From NCBI GenBank assembly GCA_022565665.1, contig JAIUMI010000018.1, positions 1 to 49,296 of the forward strand: a DNA stretch of 49,296 bases, given 5' to 3'. This DNA is from Glycocaulis sp. GTDB taxonomy: Bacteria > Pseudomonadota > Alphaproteobacteria > Caulobacterales > Maricaulaceae. Below, one piece after another: positions 1 through 49,296 of this stretch (its first letter is position 1; each line of letters begins with the position of its first letter). Under the pieces are notes generated by a model. That model saw only the letters and a program-made list of their open reading frames with translations. It searched no databases and had not been told where the DNA came from. The translations under genes were made by a program, and so were the position numbers.

Positions 1-2
1 CG

Positions 3-380
3 GTGGCCCGCCCGGACGATATAGAGCCGGAAGAGGATGATCAGGTCGATACCGAAGAGCTCCATCCCGGCGTGCTGACCGGCGCCGCGCCCGAACCGGA
101 ACCGGCCGCAGCGCCGCCCGTGGCCCCACCCGCCCGCAAGCCCGCCTCCGCAGGTGGCGGCAACTGGGTGTTTGCGGCCAATCTCGCCGCCGGTGTGGTC
201 CTGACCGGGCTGGGTGTATGGGACATTCTCGCCCAGGACGCGAACGGGGCAGCTGCCGAGTTCGGCTGGTTCGGTCCGGTCGCCGCGGCGATGGGGGTGG
301 TGCTGGTGATCGCGTCTGGCTGGATGCTGATTTCGCGGCGCAAACCGGCCGCTGAAGCCGAGACCGGCGCAGACGACTGA
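3..380 (+). CDS. Hypothetical small two-helix membrane protein (5' end may be cut)
   Basis: The frame is open from the first bases of the window, so the GTG at 3 may be internal and the gene may begin upstream. The visible 125 residues start with an acidic stretch (about 1-21), then an Ala/Pro-rich linker (about 28-50). Two hydrophobic segments follow (about 54-74 and 90-111) and a charged tail that begins SRRK. This predicts an inner-membrane protein with an acidic, disordered N-terminal arm. I do not recognise a family. It lies about 50 bp upstream of isovaleryl-CoA dehydrogenase on the same strand and could be co-transcribed with it, but nothing ties their functions together. Confidence 0.6.
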   Translation: MARPDDIEPEEDDQVDTEELHPGVLTGAAPEPEPAAAPPVAPPARKPASAGGGNWVFAANLAAGVVLTGLGVWDILAQDANGAAAEFGWFGPVAAAMGVVLVIASGWMLISRRKPAAEAETGADD

Positions 381-428
381 CGCGCACCGCGCTTGACCCA
401 TAGGCCGGGCGTGGTATCTCGCCTGACC

Positions 429-1601
429 ATGATATCGAACCAATACCCGACGCTGGAATTCCCTCTGGGGGAGACCGCAGAGATGCTGCGCGACACCGTG
501 CGCAGCTTTGCTTCCGACAATATCGCGCCCTTGGCGGCCGAGATCGATGCGAAGGACGAGTTCCCGCACCATCTCTGGCGGTCCATGGGCGAGCTGGGTC
601 TTCTCGGCATCACCGTCGGCGAGGAGTATGGCGGGACAGGGCTCGGCTATCTCGAACACGTGATCGCGATGGAGGAAATCTCCCGCGCGTCTGCTTCGGT
701 GGGCCTTTCCTACGGCGCGCACTCAAACCTGTGCGTCAACCAGATCAAGCTCAACGGCAATGACGACCAGCGGGAGAAGTACCTGCCGAAACTCGTTTCG
801 GGCGAGCATGTCGGCGCGCTCGCCATGAGCGAGCCGGGTGCTGGCTCTGACGTCGTTTCCATGCGCCTGAAGGCCGAAAAGAAGGGCGACCGCTACGTCC
901 TCAATGGCTCGAAAATGTGGATCACCAACGGGCCGAGCGCCGATGTGCTGGTGGTCTATGCCAAGACCGATCCCGACGGCGGTTCCAAAGGCATCACCGC
1001 CTTCCTGATCGAGAAGGGGATGAAGGGTTTCTCGGTTGCCCAGAAGCTCGACAAGCTGGGCATGCGCGGCTCTGAAACCGGCGAGCTGGTGTTTGAAGAC
1101 TGCGAAGTGCCTGAAGAGAACGTGCTGGGCGGCGTGGGTCAGGGCGTGCGCGTGCTGATGAGCGGTCTCGACTACGAGCGCGCCGTGCTATCGGCCGGCC
1201 CGATCGGCATCATGCAGGCCTGCATGGATGTGGTCATGCCCTATGTTCACGAGCGCAAGCAGTTCGGCAAAGCCATTGGCGAGTTCCAGCTCATCCAGGG
1301 CAAGATCGCCGACATGTACACCCGCATGAATGCCAGCCGCGCCTATGTGTACGCCGTGGCGCAGGCCTGCGATGCCGGCAAGACGACGCGCAAGGACGCT
1401 GCAGGCGCAATCCTGTTTGCCGCCGAGACGGCGACCCAGTGTGCGCTGGATGCAATCCAGATCCTCGGCGGGAACGGCTATATCAACGAATACCCGACGG
1501 GGCGTTTGCTGCGTGATGCCAAGCTCTATGAGATCGGCGCCGGCACCAGCGAAATCCGCCGCTGGCTGATCGGCCGGGAGCTGTTCGGCGAGAGCGCGTA
1601 G
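429..1601 (+). CDS. ivd: Isovaleryl-CoA dehydrogenase
   Basis: FAD-dependent acyl-CoA dehydrogenase of 390 residues, oxidising isovaleryl-CoA to 3-methylcrotonyl-CoA in leucine catabolism and passing electrons to ETF. The ATG at 429 begins [11 protein letters not shown], a normal N-terminus; the frame also extends upstream to a TTG at 393, which I reject. Visible motifs are the acyl-CoA dehydrogenase signature around 130-142 ([13 protein letters not shown]), the KMWITNG flavin-pocket stretch, and the C-terminal QILGGNGY and GTSEIRR motifs. The catalytic base Glu is in [12 protein letters not shown] (about residue 250), the position used by isovaleryl-CoA dehydrogenases rather than that of short/medium-chain enzymes. 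Both MCC subunits and a LiuC-like hydratase within the next 14 kb support the substrate. Confidence 0.93.
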
Positions 1602-1628
1602 GGTTATTTGCGACATTAACAACAAAAT

Positions 1629-1657
1629 TTGACGCAACTAATTGTTTGCGTCATGAT
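1629..1657 (+). promoter_or_regulatory. Candidate vapBC promoter with palindromic operator
   Basis: Just upstream of the antitoxin gene is a perfect inverted repeat, GACGCAA (1631-1637) and TTGCGTC (1646-1652), separated by 8 bp. It overlaps a possible -35 (TTGACG, 1629-1634), with a possible -10 (CATGAT, 1652-1657) 17 bp further on. The stretch is AT-rich against a GC-rich background. A palindrome over the core promoter is the usual layout for autorepression by a VapB-VapC complex. Palindrome: seen. Promoter and operator roles: inferred. Confidence 0.5.
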
Positions 1658-1683
1658 CTCCATATAACCCGATGGAGGGCATC

Positions 1684-2130
1684 ATGGCGCATGAAACCGT
1701 ACAGGACTGGCGGGCCTCTGTGGCCCATCTACCCACCAAATCGGCCAGAATCCGCGCGCTTGCCAGACAGGGCCTGAAACGGGCTGATATCGCGCGGGCG
1801 CTGGATATCCGCTATCAGCACGTGCGCAATGTTCTGGTGGCGGATGAGGAACGTCGCGAGGCGAAGCCCGTCAAACCAGACTCCGTGACAGTTTCTGTTG
1901 ATAGTGCCGGGCGGGTATTGATACCGGCGGCGTTCCGGGAGTGGTTCGGCCTGCAGGAGGGCAGCCGTCTGGTGCTCAGTGCTGGTCCTGACGGGCTGGA
2001 GCTGATGCCGCCTTCGCGCGCAGCCGACAAGGCGCGCGCGCTTTTGAGACCATTTCTGGAGCCGGGCCTTGGCCTGTCGGATGAGCTGATCGCGGACCGC
2101 CGCGCGGAGGCGGCCCGTGAAGACGGGTGA
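1684..2130 (+). CDS. vapB: VapB-like antitoxin (HTH plus AbrB/SpoVT domain)
   Basis: Predicted antitoxin of 148 residues and DNA-binding autorepressor of the pair. The N-terminal third contains a helix-turn-helix-like segment (IRALARQGLKRADIARALDI), and the middle has a swapped-hairpin AbrB domain (SVTVSVDSAGRVLIPAAF through VLSAGPDGLELMP). The C-terminal tail is charged and would wrap the toxin. Start chosen at ATG 1684 because GGAGGG sits 5 bp upstream; the in-frame ATG at 1672 lies upstream of that ribosome-binding site. Its stop overlaps the toxin start by 14 nt, the usual antitoxin-first order with translational coupling. The extra N-terminal HTH makes it longer than a minimal VapB (about 75-90 residues). 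Confidence 0.85.
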   Translation: MAHETVQDWRASVAHLPTKSARIRALARQGLKRADIARALDIRYQHVRNVLVADEERREAKPVKPDSVTVSVDSAGRVLIPAAFREWFGLQEGSRLVLSAGPDGLELMPPSRAADKARALLRPFLEPGLGLSDELIADRRAEAAREDG

Positions 2131-2515
2131 GGGCGCAGTTCTTGATGCCTCGGCCCTGCTGGCGGTTCTGCTGGGCGAGCCGGGAGCGGCACATGTAGAG
2201 CGCTATCTGCCCGACGCGGTGATCTCTGCGGTCAATCTGAGCGAGGTGGCGGGCAAGCTCATGGAGAAGGACGCGCCAGCCGAAGCGGTCAGACAGGCTA
2301 TCGCGGCTGTGGGCCTTGAAGTGATCGCGTTTGACGAGGCGCAGGCCATGGTGGCGGCAGATTTGCGGGTGCGCAGCCGCGCGCTGGGCCTCTCTCTCGG
2401 CGATCGGGCCTGCATCGCGCTTGGCGAGACGCGGGGTGCCAGCGTGGTGACATGTGACCGGGTCTGGTCGGAGCTCGACAGCCCGGCGGAGATCGTGGTG
2501 GCGCGCCCGGATTGA
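2117..2515 (+). CDS. vapC: VapC-like PIN-domain toxin ribonuclease
   Basis: PIN-domain protein of 132 residues, expected to be a Mg2+-dependent RNase held inactive by the upstream antitoxin. The acidic active-site set is intact: Asp10 (VLDASALLA), Glu43 (NLSEVAGK), Asp96 (LSLGDRACIALG) and Asp114 (VVTCDRVW). The start is GTG at 2117, inside the antitoxin gene, so translation is probably coupled. Length is normal for VapC. The target RNA cannot be read from sequence. It ends 12 bp from the convergent patatin gene with no room for a separate terminator. Confidence 0.9.
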   Translation: MKTGEGAVLDASALLAVLLGEPGAAHVERYLPDAVISAVNLSEVAGKLMEKDAPAEAVRQAIAAVGLEVIAFDEAQAMVAADLRVRSRALGLSLGDRACIALGETRGASVVTCDRVWSELDSPAEIVVARPD

Positions 2516-2527
2516 CGAAGAGAGCCC

Positions 2528-4261
2528 TCACCCCACCGGTTTCAGCTTGGCCATCAGGCGATCACTGGCCTCGCTGAGGAGGGATGTGGCGGCGTGATAG
2601 CCCGCCTCCACCGCATCGTCATAGCGCCGCCATTCGCGCAGATCCATGTCGATATCGGGCAGGACGAGCATATCGGCGGCTTCGCGCGTTTCCTCATGCT
2701 CGTCGAGCGTGGCGGCGGTGGCCGCGCGCATGAGCAGCGAGGCGATGGGCGGCGGGTCAGACAGGCCATGGCGCATGGCCCAGCCGAAAAAGCCCGGCGG
2801 GTTGATGAAATCCTTCGGGTTGATCGCCCGGTTGCGCGTCACGTCCACGCCCACATTGACGCCGCGATGGCTGGCTTTCAGCTCCTTGATGGGGAAGTTG
2901 TTGAACACCGCCCCGTCCACCAGCACGTTCTCGCCATCGATAACCGGCGGCAGAAGGCCCGGAATGGCAAGCGAGGCGCGCAGCGCGTCGCGCAGCCGGC
3001 CCGTGCGGTGAATGCGCACCGCGCCGTCGGTCAGATTGGACGAGACGCAGAAGAAGGGGCGCCGCAGGTCGGCAATGTCGACATCGCCGAAATGCTCCAG
3101 AAGCCGCTTTTCCACCTCCTTGCCACGCACCAGGCTGACCACGGGCAGGGTCCAGTCGCTCAACGGGCTGGTGGTGACGAAGGCCTTTTGCAGCCGCCAG
3201 TCGATCTCCTCATCGCTCCAGCCCATGGCAACGCCCGCCGCGATGATCGCGCCCATCGAGGTGCCCGCGAGAAAGTCGAAGCGTATGCCCCGGTCGTGGA
3301 AGGCCTTGATCGCCCCGATATGGGCGTAGGCGCGGCTGCCCCCGCCGGAGAGGACCAGGCCCACCGACAGCCCCGCCATGGTGCGCGCCAGATGGGCAGT
3401 GTCGCCCTTGTCATACTGGCGCCAGTGGAAGCAGCGCGCGGCCTCGGCGGCATCCATCCATTCCTGCGGGCTCGCCGCGCGCCGGTCCCCGCCATGATGG
3501 ACCAGCACCACGTCAATGAGGCGCAGCTTGGCGGCAGGCGAGGGGTCTTCGGGCAGAAGCGGGATGGAGGGCCGGGCATCGGCGCGTGCCAGCAGCCAGA
3601 TACGGTCGGCCCGGCCCATGGCCTGACGCGCCCAGTTGAAATCGTTCATGCGCGCCAGGAGGATGACCATGTCATACTCGTCTTCCAGCGCGTTGAGGCG
3701 TGAGGGTGGCCAGCCTGCAGCCTCTTCGCCAGCTACCACCACCTTGCGGCCCAGCGCTTCAAGCGCAGCCTTCATCTCGCTTGCGCGAAAGTGCAGATCA
3801 ATGGTCGGCGAGGTGGACACGAAGGCGAAGACGCGCGGCTCGGACTTGGCCCTCAGCGTACCGCCGCGCAGGCGGAACAGCATCATGCGGGCCAGCTCGC
3901 GCATCAGGCTGGCATGTCTGCGGGTCAGCTTTTCAAACGCGCTCTTGGGAAGCCGGATCAGCTCGCTGTCGCGCAGGGCGTAGATATTGGCCGAATGGGG
4001 CCGGTCCTCGACCAGCGCCATCTCGCCAATCGGCTCGCCTGCCCGGATATGGCCCACAAGTTCGGGCCGCCCGTCCGCCCCGGTGCGGAAAGCCGCGAGC
4101 GCGCCGGAGCGGACCAGATAGAAGGCATCGGCAGGGTCGCCGGCTTCAAACAGGGTCTGGCCCGCTGGCAGGCAGAACCACTCCACTTCGGCTTCCACAG
4201 CCTTCAGCGCGGCTTTTTCAAGCCGGTTCAGGAAGGGCAGGAAGCCAAGCTGCAGGTCCAT
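2528..4261 (-). CDS. Cyclic-nucleotide-binding domain / patatin-like phospholipase (NTE family)
   Basis: 577 residues with two recognisable parts. Residues about 5-130 form a cyclic-nucleotide-binding regulatory domain (FEAGDPADAFYLVRSG, GEPIGEMALVEDRPHSA). Residues about 298-500 form a patatin-like serine hydrolase with the glycine-rich oxyanion loop (LVLSGGGSRAYAHIGAI), the nucleophile elbow GTSMG (Ser335) and the catalytic Asp in VDGAVFNNFP (Asp449). The layout matches bacterial relatives of neuropathy target esterase, which hydrolyse (lyso)phospholipids at the inner membrane. I see no transmembrane helix, so membrane contact would be peripheral. The middle (about 140-290) is a conserved linker I cannot assign. 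The ligand of the N-terminal domain is unknown. Confidence 0.88.
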   Translation of the reverse strand: MDLQLGFLPFLNRLEKAALKAVEAEVEWFCLPAGQTLFEAGDPADAFYLVRSGALAAFRTGADGRPELVGHIRAGEPIGEMALVEDRPHSANIYALRDSELIRLPKSAFEKLTRRHASLMRELARMMLFRLRGGTLRAKSEPRVFAFVSTSPTIDLHFRASEMKAALEALGRKVVVAGEEAAGWPPSRLNALEDEYDMVILLARMNDFNWARQAMGRADRIWLLARADARPSIPLLPEDPSPAAKLRLIDVVLVHHGGDRRAASPQEWMDAAEAARCFHWRQYDKGDTAHLARTMAGLSVGLVLSGGGSRAYAHIGAIKAFHDRGIRFDFLAGTSMGAIIAAGVAMGWSDEEIDWRLQKAFVTTSPLSDWTLPVVSLVRGKEVEKRLLEHFGDVDIADLRRPFFCVSSNLTDGAVRIHRTGRLRDALRASLAIPGLLPPVIDGENVLVDGAVFNNFPIKELKASHRGVNVGVDVTRNRAINPKDFINPPGFFGWAMRHGLSDPPPIASLLMRAATAATLDEHEETREAADMLVLPDIDMDLREWRRYDDAVEAGYHAATSLLSEASDRLMAKLKPVG

Positions 4262-4318
4262 CAGTCCGCCTTGCGATGCGATGCAGGGCAGAAGGCTAGC
4301 TTGCGTCGCGCCCGCCTG

Positions 4319-6160
4319 CTAGCGGGCAAGCTCTGCCTCCACCCATGCGTCCACCAGCTCTTCCAGCACGGCCAGCGGCACCGCCCCGTCGCGCAGGATC
4401 ACCTCGTGGAACATGCGGATGTCGAACCGGTCGCCGAGCCGTTCCTCTGCGCTCTCGCGCAGCTCCAGGATCTTGATCATGCCGACCGTGTAGGCGGTCG
4501 CCTGACCCGGCATGACGATATAGCGCTCAATAGCGCGCACCGCGTCGCCTTCAGGGTTGGGCGTGTTCTCGATCAGGTATTCGATCGCCTCTTCGCGGGT
4601 CCAGCGCTGGTCATGCAGGCCCGTATCGACGACAAGGCGCGCGGCCCGCCACAGCTCCATGGCCAGCCGGCCAAAGTTGGAATACGGATCCTCGTAATAG
4701 CCCATCTCCAGCGGCAGATACTCGGTATAGAGCCCCCAGCCCTCCGAATAGGCGGTAAAGCCGCCAAACCGGCGGAAAGCCGGGATGTCGGTGAGATCCG
4801 TCATGATGGAAAGCTGCATGTGATGGCCGGGATTGCCCTCGTGATAGGCCAGCGCCTCCATCTGGTAGATCGGCATTTCGCGCATGTCATAGAGGTTGGC
4901 GTAGTAGATGCCGGGGCGTGAGCCGTCCGCTGCGGGTCGCGAATAGAAGGCCTTGCCGGCCGAGCGCTCACGGAAAGGTTCCACCCGGCGCACCACCAGT
5001 TCGTGTTCGGGCAGGGTGATGAAGTATTCCGGCAGGCGGGTGTTGATCGTCTCGATCAGGCGGGTGGCTTCGGCCAGATAGGCTTCGCGGCCCTCATCGG
5101 TGTTGGGATAGTAGAACTGGTCGTCCTCGCGCATGAAGACGAAGAAGTCCTGCAAACTCCCCTCAAAACCCACCTCGTCCATGATCTCGCGCATCTCGCC
5201 ATGGATGCGCGCCACATTGGCAAGGCCGAGATCGTGCACTTCCTGCGCAGTGAGATCGGTGGTGGTGAAGTTGACGAGGCGCGCCGCGTAATAGGCATCC
5301 CCGTCGGGCAGACGCCATGCGCCATCGCCCGCAGCGGCGCCTTCACGGTGACGTTCCATGGTGTCAATCAGTTCTTCATAGGCAGGCACCCATGAAAGCA
5401 GCGCCTCGCGCGCATCGGCCAGCATGGCGGCGCGGTGGTCATCGGCGAGGTTCAGGCTGTCAATGCTGGCCTGGAAGATCGCCCACACATCATTGTCCGC
5501 ACCATCATCAAACGGCCCGCCGGAGATGATATTGCGGGCGGTGTCGATCACATGGTCATAGACCCAGACCGGCGGGGCGACGCCCAGCTCGAAGCGCGCT
5601 TCGGCCTCTGCGATATGGGCGGCCATCAGGGCGGGTACGCCGCCCGCGCGCTCGATCCATTGTTCTGCGGTGCGGGCCGAATTGATGCGGTGAATGGTGG
5701 TCATCACGACCGGCACCTGAGAGTGCGGGCCGCCCATCTGGTTGAAGACATAGCCATGGCGGCGGAAGGGATGGTTCATCGCCGCCTGTTCCTGCCGGTA
5801 CTCGAACAGGCGCCAGCTCAGCTGGGCAGAGGCATCAAGCGCCTCGAAATCGAAATTTTCCCGCATATAGGCAAGGCGCGCCTGACCCAGCTCGAAGGTT
5901 TCCACGGCAAAGGCGTCGCTGACATCGCCCCACAGGCCATAGTCCTCGTCGATAATGCCGCGATAGGCCTTCATCAGCGGATTGCGGGCGAGGTCTTCCT
6001 GCTCGACCTCTTCAAACCACGCATTCAGCCGCGCACTCTCGGTTTGCTCGGCCGCCTCTTGCACGGCGAAAGCCGGTGCGGGCAGGAGGACAGGTGCAGC
6101 AGCGGCCAGAAGCGCCGCGCTGGCGGTGCCGATCAGCAGGCGGTGAAGCGTGCAGGTCAT
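4319..6160 (-). CDS. Secreted DUF885-domain protein, putative metallopeptidase-like
   Basis: 613-residue exported protein. The N-terminus has a signal peptide (basic start, Ala/Leu-rich core, likely cleavage near AFA, about residue 32). The rest is a DUF885 domain, many members of which are annotated as lipoproteins or peptidases. Its hallmark HEGNPGHH lies at about 440-447, and a YSEGWGLYTE segment follows about 30 residues on. The HE...HH pattern plus the downstream Glu suggests a metal site, but this is family-based inference with no substrate implied. Full-length and intact. The gap to the next gene on the same strand is short (about 23 bp), so it may be co-transcribed with the crotonase upstream of it. 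Confidence 0.85.
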   Translation of the reverse strand: MTCTLHRLLIGTASAALLAAAAPVLLPAPAFAVQEAAEQTESARLNAWFEEVEQEDLARNPLMKAYRGIIDEDYGLWGDVSDAFAVETFELGQARLAYMRENFDFEALDASAQLSWRLFEYRQEQAAMNHPFRRHGYVFNQMGGPHSQVPVVMTTIHRINSARTAEQWIERAGGVPALMAAHIAEAEARFELGVAPPVWVYDHVIDTARNIISGGPFDDGADNDVWAIFQASIDSLNLADDHRAAMLADAREALLSWVPAYEELIDTMERHREGAAAGDGAWRLPDGDAYYAARLVNFTTTDLTAQEVHDLGLANVARIHGEMREIMDEVGFEGSLQDFFVFMREDDQFYYPNTDEGREAYLAEATRLIETINTRLPEYFITLPEHELVVRRVEPFRERSAGKAFYSRPAADGSRPGIYYANLYDMREMPIYQMEALAYHEGNPGHHMQLSIMTDLTDIPAFRRFGGFTAYSEGWGLYTEYLPLEMGYYEDPYSNFGRLAMELWRAARLVVDTGLHDQRWTREEAIEYLIENTPNPEGDAVRAIERYIVMPGQATAYTVGMIKILELRESAEERLGDRFDIRMFHEVILRDGAVPLAVLEELVDAWVEAELAR

Positions 6161-6183
6161 GATGAAAGTCTCCCCTTGTATTC

Positions 6184-7023
6184 TTATGTTTTCGAGCCGA
6201 GCCGCTTTACGGTGCTCAAAGGTGTGAACTTGCCGTCGCGCTTCTCGGTGCGCGCGGCGAAGGCCTCCATGATATCGCCGGGATTCCAGATGGAAGCCTG
6301 CAATGTCATCACATGTTCGAGACTGTCGGCCACCGAGTGGTCGCGCGCATAGAGATGGGAGCGCTTGATGCCGGAAATGGTCAGCGGCGGTTTCGACGCG
6401 ATGCGCTGCGCTACGCCCTCCACAAGCGCCCTCAGGGCCGCTTCGTCGGGCGCGACACCGTTGAGCAGCCCGAGCGCATGGGCGCGCTCAGCGGTCAGAT
6501 TTTCGCCCGTATAGGCCAGTTCCAGCGCGACCCCTGCCGGGATGAGTTTTGGCAGGCGTTGCAGCGTGCCCACATCGGCCATCATGCCGATATTGGTCTC
6601 CTCGATGCGTAGCCAGGCATCTGTCGTGCCATAGCGCAGATCACACGCGGCGATCATGTCCACCCCGCCGCCAATGCAGGGCCCCTGCATGGACGCAATC
6701 ACCGGAAAGCGCGCCTTTTCAAATGCGGTAAACGCTTCCTGCAGGGAGAGCGCCGCCGTCATGAAGGCTTCGCGGGCGGCCGCGCTGTCGGTGGTCAGGG
6801 CGTTCGGATCGGTGAAGACAGAAATATCCATGCCGGCGGTGAAGACCGGGCCTTCAGCATCCAGAATCAATACCCGTGTCTCGCCAGCGTCCGAGAGAGC
6901 GTTCACGGCCTCGGGCAGTTCGCGCCAGAAGGCGGGCGTCATCGCATTGCGCTTGTCAGGCCGGTTCAGCGTCAGGCGGGCGATGGGGCCGTCACTGGAC
7001 AGCGCAAAGCTGGAATAATTCAT
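6184..7023 (-). CDS. Crotonase-family protein, delta(3,5)-delta(2,4)-dienoyl-CoA isomerase-like
   Basis: 279-residue crotonase-fold enzyme acting on acyl-CoA. Start set at MNYSSFALSSDG; the frame continues upstream to 7131, but that part does not look like crotonase sequence and would overlap the divergent mccB leader. The oxyanion-hole segments are present (GMDIS, PCIGGGVD). Three acidic residues match the spacing of the mammalian ECH1 dienoyl-CoA isomerase triad: Asp122 (GGGVD), Glu142 (RIEET) and Asp150 (MADVGTLQRLP), 20 and 8 residues apart. This makes isomerisation of 3,5-dienoyl-CoA during odd-position unsaturated fatty acid oxidation more likely than plain hydration. An automated pipeline would call it enoyl-CoA hydratase/isomerase. 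Confidence 0.85.
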   Translation of the reverse strand: MNYSSFALSSDGPIARLTLNRPDKRNAMTPAFWRELPEAVNALSDAGETRVLILDAEGPVFTAGMDISVFTDPNALTTDSAAAREAFMTAALSLQEAFTAFEKARFPVIASMQGPCIGGGVDMIAACDLRYGTTDAWLRIEETNIGMMADVGTLQRLPKLIPAGVALELAYTGENLTAERAHALGLLNGVAPDEAALRALVEGVAQRIASKPPLTISGIKRSHLYARDHSVADSLEHVMTLQASIWNPGDIMEAFAARTEKRDGKFTPLSTVKRLGSKT

Positions 7024-7151
7024 GGGGTTGTCCGTACATTCTATATGGCGGGGCAGGCATAGTGGCACGCAGCTTGGGGGGAGCAAAGGCGTTGCGCTGC
7101 ACCGGGCTGGCAGGATAAGTGGCACCGTCAAAAGCCGTCCGGAGTCCCTTC

Positions 7152-8759
7152 ATGTCCCAGCTCTCCACCAAGCTCGATCCCGCTTCCGATGCCTTCAAGG
7201 CCAATGCCGCGCGCATGGACGAGCTGGTAGCCGAGCTGAAAGCGCGTACCGCTGAAGCCGCGCTGGGCGGTTCGGAGCGGGCACGCGAGAAGCATCTTTC
7301 CAGAGGCAAGTTGCTTCCCCGTGAGCGCGTGGAGCGCCTGCTGGACCCTGGCACGCCCTTCCTGGAGATCGGCGCGCTGGCGGCCAATGGCATGTATGAG
7401 GGTGATGTCCACGGCGCAGGCATGATTGCCGGGATCGGCCGGGTTGCGGGCCGCGAAGTGATGATCGTCTGCAACGACGCCACGGTGAAGGGCGGCACCT
7501 ACTACCCGCTGACCGTGAAGAAGCATCTGCGCGCGCAGGAGATCGCCCGCGAGAACCGCTTGCCGTGCGTCTATCTGGTCGACTCCGGCGGCGCGAACCT
7601 GCCCTTCCAGGCCGATGTCTTTCCCGACCGGGAACATTTCGGCCGCATCTTCTACAATCAGGCGACGCTTTCGTCGGAAGGCATCGCGCAAGTGGCGGTC
7701 GTCATGGGCTCGTGCACGGCAGGCGGCGCCTATGTGCCGGCCATGAGCGATGAAACCGTCATCGTGAGGAAGCAGGGCACGATCTTCCTTGGCGGCCCGC
7801 CGCTCGTTAAGGCAGCGACCGGTGAGGTGATCTCGGCGGAAGACCTTGGCGGGGCGGATGTGCATGCCCGCCGCTCCGGCGTGGTGGATCACTATGCCGC
7901 CAATGATGATCACGCTTTGCAGACGGCGCGGCGCATCATCGCCAGCCTCAACACGGTAAAGCGCGTCGACATGGACATTGCCGAGCCCGAAGCCCCGGCG
8001 CTTGATCCGGCAACGCTGAACGGTGTCATCCCGTCAGACGTGCGCACGCCGTATGATGTGCGCGAGGTGATCGCGCGCATCGTGGACGGCTCGCGCTTTG
8101 ACGAGTTCAAGGCGCTCTACGGGGATACGCTGGTCTGCGGCTTTGCGCGCGTGCAGGGCATGCCGGTCGGCATCATTGCCAATAATGGCGTCATCTTCTC
8201 CGAAAGCGCGCTCAAGGGCGCCCATTTCATCGAGCTGTGCTGCCAGCGCGGCATCCCGCTCCTCTTCCTGCAGAACATTACCGGCTTCATGGTCGGCTCC
8301 AAATACGAGGCCGGCGGCATCGCCAAGGACGGGGCCAAGCTCGTCACCGCCGTGTCGTGTGCGCGGGTGCCGAAGATCACCGTGATCATTGGCGGCTCCT
8401 ACGGGGCGGGCAATTACGGCATGTGCGGGCGCGCCTATGGCCCGCGCTTCCTGTTCATATGGCCCAATGCGCGCATTTCCGTCATGGGCGGAGAACAGGC
8501 GGCCAGCGTGCTCGCCACGGTAAAGCGTGACGGCATGGAGGCGCGCGGCGAAAGCTGGAGCGCGGAGGACGAAGAGGCCTTCAAGGCCCCGATCCGCGAG
8601 AAATACGAAGCCGAGGGCTCGCCCTATTATTCCACCGCACGGCTGTGGGATGATGGCGTGATCGCGCCCGCCCAGACACGCGATGTTGTGGCGCTCGCCC
8701 TGTCGGCCTGCCTCAACGCCCCGATCGAGAAAACCCGCTTCGGCGTGTTCAGGATGTAA
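7152..8759 (+). CDS. mccB: Methylcrotonyl-CoA carboxylase carboxyltransferase (beta) subunit
   Basis: 535-residue carboxyltransferase that moves CO2 from biotin to 3-methylcrotonyl-CoA, giving 3-methylglutaconyl-CoA in leucine breakdown. Start ATG 7152 is preceded by GGAG at 7141-7144. N-terminal [20 protein letters not shown] and the later [27 protein letters not shown] and [15 protein letters not shown] segments are typical of MCC beta rather than propionyl-CoA carboxylase. The partner biotin subunit is encoded about 4.3 kb downstream rather than next door, with six unrelated genes or crotonase-family genes between. The leader lies back to back with the divergent dienoyl-CoA-isomerase-like gene, so the two may share a regulatory region. 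Confidence 0.93.
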
Positions 8760-8765
8760 TTTCCC

Positions 8766-8852
8766 GCGTTTCACCGGCCCCGGTTTTCACCGGGGTAAAC
8801 TCCAGCCGGTGCCCAGTCTTGTTCTGGATCCCGGCTCATCCCGGGAAAACGA
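8766..8852. repeat. Dispersed intergenic repeat, copy A
   Basis: Opens with GCGTTTCACCGG and continues with CCGGTGCCCAGTC, TGTTCTGGATCCCGGCT and CCGGGAAAACGA. The same blocks in the same order occur at 28562-28627. This copy also has an extra hairpin, CCCCGG (8778-8783) with CCGGGG (8790-8795). It fills most of the gap between mccB and the next gene and could be a REP-like or transcript-end element. I found no coding sequence in it. Confidence 0.7.
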
Positions 8853-8983
8853 GGAGTTGGATCCGGGCTTCCCGGTTTCTGGGGGGCAAATCCCCCAGCG
8901 CCCCACCCTTCCGCGCGATTAAATCTTGGTAGGAAAGCGCTGATCCCTCTTTGCCGGACGGTGCGGGTGGATAGAGTGGCGTG

Positions 8984-9691
8984 ATGATGACCGCACCCGC
9001 CCTGCGCACCCTTGCCTGCACCGCTCTGCTGGCCGTTCCGGCCGGGTTGGCGGCAGCGTCTGATGATCCGCCGTCTGAAGATCTGTTTGCCCGCGCTCTG
9101 GAAGCGGCTGGAGCCCGTACGCCCGCCGCGGGCGCGGTGTGCGGCTTCATGGCCGAACCGTCCTGGGCTGAAGGCGAGACCTTCCGCTACGAAGTTGACC
9201 CCGAGGCCGGTGCGCGCTGGCACGGCCCGGATGGCGAAGTGCTGGAAGAGCGTCCCGAGGGCCTGCCGGAGAATGGCGACAATCTGATCGGCATTGTCCC
9301 CGAACGTGTCTTCGCCAGCCAGGAGCCGCCGCGTTTCGTGCGCTGGCAGGATGGTCTTGCCATCTATCAGTTGCGCCCGGTGAATGTGCCGCTGTCGGGC
9401 GGCGGGTTCAGCTTCGATATTGCCGACAATGTGGTCGGCGAGGCGGCCATTGATCCGCAGACCGTCCGCTTCGTCTATCGCACCATACGCGCGCCGGAGA
9501 GCTTCCGGCCGAGTATCGCGGTGCGCATCCGTGAATATGAAACGGGCGTCGAGTTCGCGCCGGCCTGGGAGGGTGGGCCACTGGTCGTCACCGCCACCCG
9601 CTATGCCATCAATGCCTCTGCGATGATGCGCACCTTCGATCTGGGCGGAGAGAACCGCTACGGGGATTTCCGGCCCTGTGAGGCGGGCTGA
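8984..9691 (+). CDS. Hypothetical exported protein
   Basis: About 235 residues. The N-terminus is a signal peptide (hydrophobic LACTALLAVPAGLAAA, cleavage probably just before SDDPPSED). The mature part is acidic and soluble-looking, contains one Cys near the start (AVCGFM) and one near the end (RPCEAG) that could form a disulfide, and has no further membrane segment. Three in-frame starts are stacked (GTG 8981, ATG 8984, ATG 8987) with only a weak ribosome-binding site; I chose the middle one. I do not recognise a family. It stands alone between the repeat and the flavodoxin-fold oxidoreductase. Confidence 0.7.
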   Translation: MMTAPALRTLACTALLAVPAGLAAASDDPPSEDLFARALEAAGARTPAAGAVCGFMAEPSWAEGETFRYEVDPEAGARWHGPDGEVLEERPEGLPENGDNLIGIVPERVFASQEPPRFVRWQDGLAIYQLRPVNVPLSGGGFSFDIADNVVGEAAIDPQTVRFVYRTIRAPESFRPSIAVRIREYETGVEFAPAWEGGPLVVTATRYAINASAMMRTFDLGGENRYGDFRPCEAG

Positions 9692-9766
9692 ACCATCCAA
9701 TCCGCCGCATGGCGTTTGTGCGGGTGCCGCGCTAATCTCCTTATACCCTTTGTGGAGATTTGATTC

Positions 9767-10348
9767 ATGGCGCGTTCCATCCTCCTCGTTAATGGCCACC
9801 CCGACCCTTCAAAGGACAAGTTCTGCCACGCTTTGTGCGATGCCTATCAGGAGGGCGCGCACGAAGGCGGCAACATGGTCGCGCGGGTAGATATCGGTGC
9901 GCTCAAATTCGGTTTTCTTGAGAATGCGGTCGAGTTCACGCAAAGCCCGCCGGAGGACATAGCCGCCGTGCAGGCCATGCTGGAGCGGGCCGATCACATG
10001 GTGCTGGTCCATCCGCTCTGGCTTGGCACGCTGCCGGCGCGCACCAAGGCGTTTCTGGAGCATCTGGCGCGCAATGATTTTCTTGTGAAAACAGAGGTGA
10101 AGGGCATGTGGCCGGCCAAGCGCATGCGCGGCAAATCTGCCCGCATCGTGATGACGATGGGCATGCCCAGCCTGGCCTACCAGATCTTCTTCCGCGCCCA
10201 TTCGCTCAAAGCGCTGGAAGCAGGCGTGTTCCAGATGGCGGGTTTCGGTCCGGTACGCCACACGCTCTTCGGCGCGGTCGATCTCTCCCAGGAGGGGCGC
10301 CAGCGCATGCTGGCCAAAATGCGCACGCTGGGGCGCGCCGGAAAATAG
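9767..10348 (+). CDS. NAD(P)H-dependent oxidoreductase, flavodoxin-like fold (NQO1/KefF type)
   Basis: 193 residues with the flavodoxin-2 fold. It begins with a beta strand and phosphate-binding loop (SILLVNGHPDPSKDKFCHAL), followed by the LVHPLWLGTLPARTKAFLEH segment typical of quinone reductases that bind FMN or FAD. Expected to reduce quinones or related electrophiles in two-electron steps in the cytoplasm. A GTGGAG lies a short way upstream of ATG 9767. Neighbours give no substrate clue. No kefB/kefC-like transporter is adjacent, so I do not call it kefF. Confidence 0.85.
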   Translation: MARSILLVNGHPDPSKDKFCHALCDAYQEGAHEGGNMVARVDIGALKFGFLENAVEFTQSPPEDIAAVQAMLERADHMVLVHPLWLGTLPARTKAFLEHLARNDFLVKTEVKGMWPAKRMRGKSARIVMTMGMPSLAYQIFFRAHSLKALEAGVFQMAGFGPVRHTLFGAVDLSQEGRQRMLAKMRTLGRAGK

Positions 10349-10428
10349 GGCTGCCGGTCGCGTTTTGCTTGCCAATCCCGCTGCGGCCCGGTTTGATGGG
10401 TCAACGGGACACGGCGGGAGGCTAGCGC

Positions 10429-10746
10429 TTGGACACTCTGGCACCGGTACTCGATTTCTTCAGGCAGGGCTTCAGCACGGTCAATGGCGTGCAGGGCCTG
10501 ATCATCGCTCTGGTTGCGGCCCTGCTTATGCCCTCCATGGGGCGCTTGCCGGTCTTTGTGGTCGGCGCAACGCTTGTCCACATCGTTGTCGACGCGCTCC
10601 TGCCCGTGCTGGCCCGGGGCGCGCCCTTGCGCCTGCCGGACGTGATGGGCCTGCCTTTCTGGCGCTATGTTGCGGTGCTTCTTGCGGGCTATCTTGTTGT
10701 TATTCTGATACTTGCGCTCATCAAGCGCGTGGTCCTGCGCCGCTAG
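10429..10746 (+). CDS. Small three-helix membrane protein, tandem paralogue 1
   Basis: 105 residues with about three hydrophobic segments (about 20-38, 40-60 and 77-98) and a basic end (IKRVVLRR). Start is TTG at 10429, supported by GGGAGG at 10416-10421 with a 7-bp spacer. Its second half aligns without trouble to the next gene: VVDALLPVLARGA with VVDQVLPMVRDGA, then a W-[RQ]-Y motif, and an identical end pattern (LIK...RR). The two are therefore a tandem duplication. I do not recognise the family and assign no function. Confidence 0.75.
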   Translation: MDTLAPVLDFFRQGFSTVNGVQGLIIALVAALLMPSMGRLPVFVVGATLVHIVVDALLPVLARGAPLRLPDVMGLPFWRYVAVLLAGYLVVILILALIKRVVLRR

Positions 10747-10883
10747 AATTAGCGCCTGCAACATGCGGCCGGACGCTCAACCGCGCCGTGTGCAATCCCT
10801 TTTTATTTGCTTTTTGGTAAGAATTTGGCACGGTTGCCTCCGGGAGCAGCCCTGTCCGGGGCTGGTGAATGAGGGGAATTGCC

Positions 10884-11243
10884 ATGGAAATTCTTGATAC
10901 TGTCTGGGGTTATGTCGAACCGGTATGGGCGTGGTTGCGCGCCGGTCTTGATGCCCATTATGCAGGCGGATGGACACAGCTCGGCATCCAGATGGGTGTT
11001 ATCGGTGTGGTCATGGCGCTGATGATGCAGAGCTTCGGCGCGATCCTGATTTTCACCGTCGTGGCCATGATCATCCACGTGGTGGTGGATCAGGTTCTGC
11101 CGATGGTGCGCGATGGCGCGGCTTTCGCGATCCCGCCGGTCGCCGACATGAGCTACTGGCAGTACATCGCCTTCCTGGCAGTGGCCTATTTTGCCGGCCT
11201 GATCGTGCTCTTCCTGATCAAGAGCATCATTTTCCGCCGCTAG
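10884..11243 (+). CDS. Small three-helix membrane protein, tandem paralogue 2
   Basis: 119 residues. A start at ATG 10884 is favoured by GAGGGGA 6 bp upstream. The layout is as in the upstream paralogue but with about 14 more residues at the N-terminus, including several aromatic residues (VWGYVEPVWAWLRAG). There are three hydrophobic segments, a Met-rich stretch (GVVMALMMQSFG), and a basic end FLIKSIIFRR. The 137-bp gap to paralogue 1 is AT-rich, which suggests it has its own promoter. Function unknown; a paired membrane complex is one possibility. Confidence 0.78.
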   Translation: MEILDTVWGYVEPVWAWLRAGLDAHYAGGWTQLGIQMGVIGVVMALMMQSFGAILIFTVVAMIIHVVVDQVLPMVRDGAAFAIPPVADMSYWQYIAFLAVAYFAGLIVLFLIKSIIFRR

Positions 11244-11271
11244 GCGGCAGGTCTGATCTGATTGCGGGGCG

Positions 11272-11299
11272 GCGCTGATCGGGGGATCAGCGCCCCTTT
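11272..11299 (+). terminator. Probable Rho-independent terminator after the tandem membrane genes
   Basis: A perfect 10-bp stem, GGCGCTGATC (11272-11281) with GATCAGCGCC (11286-11295), has a GGGG loop and is followed by CCTTTCC. The T-run is short, so termination may be partial. Confidence 0.6.
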
Positions 11300-11406
11300 C
11301 CTGCTAAACGCTTGCAGGCGCTCCGGTCTTTCATGGCCGGGGTGCTTTGCTTATGGGGCGGCGCTGGCTTACAACGGGCATACTGTCAGCCAGGGAGCGA
11401 AATCCA

Positions 11407-12201
11407 GTGAGCCAGAATGATGTGCTACTTTCCGTTACGCCGGGCGGCACAGCGGTAATCACGCTCAACCGGCCTGAGAAGCACAATGCCTTCAACGCGG
11501 ATGTCATTGCCGCGCTGTCCGACATGTTCGAGACGCTGCGCGCGAACACCGATGAGGTGCGTATGGTGGTCCTGCGCGGGGCGGGGCCCAGCTTCTCGGC
11601 TGGCGCGGATCTCGAATGGATGAAGGCGGCTGCTGACTGGACTCATGAGGACAATGAGGAAGATGCGCTCGGCCTTGCCCGCATGCTGCGCCGCCTGCAT
11701 GACCTGCCCCAGCTGACGGTTGCGCTGGTGCATGGTGCGGCCATGGGCGGCGGGGCGGGCCTCGTGGCCGCGTGCGATGTCGCCATCGCGGTGAAGGACA
11801 CGAAATTCCGCTTCTCCGAAGTGCGCCTCGGCCTGACGCCTGCGACCATCTCTCCCTTCGTGGTGCGTGCCATCGGGCCGCGCTGGGCGCGGGCGCTGTT
11901 TGCTACGGCGGAAGGCTTTGACGGAGAGTTCGCCCATAAAATCGGCCTGGTCCAGTATGTGGTCGACAGCGCAGACGATCTCGATGACACGCTTGAAGAC
12001 GTTGCAAAGCTCGCTTTCGCAGCGGCTCCGGGCGCGGTGAAGGCCGCCAAGGCGTTGGTCGATGATGTCTACGGCGCGGAGATTGACGACCGGCTGGGCA
12101 AACACACCGCCAAGCTGATCGCCGACCGGCGCGTCAGCGCAGAAGGCAAGGAGGGCCTTGCCGCCTTCCTTGAAAAGCGCAAGGCCAAATGGGCGGAGTA
12201 G
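11407..12201 (+). CDS. liuC: Methylglutaconyl-CoA hydratase-like enoyl-CoA hydratase (LiuC/AUH type)
   Basis: 264-residue crotonase. Start GTG 11407 follows GGGAG (11393-11397); the frame reads further upstream, but that sequence does not resemble the family. The crotonase motifs are present: FSAGADLEWMK at the first oxyanion segment and AAMGGGAGLVAACD at the second. ADLEWMK and the SEVRLGLTPATISP block are characteristic of LiuC-type enzymes, which hydrate 3-methylglutaconyl-CoA to HMG-CoA, the step after methylcrotonyl-CoA carboxylase. Its position between the two MCC subunit genes supports this. HMG-CoA lyase, the last leucine step, is not in this window. Confidence 0.85.
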   Translation: MSQNDVLLSVTPGGTAVITLNRPEKHNAFNADVIAALSDMFETLRANTDEVRMVVLRGAGPSFSAGADLEWMKAAADWTHEDNEEDALGLARMLRRLHDLPQLTVALVHGAAMGGGAGLVAACDVAIAVKDTKFRFSEVRLGLTPATISPFVVRAIGPRWARALFATAEGFDGEFAHKIGLVQYVVDSADDLDDTLEDVAKLAFAAAPGAVKAAKALVDDVYGAEIDDRLGKHTAKLIADRRVSAEGKEGLAAFLEKRKAKWAE

Positions 12202-12232
12202 CGGCCGGGCCATAGCAGCGGGACGCGCGCCC

Positions 12233-13030
12233 TTGATCACCCTGCGCCGCATCGAGGCGGCCTTTCACGCGCATCGCGAAGCCTTGCGAGACCGCCTCTT
12301 CGGCGCGCTGATGCTGGCCCTGTTGCTGGCGACCTTCCTTTTCTACCCGGCCGATGCGCTTCTGGCCCGCTATGACTTCCTGACCCTTGCCGCCATTGCC
12401 ATCCAGATCGCCATGCTGGCCTTCGGGCTGGAGAACTGGGAGGAGGCGCGCGTCATCGCCGTCTTCCATCTGGTCGGCACGGTGATGGAAATCTTCAAGG
12501 TGGCGATGGGGTCATGGATTTATCCAGAAGCCGGAGAGGCGCTGCTGGTCATTGCGGGCGTGCCGCTGTTTTCCGGCTTCATGTATGCGGCGGTGGGCAG
12601 CTATATCGCGCGGGTCTGGCGCCTGTTCGATTTCCGCTTTGACCGCTTCCCTCCGCTCTGGCTGCAGGGCCTGTTGGCACTGGCGGTTTACGTGAATTTC
12701 TTCACCCATCACTTCACCATCGACATGCGCCTTGGCCTTTTTGCGGCGAGCGCGCTGATATACGGGCCTTGCGTGATCTGGTTCCGGCCCGATCGCGCGC
12801 ATCGCTGCATGCCGCTTCTGCTGGCCGCGATTCTGACCGCGCTCTTCATCTGGTTTGCAGAGAATATCGGCACGTTCGCGCGCGCCTGGACCTATCCCGG
12901 GCAGGATGTGAGCTGGCACATGGTCTCGCTCGCCAAGCTCGGCTCCTGGTATCTGTTGATGATTATCAGCTTCGTTCTGGTCGCAGCCGTTCACCGTGCC
13001 TCCGCTGCGCGCTTGCGTCCGCGCGCCTGA
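12233..13030 (+). CDS. DUF817 family integral membrane protein
   Basis: About 265 residues with some seven to eight hydrophobic helices. The block GSWIYPE followed by GVPLFSGFMYAAVGSY is the family hallmark of DUF817. TTG 12233 (LITLRRIEAAFHAH) is my preferred start because it gives the usual length and clears the stop of the hydratase, but the ribosome-binding site is poor and the frame is open back to 12158. Function of the family is unknown. It sits 47 bp ahead of mccA on the same strand, so it is probably in the same transcript. A membrane role linked to leucine use would be speculation. Confidence 0.8.
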   Translation: MITLRRIEAAFHAHREALRDRLFGALMLALLLATFLFYPADALLARYDFLTLAAIAIQIAMLAFGLENWEEARVIAVFHLVGTVMEIFKVAMGSWIYPEAGEALLVIAGVPLFSGFMYAAVGSYIARVWRLFDFRFDRFPPLWLQGLLALAVYVNFFTHHFTIDMRLGLFAASALIYGPCVIWFRPDRAHRCMPLLLAAILTALFIWFAENIGTFARAWTYPGQDVSWHMVSLAKLGSWYLLMIISFVLVAAVHRASAARLRPRA

Positions 13031-13077
13031 TCGCCCACAACGCCGCAACAGACCTGATCAGAGAAAAGGGGCCGGCC

Positions 13078-15063
13078 ATGATCAAGAAACTTCTCATCGC
13101 CAATCGCGGCGAGATCGCCTGCCGGGTCATCCGCACCGCGCGCCGCATGGGTATCGCCACGGTGGCGGTCTATTCCGATGCCGACGCGAAGGCGGTGCAC
13201 GTGAAAATGGCCGATGAGGCCGTGCATATCGGCGCCGCACCCGCGCGCGAAAGCTATCTGGTCGCCGACAGGATTCTCAAAGCCGCGAAAGACACCGGCG
13301 CGGACGCCATCCATCCGGGCTATGGTTTCCTGTCGGAGAACGCGGCCTTTGCCCGCGCCTGTGCCAAGGCGGGCGTGATTTTTGTCGGGCCAGGCCCTGA
13401 GGCCATCGAGGCGATGGGCCTCAAAGACCGGGCCAAGGCGCTGATGGAAAAGGCCGGCGTGCCGGTCACGCCCGGCTATCACGGCGACAATCAGGACCCG
13501 GCCTATCTGAAGGAACAGGCTGACGGGATTGGCTATCCGGTGCTGATCAAGGCGGTTGCCGGCGGTGGTGGCAAGGGCATGCGCAAGGTGGACCGCGCGG
13601 CCGACTTTGCCGCTGCGCTGGACAGCTGCAAGCGCGAGGCCGCGTCAAGCTTCGGTGACGAGACCGTGCTGATCGAGAAATTCATCACCAATCCGCGCCA
13701 TATCGAGGTGCAGGTGTTTGGCGATTCCCATGGCCGGGTGATCCATCTTTACGAGCGCGACTGCTCGCTGCAGCGCCGCCACCAGAAAGTGCTGGAAGAG
13801 GCCCCTGCGCCCGGCATGACGCCTGATGTGCGCGAGGCGATGTGTTCGGCCGCCGTGCGCGCCGCAGAGGCTGTGAACTATGTCGGCGCAGGCACGGTGG
13901 AGTTCATCGTGGACGGGTCCGGCGCGCTGCGCACGGACGGTTTCTACTTCATGGAAATGAATACCCGCCTGCAGGTGGAACATCCGGTCACCGAGATGGT
14001 GACGGGGCTTGATCTGGTGGAGCTGCAATTGCAGGTCGCCGCCGGTGGACATGTACCCGGGCAGGAGAGCATTCCGCTTTCCGGTCACGCGGTGGAGGCC
14101 CGCCTTTATGCCGAAGATCCCAATACCGGCTTCCTGCCCTCCACCGGGCCGCTGACCCAGCTCGACCTGCCGCCGGACAGCTGGACCATCCGCGTCGATA
14201 GCGGGGTGGAGCAGGGCGGCGAAGTGACCATGTTCTACGATCCGATGATCGCCAAGCTGATCGCGCGGGGCGAAACGCGCACCGAAGCCATCTCGGAGCT
14301 TGTTGATGCGATTGACGGATATGTCGGCGTCTGGCCCGTGCGCACCAATGCCGGCTTCCTGCGCCGCGCGCTGGCCCACCCCGATTTCGTGGCGGGTGAT
14401 GTCTATACCGGCTTCATCGACGCCCATCTGGACGCGCTGGTGCCGTCAGGTGTGCCGGTCCTGCACTATGCCGCGGCGGCGCTGGCGCTCGCCCGCCAGG
14501 GACAGGGCCGCGATCCGTGGTCGGCGATGAGCGGTTTTCGTCTGAACGCCGCGCCGCGCGTTGAGTTCGGCTTTGATGCTGGCGGGGAGCGGCTGGCCGT
14601 CCGTCTGGTGCCGGGCGGGCTGGAGGTCGATGGCACGCGCCTCGATCTGCAGGACGTCGACGCGCTTCTCAGCCCGGAAGGCGGGCTTGTCAGCTTCCGT
14701 CATGAGGGCGAGAGCGCCAGCGCCGCGATTGTGCGCCGCACGGGCGGGGAATTGCTGGTCACGCTGCGCGGGGAGACGATTCCCGTACGCTTCCACGATG
14801 CGGCCGCCGACGCCGAAGCGCTGGCGGGCGGTGACGTGGTGAAGGCGCCCATGCCCGGCAAGATACTCTCCCTCACGGTCAAACCCGGCGATGCGGTGGA
14901 GAAGGGGCAGACGCTGGCCGTGATGGAGGCGATGAAGATGGAGATGGCGCTTTCCGCCCCGCGTGACGGGGTGATCGAGGCCATCAATGTCAGCGCCGGT
15001 CAGCAGGCCAATGAGGGCGATGTGCTGATAGCGCTCGCCGCGCAGGAGAGCGAGGCGGCCTGA
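13078..15063 (+). CDS. mccA: Methylcrotonyl-CoA carboxylase biotin-containing (alpha) subunit
   Basis: 661 residues: biotin carboxylase domain (about 1-450), linker, then C-terminal biotinyl domain (about 590-661). Evidence includes the start KKLLIANRGEIACRVIRTAR, the ATP-grasp glycine loop AVAGGGGKGMRKV, EMNTRLQVEHPVTE, and the biotin attachment motif EAMKME with Lys620. Start ATG 13078 has AGGGG just upstream. The residues around KALMEKAGVPVTPGYHG are of the MCC alpha type. It would form the holoenzyme with mccB at 7152. It ends 18 bp from the convergent VOC gene. Confidence 0.92.
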   Translation: MIKKLLIANRGEIACRVIRTARRMGIATVAVYSDADAKAVHVKMADEAVHIGAAPARESYLVADRILKAAKDTGADAIHPGYGFLSENAAFARACAKAGVIFVGPGPEAIEAMGLKDRAKALMEKAGVPVTPGYHGDNQDPAYLKEQADGIGYPVLIKAVAGGGGKGMRKVDRAADFAAALDSCKREAASSFGDETVLIEKFITNPRHIEVQVFGDSHGRVIHLYERDCSLQRRHQKVLEEAPAPGMTPDVREAMCSAAVRAAEAVNYVGAGTVEFIVDGSGALRTDGFYFMEMNTRLQVEHPVTEMVTGLDLVELQLQVAAGGHVPGQESIPLSGHAVEARLYAEDPNTGFLPSTGPLTQLDLPPDSWTIRVDSGVEQGGEVTMFYDPMIAKLIARGETRTEAISELVDAIDGYVGVWPVRTNAGFLRRALAHPDFVAGDVYTGFIDAHLDALVPSGVPVLHYAAAALALARQGQGRDPWSAMSGFRLNAAPRVEFGFDAGGERLAVRLVPGGLEVDGTRLDLQDVDALLSPEGGLVSFRHEGESASAAIVRRTGGELLVTLRGETIPVRFHDAAADAEALAGGDVVKAPMPGKILSLTVKPGDAVEKGQTLAVMEAMKMEMALSAPRDGVIEAINVSAGQQANEGDVLIALAAQESEAA

Positions 15064-15081
15064 CCGCCTCGCCCCTCTGCC

Positions 15082-15513
15082 TTACCCGTCATAGGCGACA
15101 ATTTCGTATTCCACCGCGTCCCAGTCATTGAAATAGAAGCGCTGGCCCGGCTCGTAATCGCCATGGCCCCAGGGCGTGAAGCCATGCGCCTTCACGCGCC
15201 TTTCGGCCTCTTTCAGCCCGCGCACCACCACACCGACATGGTTGAAGGGCCGGCTTTTCAGCGCGATGTCATCCTTGATGGGCGTGCGTGGCGGATAGAG
15301 CGCGACATAGCTGCCCGTGCCGCCCACATGTATCCCGATGCGCCCGTCCGGTTCGATCCCGCGCCAGCGCTCGTGCCAGCCAAAGATCGATTGCAGCATG
15401 GCGCTGGTGCGTTCCGGGTCGGAAACCGTGAGATTGACGTGCTCGATAATGGCCTCGCCGACCGTCGCGATATGGCGCTGATCGGTGAGCAGCAGGTTGT
15501 AAAGCCGGTTCAT
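15082..15513 (-). CDS. VOC-family (glyoxalase/bleomycin-resistance fold) protein
   Basis: 143 residues, two beta-alpha-beta-beta-beta modules. The first begins IIEHVNLTVSDPERTSAML, the second RPFNHVGVVVRGLKEAE, and the chain closes on DAVEYEIVAYDG. The His and Glu at the ends of the modules are candidate metal ligands. ATG at 15513 is chosen because GGGAG lies 7 bp upstream; an earlier ATG in frame (15531) is not preceded by one. VOC proteins include isomerases, dioxygenases and drug-binding proteins, and the substrate cannot be told. A palindrome about 45-70 bp upstream may control it. Confidence 0.85.
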   Translation of the reverse strand: MNRLYNLLLTDQRHIATVGEAIIEHVNLTVSDPERTSAMLQSIFGWHERWRGIEPDGRIGIHVGGTGSYVALYPPRTPIKDDIALKSRPFNHVGVVVRGLKEAERRVKAHGFTPWGHGDYEPGQRFYFNDWDAVEYEIVAYDG

Positions 15514-15557
15514 GAGAAACTCCCGTATCATGATCAATACCGGCCAGACCGGTAAAA

Positions 15558-15581
15558 CCTTGACCACGGTTCAGGTCAAGG
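15558..15581 (-). promoter_or_regulatory. MerR-type palindromic operator candidate upstream of the VOC gene
   Basis: Perfect inverted repeat, CCTTGACC (15558-15565) and GGTCAAGG (15574-15581), 8-bp spacer. Read on the minus strand it supplies a TTGACC -35 followed, 16 bp on, by TTTTAC as a possible -10, ahead of the VOC gene. An operator embedded between -35 and -10 is the MerR-family arrangement. No merR gene is visible here, so the regulator would be encoded elsewhere. It could also act on cckA to the right. Confidence 0.45.
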
Positions 15582-15734
15582 CGCGATGTGAACAGACGCA
15601 CTGACGGGTGCTTCGGTGCGAATCGGATTTTGATAGGCGTGCCGCGCTGTAGCGGTGTGTGATCTGGAACGGATGCGGGGCGTGCCATGCATGGGCATCG
15701 CGCCGCCTATCCCTGCTTGCAAAAGGCTGCGGAC

Positions 15735-18314
15735 ATGACCGACGCTCCCACCAAGGCAAAACGCGAAAAGCCGGCCGCAAAATCCGGCCCGTCCACCGGT
15801 TCTGATCCGGTGCAGGTGCGTGAGCGCGCGGTGCCAAAGGCGAAGCAGGACAGGGCGACCCTGCTGGCGCGGACCGTGTTCTGGATATCCGGCCTGATGG
15901 CGCTGGGCGCAGCCGGGTTTGCGCTGGTTGCGGCGTCCACAGCCGGATGGCACGGCTTCATGCTGCTGTCGGGCATAGCCTTCGTGGCCTTCATTCTCCT
16001 GTTTGCCCTGGCGGCGGGCGAAACGGCGGCACGTTCGCTCAATACCGAACCGGCGGCACCGCCGCGCGCCGATTCACTGGCCGCTGCCGCTCTGGATGCG
16101 GCCAGTGATCCCATGCTGATCACCGATGCGCGCGGACGCTGCGTCTGGGCGAACGCGAAATACCGCGAACTGGCCAAGTCCATCGCGCCTCTGGCCGCGG
16201 GCCTGAGCCTGCCGGCGCCGGACCGGTTATGGCCAGGCAGTGCGGGCGGCGCGCTCTACCGTCTTTCAAAGGCTGCTGCCAGCGGTGAGCAGGCGCGCGA
16301 AACGCTGACCGCGCTCGGCGGCTCCGGCGGCGCGGTCTACTCCGTCGCGGTGGACCCGATGGCTATGGGTGGCGCGCTGTGGCGCTTCGCCGAAGAGCGC
16401 TCCAGCGGGCTGGAAGCCGAGCCGGGCGTGCCCGACTGGGCCGAACATGCGCCGGTCGGCCTGTTCCTGGCTGATGGTGAGGGCCGTGTTCTCTCCGCCA
16501 ATGCCACCTTGCGCGCCTGGCTGGACGCGCCGGAGGGGCAGGCCCTGAAAGTGAAGGATTTTCTGGCCGGAGACATGGCCAGGAGCTTCCTGCGCACACG
16601 CAACGAGAAGGGCGTGGTGCGCCTTGATGCGCGGCTTCTGGCGCGTGAGGGCGTGGAAAGCCCGGTCACGCTGGCGGTGGAGTGGGATGAGGGCCGCCCG
16701 GCCCGCGCCCGCGCCGTCGTCTATGGCCTGACCGCCGCTGGTACGCCGCCCGGCGTGGCCCAGATGATCGCCCAGCACACGGGCGGGCGTGCGGGCCGCA
16801 CGTTTGATGACATGTTTGCCAATGCGCCTTTCGGCGTGGCGCGCCTCGATGGCGCCGATCCCGGCGCGGCCATCGTGGAGGATTCCAATCCCGCCTTCCT
16901 GCAGCTTTCCGGTGGAGCGGCCATTCCCGGTACGCCCTTTATCGATCTGTTCGACTGGTCGGACGGGGACAGCGCGCAGAAGGCTTTTGCCCGGGCTCTC
17001 AGCGGCCGGTCCGAACCTGTCGCGCTGACGCTGAAATCGGGCGATGGCGCGCGCGATGTCCACCTCTTCCTCTCGCCGGCCCGTTCGGGCAAGCGCGCGG
17101 CCTATATCGTGGACATTACCGAGCTGAGGAAGCTGGAAGGCCAGTATGCCCAGGCTCAGAAGCTGCAGGCCGTCGGCGCGCTGGTCAGCCGCGTGGCGCA
17201 TGACTTCAACAACTTCCTGACCGCGATCAAGCTGAACACGGACGATCTGCTGGTGCGCCATCCTGTCGGCGACCCGTCCTATCCCGAGTTGCAGAACATC
17301 AATGCGGTCGTTGCCCACGCCGCCGGGCGCATCAAGCATCTGCTCGCCTTCGCCCGCAAGCAGACCCTGCGGGTGGAAACGGTCGATGTGACCGAGACGC
17401 TCTCCGACGCGGTGCACCTGCTGCGCCAGAGCGTGGAAGAATGGATGCGCATCGAGCTGCGCCATGGCCGCGATGTGCCGCTCATCCGCATCGACCGGGA
17501 CGAGCTGGTCAATGCACTGATGAACCTTACCACCAATGCGCGCGACGCGATGGGCGGCAAGGGCAAGGGCACGCTGACCATCACCACCGAGGCCGTCGAG
17601 GCCGACACCGTGCGTAATGCCGGCGCGCCCGATGTGGCCGAGGGCAAATGGACCGCCATTCATGTGACCGATGAGGGCACGGGGATGGACGAGGAAACGC
17701 TTGGGAAGATTTTCGAGCCCTTCTTCACCACCAAGGAGCCCGGCAAGGGCACGGGGCTGGGCCTGGCCACCGTCTATGGCATCGTCAAGCAGTCCGGCGG
17801 CTTCCTGTTCGCCCGCTCGAAGCTGGGCGAGGGCACGACCTTCACCCTCTACTTCCCCGGCCATGAACCGGATGCCGAAGAGATCGCCAAGACCGAGGCC
17901 CGCAAGGCCGAGGTGGAAGCCCCGCGCAAGCCCGCAGATCTGGCCGGACGCGGGCGCATCCTGCTGGTGGAGGACGAGGCCCCGGTGCGCACCATCACCG
18001 CCTCTACGCTTGCCAAGCGCGGCTATGAGGTGGTCGAGGCCGAGGACGGCGAAGAGGCGCTGGAAAAGCTGGAGGCAGAGCCCGGCGGGTTCGATCTCAT
18101 CATCTCCGACGTGGTGATGCCGGGGCTGGACGGCCCGGGACTTCTCAAGGCCGCGAAGGACTATCTGGGCGATGCGCGAATCATCTTCATCTCCGGCTAT
18201 GCGGAGGAGCATTTCTCCCACACGCTCTCGGCCGATCTCGATATATCCTTCCTGCCCAAGCCCTTCAGCCTGCAGGCCCTGGCAGAGCGCGTGAAGGAGG
18301 AGCTGGGGCGGTAA
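15735..18314 (+). CDS. cckA: Cell-cycle hybrid histidine kinase CckA
   Basis: 859 residues. Two transmembrane helices (about 44-66 and 72-94) are followed by PAS-like regions (about 117-200, 235-330 and 357-460). Then come a HisKA domain with the phospho-acceptor His489 ([14 protein letters not shown]), a HATPase_c domain ([40 protein letters not shown]) and a C-terminal receiver (ILLVEDE; phospho-Asp792 in IISDVVMPG; Lys in LPKPFS). The order and the [10 protein letters not shown] box match CckA, which passes phosphate through ChpT to CtrA and CpdR in alphaproteobacteria. Start ATG 15735 is preferred over ATG 15687; the ribosome-binding site is weak for both. cckA also lies a few genes from recA-alaS in Caulobacter. 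Confidence 0.9.
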
Positions 18315-18350
18315 GGCCGTCCACCGGCGCTCGAAAAAGAGAACAAAAAT

Positions 18351-18386
18351 GTTCTGCTTGTGTTCGCGGTACATAACTGGTACAAA
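18351..18386 (+). promoter_or_regulatory. recA promoter with LexA (SOS) box
   Basis: GTTC (18351-18354), 7 bp, GTTC (18362-18365) is an exact match to the alphaproteobacterial LexA box GTTC-N7-GTTC. It overlaps a likely -35 (TTGTGT, 18358-18363) with a -10 (TACAAA, 18381-18386) 17 bp on. LexA bound here would block RNA polymerase. Box: seen. Repression: from the known biology of the family. Confidence 0.8.
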
Positions 18387-18445
18387 ATCCCTTACAGGGT
18401 TCGAATTGCCCATCAGGGCCGGGCGTGAAATAAGGGAGCAGACAC

Positions 18446-19534
18446 ATGGCCAATTCAGCAATCCGGCTCGTGAAAGACACCGACATGGACAAGTCAAAGG
18501 CTCTGGAAGCCGCGCTTACGCAGATCGACCGCCAGTTCGGCAAGGGCTCGGTGATGAAGCTCGGCGCACGTCCGCACCAGAATATCGAGTCGATTTCCAC
18601 CGGTTCGCTAGGGCTCGATATCGCGCTCGGCGTGGGCGGCCTGCCCAAGGGCCGTGTGGTGGAAATCTACGGGCCTGAAAGCTCCGGCAAGACGACGCTT
18701 GCCCTGCACTGCATTGCCGAGGCGCAAAAGCGCGGCGGCGTGTGCGCCTTCGTCGATGCCGAGCACGCGCTTGATCCGGTCTATGCCCGCAAGCTGGGCG
18801 TAGATGTGGGCGAGCTTCTGGTTTCCCAGCCCGATACGGGCGAGCAATCGCTGGAGATTACCGACACGCTGGTGCGCTCCGGCGCGGTGGATGTGCTGGT
18901 GATCGATTCGGTGGCCGCCCTGACGCCCCGCGCGGAACTGGAAGGCGATATGGGCGACAGCCTGCCCGGCCTGCAGGCCCGTCTGATGAGCCAGGCGCTC
19001 AGAAAGCTGACTGGCTCCATCTCGAAATCCAACTGCCTGGTGATCTTCATCAACCAGATCCGCATGAAGATCGGTGTGATGTTCGGTAATCCCGAAACCA
19101 CCACGGGCGGCAATGCGCTGAAATTCTATTCCTCCGTCCGCCTCGATATCCGCCGGGTCGGCGCGATCAAGGACCGTGACGAGGTGATCGGCAACCAGAC
19201 CCGCGTGAAAGTGGTCAAGAACAAGGTTGCGCCGCCTTTCCGTGAGGTCGATTTCGACATTCTTTATGGCGAAGGCATTTCGCGCATGGGCGAGGTCATC
19301 GATCTGGGAGTGAAGGCCGGGATCATCGAGAAGTCCGGCTCCTGGCATTCCCACGATTCCGAGCGTATCGGGCAGGGCCGCGAGAATGCGCGCAAATTCC
19401 TGCTGGATAACCCCGACATGGCCGAAAAGATCGAGAACCAGATCCGTGCCAATGCCGGTCTCATCGCCGAGGAAATGCTGGTCGGTCCGGGCGAGGATGA
19501 TGATGCCGATGACGCGGCGGAGGCCGCCGGCTAG
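18446..19534 (+). CDS. recA: Recombinase RecA
   Basis: 362 residues, full length. Walker A GPESSGKT at 76-83, the core [12 protein letters not shown], Walker [10 protein letters not shown], and the L2-region segment [27 protein letters not shown] (given here by its ends, FINQIR and GGNALKF) are all intact. The acidic tail ([14 protein letters not shown]) is normal for RecA. It catalyses strand exchange and stimulates LexA self-cleavage. ATG 18446 follows GGGAGCAGACAC. The SOS box upstream makes it damage-inducible. alaS follows 115 bp downstream in the same direction, a neighbourhood also seen in Caulobacter. Confidence 0.98.
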
Positions 19535-19570
19535 AACGGCAAAACAGTCACAAGCCGCAATTCATTGTAG

Positions 19571-19600
19571 CGGGCGCTTGGCTAAGCCGGGCGCCCGTTC
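19571..19600 (+). terminator. Hairpin between recA and alaS
   Basis: CGGGCGC (19571-19577) pairs with GCGCCCG (19591-19597), with a small inner GGC/GCC stem. The tail TTCGTAT is not a clean T-run. It may be a weak terminator or a processing/attenuation structure in the alaS leader. Confidence 0.45.
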
Positions 19601-19649
19601 GTATATGTGCACCAGCAAAAACGTTTTCGGACACCGAGCGGAGCCCGCC

Positions 19650-22316
19650 ATGACCCCCTTGCGCGACATACGCGCCCAGTTTCTCGGCTATTTTCAAGGC
19701 CATGGCCACGAGATCGTGGCCTCCAGCCCGCTCGTGCCGAAGGATGACCCGACCCTGCTCTTCACCAATGCGGGCATGGTCCAGTTCAAGAATGTGTTCA
19801 CCGGCGCGGAAAAGCGCCCAAATCCGCGCGCGGTCTCCTCGCAGAAATGCGTGCGTGCCGGCGGCAAGCACAATGATCTTGATAATGTCGGCTATACGGC
19901 GCGCCATCACACCTTCTTTGAAATGCTGGGGAATTTCTCCTTCGGCGACTATTTCAAGGAAGAGGCGATCCACCATGCCTGGACGCTGGTGACGAAGGAT
20001 TTCGCGCTTCCAAAGGACAGGCTGCTGGTCACGGTCTATGCCGAGGATGATGACGCCGCCGCGCACTGGAAGAAGATTGCGGGCCTCTCTGACGACCGCA
20101 TCATCCGCATCGCGACCTCTGACAATTTCTGGATGATGGGCGATACCGGCCCCTGCGGGCCGTGTTCGGAGATTTTCTTCGACCATGGCGACCACATCCC
20201 CGGCGGCCCGCCGGGCAGCCCGGACGAGGACGGTGATCGTTTCATCGAGATCTGGAATCTCGTCTTCATGCAGTTCGAGCAGCAGGCCGACGGCTCGCGG
20301 ATCGCTCTGCCCAAGCCCTCCATCGATACCGGCATGGGCCTGGAGCGCATCGCTGCTGTGCTGCAGGGCAAGCACAATAATTACGAGATCGACCTGTTCG
20401 CCCGGCTCATTGCCGCCGGCGAGGAGGCGCTGAAAGTGAAGGCGCAAGGTGAGGCGCTGGCGAGCCACCGCGTCATTGCCGACCATTTGCGCGCTACGAG
20501 CTTCCTCATTGCCGATGGCGTCACGCCGTCCAATGAGGGGCGTGGCTATGTGCTGCGCCGGATCATGCGCCGGGCCATGCGCCATGCCCATATTCTCGGT
20601 GCCTCCGAGCCCGTCATCTACCGGCTCGCCCCGGTGCTGGCCGGCGAGATGGGCGAAGCCTTCCCCGAGCTGAACCGCGCGCTGCCGGTAATCGAGGAGA
20701 CGCTGCGCGGCGAGGAGGAGCGCTTCCAGCGCACGCTGGGCCGTGGCCTCACCCTGCTGGAAGAGGCGATTGCCGGTCTGCCCGAAGGCGCGGCGCTGCC
20801 GGGCGAGACGGCGTTCAAGCTCTATGACACTTATGGTTTCCCGCTCGACCTGACGCAGGATGCGCTGCGGGCGCGCGGCCTCTCGGTTGACGAGGACGGC
20901 TTCAACACCGCGATGGAACGCCAGCGTGCCGAGGCGCGCGCCCACTGGCAGGGCTCTGGCGAGGCAGCGGCCGATGCGGTCTGGTTTGCCGTGCGTGATC
21001 TCACCGGCCCCACCGAGTTTCTGGGCTATGCCAACCTCAGCGCGGCGAGCGCGCTCAAAGCCATCATCACCGAAGGTGCGATGGCCGATGCCCTCTCGTC
21101 AGGCGGACGCGCCGAACTCGTCTTCGCCTCCACGCCCTTCTACGCCGAATCCGGCGGCCAGATCGGTGATACGGGCGAAATCATTTTCGACAATGGCGCG
21201 CGCTTTGTCGTCGAGGATGTCAAGAAGCGCGCGGGCGATGTATTCGCCCATATCGGCCATCTGGACTCCGGCAGGGTTGCAAAGGGCGACACAGCCCGGC
21301 TGGAAGTGGATGGCGCGCGGCGTGACGAGACCCGCTCCAACCACTCCGCCACGCACCTCATGCATGCGGCGCTTCGCAATGTGCTGGGCCCCCACGTGGC
21401 CCAGAAGGGCTCCTATGTGGGGCCGGACCGGCTGCGCTTTGACTTCTCCCATGGCCGGGCGCTGACCCCTTCCGAGATCGCGGCCATCGAGGCGGAAGTG
21501 AACGCAATCGTGCGCCAGAATGCGCCGGCCGAAACAAGCGAATCGACGCCTGAAGAAGCCATCGAGAAGGGCGCGCTCGCCCTCTTTGGCGAAAAATATG
21601 GCGACCGGGTGCGGGTGCTCTCCATCGGTCATCAGCCGGGCGATCCTGAGCGCGCCTATTCGGTTGAGCTGTGCGGGGGCACCCATGTGCGCCGCACCGG
21701 CGATATCGCCCTGTTCAAGATCGTGGCCGAAAGCGCGGTTTCGGCCGGTGTGCGCCGCGTGGAGGCGCTGACCGGTGAGGCGGCGCGCACGTATCTGGAA
21801 CAGCAGGCGGGCGCGGCGAAATCCGCCGCCGATGCGCTCAAAGTGCCGGTCTCGGAACTTGAAAAGCGCCTCGCCACGCTGGTGGAAGAGCGCCGCCGGC
21901 TCGAAAAGGAGCTGAGCGACGCCAAGACCAAGCTCGCCATGGGCGGCGGGGGCGGGGCTGCGCCTGCGGCGGTTGAAACCATCGGCAATCTGAAATTCAC
22001 CGGCCGCGTGGTCGAGGGCGTGGGCGGCAAGGAATTGCGCGGCCTCGTTGATGCGGCGCGCGCCGAGATGGGCTCCGGCATTGCCGCCTTCGTGGGCGTG
22101 ACCGATGGCAAGGCCGCGATCGCCGTTGGCGTCACCGAGGATCTGGCGGGCAGCGCGGCGGACGCCGTGGAGCTGGTGCGTGCGGGGTCCTCGGCGCTAG
22201 GCGGCAAGGGCGGCGGCGGCCGGCCTGATTTCGCGCAAGCCGGCGGCCCGGACGGGGCGAAAGCCGAAGAGGCGCTGGACGCTATCCGCGCCGTGCTGAA
22301 AGCGGGTGTAGCCTAG
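19650..22316 (+). CDS. alaS: Alanine--tRNA ligase
   Basis: 888 residues, cytoplasmic class II synthetase charging tRNA-Ala. The start [15 protein letters not shown] is the usual AlaRS N-terminus (ATG 19650); the frame runs on upstream without AlaRS similarity. Class II motifs 1-3 are visible ([44 protein letters not shown]). The editing domain has its zinc ligands [12 protein letters not shown] and CGGTHV. The C-terminal C-Ala part contains the coiled-coil (about 735-770) and a DHHA1 region with [13 protein letters not shown]. No truncation. Confidence 0.97.
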
Positions 22317-22330
22317 CCCCCCCCTTTGTC

Positions 22331-22434
22331 ATCACCCGCTTTATGCGGGTGATCCATGCCTGTGAGGGACGTTCAAGCGTGAGGCTTGAGGCATGGGTCC
22401 CCGGGACCGCTACGCGGCCCGAGGATGACAGTTG
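22331..22434. repeat. Structured intergenic repeat between convergent alaS and mcmA
   Basis: The gap contains three nested hairpins: ATCACCCGC (22331-22339) with GCGGGTGAT (22345-22353), TCAAGC (22373-22378) with GCTTGA (22384-22389), and a GGTCC/GGACC pair followed by CGCTACGCG. Composition and layout resemble mobile intergenic repeats of alphaproteobacteria. The first stem could work as a bidirectional terminator for the two convergent genes, though it lacks a T-run. Confidence 0.55.
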
Positions 22435-22441
22435 AGGGCCC

Positions 22442-24586
22442 TTACCCGCCGCCGCCCAACCGCTCCAGCAATTCCAGCGCGCTGTCGGCGATCACGGTGC
22501 CGGGCGGATAGACGGCCGCAGCGCCCATCTGGCGGAGCGTGGAGACGTCTTCAGGCGGGATCACCCCGCCAACGACGATCAGCTTGTCGCCGCCGCCGCC
22601 ATCTTTGAGCGCATCGCGCAGCGCAGGCACCAGCGTGAGGTGGCCCGCCGCGAGCGAAGAGGCGGCGACCACGTGCACATCGTTCTCGATGGCCTGGCGG
22701 GCGGCTTCGTCCGGTGTCTGGAAGAGCGGGCCGATATCGACGTCCCAGCCCAGATCGGCAAAGGCGGACGCCACGACCTTCTGGCCGCGGTCATGGCCGT
22801 CCTGGCCCATTTTCGCGATCAGGATGCGCGGGCGGCGCCCTTCGTTTTCTGCAAAGGCATCGGCGGCCGCGAGCGCGCGTTTCACCTTTTCATCATCGCC
22901 TGAGGCTTTCAAATACACCCCCTGAAGTGACCGGATTGTCGCCGTGTGGCGAGTGTAAGCCTTTTCCAGAGCGGAGGAAATTTCGCCCACCGTGGCGTGC
23001 GCGCGAGCCGCCTCCACGCTCAGGGCCAGGAGGTTCCCCGTTTTGGTTTCGGCGGCGCGGGTGAGGGCGGCAAGCGCGGCCTCTACCTTGGCCGGATCAC
23101 GCTCGCGCTTGAGCCGTTCCAGCTTTTCAAGCTGCTGGCGGCGGACGCTCGCATTGTCGACTTTCAGCACCGGCACGTCTTCGGGCTCGTTCAGGCGGAA
23201 CTTGTTCACGCCGACAATCGTCTGCTGACCGGAATCGATGCGCGCTTGCGTCTTCGCAGCCGCTTCCTCAATACGCAGTTTCGGCGTGCCGTCCTCGATG
23301 GCCTTGGCCATGCCGCCCAGCGCATCGATCTCGGCGATGTGTTCCAGTGCGCGCGCGGCGAGATCATGGGTCAGCCGCTCGACAAACCATGATCCGCCCC
23401 ACGGATCGATCGTATCGGTGAGATGGGCTTCGGTCTCCAGCACCAGCTGGGTATTGCGCGCGATGCGGGCGGAGAAATCCGTCGGCAGGGCCAGCGCCTC
23501 GTCCAGCGAGTTGGTGTGCAGCGACTGGGTGTGGCCATCGACGGCGGCCATCGCCTCGATGGTCGTGCGCGCGACATTGTTGAACACGTCCTGCGCGGTG
23601 AGTGACCAGCCGGAGGTCTGCGAATGGGTGCGCAGCGAGAGTGCCTTGTCGCTTTTCGGCGCAAAGCGCTCCTTCACCAGCTTTGCCCAGATCAGGCGCG
23701 CCGCACGCAGTTTGGCTACTTCCATGAAATAATTCATGGAAATGCCCCAGAAGAAGGAAAGCCGCGGGGCAAAGGCGTCCACGTCCAGCCCCGCCTTCAC
23801 GCCCGCCGCGATGTATTCAAGCCCATCGGCGATGGTGTAGGCCAGCTCCAGGTCCGCCGGTGCGCCCGCCTCCTGCATGTGATAGCCGGAAATGGAGATG
23901 GAGTTGAATTTCGGCATTTCCTGCGAGGTGAACGCGAAAATGTCCGAAATGATCCGCATGGAAGGGCCGGGCGGATAGATATAGGTGTTGCGCACCATGA
24001 ATTCTTTCAGGATGTCGTTCTGGATTGTTCCTGAAAGCTGGGCGGGCTTCACGCCCTGTTCTTCGGCGGCGACGATATAGAGCGCGAGCACGGGCAGCAC
24101 CGCGCCATTCATCGTCATCGATACGCTCATCTGGTCGAGCGGAATGCCGTCAAAGAGCTGGCGCATGTCGAGAATGGAATCGATGGCCACGCCCGCCATG
24201 CCGACATCGCCGATCACGCGCGGATTATCGCTGTCATAGCCCCGGTGGGTGGCGAGATCGAAAGCCACCGAGAGCCCTTTCTGCCCGGCGGCCAGATTGC
24301 GCCGGTAGAAGGCGTTGGATTCGGTCGCGGTGGAGAAGCCGGCATATTGGCGGATTGTCCACGGACGCTGGACGAACATGGTGGGGTAAGGGCCGCGATG
24401 GAAGGGGGCGATCCCTGGCATGCCATCAATGAAATCAAGACCCTGTACATCAGGCGCGCCATAGGCAGGCGCAACCGGAATGCCCTCCGGACTCAACCAG
24501 TCCTCGCCTTTTGCTGGCCGTTTGTCCGCTCCGGCGGCAGGAAGGGTGAAGGGTAGGGCGGTGAAATCGGGCCGGGCGCGCGTCAT
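22442..24586 (-). CDS. mcmA: Methylmalonyl-CoA mutase large (catalytic) subunit
   Basis: 714 residues, adenosylcobalamin-dependent; interconverts (R)-methylmalonyl-CoA and succinyl-CoA (also named scpA or mutB). The N-terminal TIM-barrel mutase domain carries [15 protein letters not shown] and [15 protein letters not shown]. The C-terminal cobalamin-binding domain has GQDGHDRG with the lower ligand His598 (DxHxxG at 596-601), SSLAAGH and the glycine-rich VVGGVIP. Start ATG at 24586 overlaps the stop of the upstream small-subunit gene by 4 nt (ATGA), so translation is coupled. It completes propionyl-CoA use from Ile, Val and odd-chain fatty acids. Confidence 0.95.
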
Positions 24587-26439
24587 GGCGTGATCCCCAT
24601 GGCAGCAAGGGCCAGACGGCCATCCTCCAGCGCGTTGGAGCGCATGTGGATGGCGTGATCAATTGTGCCTGCATCGTTCACCGCATCGGGCTTGCCCGCG
24701 AGCCAGACCGCTTTCGCGCCTGCCGCTTTGAGGGCGCTGGCAAGACCGGCGGCGCTTTCGGCATAGGCGGTATCCGTGCCGCAGATGATGGCAAGCGGGC
24801 TTCCCGAAGCCTTGAAGGCGGCTACGCAATCTTCAAGGCTTTCATGGGGTTGCGGCGTTTGCACGGTGAGGCCTGCAATGCCGAGCCGGTTGGCGGCAAA
24901 GCCTGCGCGTGCATTGAAGTCGGCAAGCTTGCCCAGCGTCGCGATGAAGACAGGGCCGGACTTGGCCGCGTCGGTGGCATTGCGCAGGGCTTCGTAGGGC
25001 GCGGCGAGACGGACCGGTTCCAGTGCAGGCAGGGCAAAGCGCGGGCTGGCTCCCAGCGCGGCATCATTGACCGGCGCCGGGGTGTAGGCCGCCTGTTCCA
25101 CGCCGAGCGCCCGCGGATCGAGATCGGGATAGGCCGATACCCCGATCAGCGTCGCCTTGCCAAGCGCGATGGCCTCTTCCAGTGCGGCGCGTTTCGGCGC
25201 GATTTCGCCCGCCAGCCACCCTGAAGCAAGCACGGCGCTCGCGCCGCCTTGGGCTTCGACGGCCTGGAAAACTTTCCAGCCCGCTTCCGCAAGGCGGTAG
25301 GTGAGCGTTTCATGCAGGGCGCTGCCGCCAGCCGGGTCAGCGGCCTTGCCGGCATGGCTTTCCTCGGCGAGGAGGATGTGGAGATTGCGGGCCAGCCGCC
25401 GTGAGAAAGCGGTGGAGGGGCCAAGGCCTTGCGTGATCGGGCGCACGGTCAGGGCATCGGCCCCGCCTGCGACACCGGCAAGCCCGGCGCTCGCCGCGCG
25501 AATGAGATTGGTCCACGGATCACGCGCCGACAGCATGCGCGCGCCGGTGATGGCGTGGACGTAAACGCCGCACGCCTCGGCTGAGCAACCGAATGCGGCG
25601 AGCATTTGCGCCCAGCCGAGCCGGATCGCGCGCAGCTTCGCGATCGTCAGGTGGAAATCGGTATCGGCGGCGAGCGAGACTTCGATTGTCCCTGCGGCCT
25701 CATCGGGCGCGAGACCGGCTTCGATCAGCGCCGTCATCGCTTCGGCCCCGGCGGCGAGGGCAAAGCCCAGCTCCTGCGCTTCGCTGCCTGCGGCCTCATA
25801 GACCTGCGCGGCGTCGACGTGGATGGCGCGGAGTTTGGGCGACAGGGCGCGGGCGCGTTTGGCGAGCGCAATGCGTTCTTCGGCGCCCTCGCTGGCCAGC
25901 AGGGCGGAGAGGCCCAGCCCGCCGCCCGCCATGCCGCCGGCCTTTTCAAAAATATCGAGCAGCAGGCCCGCCGCCTCGATATCGTAAGCGCCCGCATCGA
26001 GATGGACCGGGGCCAGATCCAGCATCACCCCGTCCAGCACCGTTTCCAGCTCTGCGCGATTGCGCACGGCGATGCCCGCTCTGCCTGCGGGATCGAGGGT
26101 GAGGGTAAGCGCGCTCACCCCGCCCGCGAGATCATCAAGGATCGCCGCGTTGGCGGCTTTGGGGTCGGCGCTGTCCGCGCTCTGGCGTATCTCCCACGGC
26201 ACAAAGGGATCGCGCGCCGGGGCGAGGCCCCGGATGAAGGGTGCCTGCCCCGGCCAGGTGGCAGGCAGGTCCGCGATATCGGCTCGGGTGAAGATCGGCC
26301 CGCGCGCAATCTGGTCTCGCGTCTTGCGCACGAGGCGTTCCAGCGGCGCGCCGTTCAGCGCTTTCAGGGCCAGCGCTTCCCAGTCTTCAGGCGAAGGCGG
26401 GGGAAATCCCCCGGATAAGGCGAGGATAGATTGCGTCAT
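24583..26439 (-). CDS. mcmB: Methylmalonyl-CoA mutase small subunit
   Basis: 618 residues, homologous to the large subunit but with a degenerate cobalamin domain: no DxHxxG motif is present in the last 130 residues, as expected for the non-catalytic subunit of heterodimeric mutases. Recognisable stretches include [28 protein letters not shown] and [18 protein letters not shown]. Start at [12 protein letters not shown] (26439) gives the usual length; the frame extends ten more codons upstream. It is the first gene of the pair and is coupled to mcmA by ATGA. Confidence 0.9.
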
Positions 26440-26600
26440 GGCCGCACTGACTATACCGGCGCGCGCCATCAGGGAAGGCTTTCACACCACTTGGCGCGGG
26501 GCGGAACAGGGGGATAGCGCCCCCCGCCAATCCACCCCCCGTCCTGCCGGTGCGATAATGCAGGCAGTCTCCCCTTCGCCTGCCCAGGATGCTGACCGCC

Positions 26601-28061
26601 ATGACCGACACCACCGCCCGCCTCTCCCTGCCCTGGCTGATGCCCGCCCAGGCCCAGAAACATGTCACCGTGAACGAGGCCCTGCGCCGCCTTGATGGCC
26701 TGGTACAGGCTGCCGTGCAGAGCCGCAGCGAGACGACCGAACCCTCCTCGCCGGAGGAAGGGCAGGGCTGGATACTGCCAGAGGGCGCCACCGGCATCCA
26801 CTGGGATGGATTTGCGGACGGCGATCTCGTCATCTGGCAGGACGCGGCGTGGACGCGCCACGCGCCCGGGCCGGGCTGGCGGGTCTGGGTCATCGATGCC
26901 GGCGAGCTGGCCGTGTTCGATAGCGAAGGCTGGCAGGGCCTTTCCTCTGGCGGCAGCAATGTCTTTGCAGAGCTGGGTGTCGGTACCAGCCCGGATGACG
27001 CCAACCCGTTCGCCGCCAAGCTGAACGCAGCGTTGTGGACGGCCCGCGAGGAGGGTGAGGGCGGCAGCGGCGATCTGCGCTACACGCTCAACAAGGAAGG
27101 CCCTGAAAACGTGCTGTCCCTGCTCTTCCAGTCCGACTGGCAGGGCCGCGCCGAGATGGGGCTGGTGGGCGATGACGATGTGCAGCTCAAGGTCAGCGAT
27201 GACGGCGAGAACTGGAAAGAGGCCCTGCGCGTGGACAGGGACACGGGCGAGGCCGATTTCCCCTCCGGCATCCGCCTTGGCGGGCTGGCCCTGCTGCGTT
27301 CGGAAACGCGGGCCCTGCTCGATGCGTTCACGGTACCTGCGCCGTCATTCGCCCACGCGCTGGCCTATGACCATCTGATCGGCACGCTGCACGCGGCGGG
27401 GCTGTGGGACAAGCTGAGCGGGTTGTGGGTGCTGTGGGCCCACGATGAGCAGGCCGCGCGGGTGAATATCAAGGCGCCGGAAAGCGTGGCCACGCGGGTC
27501 AGTGCGATGGCGTTCGTGCCCGGCGCGGGATTTCAGGGAAACGGCTCGTCCAGCTATCTCGATACCGGCTTCAATCCGGCCACGATGGGTGACGGCATCT
27601 ACACCCAGAACAGTGCCCATATCTCCACCTTCATCACGGGTGATAATGGCGGATCGGGCGTAGGCAACGGCCTGGTGGGCCAGATTGGCGGCAGTTCATC
27701 CAATACCGGCGCGTTCTGGCTCCTGCCCCGGCGGCTGCCCTCCACCATACGTCACGGGCTCAATCGCGGCGGGGAGTTTCTGGATACCACAACGCCGCAG
27801 GACAGCTCGGCCGGTTTCACGCTGGTCAGCCGGACGGCGGCGGACGCGCTTGGGATCTACAAGGACGGGACGCTGCTTGATACCGGCAGCTATGCCTCTG
27901 ACGGGGTACGCAGCGCCTCATTCGGTATCGCAAGCGCCATCGGCGCGTATTCCTACGCAACCCATGGCGCGGCCAGTATCGGGGCCGGGCTGGACGAGGA
28001 CGAGGCGGCGAGGCTGTTCCATGCGCTGGACACCCACCGCCGCGCGATCGCGATTGTATAG
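26601..28061 (+). CDS. DUF2793-domain protein, phage/GTA tail- or spike-like
   Basis: About 486 residues. The N-terminal block SLPWLMPAQAQKHVTVNEAL, followed by RRLDGLV and short tryptophan-rich strands, is the DUF2793 signature found in prophage and GTA structural genes, which often encode host-contact fibres or spikes. The rest is a Gly/Ser-rich, probably beta-rich chain (GFQGNGSSSYLDTGFNP; SRTAADALGIYKDGTLLDTG) that may fold as a lectin-like jelly roll. The start is uncertain (ATG 26589 or 26601); neither has a strong ribosome-binding site. It stands alone here, about 19.4 kb from the terminase genes at the window end. Confidence 0.75.
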   Translation: MTDTTARLSLPWLMPAQAQKHVTVNEALRRLDGLVQAAVQSRSETTEPSSPEEGQGWILPEGATGIHWDGFADGDLVIWQDAAWTRHAPGPGWRVWVIDAGELAVFDSEGWQGLSSGGSNVFAELGVGTSPDDANPFAAKLNAALWTAREEGEGGSGDLRYTLNKEGPENVLSLLFQSDWQGRAEMGLVGDDDVQLKVSDDGENWKEALRVDRDTGEADFPSGIRLGGLALLRSETRALLDAFTVPAPSFAHALAYDHLIGTLHAAGLWDKLSGLWVLWAHDEQAARVNIKAPESVATRVSAMAFVPGAGFQGNGSSSYLDTGFNPATMGDGIYTQNSAHISTFITGDNGGSGVGNGLVGQIGGSSSNTGAFWLLPRRLPSTIRHGLNRGGEFLDTTTPQDSSAGFTLVSRTAADALGIYKDGTLLDTGSYASDGVRSASFGIASAIGAYSYATHGAASIGAGLDEDEAARLFHALDTHRRAIAIV

Positions 28062-28069
28062 CGCCAACT

Positions 28070-28095
28070 GAAAAGACCGCCCCTTTTCGGGGCGG
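28070..28095 (-). terminator. Terminator of the Flp pilin gene
   Basis: Stem CCGCCCC (28077-28083) with GGGGCGG (28089-28095), 5-base loop. Read on the minus strand it is followed by TCTTTTC (28076-28070), as expected for a terminator downstream of the pilin. On the plus strand there is no T-run, so it would end the DUF2793 transcript less well. Confidence 0.7.
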
Positions 28096-28141
28096 CCCAT
28101 CCAGCCGACTACGGGTCGGGAAGTCTCGACTGTTGGCAGCC

Positions 28142-28303
28142 TTACAGGGCGGCTTCAACAGCTTCGAAGGTGCTCTCCAGGCTGGTGCCCAGCAGGGTCA
28201 CCGCACCGATGATCACAACAGCGATCAGCGCAGCAATGAGGCCATACTCGATAGCCGTTGCGCCAGACTCGTCCTTGAAGAAACGCGAAACCAGATTTTT
28301 CAT
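28142..28303 (-). CDS. Flp family type IVb pilin
   Basis: 53-residue prepilin. A short charged leader (MKNLVSRFFKDESG) precedes the predicted prepilin-peptidase site after Gly14. The mature chain begins ATAIEYGL with the conserved Glu5-Tyr6, then a hydrophobic helix (IAALIAVVIIGAV) and a short soluble end (TSLESTFEAVEAAL). ATG 28303 is preceded by AAGGAG at 8 bp. Flp pilins are assembled by the Tad machine for surface attachment. No tad/cpa/rcp genes are nearby, so this is an orphan pilin gene with its own terminator. Confidence 0.93.
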   Translation of the reverse strand: MKNLVSRFFKDESGATAIEYGLIAALIAVVIIGAVTLLGTSLESTFEAVEAAL

Positions 28304-28561
28304 CCCACTAACTCCTTTGGTGCTCGTTGGCAGCCCAGGAGGCAAGTCCACCCGACCCGTCCTGAACGTGAGGGGAGTAAACACCGCAAGCCCTTTCGGT
28401 CCGGTAAAAATCCATGCTTTATTTTTCGTAAATTGCTGAAATCATTCTTATAGTTAAGGCCCGGTGAATTTTCGCCCGGCTCGCCCCGCCTATGATGCGT
28501 CATTCCGGCCAAGCGAAGCACGCAGGCTCAGGTAGAACGACAGTGCTGGTTTCATATTACT
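28304..28561. other. AT-rich leader upstream of the pilin gene; no gene seen
   Basis: The stretch at about 28400-28470 is unusually AT-rich for this window and probably contains the pilin promoter on the minus strand, but I cannot assign a -35/-10 pair with confidence. A perfect CtrA box (TTAA-N7-TTAA) is not visible. Confidence 0.4.
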
Positions 28562-28627
28562 GCGTTTCACCGGCGGAAGCCGGTGCCCAGTCGTGTTCTG
28601 GATCCCGGCTTGCGCCGGGAAAACGAC
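28562..28627. repeat. Dispersed intergenic repeat, copy B
   Basis: Same blocks and order as the copy at 8766-8852: GCGTTTCACCGG, CCGGTGCCCAGTC, TGTTCTGGATCCCGGCT and CCGGGAAAACGA, but lacking about 20 bp in the middle. Located at the 3' side of the vWA-like gene. Confidence 0.7.
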
Positions 28628-28666
28628 CGAGACATCAGCCCGATGACGGGTTGGGAAGAAAATTCC

Positions 28667-29470
28667 TTACTCGGGAAACTCGCGCCAGCTCTGGCGTACG
28701 CCCAGATGGCGGAATATCTCTTCCCAATGGGCGCGGATGATGGCGCGCTGCTGGGGCGTCCAGCCATCATGATCTTGGGCGACGAACAGGATTTCCAGCT
28801 CCACGCCCGCAAGCGCGCGGCCATAGCGGTTTTCCAGCTCGCGCGCGATGATGGCCGGGTCGGGCAGGCGGCCCGCCAGATCCACCCGCGCATGGCCATA
28901 GACCGAATAGAGCTGCGTGTTCTGCAGCATGTCGGAGACCAGGATGATGCGCCGGCGTGGCACGGCGCGGTCGAAATCCTCGCGCGTGGCGAGTTCGGCC
29001 ATTGACTCCGCCAGCGGGGTGACGGGCGAGTCGATCAGGTCCAGAAGCCCGTCCAGCGCCCGGTCCAGCGGGCGGTCGAACAGGGCCTCATAACGCATCT
29101 GCACGCGGTTGGGGGTGCGGTAGAGAGGGTTGATCTGGTCACCGCGCCCGGGATTGCACACCGAGAACCGGTTGGTGTTGCGTATCTCGCCGCGATGGTT
29201 GAGCTCGAACAGGGAGAGGCGCTCACCGATCTCCAGCGAAGCGCGGGCATCGTGTATCACGTCGTGGATGCGCCGCGCCTGCGCGGGCGTATAGAGCACC
29301 TCGGTCCGGTCGATCATGACAATGGTGTGCGGCGGGGTCTCATCCACGAGGCAGAGCGTTTCGGGATCGTATTCAGCCGGCTGGAGGACCAGAGCCGCGT
29401 AGCTGATAGCGCCCAGCACGCCAGCCACGACCACCAGATTGAAAAGCCCGATGAAATCCTTGCTGCGCAT
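28667..29470 (-). CDS. Membrane-anchored vWA-like protein of unknown function
   Basis: 267 residues. One transmembrane helix (about 8-28) precedes a soluble domain, probably periplasmic. The domain has features of a Rossmann/vWA fold: a first strand ending in an acidic loop (HTIVMIDRTEVL), a later strand RIILVSDMLQNTQLY and a third VELEILFVAQDHD. The metal-binding MIDAS motif (DxSxS) is not intact; DRTE stands in its place. Two Cys (ETLCLVDE and FSVCNPG) may form a disulfide. Start ATG 29470 follows AGGGG. The next gene upstream on the same strand (stop 45 bp away) encodes a four-helix membrane protein, likely in the same operon. I do not recognise the family by name. Confidence 0.7.
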   Translation of the reverse strand: MRSKDFIGLFNLVVVAGVLGAISYAALVLQPAEYDPETLCLVDETPPHTIVMIDRTEVLYTPAQARRIHDVIHDARASLEIGERLSLFELNHRGEIRNTNRFSVCNPGRGDQINPLYRTPNRVQMRYEALFDRPLDRALDGLLDLIDSPVTPLAESMAELATREDFDRAVPRRRIILVSDMLQNTQLYSVYGHARVDLAGRLPDPAIIARELENRYGRALAGVELEILFVAQDHDGWTPQQRAIIRAHWEEIFRHLGVRQSWREFPE

Positions 29471-29515
29471 GATGGCGGCCCCTGTCAGCGGCGCCCCCGC
29501 GCCGGATTAACCATG

Positions 29516-30559
29516 TTAACCCGGAAAGGGCGGCATGTCGTCATCGCGGCGGGCGCGGCCGGCCCGGTCTTCGCGCCGTTGCAGCTCGCTGTCCTGTATG
29601 TCAGAGGCCTCCATATGGCGGCCAAGCGAGCGCTCGGTCTGCTGGGCGAAGAACTCGTCGATGGCGATTTTCAGCTCCACCGCATTCTGGTGGGTGTGCG
29701 CGCCTACGCCGTTGCCGGTGGCCAGATTGCCTTCCCGGTCCAGTGGCACCTGCTTCAGAACGGCGGCCAGATAGGCCGCAGAGCGGATGGCACGGCGCTG
29801 GACCGCGCCATAGCCGATCAGCCGGTCATCGAAGGTCGCGCCCTTGAACGCGGCAATCGCGGCGAAGGTCATGCCCAGTATGAAGAGCAGCAGGGCTTCG
29901 AGCGTCTCGAAGGGCTGCAGCGTCAGCGCGCGGGTAACGGGGGCGAGAATCTCGCCGCTTTCGGCCAGCGCATTCATCGCCAGGGCCGCCTCGTTGATCT
30001 CCAGAAGGTCGCGGTAGTGCGCGGCGGAGAAATTGAGAAAGACGATGAAGGACAGTGCCACCGGAAGGCCGATCAGCGCGGCAATGAAGGAGAAGGGCCG
30101 GTCCGGATTGGACAAGGAGCGCAGGCCCAGAAAGCCGATCAGGAAGAAGGCCGCGATGACATTGGTGAAGGCCACGGTGATGGCCTGGATCCAGCCGCCA
30201 AGCAGGCCGAGATCGGATGCCTTGGAGAAGAAGTAGGCGTTTGCCAGTCCCTCAAACAGGATGAGCGCGGCCAGCACGGAGAAGTGCATGATATGGCTGT
30301 CAGGATATTGCGCGGCGCGCTGTACCCATTTGTTCGGGGGCAGGGCGCCGCCAAACATGCGCCCGCGCGTGGCGCGGAAATTCAGATAGGCGTCGAAATC
30401 GCTTGCGGCGCGGTAATAGGCGTCCGACAGGCGGTCAACGATCTGGTGTGTCTTCTGGTCGATCCGGCTCAATACGCCATCGCCCCTCGCAACGCCGTCG
30501 GCGTTGCGGTTTTCGGTGCGGCGGCTCATACGAGTACTGACGAAATCATCCATAGGCAT
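29516..30559 (-). CDS. Four-helix membrane protein of unknown function
   Basis: 347 residues with a charged cytoplasmic-looking N-terminus (about 1-88), four hydrophobic helices (about 92-111, 118-146, 155-178 and 221-240) and a long hydrophilic C-terminus ending in a run of charged residues (REDRAGRARRDDD). The first part has helical, amphipathic character. ATG 30559 and ATG 30553 are both possible starts; GGAGG lies 11 bp before the first. It is followed by the vWA-like gene, and the two probably form one operon and one membrane complex. No family recognised. Confidence 0.7.
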   Translation of the reverse strand: MPMDDFVSTRMSRRTENRNADGVARGDGVLSRIDQKTHQIVDRLSDAYYRAASDFDAYLNFRATRGRMFGGALPPNKWVQRAAQYPDSHIMHFSVLAALILFEGLANAYFFSKASDLGLLGGWIQAITVAFTNVIAAFFLIGFLGLRSLSNPDRPFSFIAALIGLPVALSFIVFLNFSAAHYRDLLEINEAALAMNALAESGEILAPVTRALTLQPFETLEALLLFILGMTFAAIAAFKGATFDDRLIGYGAVQRRAIRSAAYLAAVLKQVPLDREGNLATGNGVGAHTHQNAVELKIAIDEFFAQQTERSLGRHMEASDIQDSELQRREDRAGRARRDDDMPPFPG

Positions 30560-30732
30560 AAGGAGGCCCCCCTCCGATTAATGTTTCAGCCCGGCATTAA
30601 CCCTAAATAGCCATCGCGTCAGGACTTGGACGAATTAAGGCCATTTCGGACAAATCGGGGCGAAATCATGACCGCTTGCGCTTTGGCCCGGAGCGGTCAA
30701 GCTTGTCGTGTAACACAACCGGGGAGGGGCAG

Positions 30733-32466
30733 ATGACAGACCGCATGATCACCACACGGCGCGGCGTGATGGGCCTGATGGCGGCAGGGGCGGCCGGTTT
30801 CGCCGGGGCGTGCAGCCCGCGTGGGGACAACGCCCTGCCCGATGGCGCGATCAGCGCCGATGGAATTGCCTGCGCGGAGCCGCTTTTCTCGGTCAGCTAT
30901 TCCGATGAGCAGCGCGCGCAGCTTGTCCGCTCCATGGAGGGGTGGGTGACGCGTGCCGAGGCCCTGCGCGCCCATCACAAGCCCAATGCGCTGCATCCCG
31001 CCCAGATCTTCGATCCGCGCCTGCCGGGCGTGCAATACCGCGCGCAGGATGATGTGATCCGCAATCTGCCCGGCAATGCCGGGCCGGTACCCACTGATTC
31101 CGTCGATATCGCTTTTGCGCCGGTCTGGAAGCAGGCCGCCTGGATGGCCGCCGGCCAGCTCAGCTCGGCAGCGCTAACGGAGATCTATCTGGAGCGCATA
31201 GCGCGCCACGGCGCAGCGCTGGAGTGCTTCATCACCGTCACCGCAGACAGGGCCCGTGCGCAGGCGCGTGCCCGCGATGCGGAGCGGGCTGCGGGCCGGG
31301 TGCGCGGACCGCTGCACGGCATCCCTTACGGGCTGAAGGACATTATCGACGTGGCCGGCATGCCCGCCACCTGGGGCGCAACGCCCTATCGCGAGCGGGT
31401 GGGTGAGGAGACCGCCGTGGTGGCTCTCCGGCTGGAAGAGGCCGGGGCTGTGTTGCTGGGCAAGACCAGCGTCGGCGCGCTCGCTTATGGCGATATCTGG
31501 TTTGACGGTGTGTGCCGCAATCCGTTCAACCCGCGCGAGGGCTCCAGCGGTTCCTCGGCAGGGTCTGCGTCTGCAACGGCGGCGGGCCTGTGCGCCTTTT
31601 CCATCGGCACCGAGACGCTGGGCTCCATCGTCTCACCCTCGCACCGCTGCGGCACGGCGGGCTTGAGACCGACCTTCGGGCGCGTGGCGCGCACCGGCGC
31701 GATGGCGCTGTGCTGGACGCTCGACAAGGTGGGGCCGATCACCCGCCATGTTGCCGACACCGCCTATGTGCTGGCCGCGATCAATGGCGGGGATGCGGGC
31801 GATCCGGCCTCCTTCGATCACGGTTTTGCCTGCGATTTCGCGCGCGATCTCTCCGGTTTGCGCCTGGGCTATAATCCCCAATGGCTGGAAGAGGCCAGCG
31901 ATCTCGACCGGGAGGCCTTCGAGGCCGCCCGTTCGCTGGGCGTGCGTGTCGAGCCCTTCAACGTGGATGACAAGCCCTACGCGGCCCTGCTCATCCAGCT
32001 GGAGGCCGAGGCCGCCGCCGCGTTCGAGGAGTTGACGCTGTCTGGCCGGGATTCCGAGCTGCGCTGGCAGGATGATGTAGCCTGGCCCAACACCTTCCGC
32101 CGCGCGCGCTTCATCAGCGGGGTGGATCTGGTCAATGTGGACCGGCTGCGCCGCCAGGTAATGGCGATGATGGCCGAACGCATGGACGGGCTGGACGCGG
32201 TGATGGGGCCCAACTTTGCCGGTAACATGCTGCTGATCACCAATTATACCGGCCATCCCCAGCTGGCCTTGCGCGCCGGTTTTGAAAGCCAGCGCACGCG
32301 CACCATTTTCGGTGCGCCGGCCGATGACAGCGAGGAAACCTTCCAGGTGCCCTACGCCACCAGCCTGTGGGCGCCGCTGTTTGAGGAGGGCACGCTGGTG
32401 TCTCTGGGCCACGCCATCGAGCAGCGGCTCGGCGTGGCGGGGACCCGTCCGTCAGACTTCAGCTAG
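30733..32466 (+). CDS. Exported amidase-signature family hydrolase
   Basis: 577 residues. The N-terminus has a twin-arginine-like motif (TTRRGVMGL) followed by an Ala/Gly-rich stretch ending GFAGACSPRG, so export by Tat and possible lipid anchoring at the Cys are likely. The amidase signature is present: catalytic Lys202 (YGLKDIIDVAGM), cis-Ser271 (REGSSGSSAGS) and nucleophile Ser298 (GTETLGSIVSP). It should hydrolyse an amide in the periplasm; the substrate is not evident. ATG 30733 follows GGGGAGGGG. A GST gene follows 13 bp later in the same operon, and two TonB receptors come after. Confidence 0.9.
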   Translation: MTDRMITTRRGVMGLMAAGAAGFAGACSPRGDNALPDGAISADGIACAEPLFSVSYSDEQRAQLVRSMEGWVTRAEALRAHHKPNALHPAQIFDPRLPGVQYRAQDDVIRNLPGNAGPVPTDSVDIAFAPVWKQAAWMAAGQLSSAALTEIYLERIARHGAALECFITVTADRARAQARARDAERAAGRVRGPLHGIPYGLKDIIDVAGMPATWGATPYRERVGEETAVVALRLEEAGAVLLGKTSVGALAYGDIWFDGVCRNPFNPREGSSGSSAGSASATAAGLCAFSIGTETLGSIVSPSHRCGTAGLRPTFGRVARTGAMALCWTLDKVGPITRHVADTAYVLAAINGGDAGDPASFDHGFACDFARDLSGLRLGYNPQWLEEASDLDREAFEAARSLGVRVEPFNVDDKPYAALLIQLEAEAAAAFEELTLSGRDSELRWQDDVAWPNTFRRARFISGVDLVNVDRLRRQVMAMMAERMDGLDAVMGPNFAGNMLLITNYTGHPQLALRAGFESQRTRTIFGAPADDSEETFQVPYATSLWAPLFEEGTLVSLGHAIEQRLGVAGTRPSDFS

Positions 32467-32479
32467 GAGGCCGCAGGCC

Positions 32480-33115
32480 ATGGGGATTATCTTCTATGAC
32501 TGCGCGACTGCACCCAGCCCGCGCCGCGCGCGCATGGTGCTGGCCGAGAAGCGGGTGGAACACACCAGGGTCGAGATCGATCTGCGCAATGGCGAACATT
32601 TCTCCGACGCGTTCCGCGCCATCAATCCCAATTGCACCGTACCCGTTCTTGTAACGCCGGATGGCGAGACGCTTGCCGACAATGCCTCCATCGCCCGCTG
32701 GCTGGAGGAGATGTATCCCGACCCGCCCCTGTTTGGCGTGGATGCCCTCGACCGCGCACGCGTCGCCGAATGGCTTTGGCGCGCGGAATTCGACGGGTTG
32801 ATGGCCATTATGGAAGTGCTACGCAACAGCTCCAAAGCGCTGGAGGGGCGGGCTCTGCCGGGGCCTCACCGGGTGGAGCAGATTCCCGAACTGGCAGAGC
32901 GGGGCCGCGCGCGGGCATACCGCTTCCTCGATACTTTGAATGCGCGCGCCGCTGAGACGCCATGGCTGGCAGGGCAGTCCTTCTCCGTCGCCGATATCGC
33001 GGCTTTCGTGTTCGTCGAGTTTGCGGCCTGGGTGAAGATTGCTCCGTCCGATGAACATACCGATCTTGCGACATGGCTGGAGGCCGTGCGGGCACGCCCT
33101 TCTGCCAGCGCCTGA
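32480..33115 (+). CDS. Glutathione S-transferase family protein
   Basis: 211 residues. N-terminal thioredoxin-like domain (IIFYDCATAPSPRRARMVLAE; NPNCTVPVLVTPDGETLADNASI, the cis-Pro loop and glutathione gamma-Glu contact) and a helical C-terminal domain (PWLAGQSFSVADIAAFVF, with the N-capping box S-V-A-D). Start ATG 32480; the amidase stop and ribosome-binding site overlap (TAGGAGG), so the two genes are co-translated. It could conjugate or thiolate a product of the same pathway, but this is only context. Confidence 0.9.
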   Translation: MGIIFYDCATAPSPRRARMVLAEKRVEHTRVEIDLRNGEHFSDAFRAINPNCTVPVLVTPDGETLADNASIARWLEEMYPDPPLFGVDALDRARVAEWLWRAEFDGLMAIMEVLRNSSKALEGRALPGPHRVEQIPELAERGRARAYRFLDTLNARAAETPWLAGQSFSVADIAAFVFVEFAAWVKIAPSDEHTDLATWLEAVRARPSASA

Positions 33116-33133
33116 TCTGCTGCACTGCGGCGG

Positions 33134-33210
33134 GAATTTCGCAATCGCAAAATATAGTTTCTTTTTCAACTAATACTGACACGCCGTTTTCGTGTCACTT
33201 TTGCAACATG
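33134..33210 (+). promoter_or_regulatory. Shared cis-elements upstream of TonB receptor 1
   Basis: GAATTTCGCAATCGCA (33134-33149) and TGCAACATG (33202-33210). Near-identical blocks lie upstream of the second receptor (35732-35747 and 35801-35809) with almost the same spacing between blocks (68 versus 69 bp) and to the start codon. Seen directly; the protein that binds is unknown. Between the blocks is an inverted repeat, TGACACG (33177-33183) with CGTGTCA (33191-33197). Confidence 0.55.
33177..33197. repeat. Inverted repeat downstream of the amidase-GST operon
   Basis: TGACACG and CGTGTCA separated by CCGTTTT. It may be a weak terminator for the GST transcript (CTTTTG follows) or an operator for the receptor. 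Confidence 0.45.
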
Positions 33211-33382
33211 CCGCGGACATTCGAGAGCGGGCACCATACTCGACCCCCGAAAATCCGATCAGCCTGCCGTCATGGCGCTTTTACAGGGGCGGCAGATCAG
33301 TCAAGCTTGGAGGCACGGCGTCATGTTGCGCTGCAATAAGTAATGCCCGGGGGATTGTCCTGGAGCGGGAGGAAAGATCACC

Positions 33383-35593
33383 ATGAAGAAGTCTTTGATG
33401 CGGGCTATCTTGCTGGCGGCAGCGTCGCCACTTGTATTCACCGCAGGTGTGCAGGCACAAAGTGCTACCGAAGCCTTGCGCGATGTCATCACCATTACCG
33501 GCACCAAGCGTCCGGGGGGCGTCGATGTTCAGGAAGTGCCGATCGCGGTGACAGCCTACTCCGCTGACCAGCTGGAGGCGCTGCAATATCGCGATATCAG
33601 CTCGTTAAGCTATCAGATGCCGAACGTGCAGCTGGAGGACATCGGCACGTCACCCGGCATAGCCAACTTCTCGATCCGCGGGCTTGGCATCAACAGCTCC
33701 ATCCCGGCCATCGACCCGACGGTCGGTTATTTCGTGGACGGCATCTATTACGGTCTCAACGCCGGCATTGTGGTCGACAATTTCGATCTGGAGGCCATTG
33801 AGGTGCTGCGCGGGCCGCAAGGCGTGCTCTTTGGACGCAATGTGACCGGCGGTGCTATGGTGCTGCGTACGACCACCCCGACGGACGAGTTCCGGTTCAA
33901 CGGGCGTATCGGCGTGGAGACGGGGCTGCGCTATGTCGCCTCGGCGGTGGTGTCCGGCCCGCTGACCGACATTCTGTCCGCCAAGCTGGCCGTCTATCGC
34001 AGTGACGACGATGGCTGGCATACAAACCAGTTTGATGGCTCGTCGCATGGGGCGAATGAAGTCACGATCATCCGCCCGGCGCTGGCTCTGCGCCCGAACG
34101 ACAATCTGGAGTTCATTCTGCGCCTTGAGCGCGGCAAGACGGACGGGGATGGCCCCTCCGGCCAGAACCATGTGAACGGGCTGGGTATTGGCGGCCTGTT
34201 CCCGCGGGGCAGCTTCGGCATGTCGATTGACGAGCCGGGCTTTGCGCGCGCTGACTGGAACCAGGCCATATTCGAGACCAATATCGGGGTCGAGTTCGGC
34301 AATGGCACGATCACCAATATTCTCGGCTGGCGCGATTATGAGGGCCGCTCGCTCGCCGACATTGATGCCACGCCGGCATTCCTCTTCCACGCGCCATCAT
34401 CGCTGGATCAGACGCAATGGTCCAACGAGCTCCGCTATGCCGGCACGTTTGGCAATGTCGATGTCACGACCGGCTTCTTCTACTTCGACCAGACCATCGA
34501 GTATGTCGAGAACCGTCTCCTGCTGGGCGGTGCGCTGAACGTGATCGGCGGCGGCACGATCGACCATTCCACCTGGGGTGTGTTCGCCAATTTCGACATC
34601 CACACCACCGACCGGCTGACCTTCAACGTCGGCGCGCGTTACTCGGTCGAGGACAAGGATGCCCGCATCCAGTCCATCCTGCCGGGTTCGCCCTGCGTGG
34701 TTGGCCAGGGATGTAACGTCGTGGCCGGCAATCCGGGCGCGTTTATCGATTCCGACAGCTGGACCTCGTTCGCGCCGCGTGTCGGCGTGCAGTTCCGTTA
34801 TGACGAAGCCAGTCAGATCTATGCCAGCTGGTCACAGGGCTATCGTTCGGGCGGCTATAACTTCCGTAACACCTCGCCCAACCCGGCGATCACGCCTGGA
34901 CCGTTTGATCAGGAGCGCATCGATGCCTTCGAAGTCGGTCTGAAAACCGATCTCGCCGATGGCAATGTCCGCCTGAACATGGCAGCGTTCTGGAACAATA
35001 TCACCGACATGCAGCGTGAGATTAACGAGGCCGATCCGATCACCGGCGTTGTCCAGATCATCCGCAATACGGCTGATGCCACCATTCGCGGTTTCGAGGT
35101 CGAGGGGCGGTTCTTCCTCGGTGACCACACGCTGTTTACCGCACAGGTTGGCTATCTTGATGGCAGCTATGACCGGGTGCTATTCGACCTGACCGGCGAT
35201 GGCGTAATTGGCCCGGCTGATCTGGCGCTGGACATTCCGCGGCTCGCGCCCTGGACGTACGGCGTCGGGCTGTATCACGACATCCCGCTGAACTTCATGG
35301 GCGGGTCCATGCTGACCGGTTCGGTCAACTACAATTATCGTGACCGGAACGCCTATACCGACAACAATCTGGGCTTCTTCGACTCGGCAGGCATTCTCGA
35401 TGCCGGCCTGTCGCTGGCCTTCAATGAGGGCCGTCAGGTGCTTGCCCTTTACGGCAAGAACCTCACCGACGAGGCGACGATTGGTAACGATACCCAGCTC
35501 CCGGCCATGCTCGGCCCGGTTCCGCTTGGCGGCACTTTCGCCCCGCTTAATCGCGGCAGGGTGATCGGCCTCGAACTGCGCATCCGCAACTAG
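33383..35593 (+). CDS. TonB-dependent outer-membrane receptor 1
   Basis: 736 residues. Signal peptide about 1-25 (cleavage near VQAQ), then a plug domain (VPIAVTAYSADQLEALQ; IEVLRGPQGVLFGRNVTGGA) and a 22-strand barrel. It would import a large or scarce substrate across the outer membrane using TonB-ExbBD energy. No classic TonB box is obvious. The last residues are LELRIRN, ending in Asn rather than the usual aromatic residue. ATG 33383 follows GGAGGAAAG. A strong terminator separates it from receptor 2, so each has its own transcript. Substrate unknown; the amidase and GST next door suggest an organic compound rather than iron. Confidence 0.92.
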   Translation: MKKSLMRAILLAAASPLVFTAGVQAQSATEALRDVITITGTKRPGGVDVQEVPIAVTAYSADQLEALQYRDISSLSYQMPNVQLEDIGTSPGIANFSIRGLGINSSIPAIDPTVGYFVDGIYYGLNAGIVVDNFDLEAIEVLRGPQGVLFGRNVTGGAMVLRTTTPTDEFRFNGRIGVETGLRYVASAVVSGPLTDILSAKLAVYRSDDDGWHTNQFDGSSHGANEVTIIRPALALRPNDNLEFILRLERGKTDGDGPSGQNHVNGLGIGGLFPRGSFGMSIDEPGFARADWNQAIFETNIGVEFGNGTITNILGWRDYEGRSLADIDATPAFLFHAPSSLDQTQWSNELRYAGTFGNVDVTTGFFYFDQTIEYVENRLLLGGALNVIGGGTIDHSTWGVFANFDIHTTDRLTFNVGARYSVEDKDARIQSILPGSPCVVGQGCNVVAGNPGAFIDSDSWTSFAPRVGVQFRYDEASQIYASWSQGYRSGGYNFRNTSPNPAITPGPFDQERIDAFEVGLKTDLADGNVRLNMAAFWNNITDMQREINEADPITGVVQIIRNTADATIRGFEVEGRFFLGDHTLFTAQVGYLDGSYDRVLFDLTGDGVIGPADLALDIPRLAPWTYGVGLYHDIPLNFMGGSMLTGSVNYNYRDRNAYTDNNLGFFDSAGILDAGLSLAFNEGRQVLALYGKNLTDEATIGNDTQLPAMLGPVPLGGTFAPLNRGRVIGLELRIRN

Positions 35594-35647
35594 GGTGCGC
35601 GCAGACATTCTGCTCCCGCAGGCGATCTGATCTGCGGGGCAGGGGAA

Positions 35648-35675
35648 AAGGCCGGGGCGATGCCCCGGCCTTTTT
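35648..35675 (+). terminator. Strong Rho-independent terminator after receptor 1
   Basis: An 11-bp stem, AAGGCCGGGGC (35648-35658) with GCCCCGGCCTT (35662-35672), 3-base loop, followed by a T-run. Confidence 0.85.
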
Positions 35676-35977
35676 CGTGCGGATCTTTTCCGGACGCAGC
35701 AGGGTGATGCCGGACGCTGCAGGCACGAAAAGAATTTCGCTATTGCAGCATAAGCTCCATCTATATGTTACAGGAATTTAACGCAGTTGCGTGATTGCAA
35801 TGCAACACGTTTGACGCGATTGCAGCAAAGCTGGGTCCGTTTACAGCCTGCTCAACGATTTTCCTGTTCCTGCCTCTTCCCTTCCGCCCGAAGCGGCGCA
35901 GCTTGGGAATCATTGGCGCGTTTGTGCGCCGCAGCAAGAAAACAGGACGCTCCCCGTCCGCACAATTGGAGGAAACC
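35676..35977 (+). promoter_or_regulatory. Leader of TonB receptor 2 with repeated TTGCA motifs
   Basis: Contains GAATTTCGCTATTGCA (35732-35747) and TGCAACACG (35801-35809), matching the leader of receptor 1. It also carries several TTGCA/TGCAA copies and an inverted repeat GTTGC...GCAAC around 35787-35806. It is AT-rich over 35720-35830. No gene or confident -35/-10 pair was seen; a TTGACG at 35811-35816 lacks a good -10. Confidence 0.5.
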
Positions 35978-38515
35978 ATGGCGTTACCGAAACTGCGCGC
36001 AGCCCTCATGGCGGCGGCTTCTCCGTTCATCGGGGCGCGGGGCGCGCCCGCGCAGGACGCGGCCGGCCCCCGTCAGGTCGAGGTCATCACCGTCACGGCC
36101 CAGCAGCGCGAGCAGAGCCTGCAGGATGTTCCGATCGCGGTGTCGGCGTTCAATCAGGCCCAGCTGGAAAGTTCCGGCATTCGCGACATCAAGGACCTGA
36201 TTGTTCTGGCACCCGGCCTGATGGTCACGTCCACCCAGTCTGAGACCATTACGACCGCGCGCGTGCGCGGCGTCGGCACGGTGGGCGACAATTTCGGCCT
36301 TGAAAGCTCTGTCGGCGTTTACATTGACGGCGTGTTCCGCGCCCGTAACGGCGTGGGCTTCGGCGATCTGGGCGAACTGCAGCGCATCGAGGTGCTGCGC
36401 GGCCCGCAAGGCACGCTGTTCGGCAAGAACACTTCTGCCGGCGTGCTTAACATCATCACGCAAGCGCCTGAGTTCGAGTTCGGCGGCACCGCCGAGCTGA
36501 CCGTCGGCAATTACGATCTGCGCCGCGCGTCCGGCTCGATCACTGGCCCGATCGTGGACGACGTGCTGGCCTTCCGCCTGTTTGCGGTGACCAATCAGCG
36601 CGACGGCTTCACCACGCTCAATGTCCGCGACGCGTCGGGCGACCGGGTGCGTGATTCCGAAACGCAGGACTATTACTCGATCCGCGGCCAGCTGCTGTGG
36701 ACGCCGAGCGCCACGGTGACCGGCCGTATCATCGCGGACTTCTCCGACCGCTCTGAATTCTGCTGCTCGGCCGTGCAATGGGATTATGATCCGACCATCG
36801 CTGGCATTGTCGGCTCGCTGGGCGGTCAGGTCCTCAGCCCGGCCAACCCGTCCGCGCGTCAGGCCTTCGCCAACAATGAGTACCGTCAGGACGTGACTGA
36901 TTGGGGCCTGTCAGCCCAGTTCGATGTCGATTTTGGCGAAGCCAACCTCACCTCCATCACCGCCTACCGGCGCTGGGAGAATGAGCGTACGCAGGACATC
37001 GATTACTCCTCGCTCGACATCGCGCAGCGCGCCGATGGCAATTTCACAGACCTCGACCGCTTCAGCCAGGAATTCCGCCTGCAAGGCGTGCGTGGCAATC
37101 TGGACTGGCTGGTCGGTGCCTTCTACTCCCGCGAGGAGCTGGAACTGGGTGATGCCATCCGCTTCGGCACACAGTGGGAGCCCTTCCTCGGCATTCTGCT
37201 GACCGCACCGTCGGGCGCACCGACGCCGACGGGCGTGCGCGACACGATCTTCAATCTGACCGGCGGCGCAGTGGACATCCCGTTCGGATCAGCCATTCCG
37301 GGCGGTTCGGGCGTCAGCCAGGATCTGTATGACCAGACGGCGACCAGCTGGGCGGCCTTCACCCACAACACCTATGCCTTCACTGACCGCTTCTCGGTGA
37401 CGGCGGGCCTGCGCTACACGCGCGAGGAGAAGGACGTCACGGCGAGCTTCTCGACCAACTCGCCGCCGGCCTGCGCCGCGCTGGAAGGCGCGTTCGGCTT
37501 CAACCCGGTGGCCGGCTGGGTGCAGGCGGCGACGGCCATGGGCCTGCCCGCTGCCCAGATCACCGGCGGTGCAGTGGCCATTGGCAATATCTGCCTGCCC
37601 TATGCCCGCTCCGGTCTCGACAATACCGGCTATGACCAGTCCCGCGTGGACGAAGAATGGTCCGGCACGCTGCGCGCCCAGTACGACCTGACCGATGAGG
37701 TCATGGTTTATGCAGGCTGGTCGCGCGGCTTCAAGGCTGGCGGGTTCAATCTCGACCGTCAGTTCAACGGGCCGGTCGGCGCAACCGGTTACACCAATGT
37801 GGACACCTCCTTCGCACCGGAAACGATCAGCGCATGGGAGGCCGGCTTCAAGTCGCGCCTGTTCGGCAACGTCCTGCAGCTGAACGGCAATTTCTTCTAT
37901 CAGGATATCGAGGACTTCCAGCTCAACACGTTTAACGGCACCGCCTTTGTGGTGGAGTCGGTGGACGAGGCGCGCTCCTACGGCGCGGAGTTTGACTTCC
38001 TGTGGGCCACGCCGGTCGAAGGGCTCGATGTCTCGGGCGGGTATGCCTACGTCAACACGCTCTATGAGACGGTCAATACCGGCGACGGGCTGATTGATGC
38101 ACTGGAAGGGGAAAGCTTCTCGCTCTCGCCGGAACATTTCCTCAACTTGGCCGTCAATTACGAGGCCTCGCTGGGCGGCAATCTGATCACCCGCATGGGC
38201 TTCGATACCCGGTATGTCTCCGGCTACAATACCGGCTCGGACAATGACCCGGAGAAGTTCCAGTCCGCCTTCACCCTGCTCAATGCCCGTATCGGCATTG
38301 GCTCGAATGACGAGCGCTGGTTCCTCGAGCTGTGGGGCCGCAACCTGACCGACGAGACCTATGCGCAGGTGGCGTTTGACGCCTTCGCACAAGGCCGCCG
38401 CGGCCAGGCCGGCGCTGATGCCGGGGAGTGGACCCAGCCGCGCAACACTGCGAGCTATAATGCCTTCCTCGGTGCCCCGCGCACCTACGGCATTACGCTG
38501 CGTTCGCGCTTCTAG
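35978..38515 (+). CDS. TonB-dependent outer-membrane receptor 2
   Basis: 845 residues. Signal peptide about 1-26 (ending near APAQ), a plug beginning VEVITVTAQQREQSLQDVPI and containing IEVLRGPQGTLFGKNTSAG, and a barrel with aromatic-rich extracellular loops. The C-terminus ends ITLRSRF, the normal BamA recognition signal with a final Phe. ATG 35978 follows GGAGGAAA; the frame is open further upstream, but that part is not receptor-like. It is related to receptor 1 in the plug but much longer, so the two are probably specialised for different ligands. Family members import siderophores, vitamin B12, glycans or other complex organics; none can be assigned. Confidence 0.92.
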   Translation: MALPKLRAALMAAASPFIGARGAPAQDAAGPRQVEVITVTAQQREQSLQDVPIAVSAFNQAQLESSGIRDIKDLIVLAPGLMVTSTQSETITTARVRGVGTVGDNFGLESSVGVYIDGVFRARNGVGFGDLGELQRIEVLRGPQGTLFGKNTSAGVLNIITQAPEFEFGGTAELTVGNYDLRRASGSITGPIVDDVLAFRLFAVTNQRDGFTTLNVRDASGDRVRDSETQDYYSIRGQLLWTPSATVTGRIIADFSDRSEFCCSAVQWDYDPTIAGIVGSLGGQVLSPANPSARQAFANNEYRQDVTDWGLSAQFDVDFGEANLTSITAYRRWENERTQDIDYSSLDIAQRADGNFTDLDRFSQEFRLQGVRGNLDWLVGAFYSREELELGDAIRFGTQWEPFLGILLTAPSGAPTPTGVRDTIFNLTGGAVDIPFGSAIPGGSGVSQDLYDQTATSWAAFTHNTYAFTDRFSVTAGLRYTREEKDVTASFSTNSPPACAALEGAFGFNPVAGWVQAATAMGLPAAQITGGAVAIGNICLPYARSGLDNTGYDQSRVDEEWSGTLRAQYDLTDEVMVYAGWSRGFKAGGFNLDRQFNGPVGATGYTNVDTSFAPETISAWEAGFKSRLFGNVLQLNGNFFYQDIEDFQLNTFNGTAFVVESVDEARSYGAEFDFLWATPVEGLDVSGGYAYVNTLYETVNTGDGLIDALEGESFSLSPEHFLNLAVNYEASLGGNLITRMGFDTRYVSGYNTGSDNDPEKFQSAFTLLNARIGIGSNDERWFLELWGRNLTDETYAQVAFDAFAQGRRGQAGADAGEWTQPRNTASYNAFLGAPRTYGITLRSRF

Positions 38516-38539
38516 GCTTCGGCTGCAAGCGAGTACGGG

Positions 38540-38570
38540 AAGGGCCGGGGCACATGCTCCGGCCCTTTTC
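38540..38570 (+). terminator. Rho-independent terminator after receptor 2
   Basis: AAGGGCCGG (38540-38548) pairs with CCGGCCCTT (38559-38567) and is followed by TTC. The loop can extend the stem slightly. Confidence 0.75.
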
Positions 38571-38739
38571 ATTGGGCTTTTTGCGGCGCTATGGCTTCCA
38601 CTTTGCAAACGCTGTGGTGACGGGATTTTTACGCGCGCCCGCCAGAGTGCTGCCATCTTGGATGAGCGCTCCTGTCTCCGGCACTGCAGCATGATACCGC
38701 GTCAGACGGTGCGGCAGCGGCAGGGGGCAGGACATATGA

Positions 38740-39162
38740 GTGGGGTCCGGCACCGTGCTGTTCCTGTTTAACGACGTTGTTTTCAATCTTGGCGATCCTG
38801 AACGCGCGGCTATCGAGACCGGCGCCCCGCTAACCGCGGCAGACCTGCGGGCGCTCAGCCCGGGGCGCTGCATCAAGCTGGTGCGCGAGGCGATCTGGAT
38901 GGATCCCGATATCGCCCGCAATTCTCCGCACAAGGCGCGTTTTCTCGCCGCCCTGATTGGCTGGAAGGGCGATGAAGCTAACGCCATGCTGGCGCTCCGC
39001 CCGAGCGGCGCGAAGGGGCCGGAGCATGTGCAGGTCCGGATCGCTTCGGTTGGTCTGGCGGTGATGATCCAGCTGAAAGGTCTGCAGGATCACAACATGA
39101 TGAGCGCGCGGGCCGCCAATGACGCGGTGTGGCTGCACGCGCCGCAGCGCTTGCGCGCATAA
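38740..39162 (+). CDS. Hypothetical protein
   Basis: 140 residues if GTG 38740 is the start; GTG 38755 would give 135. GGGGGCAGGA lies about 9 bp upstream. The chain is soluble, with no signal peptide or membrane helix. It opens with a hydrophobic strand (TVLFLFNDVVFNLGDPERAA), followed by helices and a segment HVQVRIASVGLAVMIQLKGLQ. No motif recognised. It is 52 bp upstream of prfC on the same strand and may be in its transcript. Confidence 0.6.
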   Translation: MGSGTVLFLFNDVVFNLGDPERAAIETGAPLTAADLRALSPGRCIKLVREAIWMDPDIARNSPHKARFLAALIGWKGDEANAMLALRPSGAKGPEHVQVRIASVGLAVMIQLKGLQDHNMMSARAANDAVWLHAPQRLRA

Positions 39163-39214
39163 GAAGCGATTGCTAGGTCCGGGCGCGAAACAGTTTCGTT
39201 AGCCAGGACTGGCC

Positions 39215-40819
39215 ATGACCTCCCCCACAAACGTGTCGCCCGAATGGGCGCGGCGGCGCACCTTTGCCATCATCTCCCACCCGGACGCCGGTAAAACGAC
39301 GCTTACGGAAAACATCCTGCTCAGCGCGGGCGCGATCCGCCTGGCCGGACAGGTCAAGGCACGCGGTGAGAACCGGCGCACCCAGTCAGACTGGATGAAG
39401 ATCGAGCGCGAGCGGGGCATTTCCGTCTCCGCGTCGGTGATGACGTATGAGTATGGCGGGCTTCTGTTCAACCTGCTCGATACGCCCGGCCACGAGGACT
39501 TCTCCGAGGACACGTACCGCACGCTCACGGCCGCCGACAGCGCGATCATGGTGCTGGACGCGGCCAAGGGCGTAGAGCCGCGCACGCTCAAGCTCGTCGA
39601 GGTGTGCCGCCTTCGCGACATCCCGATCCTCACCTTCATCAACAAGATGGACCGTGAGGCGATGGACCCGTCCGAACTGCTGGACGATATCCAGGACAAG
39701 CTGGCGCTGGATGCTGCGCCCATGCAGTGGCCGTCCGGCTCCGGCAACCGGTTCAAGGGGGTAGCGGACCTCGAACGTGACGAGTTCGTGGTCTATCGCC
39801 GCCCCTCTGCCGATGATGACGAGCCGGTGAGAAGCCAGCGCGTCTCCCTGTCCGGCAACGAGATCGCCTCGATCCTGAACGAAGCCGAGCTGGCCGAGCT
39901 GCGCGAAGGTGCGGACCTGGCGCGCGAGGTCTGCCCCAGCTTCAACCTGCAGAGCTATCGCGAAGGGCATATGACGCCGGTCTATTTCGGCTCGGCCCTG
40001 CGCCAGTTCGGCATATTCGAGCTGCTCGAAGCGCTAAAGCAGGTTGCACCCGGACCGGAGGCCCAGCCTGCGACAGGCGGCGCCACGCCGGAGCTGACGC
40101 CCGATGGCAAGGAGGTGGCCGGCTTCGTCTTCAAGGTGCAGGCCAATATGGACCCGAACCACCGCGACCGGGTGGCCTTCATGCGGCTGTGCTCAGGCAC
40201 CTTCAAACGCGGCATGAAGCTCAAAACCGATAGCGGCAAGCTGCTCACGGTCTCCAGCCCTATCATGTTCTTCGCCCAGGACCGGGAACTGGCCGAGGAA
40301 GCCTATGCCGGTGACGTGATCGGCGTGCCCAACCACGGCGCGCTGCGCGTCGGCGATACGCTCTCTGAGAGCGGCAGATGGCGGGTGGCGGGCATTCCGA
40401 ACTTTGCCCCTGAACTGCTGCGCCGGGCGCGGCTGAAAGATCCGCTCAAAGCCAAGCACCTGAAAAAAGCACTGGAAAGCCTTGCCGAGGAAGGCGTCAC
40501 CCAGCTTTTCCGTCTGCAGGTCGGCGGCGACTTCGTGGTCGGCGCGGTCGGCGCGCTGCAGATCGACGTGATGGCAGAGCGTGTGGCGGCTGAATACAAT
40601 CTGGAAGTCACATTCGAACCGAGTCCCTATGATACCGCGCGCTGGATCACCGGGGACAGGGACAAGCTGGACGCCTTCATAGACCGGCATAAGTCAGCCA
40701 TAGCCGAAGATATTGATGGCGCACTGGTCTTCATGGCCAAGAGCGCCTGGGAAGTCTCCTATACTGCGGAGAAGTTCCCTGACATTGCCTTCCACAAAGC
40801 CAAGGAGCGCCGCGCATAA
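39215..40819 (+). CDS. prfC: Peptide chain release factor 3
   Basis: 534 residues, a translational GTPase that recycles RF1/RF2 from the ribosome. G motifs: SHPDAGKTT (G1), the switch I region around ERERGISVSAS, LDTPGHEDF (G3) and NKMDREAMDP (G4). The C-terminal domains follow the usual RF3 order (FKVQANMDPNHRDRVAFMR; QLFRLQVGGDFVVGAVGALQ). Start ATG 39215 follows AGGA. Its stop TAA shares one base with the ATG of the mscS gene, so the pair is coupled. Confidence 0.95.
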   Translation: MTSPTNVSPEWARRRTFAIISHPDAGKTTLTENILLSAGAIRLAGQVKARGENRRTQSDWMKIERERGISVSASVMTYEYGGLLFNLLDTPGHEDFSEDTYRTLTAADSAIMVLDAAKGVEPRTLKLVEVCRLRDIPILTFINKMDREAMDPSELLDDIQDKLALDAAPMQWPSGSGNRFKGVADLERDEFVVYRRPSADDDEPVRSQRVSLSGNEIASILNEAELAELREGADLAREVCPSFNLQSYREGHMTPVYFGSALRQFGIFELLEALKQVAPGPEAQPATGGATPELTPDGKEVAGFVFKVQANMDPNHRDRVAFMRLCSGTFKRGMKLKTDSGKLLTVSSPIMFFAQDRELAEEAYAGDVIGVPNHGALRVGDTLSESGRWRVAGIPNFAPELLRRARLKDPLKAKHLKKALESLAEEGVTQLFRLQVGGDFVVGAVGALQIDVMAERVAAEYNLEVTFEPSPYDTARWITGDRDKLDAFIDRHKSAIAEDIDGALVFMAKSAWEVSYTAEKFPDIAFHKAKERRA

Positions 40820-42024
40820 TGGACACTCTCACCGATCTCTGGGCCATTGTTCTCGATGTCTGGAACACGAGTTTTCTGGGTCTGAATGTCGGTCAGGCGC
40901 TTATTGGCCTCCTGGTCATATCGCTGGCGTTCGCAGTCCGGGGTGTGTGCACCTGGCTGATCACGAAATTCCTGCTGGCCCATGCCCAGAAATCCACCAC
41001 CAAGCTGGACGAGAAGGTGGTGCGTGCGCTTTCCGGCCCGATCCGGCTGATCCCGGTGATTATCGGTGTCTATATCGCGGTGCTGATCGTCGGGCTGGAC
41101 CAGCCCGATGGCGAAGGCCCCGGCATCAATATCGTGCGTACCCTGATCGTCATCGCGATCTTCTGGGCGCTGCACAACGTGGTCACGCCGATCTCCTACC
41201 TGCTCTCCCCCCTGCAGCGGGCGCTGGGACCGGTGCTGGTGGACTGGCTGGCCAAGACCTTGCGCATTCTCTTCATCATTGTGGGTGCCGGGGCGGTGCT
41301 CCAGCTCTGGGGTATTCCGGTGGCACCGATCGTGGCAGGCCTCGGCCTGTTTGGCGTGGCGGTCGGTCTTGGCGCGCAGGACCTGTTCAAGAATCTCATT
41401 TCCGGCCTGCTGGTGCTGACCGAGAAGCGCTTCCTGCCGGGTGAGTGGATTCATGTCGATGGCGTGGTCGAAGGCATTGTCGAGCAGATCAATTTCCGCT
41501 CCACACTGGTCCGGCGTTTTGATCGTTCGCCGGTCTATGTGCCCAATTCCTTCCTGTCAGACAGGGCCGTGACGAACTTCTCGCGCATGACTCACCGCCG
41601 GATCCTCTGGACCATCGGGGTGGAGTACAAGACCACGACCGAGCAGCTGCGCTATATCTGTGACAAGACGCTGGAATGGCTGGACAACCACTCCGGTTTC
41701 GCCCGTCCCCCTGAAGTGCCGCTGGCGATGCGGGTCGACAGTTTCGGGGCGTCCTCCATCGACCTTCTTCTCGTGTGCTTCACCAATACGACGGCCTGGA
41801 ATGAGTGGCTGGAACTGAAAGAGGAGCTTGCCTTTGCGATGAAGGAAATCGTCGAGGGCGCCGGCACCGCCTTCGCCTTCCCGTCCACCAGCGTCTACAT
41901 GGATAATGGCGCAGAGGTGTTCGTGCCCCCAGAGGTGGAGAGCCACGCCCGCGCCCGCCTTGAAAGCGCAGAGCCCGAGCAGCCCGAGGATGCACTCGCC
42001 CGCGTGGAGGAAAGCGACGATTGA
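40819..42024 (+). CDS. MscS family mechanosensitive channel
   Basis: 401 residues, small-conductance mechanosensitive channel protecting against osmotic downshock. Four to five N-terminal helices (roughly 20-45, 70-95, 105-125, 140-165) precede the pore helix TM3 (APIVAGLGLFGVAVGLGAQD) and the beta domain (LVLTEKRFLPGEWIHVDG; VEQINFRSTLVRRFD; VYVPNSFLSDRAVTNFSR). The C-terminal cap domain is present, with an acidic tail (EQPEDALARVEESDD). ATG 40819 overlaps the prfC stop; its own stop overlaps the TTG of a 48-codon ORF. Confidence 0.93.
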   Translation: MDTLTDLWAIVLDVWNTSFLGLNVGQALIGLLVISLAFAVRGVCTWLITKFLLAHAQKSTTKLDEKVVRALSGPIRLIPVIIGVYIAVLIVGLDQPDGEGPGINIVRTLIVIAIFWALHNVVTPISYLLSPLQRALGPVLVDWLAKTLRILFIIVGAGAVLQLWGIPVAPIVAGLGLFGVAVGLGAQDLFKNLISGLLVLTEKRFLPGEWIHVDGVVEGIVEQINFRSTLVRRFDRSPVYVPNSFLSDRAVTNFSRMTHRRILWTIGVEYKTTTEQLRYICDKTLEWLDNHSGFARPPEVPLAMRVDSFGASSIDLLLVCFTNTTAWNEWLELKEELAFAMKEIVEGAGTAFAFPSTSVYMDNGAEVFVPPEVESHARARLESAEPEQPEDALARVEESDD

Positions 42025-42167
42025 GCCCGAAGGCGCGCACATCGAAACCCAACCCGGTTGCGCGCGGCCTTTCACGGCGCTCGCGCAAGGCCGGCGCCAT
42101 GCCCACAAAGAAGGGCAAGGGCTCGATCTACAAGCGCCACCCCAAGCACAGGGGCGATGAGGCGTAG
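42021..42167 (+). CDS. arfA: ArfA-like alternative ribosome-rescue factor (48 residues)
   Basis: 48-codon ORF, shorter than the usual gene-calling cutoff. TTG start at 42021 overlaps the mscS stop (TTGA); GGAGG at 42006-42010 gives a strong ribosome-binding site with a 10-bp spacer. The core KKGKGS-I-YKRHPKH is close to KKGKGS-YMRKGKH of E. coli ArfA, and the 19 residues between the conserved Asn (NPVARGL versus NAIEALL) and KKGKGS have the same length in both. ArfA recruits RF2 to ribosomes stalled without a stop codon and places its basic tail in the empty mRNA channel. The C-terminus here is rich in Lys/Arg/His as needed. Sitting two genes behind prfC (release factor 3) fits a termination role. 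Function is inferred from the motif, not shown. Confidence 0.6.
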   Translation: MSPKARTSKPNPVARGLSRRSRKAGAMPTKKGKGSIYKRHPKHRGDEA

Positions 42168-42190
42168 GGGGCTGATGCTCAGCCCCTCTT
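42168..42190 (+). terminator. Hairpin directly after the ArfA-like stop codon
   Basis: GGGGCTGA (42168-42175) pairs with TCAGCCCC (42179-42186), loop TGC, tail TCTTCCTCTC. The stem begins at the first base after the TAG stop. It could be a terminator, or an RNase III-type structure as in E. coli arfA mRNA. Confidence 0.65.
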
Positions 42191-42268
42191 CCTCTCTCGC
42201 GAAAACGGCCGCCCGCGCGGATGCGCGGAACATCGCAGCCCGGATGGGCTGCGGAACCAACAACCTGC

Positions 42269-43354
42269 CTAAGCCGCCTTCATTTCCTTGCGCATGCGCC
42301 AGAAGCGCAAGGCCCGTTCGGCGTCGTCACGGGTAATGCCGGCGTAAAGCTCGCCGAGCGCCTGGGCTTCGCTCGACAGATTGTTCGCGCTCTGCCGGCG
42401 CAGGACGGCAAGCGTGACGAACAAGGCCTTGTCAAAGCCGGCGGCCTTGCAGATCAGGGCGAGCCCGTCCGGGCTGGGATGGCGAAGCGCGCGCTCTGCA
42501 GCCGTGTAGTCCACGCCGGACAGATCGGCGAGGGCGGCAATGCACTTGACCCTCTGGCCTTCGCGCAGGAGCCGCACCAGCAAAGAGCCGTCGAGCGATT
42601 TGCGCACGCGCTGGGCGAGCACGAACCGGCGGGCCTCGGCAATCTCGCGGTCATCGGCCAGGCGCGCTTCCAGCCGCGCATGAGACGCGGCCATGGCGGC
42701 GTCGGCGGCGGCCGGATCAAGCTTTTCAAACCGCTTCATGATCCGCTCGCGCAGGCTCGTCTCCACCACGTTCATCAGATCGGCCAGAAGATCGGCGGGC
42801 ATGTCGGCGCGATTGACCATCGGGCCTTGCAGCACGGTGCTGTCCTCGGCCCGGCGCGTCATCGTTTCCAGCGCCGAGCGCGACAGGGCTGCGCCGTCAT
42901 TGGCGGCAAGGCGGGCCAGCGTCTCGTCATCGCCGCGCGCCACGATGGCGTCGGCCACGCGCTCCGGCACGTCTTCGCGTCCGGCCATGGCCCGGCGATG
43001 GTCCTCGCCGGCTTCCTCCACGATCCCGATAAGATCGGCCTCGGTCAGCACGCCGGAGCGGGCGAGGATGGGCGCAGCCACCTCAATGGCATCACGTGCC
43101 AGTTGCAGGACGAGCCCACGGGGGGCGATGGGCGCGTCGGCAAAGCGGCGGGCCAGCTCGGCGCGCGCATCCTGTGCGGTCTGCGCCGCCAGCGTGGAAA
43201 GCACGTGATCGAACTGGAAATGGGCTTCGGTGCCGTCGGGCGGCGTTTCGTCGAAGAACAGGTCGGTGACCTCGCGCAGCAGGGCACGGCGGCGCTCGGA
43301 GGATTTCTCCCGCGCCAGCTCGGTCAGGCGGTAAAGACGGCTTTCGGTGCCCAT
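42269..43354 (-). CDS. DUF2336 domain-containing protein
   Basis: 361-residue soluble, all-helical protein with HEAT-like repeated segments (EDVPERVADAIVARGDDETLARLAAN; DLSGVDYTAAERALRHPSPDGL). DUF2336 is largely confined to alphaproteobacteria and has no settled function; some members lie near cell-cycle or signalling genes. Start at ATG 43354 is the only one giving the usual N-terminus. Nothing is truncated. Confidence 0.8.
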   Translation of the reverse strand: MGTESRLYRLTELAREKSSERRRALLREVTDLFFDETPPDGTEAHFQFDHVLSTLAAQTAQDARAELARRFADAPIAPRGLVLQLARDAIEVAAPILARSGVLTEADLIGIVEEAGEDHRRAMAGREDVPERVADAIVARGDDETLARLAANDGAALSRSALETMTRRAEDSTVLQGPMVNRADMPADLLADLMNVVETSLRERIMKRFEKLDPAAADAAMAASHARLEARLADDREIAEARRFVLAQRVRKSLDGSLLVRLLREGQRVKCIAALADLSGVDYTAAERALRHPSPDGLALICKAAGFDKALFVTLAVLRRQSANNLSSEAQALGELYAGITRDDAERALRFWRMRKEMKAA

Positions 43355-43462
43355 CGCGTGTGTCCCGCAAGTTTCGCCCGGCGGGGTAGCGCGGGCAGTG
43401 TAAACGCAAGGTTAAAAACGCGCGCAAAACCTGCCCGGGACATCGTTAAATTGTGATCAGGC

Positions 43463-43861
43463 TTAACGCTCGGGAAATAGCTGGCCGGACGGGTCGGCCG
43501 GGCGTGTGGAGCGCGGTGCGCCCAGCGCCCTGACGGCATCGAGCTCGCGGGCCGAAAGCTCACGCTCCACTGCGCCGTCAATTCGCGCCGCAAGCGAAGG
43601 CGACAGCCCCGTCACCGCCCCGGGGAAGGGGCGCGGGGTCAAAGGTGCGGCGTGCAGCGTGCAGCGGGCGAGCCAGGCGTGGTGGGTCCAGGCCTGACAG
43701 GCACTCAGCGAGGCGCACGCCTGCGCGCAGGCCTGCCAGTCATGACGCGCGGCGCCCTCCACGCGCATCAGCACCGCGCCGCGCCTTTCCTCGCCGTGCA
43801 ATATGGCGCCGGGCGGCAGGCCGGGCAGGGCAAGGCTGGCTATGAGGGCGGCGATGATCAT
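43463..43861 (-). CDS. Small secreted PAN/Apple-domain protein
   Basis: 132 residues. Signal peptide (MIIAALIASLALPGLPPG). The mature part has four Cys (45, 49, 55, 67) in a PAN-type pattern (DWQACAQACASLSACQAW; LARCTLHAAP; GAVTGL), a fold that binds carbohydrate or protein. The C-terminus is a charged helix and a Pro-rich end. Start set at MIIAAL because the upstream in-frame sequence is not signal-like. Partner unknown; it is divergent from the sodium channel gene. Confidence 0.7.
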   Translation of the reverse strand: MIIAALIASLALPGLPPGAILHGEERRGAVLMRVEGAARHDWQACAQACASLSACQAWTHHAWLARCTLHAAPLTPRPFPGAVTGLSPSLAARIDGAVERELSARELDAVRALGAPRSTRPADPSGQLFPER

Positions 43862-44001
43862 GGAGCCATTTGCGCGCGAAGCGGTGAAGGAAGGGTTTCG
43901 ATGCGTTCGTGCGTGAACACTTCCACACCCCGCCATTGCGCGCCAGCCCCGCAACCGGTTAACGAGAAGCCAGCGGCGGCACACAGCATGGAGAGCGGTG
44001 A

Positions 44002-44862
44002 ATGAGTGATACCCGTACCGGTTTGCGCGGGCGTCTGGACACTCTGGTGGAAAGCGCGCCCTTCCGGCACTTCATCACCGGGCTGATCCTTCTCAACGCC
44101 GTCATTCTCGGCCTTGAGACCTATCCGCTTCCCGCGCCCTTCTTGGGCGCGCTGATGATCGCCGACACGATCATCGTCTATCTCTTCGCGATCGAGATCC
44201 TGCTCAAGCTCTATGCCTGGCGCGCGAAGTTCTTCCGCTCTGGCTGGAACTGGTTCGATCTTGTCGTGGTGACCATTTCGCTCATCCCGGCGGCCGGGCC
44301 ATTTGCGGTCCTGCGCGCGCTGCGTGTCCTGCGCCTTTTCCGCCTGTTCTCGGTCGTGCCGGAAATGCGCCGCGTGGTGATGGCGCTGGGCCGCGCCATT
44401 CCGGGCATGGGCTCGATCATGATGGTGCTGTGCCTGATCTTCTATGTCGGCGCGGTGATGAGCGCGAAGCTCTTCTCCGACACCCATCCCGAATTCTTTG
44501 GCGATCTCGGTGCGGCGGCCTTCACGCTCTTTCAGGTGATGACGCTGGAAAGCTGGTCGATGGGCGTGGCGCGGCCCGTCATCTCCGAGCATCCGCTCGC
44601 CTGGATGTTCTTCGTGCCTTTTATCATCCTGACCAGCTTTGCGGTCCTGAACATGTTCATCGCCGTCATCGTGGACTCGCTTCAGGCCAAGCATTTCGAC
44701 GAGGAGAGCGAACGTCAGGCCAAGGCCACGGACGAGCGCACGCTCCTGCTCGAAGAGGTCCGCTCGATGAAGACTGAAATAGCCGAACTGAAAGCCCTGA
44801 TGCTGGCGAGCCAGGCTCAACCGCCGCGCAAGCGCCCGAAGGCCACCGACAGCTCGGAGTAA
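44002..44862 (+). CDS. Bacterial voltage-gated sodium channel (NaChBac/NavAb type)
   Basis: 286 residues, six-helix channel forming a homotetramer in the inner membrane. S4 carries the voltage-sensing arginines every third position (Arg105, 108, 111, 114 in LRALRVLRLFRLF). The selectivity filter TLESWS (181-186) is that of sodium-selective NavAb-like channels. S6 is FAVLNMFIAVIVDS, followed by a C-terminal neck and coiled coil (about 245-268). The last 46 bases overlap the 3' end of the convergent PBP gene. Likely role: motility, pH or Na+ homeostasis in a salt-adapted cell. Confidence 0.95.
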   Translation: MSDTRTGLRGRLDTLVESAPFRHFITGLILLNAVILGLETYPLPAPFLGALMIADTIIVYLFAIEILLKLYAWRAKFFRSGWNWFDLVVVTISLIPAAGPFAVLRALRVLRLFRLFSVVPEMRRVVMALGRAIPGMGSIMMVLCLIFYVGAVMSAKLFSDTHPEFFGDLGAAAFTLFQVMTLESWSMGVARPVISEHPLAWMFFVPFIILTSFAVLNMFIAVIVDSLQAKHFDEESERQAKATDERTLLLEEVRSMKTEIAELKALMLASQAQPPRKRPKATDSSE

Positions 44863-46760
44863 TAGGTCAGAAGCCGCTCTTCGCGCTCGGTGCGCACGCG
44901 TGGCGGCGGGGCCGATAGCGGCTCTACCGCAAGCCCCTCATGGGCGGCGGCCATGATGTCGCGCCAGATATCGGCCGGCAGGGCGCCGCCGGTTACATTC
45001 GCCATCGGGCTGTCATCATCATTGCCGGTCCAGACGGCGGCTGTGTATTGCGCGGTGAAGCCGGCAAACCAGGCGTCGCGGCTATTCTGGCTGGTCCCGG
45101 TCTTGCCAGCCGCCGGGCGGCGACCGGGAAGCGCCGCGCGCCGCCCGGTTCCATCAAGGATCACGCCCTGCATCATCGTGCTCATCGCGCGGGCATCATT
45201 ACGGGTGATGACCTGCTGGATGCGCGCCTCCTCGCGGGTGTAGAGCACATCGCCGCGCGTGGTGCGCACCTCGGTCACGAAATAGGGATCGGTGCGCCGT
45301 CCATCATTGGCGATTGCCAGATAGGCAGCCGTCAGGTCGATGACGCGCACCTCGCTGGAGCCGAGCGAGAGCGAGGGGACCTCGTTCATCCGCGTGGTGA
45401 TGCCGAGCCGGTTCGCCATCTCGGCAACGTCGTGCAGCCCCACCAGCATACCCACCTGTGCGGCAATGGTGTTGATGGAGCGTTTGAGCGCGTCCTCCAT
45501 CGTCATGCGGCCCCGGAAGCCGCCGCCGAAATTGACCGGCGCCCAGCCATCGAAATTCACCGGTGCATCATTGAAGACGCTGGTGGCCGAATAGCCATCC
45601 TCCAGCGCGGCGAGATAAACGATCGGCTTGAAGGCCGAGCCGGGCTGGCGCCGGGCCTGCACCGCGCGGTTGAACTGGCTGGTCGTGTAATCGCGCCCGC
45701 CTACCATGGCGCGCACCGCGCCATCACTTGCCAGCACCACCGCAGCTGCCTCGCTGGCGCGTACCGCCTGTCCGTCGCGCTCCAGCCGTTCGCGCACGGC
45801 CGTCTGCGCGGCATTTTGCAGGCGTGTGTCCAGTGTCGTCTCGATGACGAGATCGGGCACCTCATTATCCGGACCCAGCAGGCGGCGCGCCTCGGTGAGC
45901 GCGTAATCGAAGAGATGGCCGTATTCCAGCGCCCCGCCCGGCTGGAAGGCGCTTTCCACCGGCTCGGCCTGGGTGGAGGCGGCGACGAGATAATCCATTG
46001 GCGAGAGGAAGCCGGCATCGCGCATGGCCGCGAGCACATTGGCGGCGCGTGCCTGCGCTTCGGCGAGATTGTCTGTTGGGGCAAGGCGGCTGGGGGCTGC
46101 CGGAAGTGCGGCCAGAAGCGCGGCCTCCTGAATGGTCAGCTCACTGGCGGGCTTGTTGAAATAGCGCCTTGCGGCCGCCTCGATGCCATAGGCCTGCTCA
46201 CCGAAATAGATGCGGTTCAGATACAGCTCGAGGATTTCCTCCTTGGTGAGGTTTTCCTCCAGCGCGATGGCCAGGCGCATTTCCTGGATCTTGCGCCGCA
46301 TGGTGCGTTCCGGCGTCAGGATCAAATTCTTCACCAGCTGCATGGTGATGGTCGATCCGCCCTGCACCGTGCGCCCGGCGCGCAGGTTTGCGAAAAGCGC
46401 GCGCGCCGTGCCGCGCCAGTCAACGCCCGGATGCTCGTAATAGCGCCGGTCCTCGATGGACAGGAAGGCCTGCGGCACGTGGTCTGGCAGATCGGCAAGG
46501 CGGGCCGGCATGCCGTAGAGCGGCCCGCGAATGGCCAGCACCGTGCCGTCGGAATCGAGCAATGTGACGGTCGGCTCCATGCGCACCCGCCACAGCTCTT
46601 CTGCCGTTTCCGGCACGGGCGGCAGATCGTGGAAGGCCCAGCGCCAGCCCGCGCTTGCGGTTATGCCCATCGCCACAAGGAACATCGCGATCACGCCCGC
46701 CATGATCAGGCCGGAGCGCGCGCGCACGCCCGCCCCAAACGCGGCGAGGCGTTCCTTCAT
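44817..46760 (-). CDS. Class A penicillin-binding protein (PBP1A-type transglycosylase/transpeptidase)
   Basis: 647 residues, bifunctional peptidoglycan synthase in the inner membrane. One transmembrane helix (about 17-38), then a glycosyltransferase domain (Glu103 in SIEDRRYYEHPGVD; GGSTITMQLVKN) and a transpeptidase domain with the acyl-Ser375 (GSAFK), SIN (428-430) and KTGT (553-556). All catalytic motifs are intact. The C-terminal tail ends FGRLRGG and overlaps the sodium-channel gene. The promoter would lie in the 90-bp gap to the divergent Cys-cluster gene. Confidence 0.93.
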   Translation of the reverse strand: MKERLAAFGAGVRARSGLIMAGVIAMFLVAMGITASAGWRWAFHDLPPVPETAEELWRVRMEPTVTLLDSDGTVLAIRGPLYGMPARLADLPDHVPQAFLSIEDRRYYEHPGVDWRGTARALFANLRAGRTVQGGSTITMQLVKNLILTPERTMRRKIQEMRLAIALEENLTKEEILELYLNRIYFGEQAYGIEAAARRYFNKPASELTIQEAALLAALPAAPSRLAPTDNLAEAQARAANVLAAMRDAGFLSPMDYLVAASTQAEPVESAFQPGGALEYGHLFDYALTEARRLLGPDNEVPDLVIETTLDTRLQNAAQTAVRERLERDGQAVRASEAAAVVLASDGAVRAMVGGRDYTTSQFNRAVQARRQPGSAFKPIVYLAALEDGYSATSVFNDAPVNFDGWAPVNFGGGFRGRMTMEDALKRSINTIAAQVGMLVGLHDVAEMANRLGITTRMNEVPSLSLGSSEVRVIDLTAAYLAIANDGRRTDPYFVTEVRTTRGDVLYTREEARIQQVITRNDARAMSTMMQGVILDGTGRRAALPGRRPAAGKTGTSQNSRDAWFAGFTAQYTAAVWTGNDDDSPMANVTGGALPADIWRDIMAAAHEGLAVEPLSAPPPRVRTEREERLLTYYSELSVAFGRLRGG

Positions 46761-46852
46761 CGTGGTCGGCTGGTCGGCGCGGAAAGTGATGGCAGGTCTC
46801 CGATGGGCAGGCGCATTCTCAAAGCACGATGAACAGGGCTAAATTATGGGCG

Positions 46853-47296
46853 ATGATGCAACCGCGCCCCTTCTACCAGACGAAATCCCTCACTGAAATG
46901 AGCGAGGCGGAGTGGGAGTCCCTGTGCGATGGCTGCGGGCAGTGCTGCACGCTCTCCCTGATTGACGAGGATGATGCGGGCGAAACCGTGCACCGCACCT
47001 GTGTGGGCTGCACACTGCTTGATCTGGAAGCCGTGCGCTGCCGCGACTACGCCAACCGCCATGAACGCGTTCCTTCCTGCGTGAAGCTGACGCCGGATAA
47101 TGTCAGCGCGCTTCGATGGATGCCGCAAACCTGCGCCTACCGGCTGCTCGCTGAAGGCAAGCCGCTTTTTGACTGGCACCCGCTCATTTCCGGCCGGGCC
47201 GACAGCGTGGTCGAGGCGGGCGTGTCGGTGAAGGGCAGCCTCGTCAGCGAGAACGATATCGATGAGGACGATCTGGAAGATTATGTGGTGGAGTGA
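46853..47296 (+). CDS. YcgN/UPF0260 family cysteine-cluster protein
   Basis: 147 residues. A Cys cluster CDGCGQCC near residue 26, with further Cys in HRTCVGCTLL, VRCRDYA and PSCVKL, matches the UPF0260/YcgN family, which probably binds a metal or Fe-S cluster. The end is acidic (DIDEDDLEDYVVE). ATG 46853 gives the family N-terminus; ATG 46829 is also in frame but lacks a ribosome-binding site. Function unknown. Confidence 0.88.
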   Translation: MMQPRPFYQTKSLTEMSEAEWESLCDGCGQCCTLSLIDEDDAGETVHRTCVGCTLLDLEAVRCRDYANRHERVPSCVKLTPDNVSALRWMPQTCAYRLLAEGKPLFDWHPLISGRADSVVEAGVSVKGSLVSENDIDEDDLEDYVVE

Positions 47297-47337
47297 GCGC
47301 GCGCCCGCAGCGTCATCGAGGAGCGAAGCCCGGCCTG

Positions 47338-47355
47338 CCCCCGCGGAGGCGGGGG
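47338..47355. repeat. GC-rich hairpin between the Cys-cluster gene and the packaging genes
   Basis: CCCCCGC (47338-47344) with GCGGGGG (47349-47355), 4-base loop. No T-run. The rest of the 200-bp gap (47297-47496) holds no gene I can support. Confidence 0.5.
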
Positions 47356-47496
47356 ATGGGCTGAGCCCACCCGAAAGCGCGGATAAGTCTGCCACTATCC
47401 ATGCCTGGTGAAAAAATTTCCTCAAACCTACCAAAGGCTTGGCAGGAAAGTCCGCCAATCTCTCCGGGGGAGGCGGTTTGGCCGCATACTTCTGCC

Positions 47497-48006
47497 ATGT
47501 CCCGAAAAACCGAAAACACCCCGAAACGCCGCGACTGGTTCGCGATCCGAGATGCCCGTCTGGCAGGCATGAGCCTTGAGGGCCTGGCCCTGAAGGAGGG
47601 CATCACGCCCGGCTATGTGGCCGAGGGCCTGCAATGGCTTGAACGCCTGATGCCTCATGACCGGACCGCGATATTGCGGGCCAAGCTGGAACGCCATCTG
47701 GAGGCGGCTGAAAGCCTTCTGGCCGACGGCAAGCCGCTGGAGGCGGAGCGTCAGGCAAGAGCCGTGACAGCCATGCTGAAGGCGGCAAGCGGAGTGGAAG
47801 ACTGGGCGCGCCTTGCCGAGGCCGCCCGGCAGGCAGAACGCAGCGAGGCGCAGACCCATGCACACACCCGTGATGCTCTCCTTGAAGAGCTTCGCCGGCG
47901 GCTTTCGCGCCTTGATGGCGGGCCGCCAGACAAGAACACAGCCGGAGCGGCTGGAACAGCTTCTGGCATCGATGGACGAGAAGGAGGCGACAAGGGCGCT
48001 GGATGA
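47497..48006 (+). CDS. Putative small terminase / GTA gene 1-like protein
   Basis: 169 residues, soluble. Residues about 13-46 look like a helix-turn-helix (IRDARLAGMSLEGLALKEG, ITPGYVAEGL), followed by long helices rich in Ala/Glu/Arg (about 55-140) and a low-complexity Gly/Asp tail. A DNA-binding head and oligomerising helices are what a small terminase needs, and the gene lies directly before the large terminase with a 149-nt overlap, as in gene 1-gene 2 of Rhodobacter-type GTAs. ATG 47497 lacks a strong ribosome-binding site. Assignment rests mainly on position. Confidence 0.6.
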   Translation: MSRKTENTPKRRDWFAIRDARLAGMSLEGLALKEGITPGYVAEGLQWLERLMPHDRTAILRAKLERHLEAAESLLADGKPLEAERQARAVTAMLKAASGVEDWARLAEAARQAERSEAQTHAHTRDALLEELRRRLSRLDGGPPDKNTAGAAGTASGIDGREGGDKGAG

Positions 48007-49195
48007 CTGGCCAAGCTGGGCGCATGGCGCGCAATTGCCCCCTGACGGCCGCTGGAAGACCTGGCTGTTCCTGGGCGGGCGCGGCGCGGGCAAGACGCGC
48101 GCCGGCTCTGAATGGATACGCGCCCGCATCGCCGCGGGCGCGCGCCGGATTGCCCTCATTGGCCCGACGCACGGCGATGTGCGCGAGGTGATGATTGCAG
48201 GGCCTTCGGGGCTTCGCAGCCTTGGCACACGCGCCGAGCGCCCGGTCTGGGAAGCGACGCGCCGCCGCCTGCTCTGGCCTAATGGGGCGGTCGCCTACAC
48301 GTTTTCGGGCGAAGACCCCGATGCCTTGCGCGGGCCGCAGTTTGACACCGCCTGGGCCGATGAATTTGCCGCATGGAGACACGCGCAATCAACGCTCGAC
48401 ATGCTGCGCTTTGGTTTGCGCCTCGGTGATGATCCGCGCCTGATGGTGACGACCACGCCAAGGCCGATCCCGGCGCTAAAGCGCTTGATCGCGGCAAACG
48501 GCACGGTGATGACCCATGCGGGCAGCGCGGCCAATGCGGCCAATCTCGCGCCGGGCTTCATCGACGATCTGCGAGAGCATTACGGCGCCTCGCGCCTTGC
48601 CCTGCAGGAGCTGGAAGGGCGTCTGATCGACGATCCTGAAGGCGCGCTGTGGACGCGGGCGCAAATCGACGCCGCGCTGGCGGTGGAGGCTTTTGAGCCG
48701 GAGCGCATTGTCGTCGCCGTCGATCCGCCCGCCAGCGCCACCGGAGACGAATGCGGGATCATTGTGGCCGGGGCGGCAGGCCGACGCCGCGATGCGCGTT
48801 ATGTGGTCCTCGCCGACCGGTCCTTGCGGGCGCGGCCCGAAGGCTGGGCGAAGCGCGTGGCAGACGCCTTTAAGAGCTTCGACGCGGACGAGGTGATCGC
48901 CGAGGCCAATCAGGGCGGGGACATGGTGCGCGCCGTGCTGAGCGCGGCGTGCCCCGGCCTGCCGGTGCGCCTCGTTCATGCCAGCCGCGCCAAGCGGGCG
49001 CGGGCCGAACCGGTCGCGGCGCTCTATACAGCCGGCAAGGTGCGCCATGAGGGCCGGATGCTGCAACTGGAGGACCAGATGTGCGCCTTCGGCGCGCCGG
49101 ACTTTTCCGGCTCACCCGACCGGGTGGATGCGCTGGTCTGGGCGGTGTCGGCGCTATCCCAGGGCGGGCTGGAGCCGAGATTGCGGTGGGTTTGA
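47858..49195 (+). CDS. Phage/GTA large terminase (DNA packaging ATPase/nuclease)
   Basis: 445 residues from ATG 47858. ATPase half: Walker A GGRGAGKT (73-80), acidic Walker B-type segment FDTAWADEF (Asp168-Glu169) and a coupling motif LMVTTTPRP. Nuclease half: VAVDPPASATGDECGIIVAG with its Asp, and a VIAEANQGGDMVRAVL segment. This layout is the GTA gene 2 / DUF264 type terminase that packages headfuls of host DNA. Later in-frame starts exist (47873, 47972). A portal gene would be expected next, but the window ends. Confidence 0.85.
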   Translation: MHTPVMLSLKSFAGGFRALMAGRQTRTQPERLEQLLASMDEKEATRALDDWPSWAHGAQLPPDGRWKTWLFLGGRGAGKTRAGSEWIRARIAAGARRIALIGPTHGDVREVMIAGPSGLRSLGTRAERPVWEATRRRLLWPNGAVAYTFSGEDPDALRGPQFDTAWADEFAAWRHAQSTLDMLRFGLRLGDDPRLMVTTTPRPIPALKRLIAANGTVMTHAGSAANAANLAPGFIDDLREHYGASRLALQELEGRLIDDPEGALWTRAQIDAALAVEAFEPERIVVAVDPPASATGDECGIIVAGAAGRRRDARYVVLADRSLRARPEGWAKRVADAFKSFDADEVIAEANQGGDMVRAVLSAACPGLPVRLVHASRAKRARAEPVAALYTAGKVRHEGRMLQLEDQMCAFGAPDFSGSPDRVDALVWAVSALSQGGLEPRLRWV

Positions 49196-49296
49196 GTTTT
49201 CATAGGTCCCGGGTCCGGGGCCGGGGCCCCGGGTGGGAGGTGGGTGCCACAACACCCGGGGCCCCCGCCCCCCCCCCCGGGGTCCATCTTTTCTGA
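49196..49296. other. G/C low-complexity end of the window
   Basis: Runs of G and C, including an uninterrupted C run of more than ten bases, and self-complementary blocks (CCCGGG, GGGGCC). It does not resemble the surrounding coding sequence and no gene continues through it. Probably a contig edge or assembly artefact. Confidence 0.6.

Follow-up and report, generated by a model that had tools for sequence, protein, structure and literature searches.

A diverged gene of predicted ArfA descent at an old prfC-mscS locus in Glycocaulis

Does a small basic peptide encoded behind prfC and mscS in Glycocaulis descend from the ribosome-rescue factor ArfA, and would it still work as one? The question arises from a 48-codon open reading frame (ORF) in a 49,296-nucleotide stretch of Glycocaulis sp. 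DNA (contig JAIUMI010000018.1), the whole of which is called the window here. A preliminary description had read the ORF as ArfA-like and considered that an ArfA-type factor in an alphaproteobacterium would be notable. The literature bears out that last point. In the portions available, PMC11633108 counts ArfA in 0 of 2,376 alphaproteobacterial genomes and PMC10070815 calls it "not present" in Alphaproteobacteria. The reviews PMC8012679 and PMC8874680, likewise in excerpt, limit it to some beta- and gammaproteobacteria.

The elements of the first reading are all in the sequence: a 48-codon frame, a TTG start overlapping the mscS TGA, a GGAGG at ten nucleotides and a KKGKGS peptide (Table 1). 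Asn11 lies 19 residues ahead of the first lysine of KKGKGS (codons 42108-42125), and Asn14 and Lys33 of E. coli ArfA are also 19 apart in structure 5h5u, so the identical spacing claimed earlier holds. The peptide carries KKGKGS at this fixed distance from Asn together with a basic KH tail, and has one extra residue between GS and Y. The genes themselves are tightly packed, with a one-base overlap between prfC and mscS and a four-base overlap between mscS and the ORF. These overlaps are consistent with a single transcript and with translational coupling. Judged from the gene layout, coupling of the ORF to mscS is likely, and a transcript common to the ORF and the RF3 gene is plausible. Neither a tRNA nor any Rfam family at gathering score was detected in the window. 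Further along, positions 44002-44862 of the plus strand encode a 286-residue protein with a TLESWS stretch, which we take to read like a bacterial voltage-gated sodium channel.

Table 1. Features of the prfC-mscS locus in the window
Feature	Position	Strand	Basis or remark
prfC, release factor RF3	39215..40819	+	Pfam RF3_C 139.9 bits; stop overlaps mscS start by 1 nt
mscS-type mechanosensitive channel	40819..42024	+	Pfam MS_channel_2nd, MS_channel_3rd
GGAGG	42006..42010	+	10 nt upstream of TTG; read from sequence
Predicted ArfA-derived gene	42021..42167	+	48 codons, TTG start, TAG stop
mscS stop TGA, overlapping TTG start (42021-42023) as aTTGA	42022..42024	+	
Conserved Asn11 codon, equivalent to E. 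coli ArfA Asn14	42051..42053	+	alignments, 5h5u
RKAGAMP segment, at the place of the RF2-contacting Phe25 of ArfA and following residues	42084..42104	+	
KKGKGS-I-Y, putative mRNA-tunnel motif, one residue inserted	42108..42131	+	alignments
Hairpin GGGGCTGA-TGC-TCAGCCCC	42168..42186	+	directly after stop, outside ORF; tail weakly T-rich; unflagged by terminator scan
DUF2336 protein, convergent neighbour marking gene order	42269..43354	-	Pfam DUF2336 218 bits

The 48-codon ORF is a real, conserved gene. NCBI taxonomy places Glycocaulis within Maricaulaceae, the window's family, which is family f1 of our genome collection. A protein search found the ORF in 6 of 61 genomes, namely five of the six members of the genus and one further genome (G025). 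The ORF is present in the named records Glycocaulis albus, "Oceanicaulis sp. HLUCCA04" and an uncultured Euryhalocaulis MAG. All five ORF-bearing members of the genus retain the TTG that overlaps the mscS stop (aTTGA), and at two loci (L002 and L005) a stop codon upstream of the TTG leaves no earlier start available. Across 48 aligned codons, 7, 8 and 30 variable sites fall at codon positions 1, 2 and 3, with a pooled pN/pS of 0.14. In the other two forward frames the ratio is 2.85 and 1.86. On the reverse strand two frames give 2.95 and 2.17 and the third 0.20, but this last is interrupted by a stop in each of the five sequences. The frame thus behaves as conserved coding sequence, where the preliminary description had allowed that it might prove to be neither.

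How far does the gene extend? A profile of six close relatives (A1) matched 7 of 137 family members, one of them (G124) by chance. We rejected the G124 match, since L011 falls in another frame of a gene resembling sigma-54 activators, and L015 stands at E 0.22. The sixth member of the genus (G004) gave no match to the ORF in protein and profile searches, and plasmid searches with the window peptide and the L075 peptide found no match. A DNA pattern for KAGAMP occurs at 31 places in 136 family genomes; six are known genes, and the other 25, all translated, are unrelated frames. In G025 there is a further copy of the peptide, in a KKGKGTPY form and away from mscS (L142:16075-16215). Its neighbour is, we presume, a GluQ-like gene, and this placement away from mscS makes one or more relocations of the peptide's gene probable.

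To which family does the peptide belong? The Pfam ArfA model (PF03889) scores it at 13 bits, short of the cut-off of 25.5, and covers only residues 29-43 (15 residues). Orthologs score 13.4 (L002) and 12.9 (L003), and neither L006 nor L134, a peptide from another genus of the family, has a Pfam ArfA match. Searches with PF03889 gave 0 matches in the window's own genome and 0 in 150 genomes of the order. An NCBIfam scan of the peptide found no match, and DUF7230 (PF23876) was not listed in its Pfam scan at E values up to 10. The peptide also has no GGQ, unlike ArfB, which has its own GGQ hydrolase domain (PF00472).

Shuffled peptides offer a finer measure. We used an HMM of 18 ArfA or ArfA-like peptides, eight alphaproteobacterial and ten from other classes. 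The window peptide scored 13.6 bits, equalled by 3 of 19,968 and 2 of 19,973 shuffled peptides with the same composition. Its G. albus ortholog (L002) reached 18.6 bits, with 0 of 19,968 shuffles as high; under the same HMM the shuffles reaching the score, again of 19,968, numbered 0 for L003, 0 for L004, 16 for L005 and 187 for L006. L134 scored 19.7 bits, which none of 19,966 shuffles of it reached; with an HMM of the other-class peptides only, 40 of 19,871 shuffles equalled its score. A score like that of shuffled basic peptides, which had been named at the outset as an outcome that would tell against ArfA, was not found: the window score exceeds nearly all shuffles. A basic composition does ease chance likeness, and 1-4 per ~20,000 shuffles equal the window score, depending on the HMM used. 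Moreover, PDB sequences gave nothing significant against A1, the best match being to a small part of ribosomal protein uL2 (E 0.44), with short AP-4 stretches no better. Both observations would suit an unrelated small basic ribosome-associated peptide that has converged on KKGKGS, and it is gene order and full-length alignment that weigh against such convergence.

Gene order connects the ORF with recognisable ArfA. When we compared the RF3, MscS and DUF2336 proteins of the window with the collected loci by tblastn, two loci, L074 (genome G481) and L075 (G378), proved to run prfC, mscS, arfA and then DUF2336 on the opposite strand, exactly as in the window. Both belong to family f127, which shares the window's class though not its order, and were first found with the Pfam model alone, without the window. 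Their identity to the window is ~52-56% for the end of prfC (over the available 86-98 residues), 48% for mscS and 37% for DUF2336. Their peptides exceed the Pfam ArfA cut-off, have the same Asn-KKGKG spacing and are 36-40% identical to the window peptide, the figure varying with the alignment used. The arfA start lies 14 nt past the mscS stop in L074/L075; the window start overlaps that stop. Closer to the window, G074, of another genus in the same family, has prfC (76%) and mscS (61%) followed by the peptide L134, MIKRRKPSGKAPKPRNPAAKGLRSRARPAGPMAAKKGAYVRRAKHAKPTEAEE; its ATG start and the mscS stop overlap as ATGA. L134 was found with a profile (A3) whose rows include window relatives, Pfam recognises no family in it, and tblastn found no DUF2336 in the 20 kb around it.

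Profile-profile comparison (hhalign) carries the likeness across the peptide's length. The six close relatives aligned with nine alphaproteobacterial ArfA-like peptides, seven above the Pfam cut-off and two below it (L022 and L030), over 44 columns with a probability of 95.3 and a score of 38.3. None of 150 column-shuffled controls reached that score, the highest being 16.7. The nine in turn aligned at a probability of 98.1 with ten other-class ArfAs, that is, the ten PF03889 matches of a phylum-wide search that are not marked as the window's class, which we take to be beta- or gammaproteobacterial. Set directly against these other-class ArfAs, the relatives show an alignment confined to the KKGKGS end, with a probability of 61 that drops to 10 once L134 is included. 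This direct comparison is weak, so the homology link goes via the alphaproteobacterial members. Ten alphaproteobacterial rows of DUF7230 type matched the nine alphaproteobacterial peptides at 98.1, other-class ArfA at 61 (0 of 150 shuffled controls as good) and the six relatives at 54; L090 and L096, which are rows of A3, belong to neither hhalign profile group. Synteny and profile comparison both give good support to descent of the ORF from ArfA, which on these sequence grounds we consider very likely. The full-length alignment and the four-gene order in common with recognisable ArfA make convergence on KKGKGS very improbable. The ORF is then, as read from sequence, an ArfA-derived gene at the old prfC-mscS locus.

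Would such a descendant recruit RF2 as E. coli ArfA does? In the part of the structural study available (PMC5378476), an ArfA patch of Leu19, Leu24 and Phe25 binds Trp319, Val198 and Phe217 of RF2, and changing Ala18 to Thr blocks release. We mapped these residues through the ungapped stretch from Asn to KKG, taking E. coli numbering from 5h5u. The window peptide has Arg15, Gly16, Ser21 and Arg22 at the places of Ala18, Leu19, Leu24 and Phe25, and so does not have the patch. All seven window-family sequences read (the window, L002-L006 and L134) share an Arg at the Phe25 place and R-x-AG-x-M, and none has an aromatic residue between Asn and KKG. The f127 positional orthologs retain Phe at that place, and RF2 of the window genome retains the equivalents of Val198, Phe217 and Trp319.

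One might still propose a canonical ArfA that recruits RF2 exactly like the E. coli protein, its patch being merely hard to align. The identical Asn-KKGKG spacing, the intact RF2 side of the pocket and the Phe kept by the f127 orthologs would all fit. We nevertheless regard this proposal as quite unlikely, given the Arg and the missing aromatics in seven of seven sequences, the missed Pfam cut-off and an in-gene terminator that was not found. Replacement of the hydrophobic patch that accepts RF2 by a conserved R-x-AG-x-M means that any release-factor contact would have to differ. Loss of the patch does not exclude rescue, because in ArfT of Francisella, which works with RF1 or RF2, the Phe25 place is likewise not hydrophobic, as described in the available part of PMC6299226.

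A second departure concerns expression control. Typical arfA genes have a terminator or an RNase III hairpin in their coding sequence, which yields a non-stop mRNA. In L074 and L075 the ORF contains a hairpin of about -25 kcal/mol whose 3' edge carries five or six T and whose start precedes the stop by 150 and 74 nt, respectively (z of -4.3 and -3.7 against dinucleotide shuffles). L075:1501-1677 and L074 are thus alphaproteobacterial arfA genes with an in-coding hairpin and T-run, like arfA and brfA. Outside the window's family, four of nine alphaproteobacterial loci (L073, L074, L075 and L078) combine a T-run of at least four T with a strong in-ORF fold, meaning one that no more than 9 of 200 codon-order shuffles equalled. 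In L073 and L078 the T-run sits within the 3' arm of the hairpin, and L076 has a strong in-ORF fold (7 of 200 shuffles) with no T-run. Among other-class arfA controls, the best hairpin starts before the stop in all five examined of the ten. A simple terminator scan left the in-ORF hairpins of L073, L074, L075 and L078 unflagged. Its loop limit is 8 bases and the apical part of these hairpins is larger, so the claim rests on ViennaRNA energies, shuffles and T-runs.

The window-family loci present another picture. Across the window, L002-L005 and L134, a T-run occurs in 0 of 6, and the best in-ORF fold is reached by 12-197 of 200 shuffles. L006, which lies outside the codon-shuffle test, has its best hairpin (-16.7) inside the ORF and without a T tail. 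We rejected non-stop control of the window gene on finding neither an unusually stable in-ORF hairpin nor a T-run. Lacking such a hairpin with T-run, the gene is probably constitutive, and not expressed only upon failure of trans-translation.

Laid beside ArfA (PF03889; E. coli YhdL), the window gene is alike in encoding a small basic protein with the 19-residue spacing, KKGKGS, a Tyr and a KH end. It differs in falling below the Pfam cut-off, in having Arg for Ala18 and none of the Leu19/Leu24/Phe25 patch, in the extra Ile of GS-I-Y and in the absence of an in-ORF hairpin with T-run. The ArfA of L074/L075, at the same four-gene order, has the patch Phe, passes Pfam and carries the hairpin and T-run that the window gene does not. 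The position of an ArfA relative beside mscS parallels that of gammaproteobacterial arfA beside mscL, another mechanosensitive channel gene, as given in the available part of PMC10070815; arfA is convergent with mscL, whereas the window gene is co-directional with mscS and prfC. Of the ArfA-like identity first proposed, descent stands on synteny and profiles; action in the manner of ArfA does not follow, in view of the Pfam cut-off, the RF2-binding residues and the absent in-gene terminator. Because these defining features are lacking, the gene should not be filed as canonical ArfA.

What role could the peptide play in a cell that already has rescue systems? We found tmRNA in six of six Glycocaulis genomes and three RF-1-domain genes in each of the six. 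In the window genome these three are RF1, RF2 and a short GGQ-bearing ArfB, and ArfB was also read in G004. With tmRNA and ArfB in place, the ORF would be a third rescue route, its proposed job being the same as that of ArfB from a separate gene. The company of tmRNA and ArfB could instead favour a derived protein that binds the ribosome or RNA via its basic end and serves some other purpose, for example tuning RF3 or the expression of the mscS operon. Such a protein would accord with the overlaps among ORF, mscS and prfC, and with the loss of both RF2 patch and in-gene terminator alongside conservation of the replacement segment. We judge a non-rescue role unlikely, since the tunnel motif is retained and ArfT, by the available account in PMC6299226, rescues with neither a hydrophobic Phe25 residue nor non-stop control.

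ArfT indeed offers a close comparison. By its published description (PMC6299226, in part), it is of similar size (40 residues) with a basic C-terminal motif, has no hydrophobic residue where the window peptide has Arg22, and shows no sign of non-stop control. Its motif differs, reading KKGGSTNKK against KKGKGS in the window. The excerpted PMC6514570 describes ArfT as a broadly but sporadically distributed family, and the window peptide may overlap this wider family.

Recognisable ArfA is also encoded elsewhere in the class. PF03889 exceeds its own cut-off in 6 of 289 alphaproteobacterial genomes (G335, G353, G367, G378, G412 and G481); G353 is a single contig, and estimated contamination is 7% for G412, 10% for G481 and 1% for G378. 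Phylum-wide, the cut-off is passed in 10 of 120 genomes. Matches above the Pfam cut-off at the same slot, together with the in-gene hairpin and T-run, indicate that ArfA does occur in Alphaproteobacteria, contrary to the two surveys cited above. Several peptides of the six genomes, among the class matches listed (12 of 16), approach NPxA..L....F.....KKGKGSY.RK. With a broader profile, A2, matches at E <= 0.01 occur in 35 of the 385 genomes of the class, including the window genome and the suppliers of A2's own rows. That search gave 36 matches and 30 loci (six matches without a locus), and 22 of the 30 are among those listed; L091 is not among the A2-search loci read. Many of the weaker A2 matches have no KGKG residues, and some are spurious. 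A2 omits L005, and A3 omits L003, L004, L005 and L016 as well as L087, L088, L092, L094, L095 and L098-L101, which are partial, broken, near-duplicate or unrelated frames.

The KGKG-less forms draw in DUF7230. Small alphaproteobacterial peptides at L083-L086, L089, L093, L097, L131-L133 and L135 have the pattern NPxAxxL...V..KK-x-Y.RK and, by their sequences, look like a KGKG-less branch of an ArfA superfamily. Three of eight KGKG-less forms scanned pass the Pfam cut-off for DUF7230 (function unknown), with which the window peptide has the NPxAxxL...Y.R(K) frame in common, although DUF7230 has no KGKG residues and the window peptide no Pfam match to it. As this KGKG-less group matches ArfA by profile, a function for DUF7230 may follow. 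In family f102, whose genomes measure 1.2 Mb, a KKGKGSF form (L081) lies directly downstream of a gene that we take to be photolyase-like, and a KKKIY form (L090) lies one gene further from the same gene, which suggests that the two forms interconvert.

Which reading best accommodates the locus as a whole? We favour, with a probability of about 0.66, a diverged ArfA descendant that performs release-factor-dependent rescue through a changed contact and is probably constitutive. The most probable reading of the sequence is a protein acting like ArfA or ArfT, and a backup, release-factor-dependent rescue factor most likely describes the product. Ribosomes re-initiating at the overlapping TTG of a prfC-mscS transcript would translate the ORF. 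When a ribosome has stalled at the 3' end of a broken message and its mRNA tunnel is empty, the basic KKGKGS...KH end would occupy that tunnel. The upstream half would keep a class-I release factor in the A site and thereby allow release of the peptide. Counted against this reading are the Pfam shortfall, the NCBIfam blank, the weak direct match to other classes, the changed patch residues, the inserted residue, the presence of tmRNA and ArfB, the few carriers in the family and G004 without a match.

The window's branch, as its sequences have it, is derived, with the KKGKGS tunnel end kept and both the release-factor interface and the expression control apparently changed. A bolder version, which we hold only tentatively, is that ArfA has been rebuilt here, keeping the tunnel sensor and discarding the RF2 patch and the non-stop switch. 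R-x-AG-x-M might then recruit RF1, either release factor or the RF3 of its own operon, and rescue would be constitutive and tied to a mechanosensitive channel operon. The arfA of f127 and the rewritten ArfA descendant in Glycocaulis, at the same locus, form a testable natural series. This series addresses how a rescue factor switches its release-factor partner and loses feedback control, and part of DUF7230 gains a possible function from the work.
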